A stretch of DNA of 5,728 nucleotides from JALSIF01 sp026981635 [NCBI: bacterium] (GTDB lineage: Bacteria; 4484-113; JALSIF01): assembly GCA_026981635.1 (NCBI GenBank), contig JALSIF010000035.1:1-5728 (forward strand), in the 5' to 3' direction. This document shows positions 1-5,728 of this stretch, in pieces. A program made the translations under genes and the position numbers. The notes below the pieces were generated by a model. That model was not told the DNA's origin. It did no database searches and saw only the letters and a list, made by a program, of their open reading frames with translations. Numbering within the stretch: the stretch's first letter is position 1; every line of letters begins with the position of its first letter.

Positions 1-801
1 GCTCACCCCCACCTCGCGCCAGTTCTGGATCTCATAGGTGAAGCAGCGCAGGTTGCGCCTTGCCGCAATGGAGGAGTCAAGCTGGCGCATGGTGCCGGCG
101 GCCAGGTTTCTGGGGTTGGCGTAGAGGGGAAGTCCCTCCTCCCGCCGCCGCCGGTTCACCTCCTCAAAGTCCACCCGGTTCATGTAGACCTCTCCCCGAA
201 TCCACACGGTGACCGGCTCGGAAAGCTCTAGGGGCAGGCTGCGGATGGTCCTCACGTTGTGGGTGACATCCTCCCCCTCGTAGCCGTTGCCCCGCGTCGC
301 CCCGTAGGCCAGCCGCCCCCTCTCATAGTGGAGCACAATTGAGAGGCCGTCATACTTGAGCTCACAGACCAGCTCCAGCTCCTCCATCACCTGGTCCAGG
401 GAGGAGTAGTGGCCCCGCTCAATGAGCAGCCGCCCGATGCGCTCCAGGTGGCGGTCCACCTCCCCGAAGTCAAAGGCGTTCTCCAGGCTCAGCATGGGAT
501 AGGGGTGCTTTACGGTGGGCAGCTCATCCCTCACCTCACCCCCCACCCGCTGGGTGGGCGAGTCGGGGATGACAAGCTCCGGGTGGGCCTCCTCCAGCTC
601 CCTCAGCCTCTGGTAGAGGCGGTCATACTCCTGGTCGGAGATGACCGGGTCGTCCAGGGTGTAATAGCGGTAGTCGTGGTAGGCCACCTCGCTTACCAGC
701 TCCAGGTACTCCTCCCACAGCTTGGGGTCAACCCCCGCCGGTGGGGAGTAGCGGCTGGCGAAGCGGCGCCGGAAGTCCTCCCTGCCCAGTGTGCCTTCCA
801 C
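1..801 (-). CDS. ligA: NAD+-dependent DNA ligase LigA, N-terminal 267 residues (3' end outside window)
   Basis: LigA seals nicks in duplex DNA using NAD+, in replication and repair. The fragment covers the Ia domain and most of the adenylation domain. The Ia NMN-binding motif is at residues 41-62 (YHDYRYYTLDDPVISDQEYD), SLEN is at 105-108, and the adenylated lysine motif ELKYDG has K149. After it come ATRGNGYEGED (168-178), RGEVY with E204, and ANPRNLAAGTMRQLD (228-242). These match the bacterial family by eye; the OB, zinc-finger, HhH and BRCT parts would lie beyond position 1. The GTG at 801 is the only plausible start between the in-frame stop at 814-816 and the conserved region, apart from a CTG at 789 that follows GGAAGG. 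Its Shine-Dalgarno is poor. Compared with my recollection of E. coli LigA, this protein has about 24 extra N-terminal residues and about 10 extra before the active-site Lys. It follows the upstream gene by 35 bp. Identity is very secure; the start is less so. Confidence 0.95.
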   Translation of the reverse strand, partial: MEGTLGREDFRRRFASRYSPPAGVDPKLWEEYLELVSEVAYHDYRYYTLDDPVISDQEYDRLYQRLRELEEAHPELVIPDSPTQRVGGEVRDELPTVKHPYPMLSLENAFDFGEVDRHLERIGRLLIERGHYSSLDQVMEELELVCELKYDGLSIVLHYERGRLAYGATRGNGYEGEDVTHNVRTIRSLPLELSEPVTVWIRGEVYMNRVDFEEVNRRRREEGLPLYANPRNLAAGTMRQLDSSIAARRNLRCFTYEIQNWREVGVS

Positions 802-810
802 CGGGCACCG

Positions 811-816
811 ATTCTA
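811..816 (-). promoter_or_regulatory. possible -10 hexamer (TAGAAT) just upstream of the ligA start
   Basis: On the minus strand TAGAAT lies nine bases before the ligA GTG at 801, in the short gap after the upstream gene. A transcript initiating from it would have almost no leader, which fits the lack of a good Shine-Dalgarno. No recognisable -35 lies at the expected distance, and the hexamer overlaps an in-frame TAG. Read-through from the upstream gene is at least as likely. Confidence 0.25.
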
Positions 817-836
817 CTCGCCCGCCCCGCTGGTGG

Positions 837-3800
837 CTAAATGGGCCCCAGCTTTGGCCTCCCTTCGGGGCCGTTGTCGCTCTCCTTGGCCACCACTTCC
901 TCTTCCTCTTCCTTCTCTCTCCCACCTCCCCCACTCCACATCTCCCGCAGGCTGGGGGAGAGGAGGCGGTTGAGGGCCCCTTTAACACCGGTGATCTCCC
1001 GCTTAAGCTGGGCCATGGCAGCCACCGCCCGCGGGTTCTCCGGCTCCTTCTCCAGGGCAGTGGTTAAAAGCTCATAGGCGGTCTTGAAGTCCCGCTGGCG
1101 CATCCTGAGTTCAGCAAAGATGGCCAGCGCATCAGGGTCGCAAAGCCCCTTCATCCATCCACGGGCCAAAAGCTCGTCCGCCTCCCTGAGGCGCCGCTTG
1201 CGGCGAAGGATATCCACCGCCTCAACGTAGGCCGGGCCCAGCTTGGCATTGAGGTTGATGGCCTCCATGAAGCAGGCCAGCGCCCGGTCCTCCAGCCCCT
1301 TGAGCAGGTAGGCCCGGCCCAGTTGCAGGTGGATGATGGCAAAGCCCGGGTTGATCTCCAGCGCCTGCTCATACTGGTGGATGGCGTTGTCGGCGTCCCC
1401 CTCGTTGAGGTAGGAGTTGCCCCGGTAAAGAAAGCTTCTCGCTAGGGTGCCCCGTTTGGCGTGGCTTACCGCGGTGGTGGCGTAGGTCTTTACCCGCCCC
1501 ACATTGACCAGCACGGCGCTGATGGTGCCGGGGAAGCGCCGCCGCATCGCCTCACTCTGGAGAAGCTCCATCGCCCGGTTGGGATCGTCGGTGGAGGTCA
1601 TCAGCTCCCGAAGCTCGCTTACCGAAAGCCGCCCCGACAGCTCGTCGCTCACCAGCAGGAGCTGGTCGCCGTCCCGGTTGAGCTTCTTTACAAAGTCAAC
1701 CCTAAACACCTCCCCCTCGCCCAGCGCCTCCTTGGCCTCCTCCGCCAGCACCTTGCCGTTGCCCCCGATGATTAGGGTAGAGCGGAGGGCGGTCTTGTCA
1801 AAGTCGGGGTCCACCACCTCCCCCCGGTGGAGCAGCACCAGCCTCACCGGCCCCACCGTGCCCGCATAGAGGGTCCCCTCCTGAATGAGCACGAAGCCCA
1901 GTCCAGCCCGCGCCCGGTTGAGGATGCCGGCCTGGAAGGCATAGCGGTAGCACTCCTCATTCACCCGCCGGAGCACAAGCTTTAGGAACTCCTCCGGCTC
2001 CTCCCGGGAAAGCCTTACCGACTCCTCGCCCCCCAGCCGGGAGGGGTGGAGGATGAGCTCCCTGAACTTGCCGGCGGCAATCTCGGCCAGCTTCTGCCCC
2101 TGGCCCACCTGGCCACCCTCCCCGCGGGCCAGTGCCGCCACCCCGCGGGGCTTCTGGTCGGCCGAGGGCAGCCTAAGGCAGAAGGTGGCCTCGTTTCGCT
2201 CGCGGGCGTTCTTGCCCACCATGTTTAAGTCAGCAAAGTCAAAGAAGACCGGCGGGACCTCAACCTTGACCTCCCGGTGCCAGCCAAGCAGCCTTCTCAG
2301 CTCCTCCCGCAGCCGCTCGGCGCTGCCAATGCGGGTGCGGGGGTTCTTCTCCAGCAGGGCATAGAGCAGCGCCTTAGCGTCCACCGAGATGAGGGCATCC
2401 TCAATGGGCCCTCCCGGGTCGGTGTTCAGGTGGTCGTGGATGATCTCTTGCTCCAGCTTGAGGGTGAAGGGGGCATGCCCCACCAGCATCTCAAAGATGA
2501 CCACCCCCAGGGTGTAGAAGTCGCTGGCCGGGAGCTGGGGCTTGCCCTGGGCCAGTTCCGGATTGAAGTACTCTGCAGGGGTCTCATTCAGGTTGCCGTG
2601 CTCCACCAGGAAGCGGGAGATGAAAAGGTCGGCCAGCTTCACCTCGCTGAGATCGGGACTGAGGAAGATGTTGGTGGGCTTGAGCCCCCCGTAGGCCTCG
2701 CCGATCTCGCTGTGGATCCAGTCCAGCGTCTCGTTGATGGAGTAGGCGATGGTAAGCACGTCCCTGAGAGGGAGCTTGCTGCGGCGGATCAGCACATCCT
2801 CCAGGTTCTGCCCCCCGTGCTCATAGACCAGGTAGCCGTGCTCAAAGTGGACCCCCACGTCGTAGACCTTGAGCAGGCCGGGGTGATCCAGATTGGGCAG
2901 GGAGCGAAGCCTAGTCTTAAACAGGGGGACCAGCTCGGGATGGTCACGAAGGCCTACCACCTTGACGATGACCGGCTCACCGCTCCTCACATCGCGCCCC
3001 TCGTAGACCCGAAAGACCGAGGAGCCCTTGAGCTCCTCCCCCAGTCGGTAGCGGCCCCCTAGGTGGGTGGAGAAGATGAAGGCCTCAAAGGCGTGACGGG
3101 CCTCGTCCCCACCGGAGAGTTCCAGGAACACATCCCGCGCCACCTCAAAGCTGCGGTAGCGCTGGCTGGGGTCGGGGGTGGTGAGCTTGTAGATGGCCTC
3201 CCTGAGGGGCAGGGGCAGGTCGGGAATGGCGCTCAGGTAGCGGTGGTAGGCCTCTGCCTCCAGCTCTCCGATCTCCCCCCGCACCTCCTCCACCGGTCTT
3301 CCCACCACCAGCGAAAGCATGATGATGCCCAGGGCATAGAGGTCAAGCAGATGCTTGGGATAGGCCACATAGTCATCGCACAGCGGGTCAAGGCAGGGAT
3401 CGGGGGTGGCCTCCTCCATGCCCGCCCGCCGAAACTCGTCCAGCAGCTTGAAATGGCTGAGTCTCACATGCCCCCGGTCCAGGTCTAGGTGGATGAAGTC
3501 GGGGTGCAGGTTGCCGTGATACTCCACTCCCTTGCTCTCGGCAAAAAGCAGCCCCTCAAGCACCTGCAGCCCAATGGTAAGCACATCCTTGGGGCTGAGA
3601 CCGGCGCTGATGTCAAGCAGGGAGAGGCGGCTCCCCTTGGGCTCAAAGACCAGGTAGGCCCGCCCCTTGAGCCGGCCAAAGGCCAGCGGCCGAAGCAGGC
3701 TGGGGTGCTCAATCTGCCCCAGGATGATGCTAGTGCGGCGGAGTTCCTCCCCCCCCTGGGGGGTGAGCACCTCCCGGATGAGGTGAAGCTCCCGCGGACT

Positions 3801-3899
3801 GCCGCTCTCTTCATCTACCCCCTGGTAGCGGTCAAAGTAGCGGTGTCGCTCGGCGAGTTCGGTGAAAACTGCACCCCCAACACTGAGCCTCTCACTCAT
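837..3899 (-). CDS. Multidomain signalling-type protein: tandem pseudokinase - PP2C-like pseudophosphatase - TPR
   Basis: This intact 1020-residue protein starts at an ATG with GGAG six bases upstream. Kinase-like domain 1 (about 20-262) has HGNLHP (128-133) where HRDLKP belongs, SHF (148-150) for DFG, and His39 at the beta-3 Lys position. Kinase-like domain 2 (about 282-540) keeps K313, LKPTN (406-410), D424, TPAEYFNPE (440-448) and D460-FYTLG. However, HRD is YGG (403-405), DFG is DLF, and Arg330 sits at the alpha-C Glu position. The PP2C-like domain (about 553-803) has NEA (569-571) for NED, ARGEGG (591-596) for ADGMGG, VGPVR (682-686) for xGDSR, SDEL (751-754) for SDGL, and GTIS (791-794) for DNIT. 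Four TPRs (820-955) and a Gly/Glu-rich tail (989-1020) follow. I see no signal peptide or membrane segment, so it is probably cytoplasmic. Inference: a non-catalytic scaffold or sensor, binding partners through the TPRs. The partner is unknown. Membership of the Ser/Thr kinase and PP2C folds is inferred by motif only. The ligA gene follows after 35 bp. Confidence 0.9.
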   Translation of the reverse strand: MSERLSVGGAVFTELAERHRYFDRYQGVDEESGSPRELHLIREVLTPQGGEELRRTSIILGQIEHPSLLRPLAFGRLKGRAYLVFEPKGSRLSLLDISAGLSPKDVLTIGLQVLEGLLFAESKGVEYHGNLHPDFIHLDLDRGHVRLSHFKLLDEFRRAGMEEATPDPCLDPLCDDYVAYPKHLLDLYALGIIMLSLVVGRPVEEVRGEIGELEAEAYHRYLSAIPDLPLPLREAIYKLTTPDPSQRYRSFEVARDVFLELSGGDEARHAFEAFIFSTHLGGRYRLGEELKGSSVFRVYEGRDVRSGEPVIVKVVGLRDHPELVPLFKTRLRSLPNLDHPGLLKVYDVGVHFEHGYLVYEHGGQNLEDVLIRRSKLPLRDVLTIAYSINETLDWIHSEIGEAYGGLKPTNIFLSPDLSEVKLADLFISRFLVEHGNLNETPAEYFNPELAQGKPQLPASDFYTLGVVIFEMLVGHAPFTLKLEQEIIHDHLNTDPGGPIEDALISVDAKALLYALLEKNPRTRIGSAERLREELRRLLGWHREVKVEVPPVFFDFADLNMVGKNARERNEATFCLRLPSADQKPRGVAALARGEGGQVGQGQKLAEIAAGKFRELILHPSRLGGEESVRLSREEPEEFLKLVLRRVNEECYRYAFQAGILNRARAGLGFVLIQEGTLYAGTVGPVRLVLLHRGEVVDPDFDKTALRSTLIIGGNGKVLAEEAKEALGEGEVFRVDFVKKLNRDGDQLLLVSDELSGRLSVSELRELMTSTDDPNRAMELLQSEAMRRRFPGTISAVLVNVGRVKTYATTAVSHAKRGTLARSFLYRGNSYLNEGDADNAIHQYEQALEINPGFAIIHLQLGRAYLLKGLEDRALACFMEAINLNAKLGPAYVEAVDILRRKRRLREADELLARGWMKGLCDPDALAIFAELRMRQRDFKTAYELLTTALEKEPENPRAVAAMAQLKREITGVKGALNRLLSPSLREMWSGGGGREKEEEEEVVAKESDNGPEGRPKLGPI
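1035..1442 (-). repeat. four tandem 34-residue TPR motifs within the pseudokinase protein
   Basis: Residues 820-853, 854-887, 888-921 and 922-955 form four back-to-back 34-residue units. The first two match the TPR consensus well, with LYRGNSYLNEGDADNAIHQY then ALEINP in unit 1, and LGRAYLLKGLEDRALACF in unit 2. Units 3 and 4 are weaker but keep register, for example YELLTTALEKEPEN closing unit 4. A further helix (956-980) probably caps the array. TPRs generally mediate protein-protein contacts. The repetition is at protein level; the DNA copies are diverged. Confidence 0.85.
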
Positions 3900-3903
3900 T
3901 GGG

Positions 3904-3912
3904 CTCTCCCTC
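3904..3912 (-). promoter_or_regulatory. ribosome binding site of the pseudokinase gene
   Basis: The minus strand reads GAGGGAGAG, with core GGAG ending six bases before the ATG at 3899. This supports that ATG as the start. The site abuts and partly overlaps a 12-bp palindrome. Confidence 0.65.
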
Positions 3913-3921
3913 TAATTAGAG
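3910..3921. promoter_or_regulatory. perfect 12-bp palindrome CTCTAATTAGAG, operator-like
   Basis: CTCTAATTAGAG is its own reverse complement and lies 11-22 bases before the ATG of the pseudokinase gene, with its last bases forming part of the Shine-Dalgarno region. As RNA it could form only a 4-bp stem with an AATT loop, so a DNA site for a dimeric regulator is more plausible than a hairpin. It has no visible second copy in the window. Function is inferred from position and symmetry only, and chance cannot be excluded. Confidence 0.35.
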
Positions 3922-3957
3922 ATTTATTCCACCACCGAACTCTTCCCCCGCGGCAGA

Positions 3958-3985
3958 ATTCTACCCGCGATTTAGGGCTAAAAAG
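3958..3985 (-). promoter_or_regulatory. candidate promoter of the pseudokinase gene
   Basis: Within the 101-bp gap, the minus strand has TAGAAT (3963-3958), a four-of-six match to the TATAAT -10 consensus. Sixteen bases upstream is only a weak CTTTTT (3985-3980) in place of a -35. The implied leader is about 50 bases and would include the palindrome. The gap is much richer in A and T than the genes on either side, consistent with a promoter region. There is no strong terminator for the upstream gene, so read-through is also possible. Confidence 0.4.
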
Positions 3986-4000
3986 TTAGCTCTCAAATAA

Positions 4001-4879
4001 CTAATTTCCAACATGCCTTCCCAACTTCCTCTGCCACACCAGCCAGGCGATCATCCCCAGCCCCACCATAGAGGCCCCCATCCCTCCCTCAAGTCCCATG
4101 GGGGAGAGGGAAATGAGCTTCGGTTCCCCCACCACCACCGCCACCGGGTGCCAGGGAAGGCCACTGGGGAAACCGCTAAGCCTCATCCCCAAAAGGACGT
4201 GGGCTAGGTTCCAGGCGAAGTGGAACCCGGCCGGAAAGTAGATGCCTCCAAAGGTGCGGTAGGCCAGGGCAAGGGCGAGGGCGATGAGAAATACGTTGGC
4301 CAGAAAGAGGGGCTCCGAACGAGCACCGGGGTTGCCCAGGTGGACGGCGGAGAAGAGCAGGGAACTTGCCACCCCCCAAAAGCCCCAACTTGCTGCCCAG
4401 AGTGCCGGCCTGAGCCCCTCACCCCCTACCAGCCGGAGGAAGAGCTCTCCCAGCCGGATGGTCCCCATGGCGGGGACAGCAAACAGGATGGTGCGAAAGA
4501 GGAGCTCCTCAAACAGGCTCTGCTCGGCAATAAACAGCCCCACCGCCCATAGGGGCCCAATGAGCACCAACGAATTTCCCAGGTTGGTCCCCGACCCAAT
4601 CTCCAGGCCAGGATAGATATCCTTCCAGCTCGCTCCCAGGATCAGACTGGTTTCCCGGGTGACAAGTCCCACCAGGACCAGAAACAGCACCCCCCCAAAA
4701 CCCCATCCCAGGCCGGCCAGAAACCGCCGGGGGGTGTGATCATCGGGGATAAGACCCGACTCTTGGAATCGTCCCAGGAAGAGGGGCACCACCAGAAAGA
4801 TGGTGAATGCCCCGCTAATGAGGAGTAGAAAGGCCCAGCGCAGGATCAGGGGCCGGATGAGTTCAACGGTAGGCTCCAC
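4001..4879 (-). CDS. CPBP-family intramembrane metalloprotease (Rce1/Abi-like)
   Basis: This 292-residue, strongly hydrophobic protein has the three CPBP motifs in order: EELLFR (124-129, the EExxxR motif), FSAVH (176-180, FxxxH) and HFAWN (220-224, HxxxN). In this family these Glu and His residues form the metalloprotease active site within the membrane. Probable membrane segments are near 11-36, 54-74, 103-135, 158-180, 188-207, 213-232 and 266-283. Family members process prenylated proteins or peptides, or act in bacteriocin immunity and signalling; the substrate here cannot be read from sequence. The GTG start at 4879 directly follows the stop of the glycosyltransferase gene and has AGGAGG eight bases upstream, so the start is well supported. 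All active-site motifs are intact, unlike in the neighbouring pseudoenzyme. Length is typical for the family. Confidence 0.9.
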   Translation of the reverse strand: MEPTVELIRPLILRWAFLLLISGAFTIFLVVPLFLGRFQESGLIPDDHTPRRFLAGLGWGFGGVLFLVLVGLVTRETSLILGASWKDIYPGLEIGSGTNLGNSLVLIGPLWAVGLFIAEQSLFEELLFRTILFAVPAMGTIRLGELFLRLVGGEGLRPALWAASWGFWGVASSLLFSAVHLGNPGARSEPLFLANVFLIALALALAYRTFGGIYFPAGFHFAWNLAHVLLGMRLSGFPSGLPWHPVAVVVGEPKLISLSPMGLEGGMGASMVGLGMIAWLVWQRKLGRHVGN

Positions 4880-5728
4880 CTACCCCTCCTCCTGCAGCAG
4901 ACGAAGGATTCCCTTGGCCGTCTGGGACCAGGTGAAGGCCAGCGCCCGCTCCCTCACCCGCCGGCCCTCCTCCCGCAGTACCTCCCCCAGGTCGGCCAGC
5001 TCCCGCCACCTTTCCACCATCAGGTGCTCCTCCGGCTCCACCAGAAAGCGGGTCACATTTTCCCGGTGGGCGCCGATCTCATAGGCCAGTGCCGGGGTCT
5101 CCTGATAGCCCGCCTCCAGGATGGGCAGATTGAACCCTTCCCAGCGCGACATGGTCACATAGAGATCGGCCCGCCGGTAGAGGGCGGCAAGCTCCGCCGG
5201 GGTGGGGTTAGCCACCACCACCGCCCCCTCACTCCAGCCCCTGAGCTCCTCCTGGCTCTCCACCCTACCCGCCAGAACCAGCCGGGTACGGGGGTGGGTC
5301 TTTCTCACCTGGCGGTAGGCCCCCACCAGCTCCCCAAGCCCCTTGTAGGGGTGGTGGTGGGGACTGAGCCTAGCCACCGAAAGGCAGACAAAGGCATCCT
5401 CCCCCAGCTCCCTAACCTGCTCGGGGAGCTCCCCGTTGCTGGAAATGGGCAGGTGGTCGCCCCCCAGGTAGATCTCCAGCGCCCCCCAGCGGGCCTTCTC
5501 CGGCAGTGTCCCCCTGAGAAAGCGGGAGATGGTGACCACCCTATCCACTGCCAAAACCTGTCCAGCCAGGGCGCGCCTCAGCCACCACCAGTTCGCCTTC
5601 CCCCCTAGGGAGAAACCCGCCGAAGGGGGGAGGCCAAACTCCCACCACAGGGTGCGTGGCCTCCCTCCCACCCTCTCCTCATAGAGGATGGGGGCGAGGG
5701 AGTAGAAAGGAAAACTAGCCAGCACCAA
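4880..5728 (-). CDS. GT4-type glycosyltransferase, C-terminal 282 residues (5' end outside window)
   Basis: This is a GT-B fold glycosyltransferase of the GT4 (group 1) type, which transfers a sugar from a nucleotide-sugar to an acceptor such as a polysaccharide or lipid precursor. In fragment numbering, the family features are SVARLSP followed by YKGLGELVGAY (117-138), LVLAG (150-154), RRADLYVTMSRWEGF (185-199), and the E-x7-E motif from E197 to E205 in EGFNLPILE, where the nucleotide-sugar is usually bound. YEIGAHRENV (216-225) follows. The open frame runs to the window edge. The TTG at 5728 should not be read as the true start, because roughly 90 residues of the N-terminal Rossmann domain normally precede this point. 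The acceptor and sugar are unknown. Its stop codon abuts the CPBP start, so the two are likely in one operon and perhaps act together at the cell envelope. Confidence 0.88.
   Translation of the reverse strand: MVLASFPFYSLAPILYEERVGGRPRTLWWEFGLPPSAGFSLGGKANWWWLRRALAGQVLAVDRVVTISRFLRGTLPEKARWGALEIYLGGDHLPISSNGELPEQVRELGEDAFVCLSVARLSPHHHPYKGLGELVGAYRQVRKTHPRTRLVLAGRVESQEELRGWSEGAVVVANPTPAELAALYRRADLYVTMSRWEGFNLPILEAGYQETPALAYEIGAHRENVTRFLVEPEEHLMVERWRELADLGEVLREEGRRVRERALAFTWSQTAKGILRLLQEEG
4888..4893 (-). promoter_or_regulatory. strong ribosome binding site of the CPBP gene inside the glycosyltransferase 3' end
   Basis: AGGAGG lies eight bases before the GTG at 4879 and encodes part of the last Gln-Glu-Glu codons of the upstream gene. 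The stop codon (4882-4880) touches the start codon without a gap. This arrangement decides the GTG start and indicates translational coupling. Confidence 0.8.

Follow-up and report, generated by a model that had tools for sequence, protein, structure and literature searches.

The window analysed here, a stretch of 5,728 nt, is one whole contig of a 1.75-Mb genome that is 85% complete and assembled in 317 contigs. Its minus strand carries an open reading frame for a protein of 1020 aa, which starts with ATG and has no internal stop codon, in agreement with the first-pass annotation, which had described a frame intact over 1020 codons. A glycosyltransferase gene and an Rce1/CPBP-like protease gene lie upstream on the same strand, and the 5' part of ligA lies downstream, again on the same strand. 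Scanning the window for promoters and terminators gave nothing clearly above shuffles. The encoded protein consists, in order, of kinase-like domain 1, kinase-like domain 2, a PP2C-like domain and TPRs, with the following features.

837..3899, minus strand: open reading frame of the pseudoenzyme protein, 1020 aa (ORF reading, translation)
3108..3866, minus strand: kinase-like domain 1 (residues 12-264), with HRD Asp, DFG Asp and beta3 Lys lost (profile, alignment)
3510..3518, minus strand: HGN replacing HRD in domain 1 (residues 128-130; kinase-profile reading)
2265..3098, minus strand: kinase-like domain 2 (residues 268-545), with HRD Asp and alphaC Glu lost and Lys313, Asn410 and Asp424 kept (Pfam, profile, alignment)
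2961..2963, minus strand: Lys313, the beta3 Lys, kept in 7/7 phylum members (family alignment)
2685..2693, minus strand: YGG replacing HRD in domain 2 (residues 403-405; kinase-profile reading)
2628..2630, minus strand: Asp424, the DFG Asp, kept in 7/7 phylum members (family alignment, kinase-profile reading)
1482..2264, minus strand: PP2C-like domain (residues 546-806; NCBIfam, profile, alignment, Foldseek)
2187..2204, minus strand: RERNEA replacing RxxNED (residues 566-571; PP2C alignment)
2109..2126, minus strand: RGEGGQ replacing DGMGGH (residues 592-597; PP2C alignment)
1641..1649, minus strand: SDE replacing SDG (residues 751-753), the sole metal Asp kept, not Asp in six relatives (PP2C alignment)
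1524..1529, minus strand: GT replacing DN (residues 791-792; family and PP2C alignments)
1005..1442, minus strand: TPR region (residues 820-965; Pfam)

The folds were assigned by profile comparison. Pfam detected two Pkinase stretches and the TPRs in the window protein, with domain 2 scoring above the Pkinase cut-off. Against solved kinases, the family profiles of both domains matched StkP (domain 1, E 1.1e-17; domain 2, E 2.8e-34), and domain 1, a diverged kinase fold, is homologous to domain 2 (hhalign E 1.8e-17). A low-confidence structure model of domain 2, built from four sequences (mean pLDDT 54.2), returned only kinases among the 50 Foldseek hits listed (best 1.2e-10). For the third domain, Pfam PP2C families gave no match at E<=1; the NCBIfam Stp1/PP2C model matched residues 565-798 with E 3.3e-9, at 36.6 bits far below its cut-off of 230. 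A profile of seven homologues over residues 546-806 had Stp1 as its best match among solved PP2Cs (E 8.7e-8), and a similar link was obtained to the active PP2Cs of the same phylum (hhalign E 9.8e-8). The first 21 Foldseek hits of this piece were PP2C-family proteins (best 1.2e-3, none at E<=0.001), from a low-confidence model predicted without an alignment (mean pLDDT 45.3). These matches to solved kinases and PP2Cs speak against the possibility, raised in the first-pass annotation, that the domains are unrelated to kinase and PP2C folds.

The gene was found in 7/10 examined genomes of the window's phylum (E<=1e-30), and the three genomes without it belong to one family, f4 (completeness 91, 88 and 77). 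The frame is open in all seven members, one of which ends at a contig edge. The six homologues share 36-39% identity with the window protein and show the same recurring degeneracy, which is thus neither chance nor assembly error.

On the kinase profile, the beta3 Lys of domain 1 is His in the window protein, its alphaC Glu is Thr, HRD reads HGN and the DFG columns read HFK; in domain 2 the alphaC Glu is Arg, HRD reads YGG and DFG reads DLF. The HGN and YGG motifs had been reported beforehand and hold on the profile; the SHF given for DFG in domain 1 was one residue off, although the loss of the Asp itself is correct. Across the phylum, none of the seven members has the HRD Asp or the DFG Asp in domain 1, and none of the six with an N-lobe has the beta3 Lys there; the HRD Asp and alphaC Glu of domain 2 are likewise missing from 7/7. 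Gly, Ala, Asn, Ser or another residue takes the place of the HRD Asp in both domains of every member, and no alternative invariant Asp occurs near the domain 2 catalytic loop in the seven-member family alignment. With the same profile, 18 control kinases (which also served to build it) had the HRD Asp, DFG Asp and beta3 Lys in 17/18 each and the alphaC Glu in 15/18. Compared with an active PknB/StkP-like kinase, the window protein has the fold and no HRD Asp in either domain; of the beta3 Lys, alphaC Glu and DFG Asp, domain 1 has none and domain 2 has the Lys and Asp. With kinase folds that miss catalytic motifs and are kept under selection (below), it has the features of a pseudokinase.

Domain 2 nonetheless keeps Lys313, Asn410 and Asp424 invariant in 7/7 members of the family alignment; in two of them (G007 and G008) an insertion shifts the raw profile reading away from the Lys, which the family alignment restores. 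Because these are nucleotide- and metal-site residues, "dead" here means without the HRD base, not necessarily without ATP binding, and domain 2 may still bind nucleotide through this triad. The initial description of the kinases as dead was therefore right about the HRD base and overlooked the retained site of domain 2.

In the PP2C-like domain, only one of the four metal Asp residues of NED, DGMGG, SDG and DN is kept in the window protein (in SDE), matching the earlier statement that most had been lost. The six relatives have no Asp at the SDG site, and GT replaces DN in 7/7 members. The NED site is Ala in the window protein and Glu in the six relatives, so one acidic ligand could remain there. 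The 20 PP2C controls serve as a reference only, since they were chosen from 41 loci by motif pattern and match the motifs by construction. In a ten-sequence alignment of the PP2C region from two phyla (see below), E614 and E762 alone are invariant acidic residues, and neither lies at a metal motif, so a displaced catalytic Asp, the other objection anticipated in the first-pass annotation, is not apparent there. The domain has the features of a pseudophosphatase, that is, a PP2C fold that has lost its metal ligands under selection.

Selection was estimated from one congeneric pair (G007 and G008), as had been proposed as a check, and dN/dS was 0.072 over 875 codons of the pseudoenzyme gene. By part, the values were 0.098 for the domain 1 C-lobe, 0.087 for domain 2, 0.057 for the PP2C-like domain and 0.036 for the TPRs (0.04-0.10 across the domains), compared with 0.125 for the active kinase domain of the same pair, 0.30 for its active PP2C domain and 0.605 for the N-terminal extension of that PP2C; all are rough, as they come from a single pair with dS of 0.66-1.65. 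Neutral decay is excluded by the dN/dS of this pair, in which the pseudoenzyme is under tighter constraint than the active kinase and PP2C of the same genomes. Selection for a non-catalytic role, as suggested at the outset, is supported by the presence of the gene in most of the genomes examined, the open frames and a dN/dS well below 1.

The family extends to a second phylum. The pseudo-PP2C profile (A4) found some PP2C-like match in 89 of 385 genomes (E<=0.001); the long-ORF hits retrieved included three proteins of 1261-1276 aa with three kinase-like domains, a PP2C-like domain and TPRs. This three-kinase-like version is present in 4/4 genomes examined of the second phylum. The search for homologues with the four-part order that had been recommended thus recovers it in the window's phylum, and a longer form of it in another. 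A nine-sequence profile run on 385 genomes separated the weakest listed member (245.6 bits) from the next match (79.1), and profile searches of two largely overlapping 385-genome sets found no further members among the hits inspected. The two loci retrieved by a single-sequence query of named genomes were both ordinary kinases.

The pseudo-PP2Cs of the two phyla are linked to each other (hhalign E 4.4e-20) more strongly than each is to active PP2Cs (9.8e-8 and 3.4e-3). In a PP2C tree of 29 rows, from which two control rows (L102 and L104) had been removed as duplicates, all 11 pseudo-PP2Cs fall on one side with support 97/98, to be read with caution given the long branches. By profile and tree, the pseudo-PP2Cs of both phyla share ancestry, apart from the active PP2Cs. 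In the kinase-domain tree, built without domain 1 of G008 and G385, two members truncated at contig ends, each domain position within a phylum forms its own clade, and the positions are not paired one-to-one between the phyla.

The catalytic residues are distributed differently in the second phylum. In domain 1 the Lys is kept in 3/3 seen, the Asn and DFG Asp in 4/4 and HxD in 2/4; in domain 2 the HRD Asp is missing from 4/4; and domain 3, which adjoins the PP2C-like domain, lacks the HRD and DFG Asp in 4/4 and has lost the Lys. At least one domain therefore keeps the Lys/Asn/Asp nucleotide triad in both phyla, though at different positions. As HxD is kept in 2/4, the wider family may include kinase-like domains that are not dead, and domain 1 of the second phylum might be active in two of the four members.

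The same genomes were also searched for other kinases and for PP2Cs. All ten genomes of the window's phylum have a PF00069 kinase over the cut-off outside the pseudoenzyme gene, with intact HRD and DFG in nine and YRD/DFS in the tenth, and 8/10 have a PF13672 PP2C. In an alignment of six of these eight PP2Cs, the metal motifs are kept; the other two appear among the PP2C controls. HRD and DFG are both intact in the best kinase of each of three second-phylum genomes, and PF13672, the sole PP2C model applied there, was found in 0/4 genomes of that phylum. Regulating an active PP2C thus cannot be a general role, and a partner kinase or phosphoprotein is likelier. The f4 genomes have active kinases and no pseudoenzyme gene, so the network can function in its absence. 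A hydrophobic C-terminal segment was found in 7/7 active kinases examined (maximum 19-residue hydropathy 2.6-3.0); no transmembrane segment was found in 11 family proteins, two of them contig-cut (1.1-1.7). Separately, an N-terminal extension of about 230-280 aa on the phylum's active PP2C had looked kinase-like by eye and was rejected as such (hhalign probability 0.6% against domain 1 and 0.1% against domain 2).

Around the pseudoenzyme gene, the partial neighbourhoods compared have no neighbour in common across families, and a conserved operon was rejected as the neighbourhoods differ between families. A Pfam scan of 20 neighbours showed varied household, transport and modification genes, or unknown ones, and neither conserved secretion genes nor phosphosignalling genes were found in these partial neighbourhoods. 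The lack of conservation between families fits a trans-acting hub.

We consider it somewhat probable that the protein is a conserved, soluble, non-catalytic hub of a Hanks-type Ser/Thr phosphorylation network, with domain 2 as an ATP-bound switch. A kinase or phosphorylated proteins would dock on the pseudo-PP2C and on pseudokinase domain 1, the TPRs would recruit clients, and domain 2, with its nucleotide-site Lys/Asn/Asp and no HRD base, would change conformation on holding ATP. The absence of catalysis, nucleotide binding, the partners and the role as scaffold or reader are all what we infer from the sequences. A further-reaching version, which we advance only tentatively, is that a whole kinase/phosphatase pair has been turned into one reader, in which dead kinases and a dead PP2C sense ATP and phosphorylation state and relay them to TPR-bound clients, as a non-catalytic integrator in two phyla.

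Among the rival explanations, a scaffold unrelated to Ser/Thr phosphorylation, with the folds as binding modules of another machine, has a precedent in EssB/YukC of type VII secretion (PMC12599244) and would suit a neighbourhood without phosphosignalling genes. We regard it as unlikely, because a kinase, a phosphatase and a TPR fold in one chain would be hard to explain without phosphosignalling, and the partial neighbourhoods have no conserved secretion genes alongside. Somewhat harder to accept is that domain 2 is another enzyme, binding ATP through Lys313/Asn410/Asp424 and transferring AMP or another group. SelO (AMPylation) and SidJ (glutamylation) are pseudokinases with such new activities (PMC12599244), and the invariance of the three residues would agree with this; against it stand the loss of the alphaC Glu in every member, the lack of any invariant acidic residue specific to the family around the catalytic loop, and the loss of the Lys and DFG Asp in the PP2C-adjacent domain 3 of the second phylum.

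That the protein is an active kinase with an unusual catalytic residue appears very unlikely: the score of domain 2 above the Pkinase cut-off, its three site residues and the HxD in the second phylum could be cited for it, but the HRD Asp is replaced in both domains of all seven members, the alphaC Glu of domain 2 is gone, and no invariant Asp near the loop could substitute. The lost catalytic residues, together with a contig of 5.7 kb and a genome that is not complete, might suggest gene decay or an assembly artefact. This reading was rejected, with a negligible chance of being correct, by the open frame and shared substitutions in six further genomes, the dN/dS of about 0.07 and the homologues in 4/4 second-phylum genomes. 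If the hub reading is right, kinase and phosphatase folds may serve some bacteria as a hub or sensor without an enzymatic function. Bacterial pseudokinases have been catalogued and are almost untested; a single chain with both dead folds offers a compact test of dead signalling enzymes as bacterial sensors or scaffolds, and Lys313, Asn410 and Asp424 form a defined nucleotide-site triad amenable to mutation.

The protein resembles several known systems in part. TAB1 is a PP2C-like pseudophosphatase that activates the kinase TAK1, and we compare the window protein with it by analogy. Tandem kinases occur in MAD6 of MADS defence, and the NCBIfam MAD6 model spans both kinase-like domains (E 2.6e-28), but the window protein scores 98.9 bits where the cut-off is 460, and no conserved defence neighbourhood surrounds its gene. 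Membership in a defence system was rejected, as MAD6, PD-T4-6 and similar models match through the kinase fold alone. The first-pass annotation did not recall such an architecture as described; the four-part order is real, and neither a bacterial pseudokinase-pseudophosphatase-TPR protein nor a bacterial PP2C pseudophosphatase was found described in the open-access literature. Known bacterial pseudokinase families (ActPs1-3, GLW, CP1, DYD, DLHK, EssB/YukC and MviN; PMC12599244) likewise have kinase folds with degraded motifs and are set apart by their descriptions. Among them, DYD pseudokinases lack the alphaC Glu and are thought to bind ATP, and EssB is a scaffold (PMC12599244). In a term search of that review of bacterial pseudokinases, PP2C, TPR and tandem were all absent from the main text, and "pseudophosphatase" occurred only within a reference.

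Bacterial chains joining such domains include a PP2C-kinase protein of Pseudomonas (gi 9947763) and, separately, a kinase-TPR protein of Chlamydia (PMC1262709). The Pseudomonas protein has its PP2C N-terminal to a single kinase, and the passage on it carries no description as inactive (PMC1262709), whereas here two or three kinase-like domains are followed by a degenerate PP2C and then TPRs. The closest likeness in the PP2C fold is to the pseudophosphatases TAB1 and PHLPP2 (PMC12002173), in which metal ligands and catalysis are lost, the loss of catalysis being a prediction for the window protein. Both are eukaryotic proteins that retain one metal site (PMC12002173), whereas the domain described here shares its chain with pseudokinases and TPRs, and six of the seven members in the window's phylum keep neither the SDG nor the DN Asp.

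In the phylum to which the window belongs, the active PP2C, which is encoded separately from the pseudoenzyme, carries an N-terminal extension of ~230-280 aa in the following loci (positions within each locus).

L053:769-2262
L049:649-2271
L050:619-2271
L052:473-1942
L054:3-1655
L055:742-2208

The extension evolves fast (dN/dS ~0.6 in one pair), and no Pfam family covered it in the five extensions scanned. A kinase-like identity was also considered for this region and was not supported by hhalign comparison with kinase-like domains 1 and 2 of the pseudoenzyme.

The active kinase of the same phylum, likewise a separate gene, has in its C-terminal part a Cys-rich, zinc-ribbon-like stretch (assigned by eye from CxxC pairs), followed by a hydrophobic segment at the C-terminus (loci L108, L110, L111, L112, L113, L114, and L044). 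Among the 18 control kinases aligned to the common profile, two had degenerate motifs: in that of L030 (genome G024), HRD reads HGH, and in that of L021 (G013), the beta3 Lys is replaced by Arg and DFG reads LAG.

In the second phylum, several kinases were detected per genome (G118, G254, G381, and G385), while a PF13672 search for PP2C returned none in any of the four. Further ORFs of 1181-1279 aa in this phylum match the kinase domain in part (G118:C3:219645, G254:C56:29088, G254:C28:16011, and G381:C15:9064).

Within the pseudoenzymes, kinase-like domain 1 of the family f3 members (L010:571-3861 and L011:745-3858) is enlarged by a long, acidic insertion C-terminal to the DFG-equivalent. The neighbors of the pseudoenzyme gene in the window are all encoded on its strand.

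1-801 (-), ligA, 5' part
4001-4879 (-), Rce1/CPBP-like membrane protease
4880-5728 (-), glycosyltransferase, family-4-type
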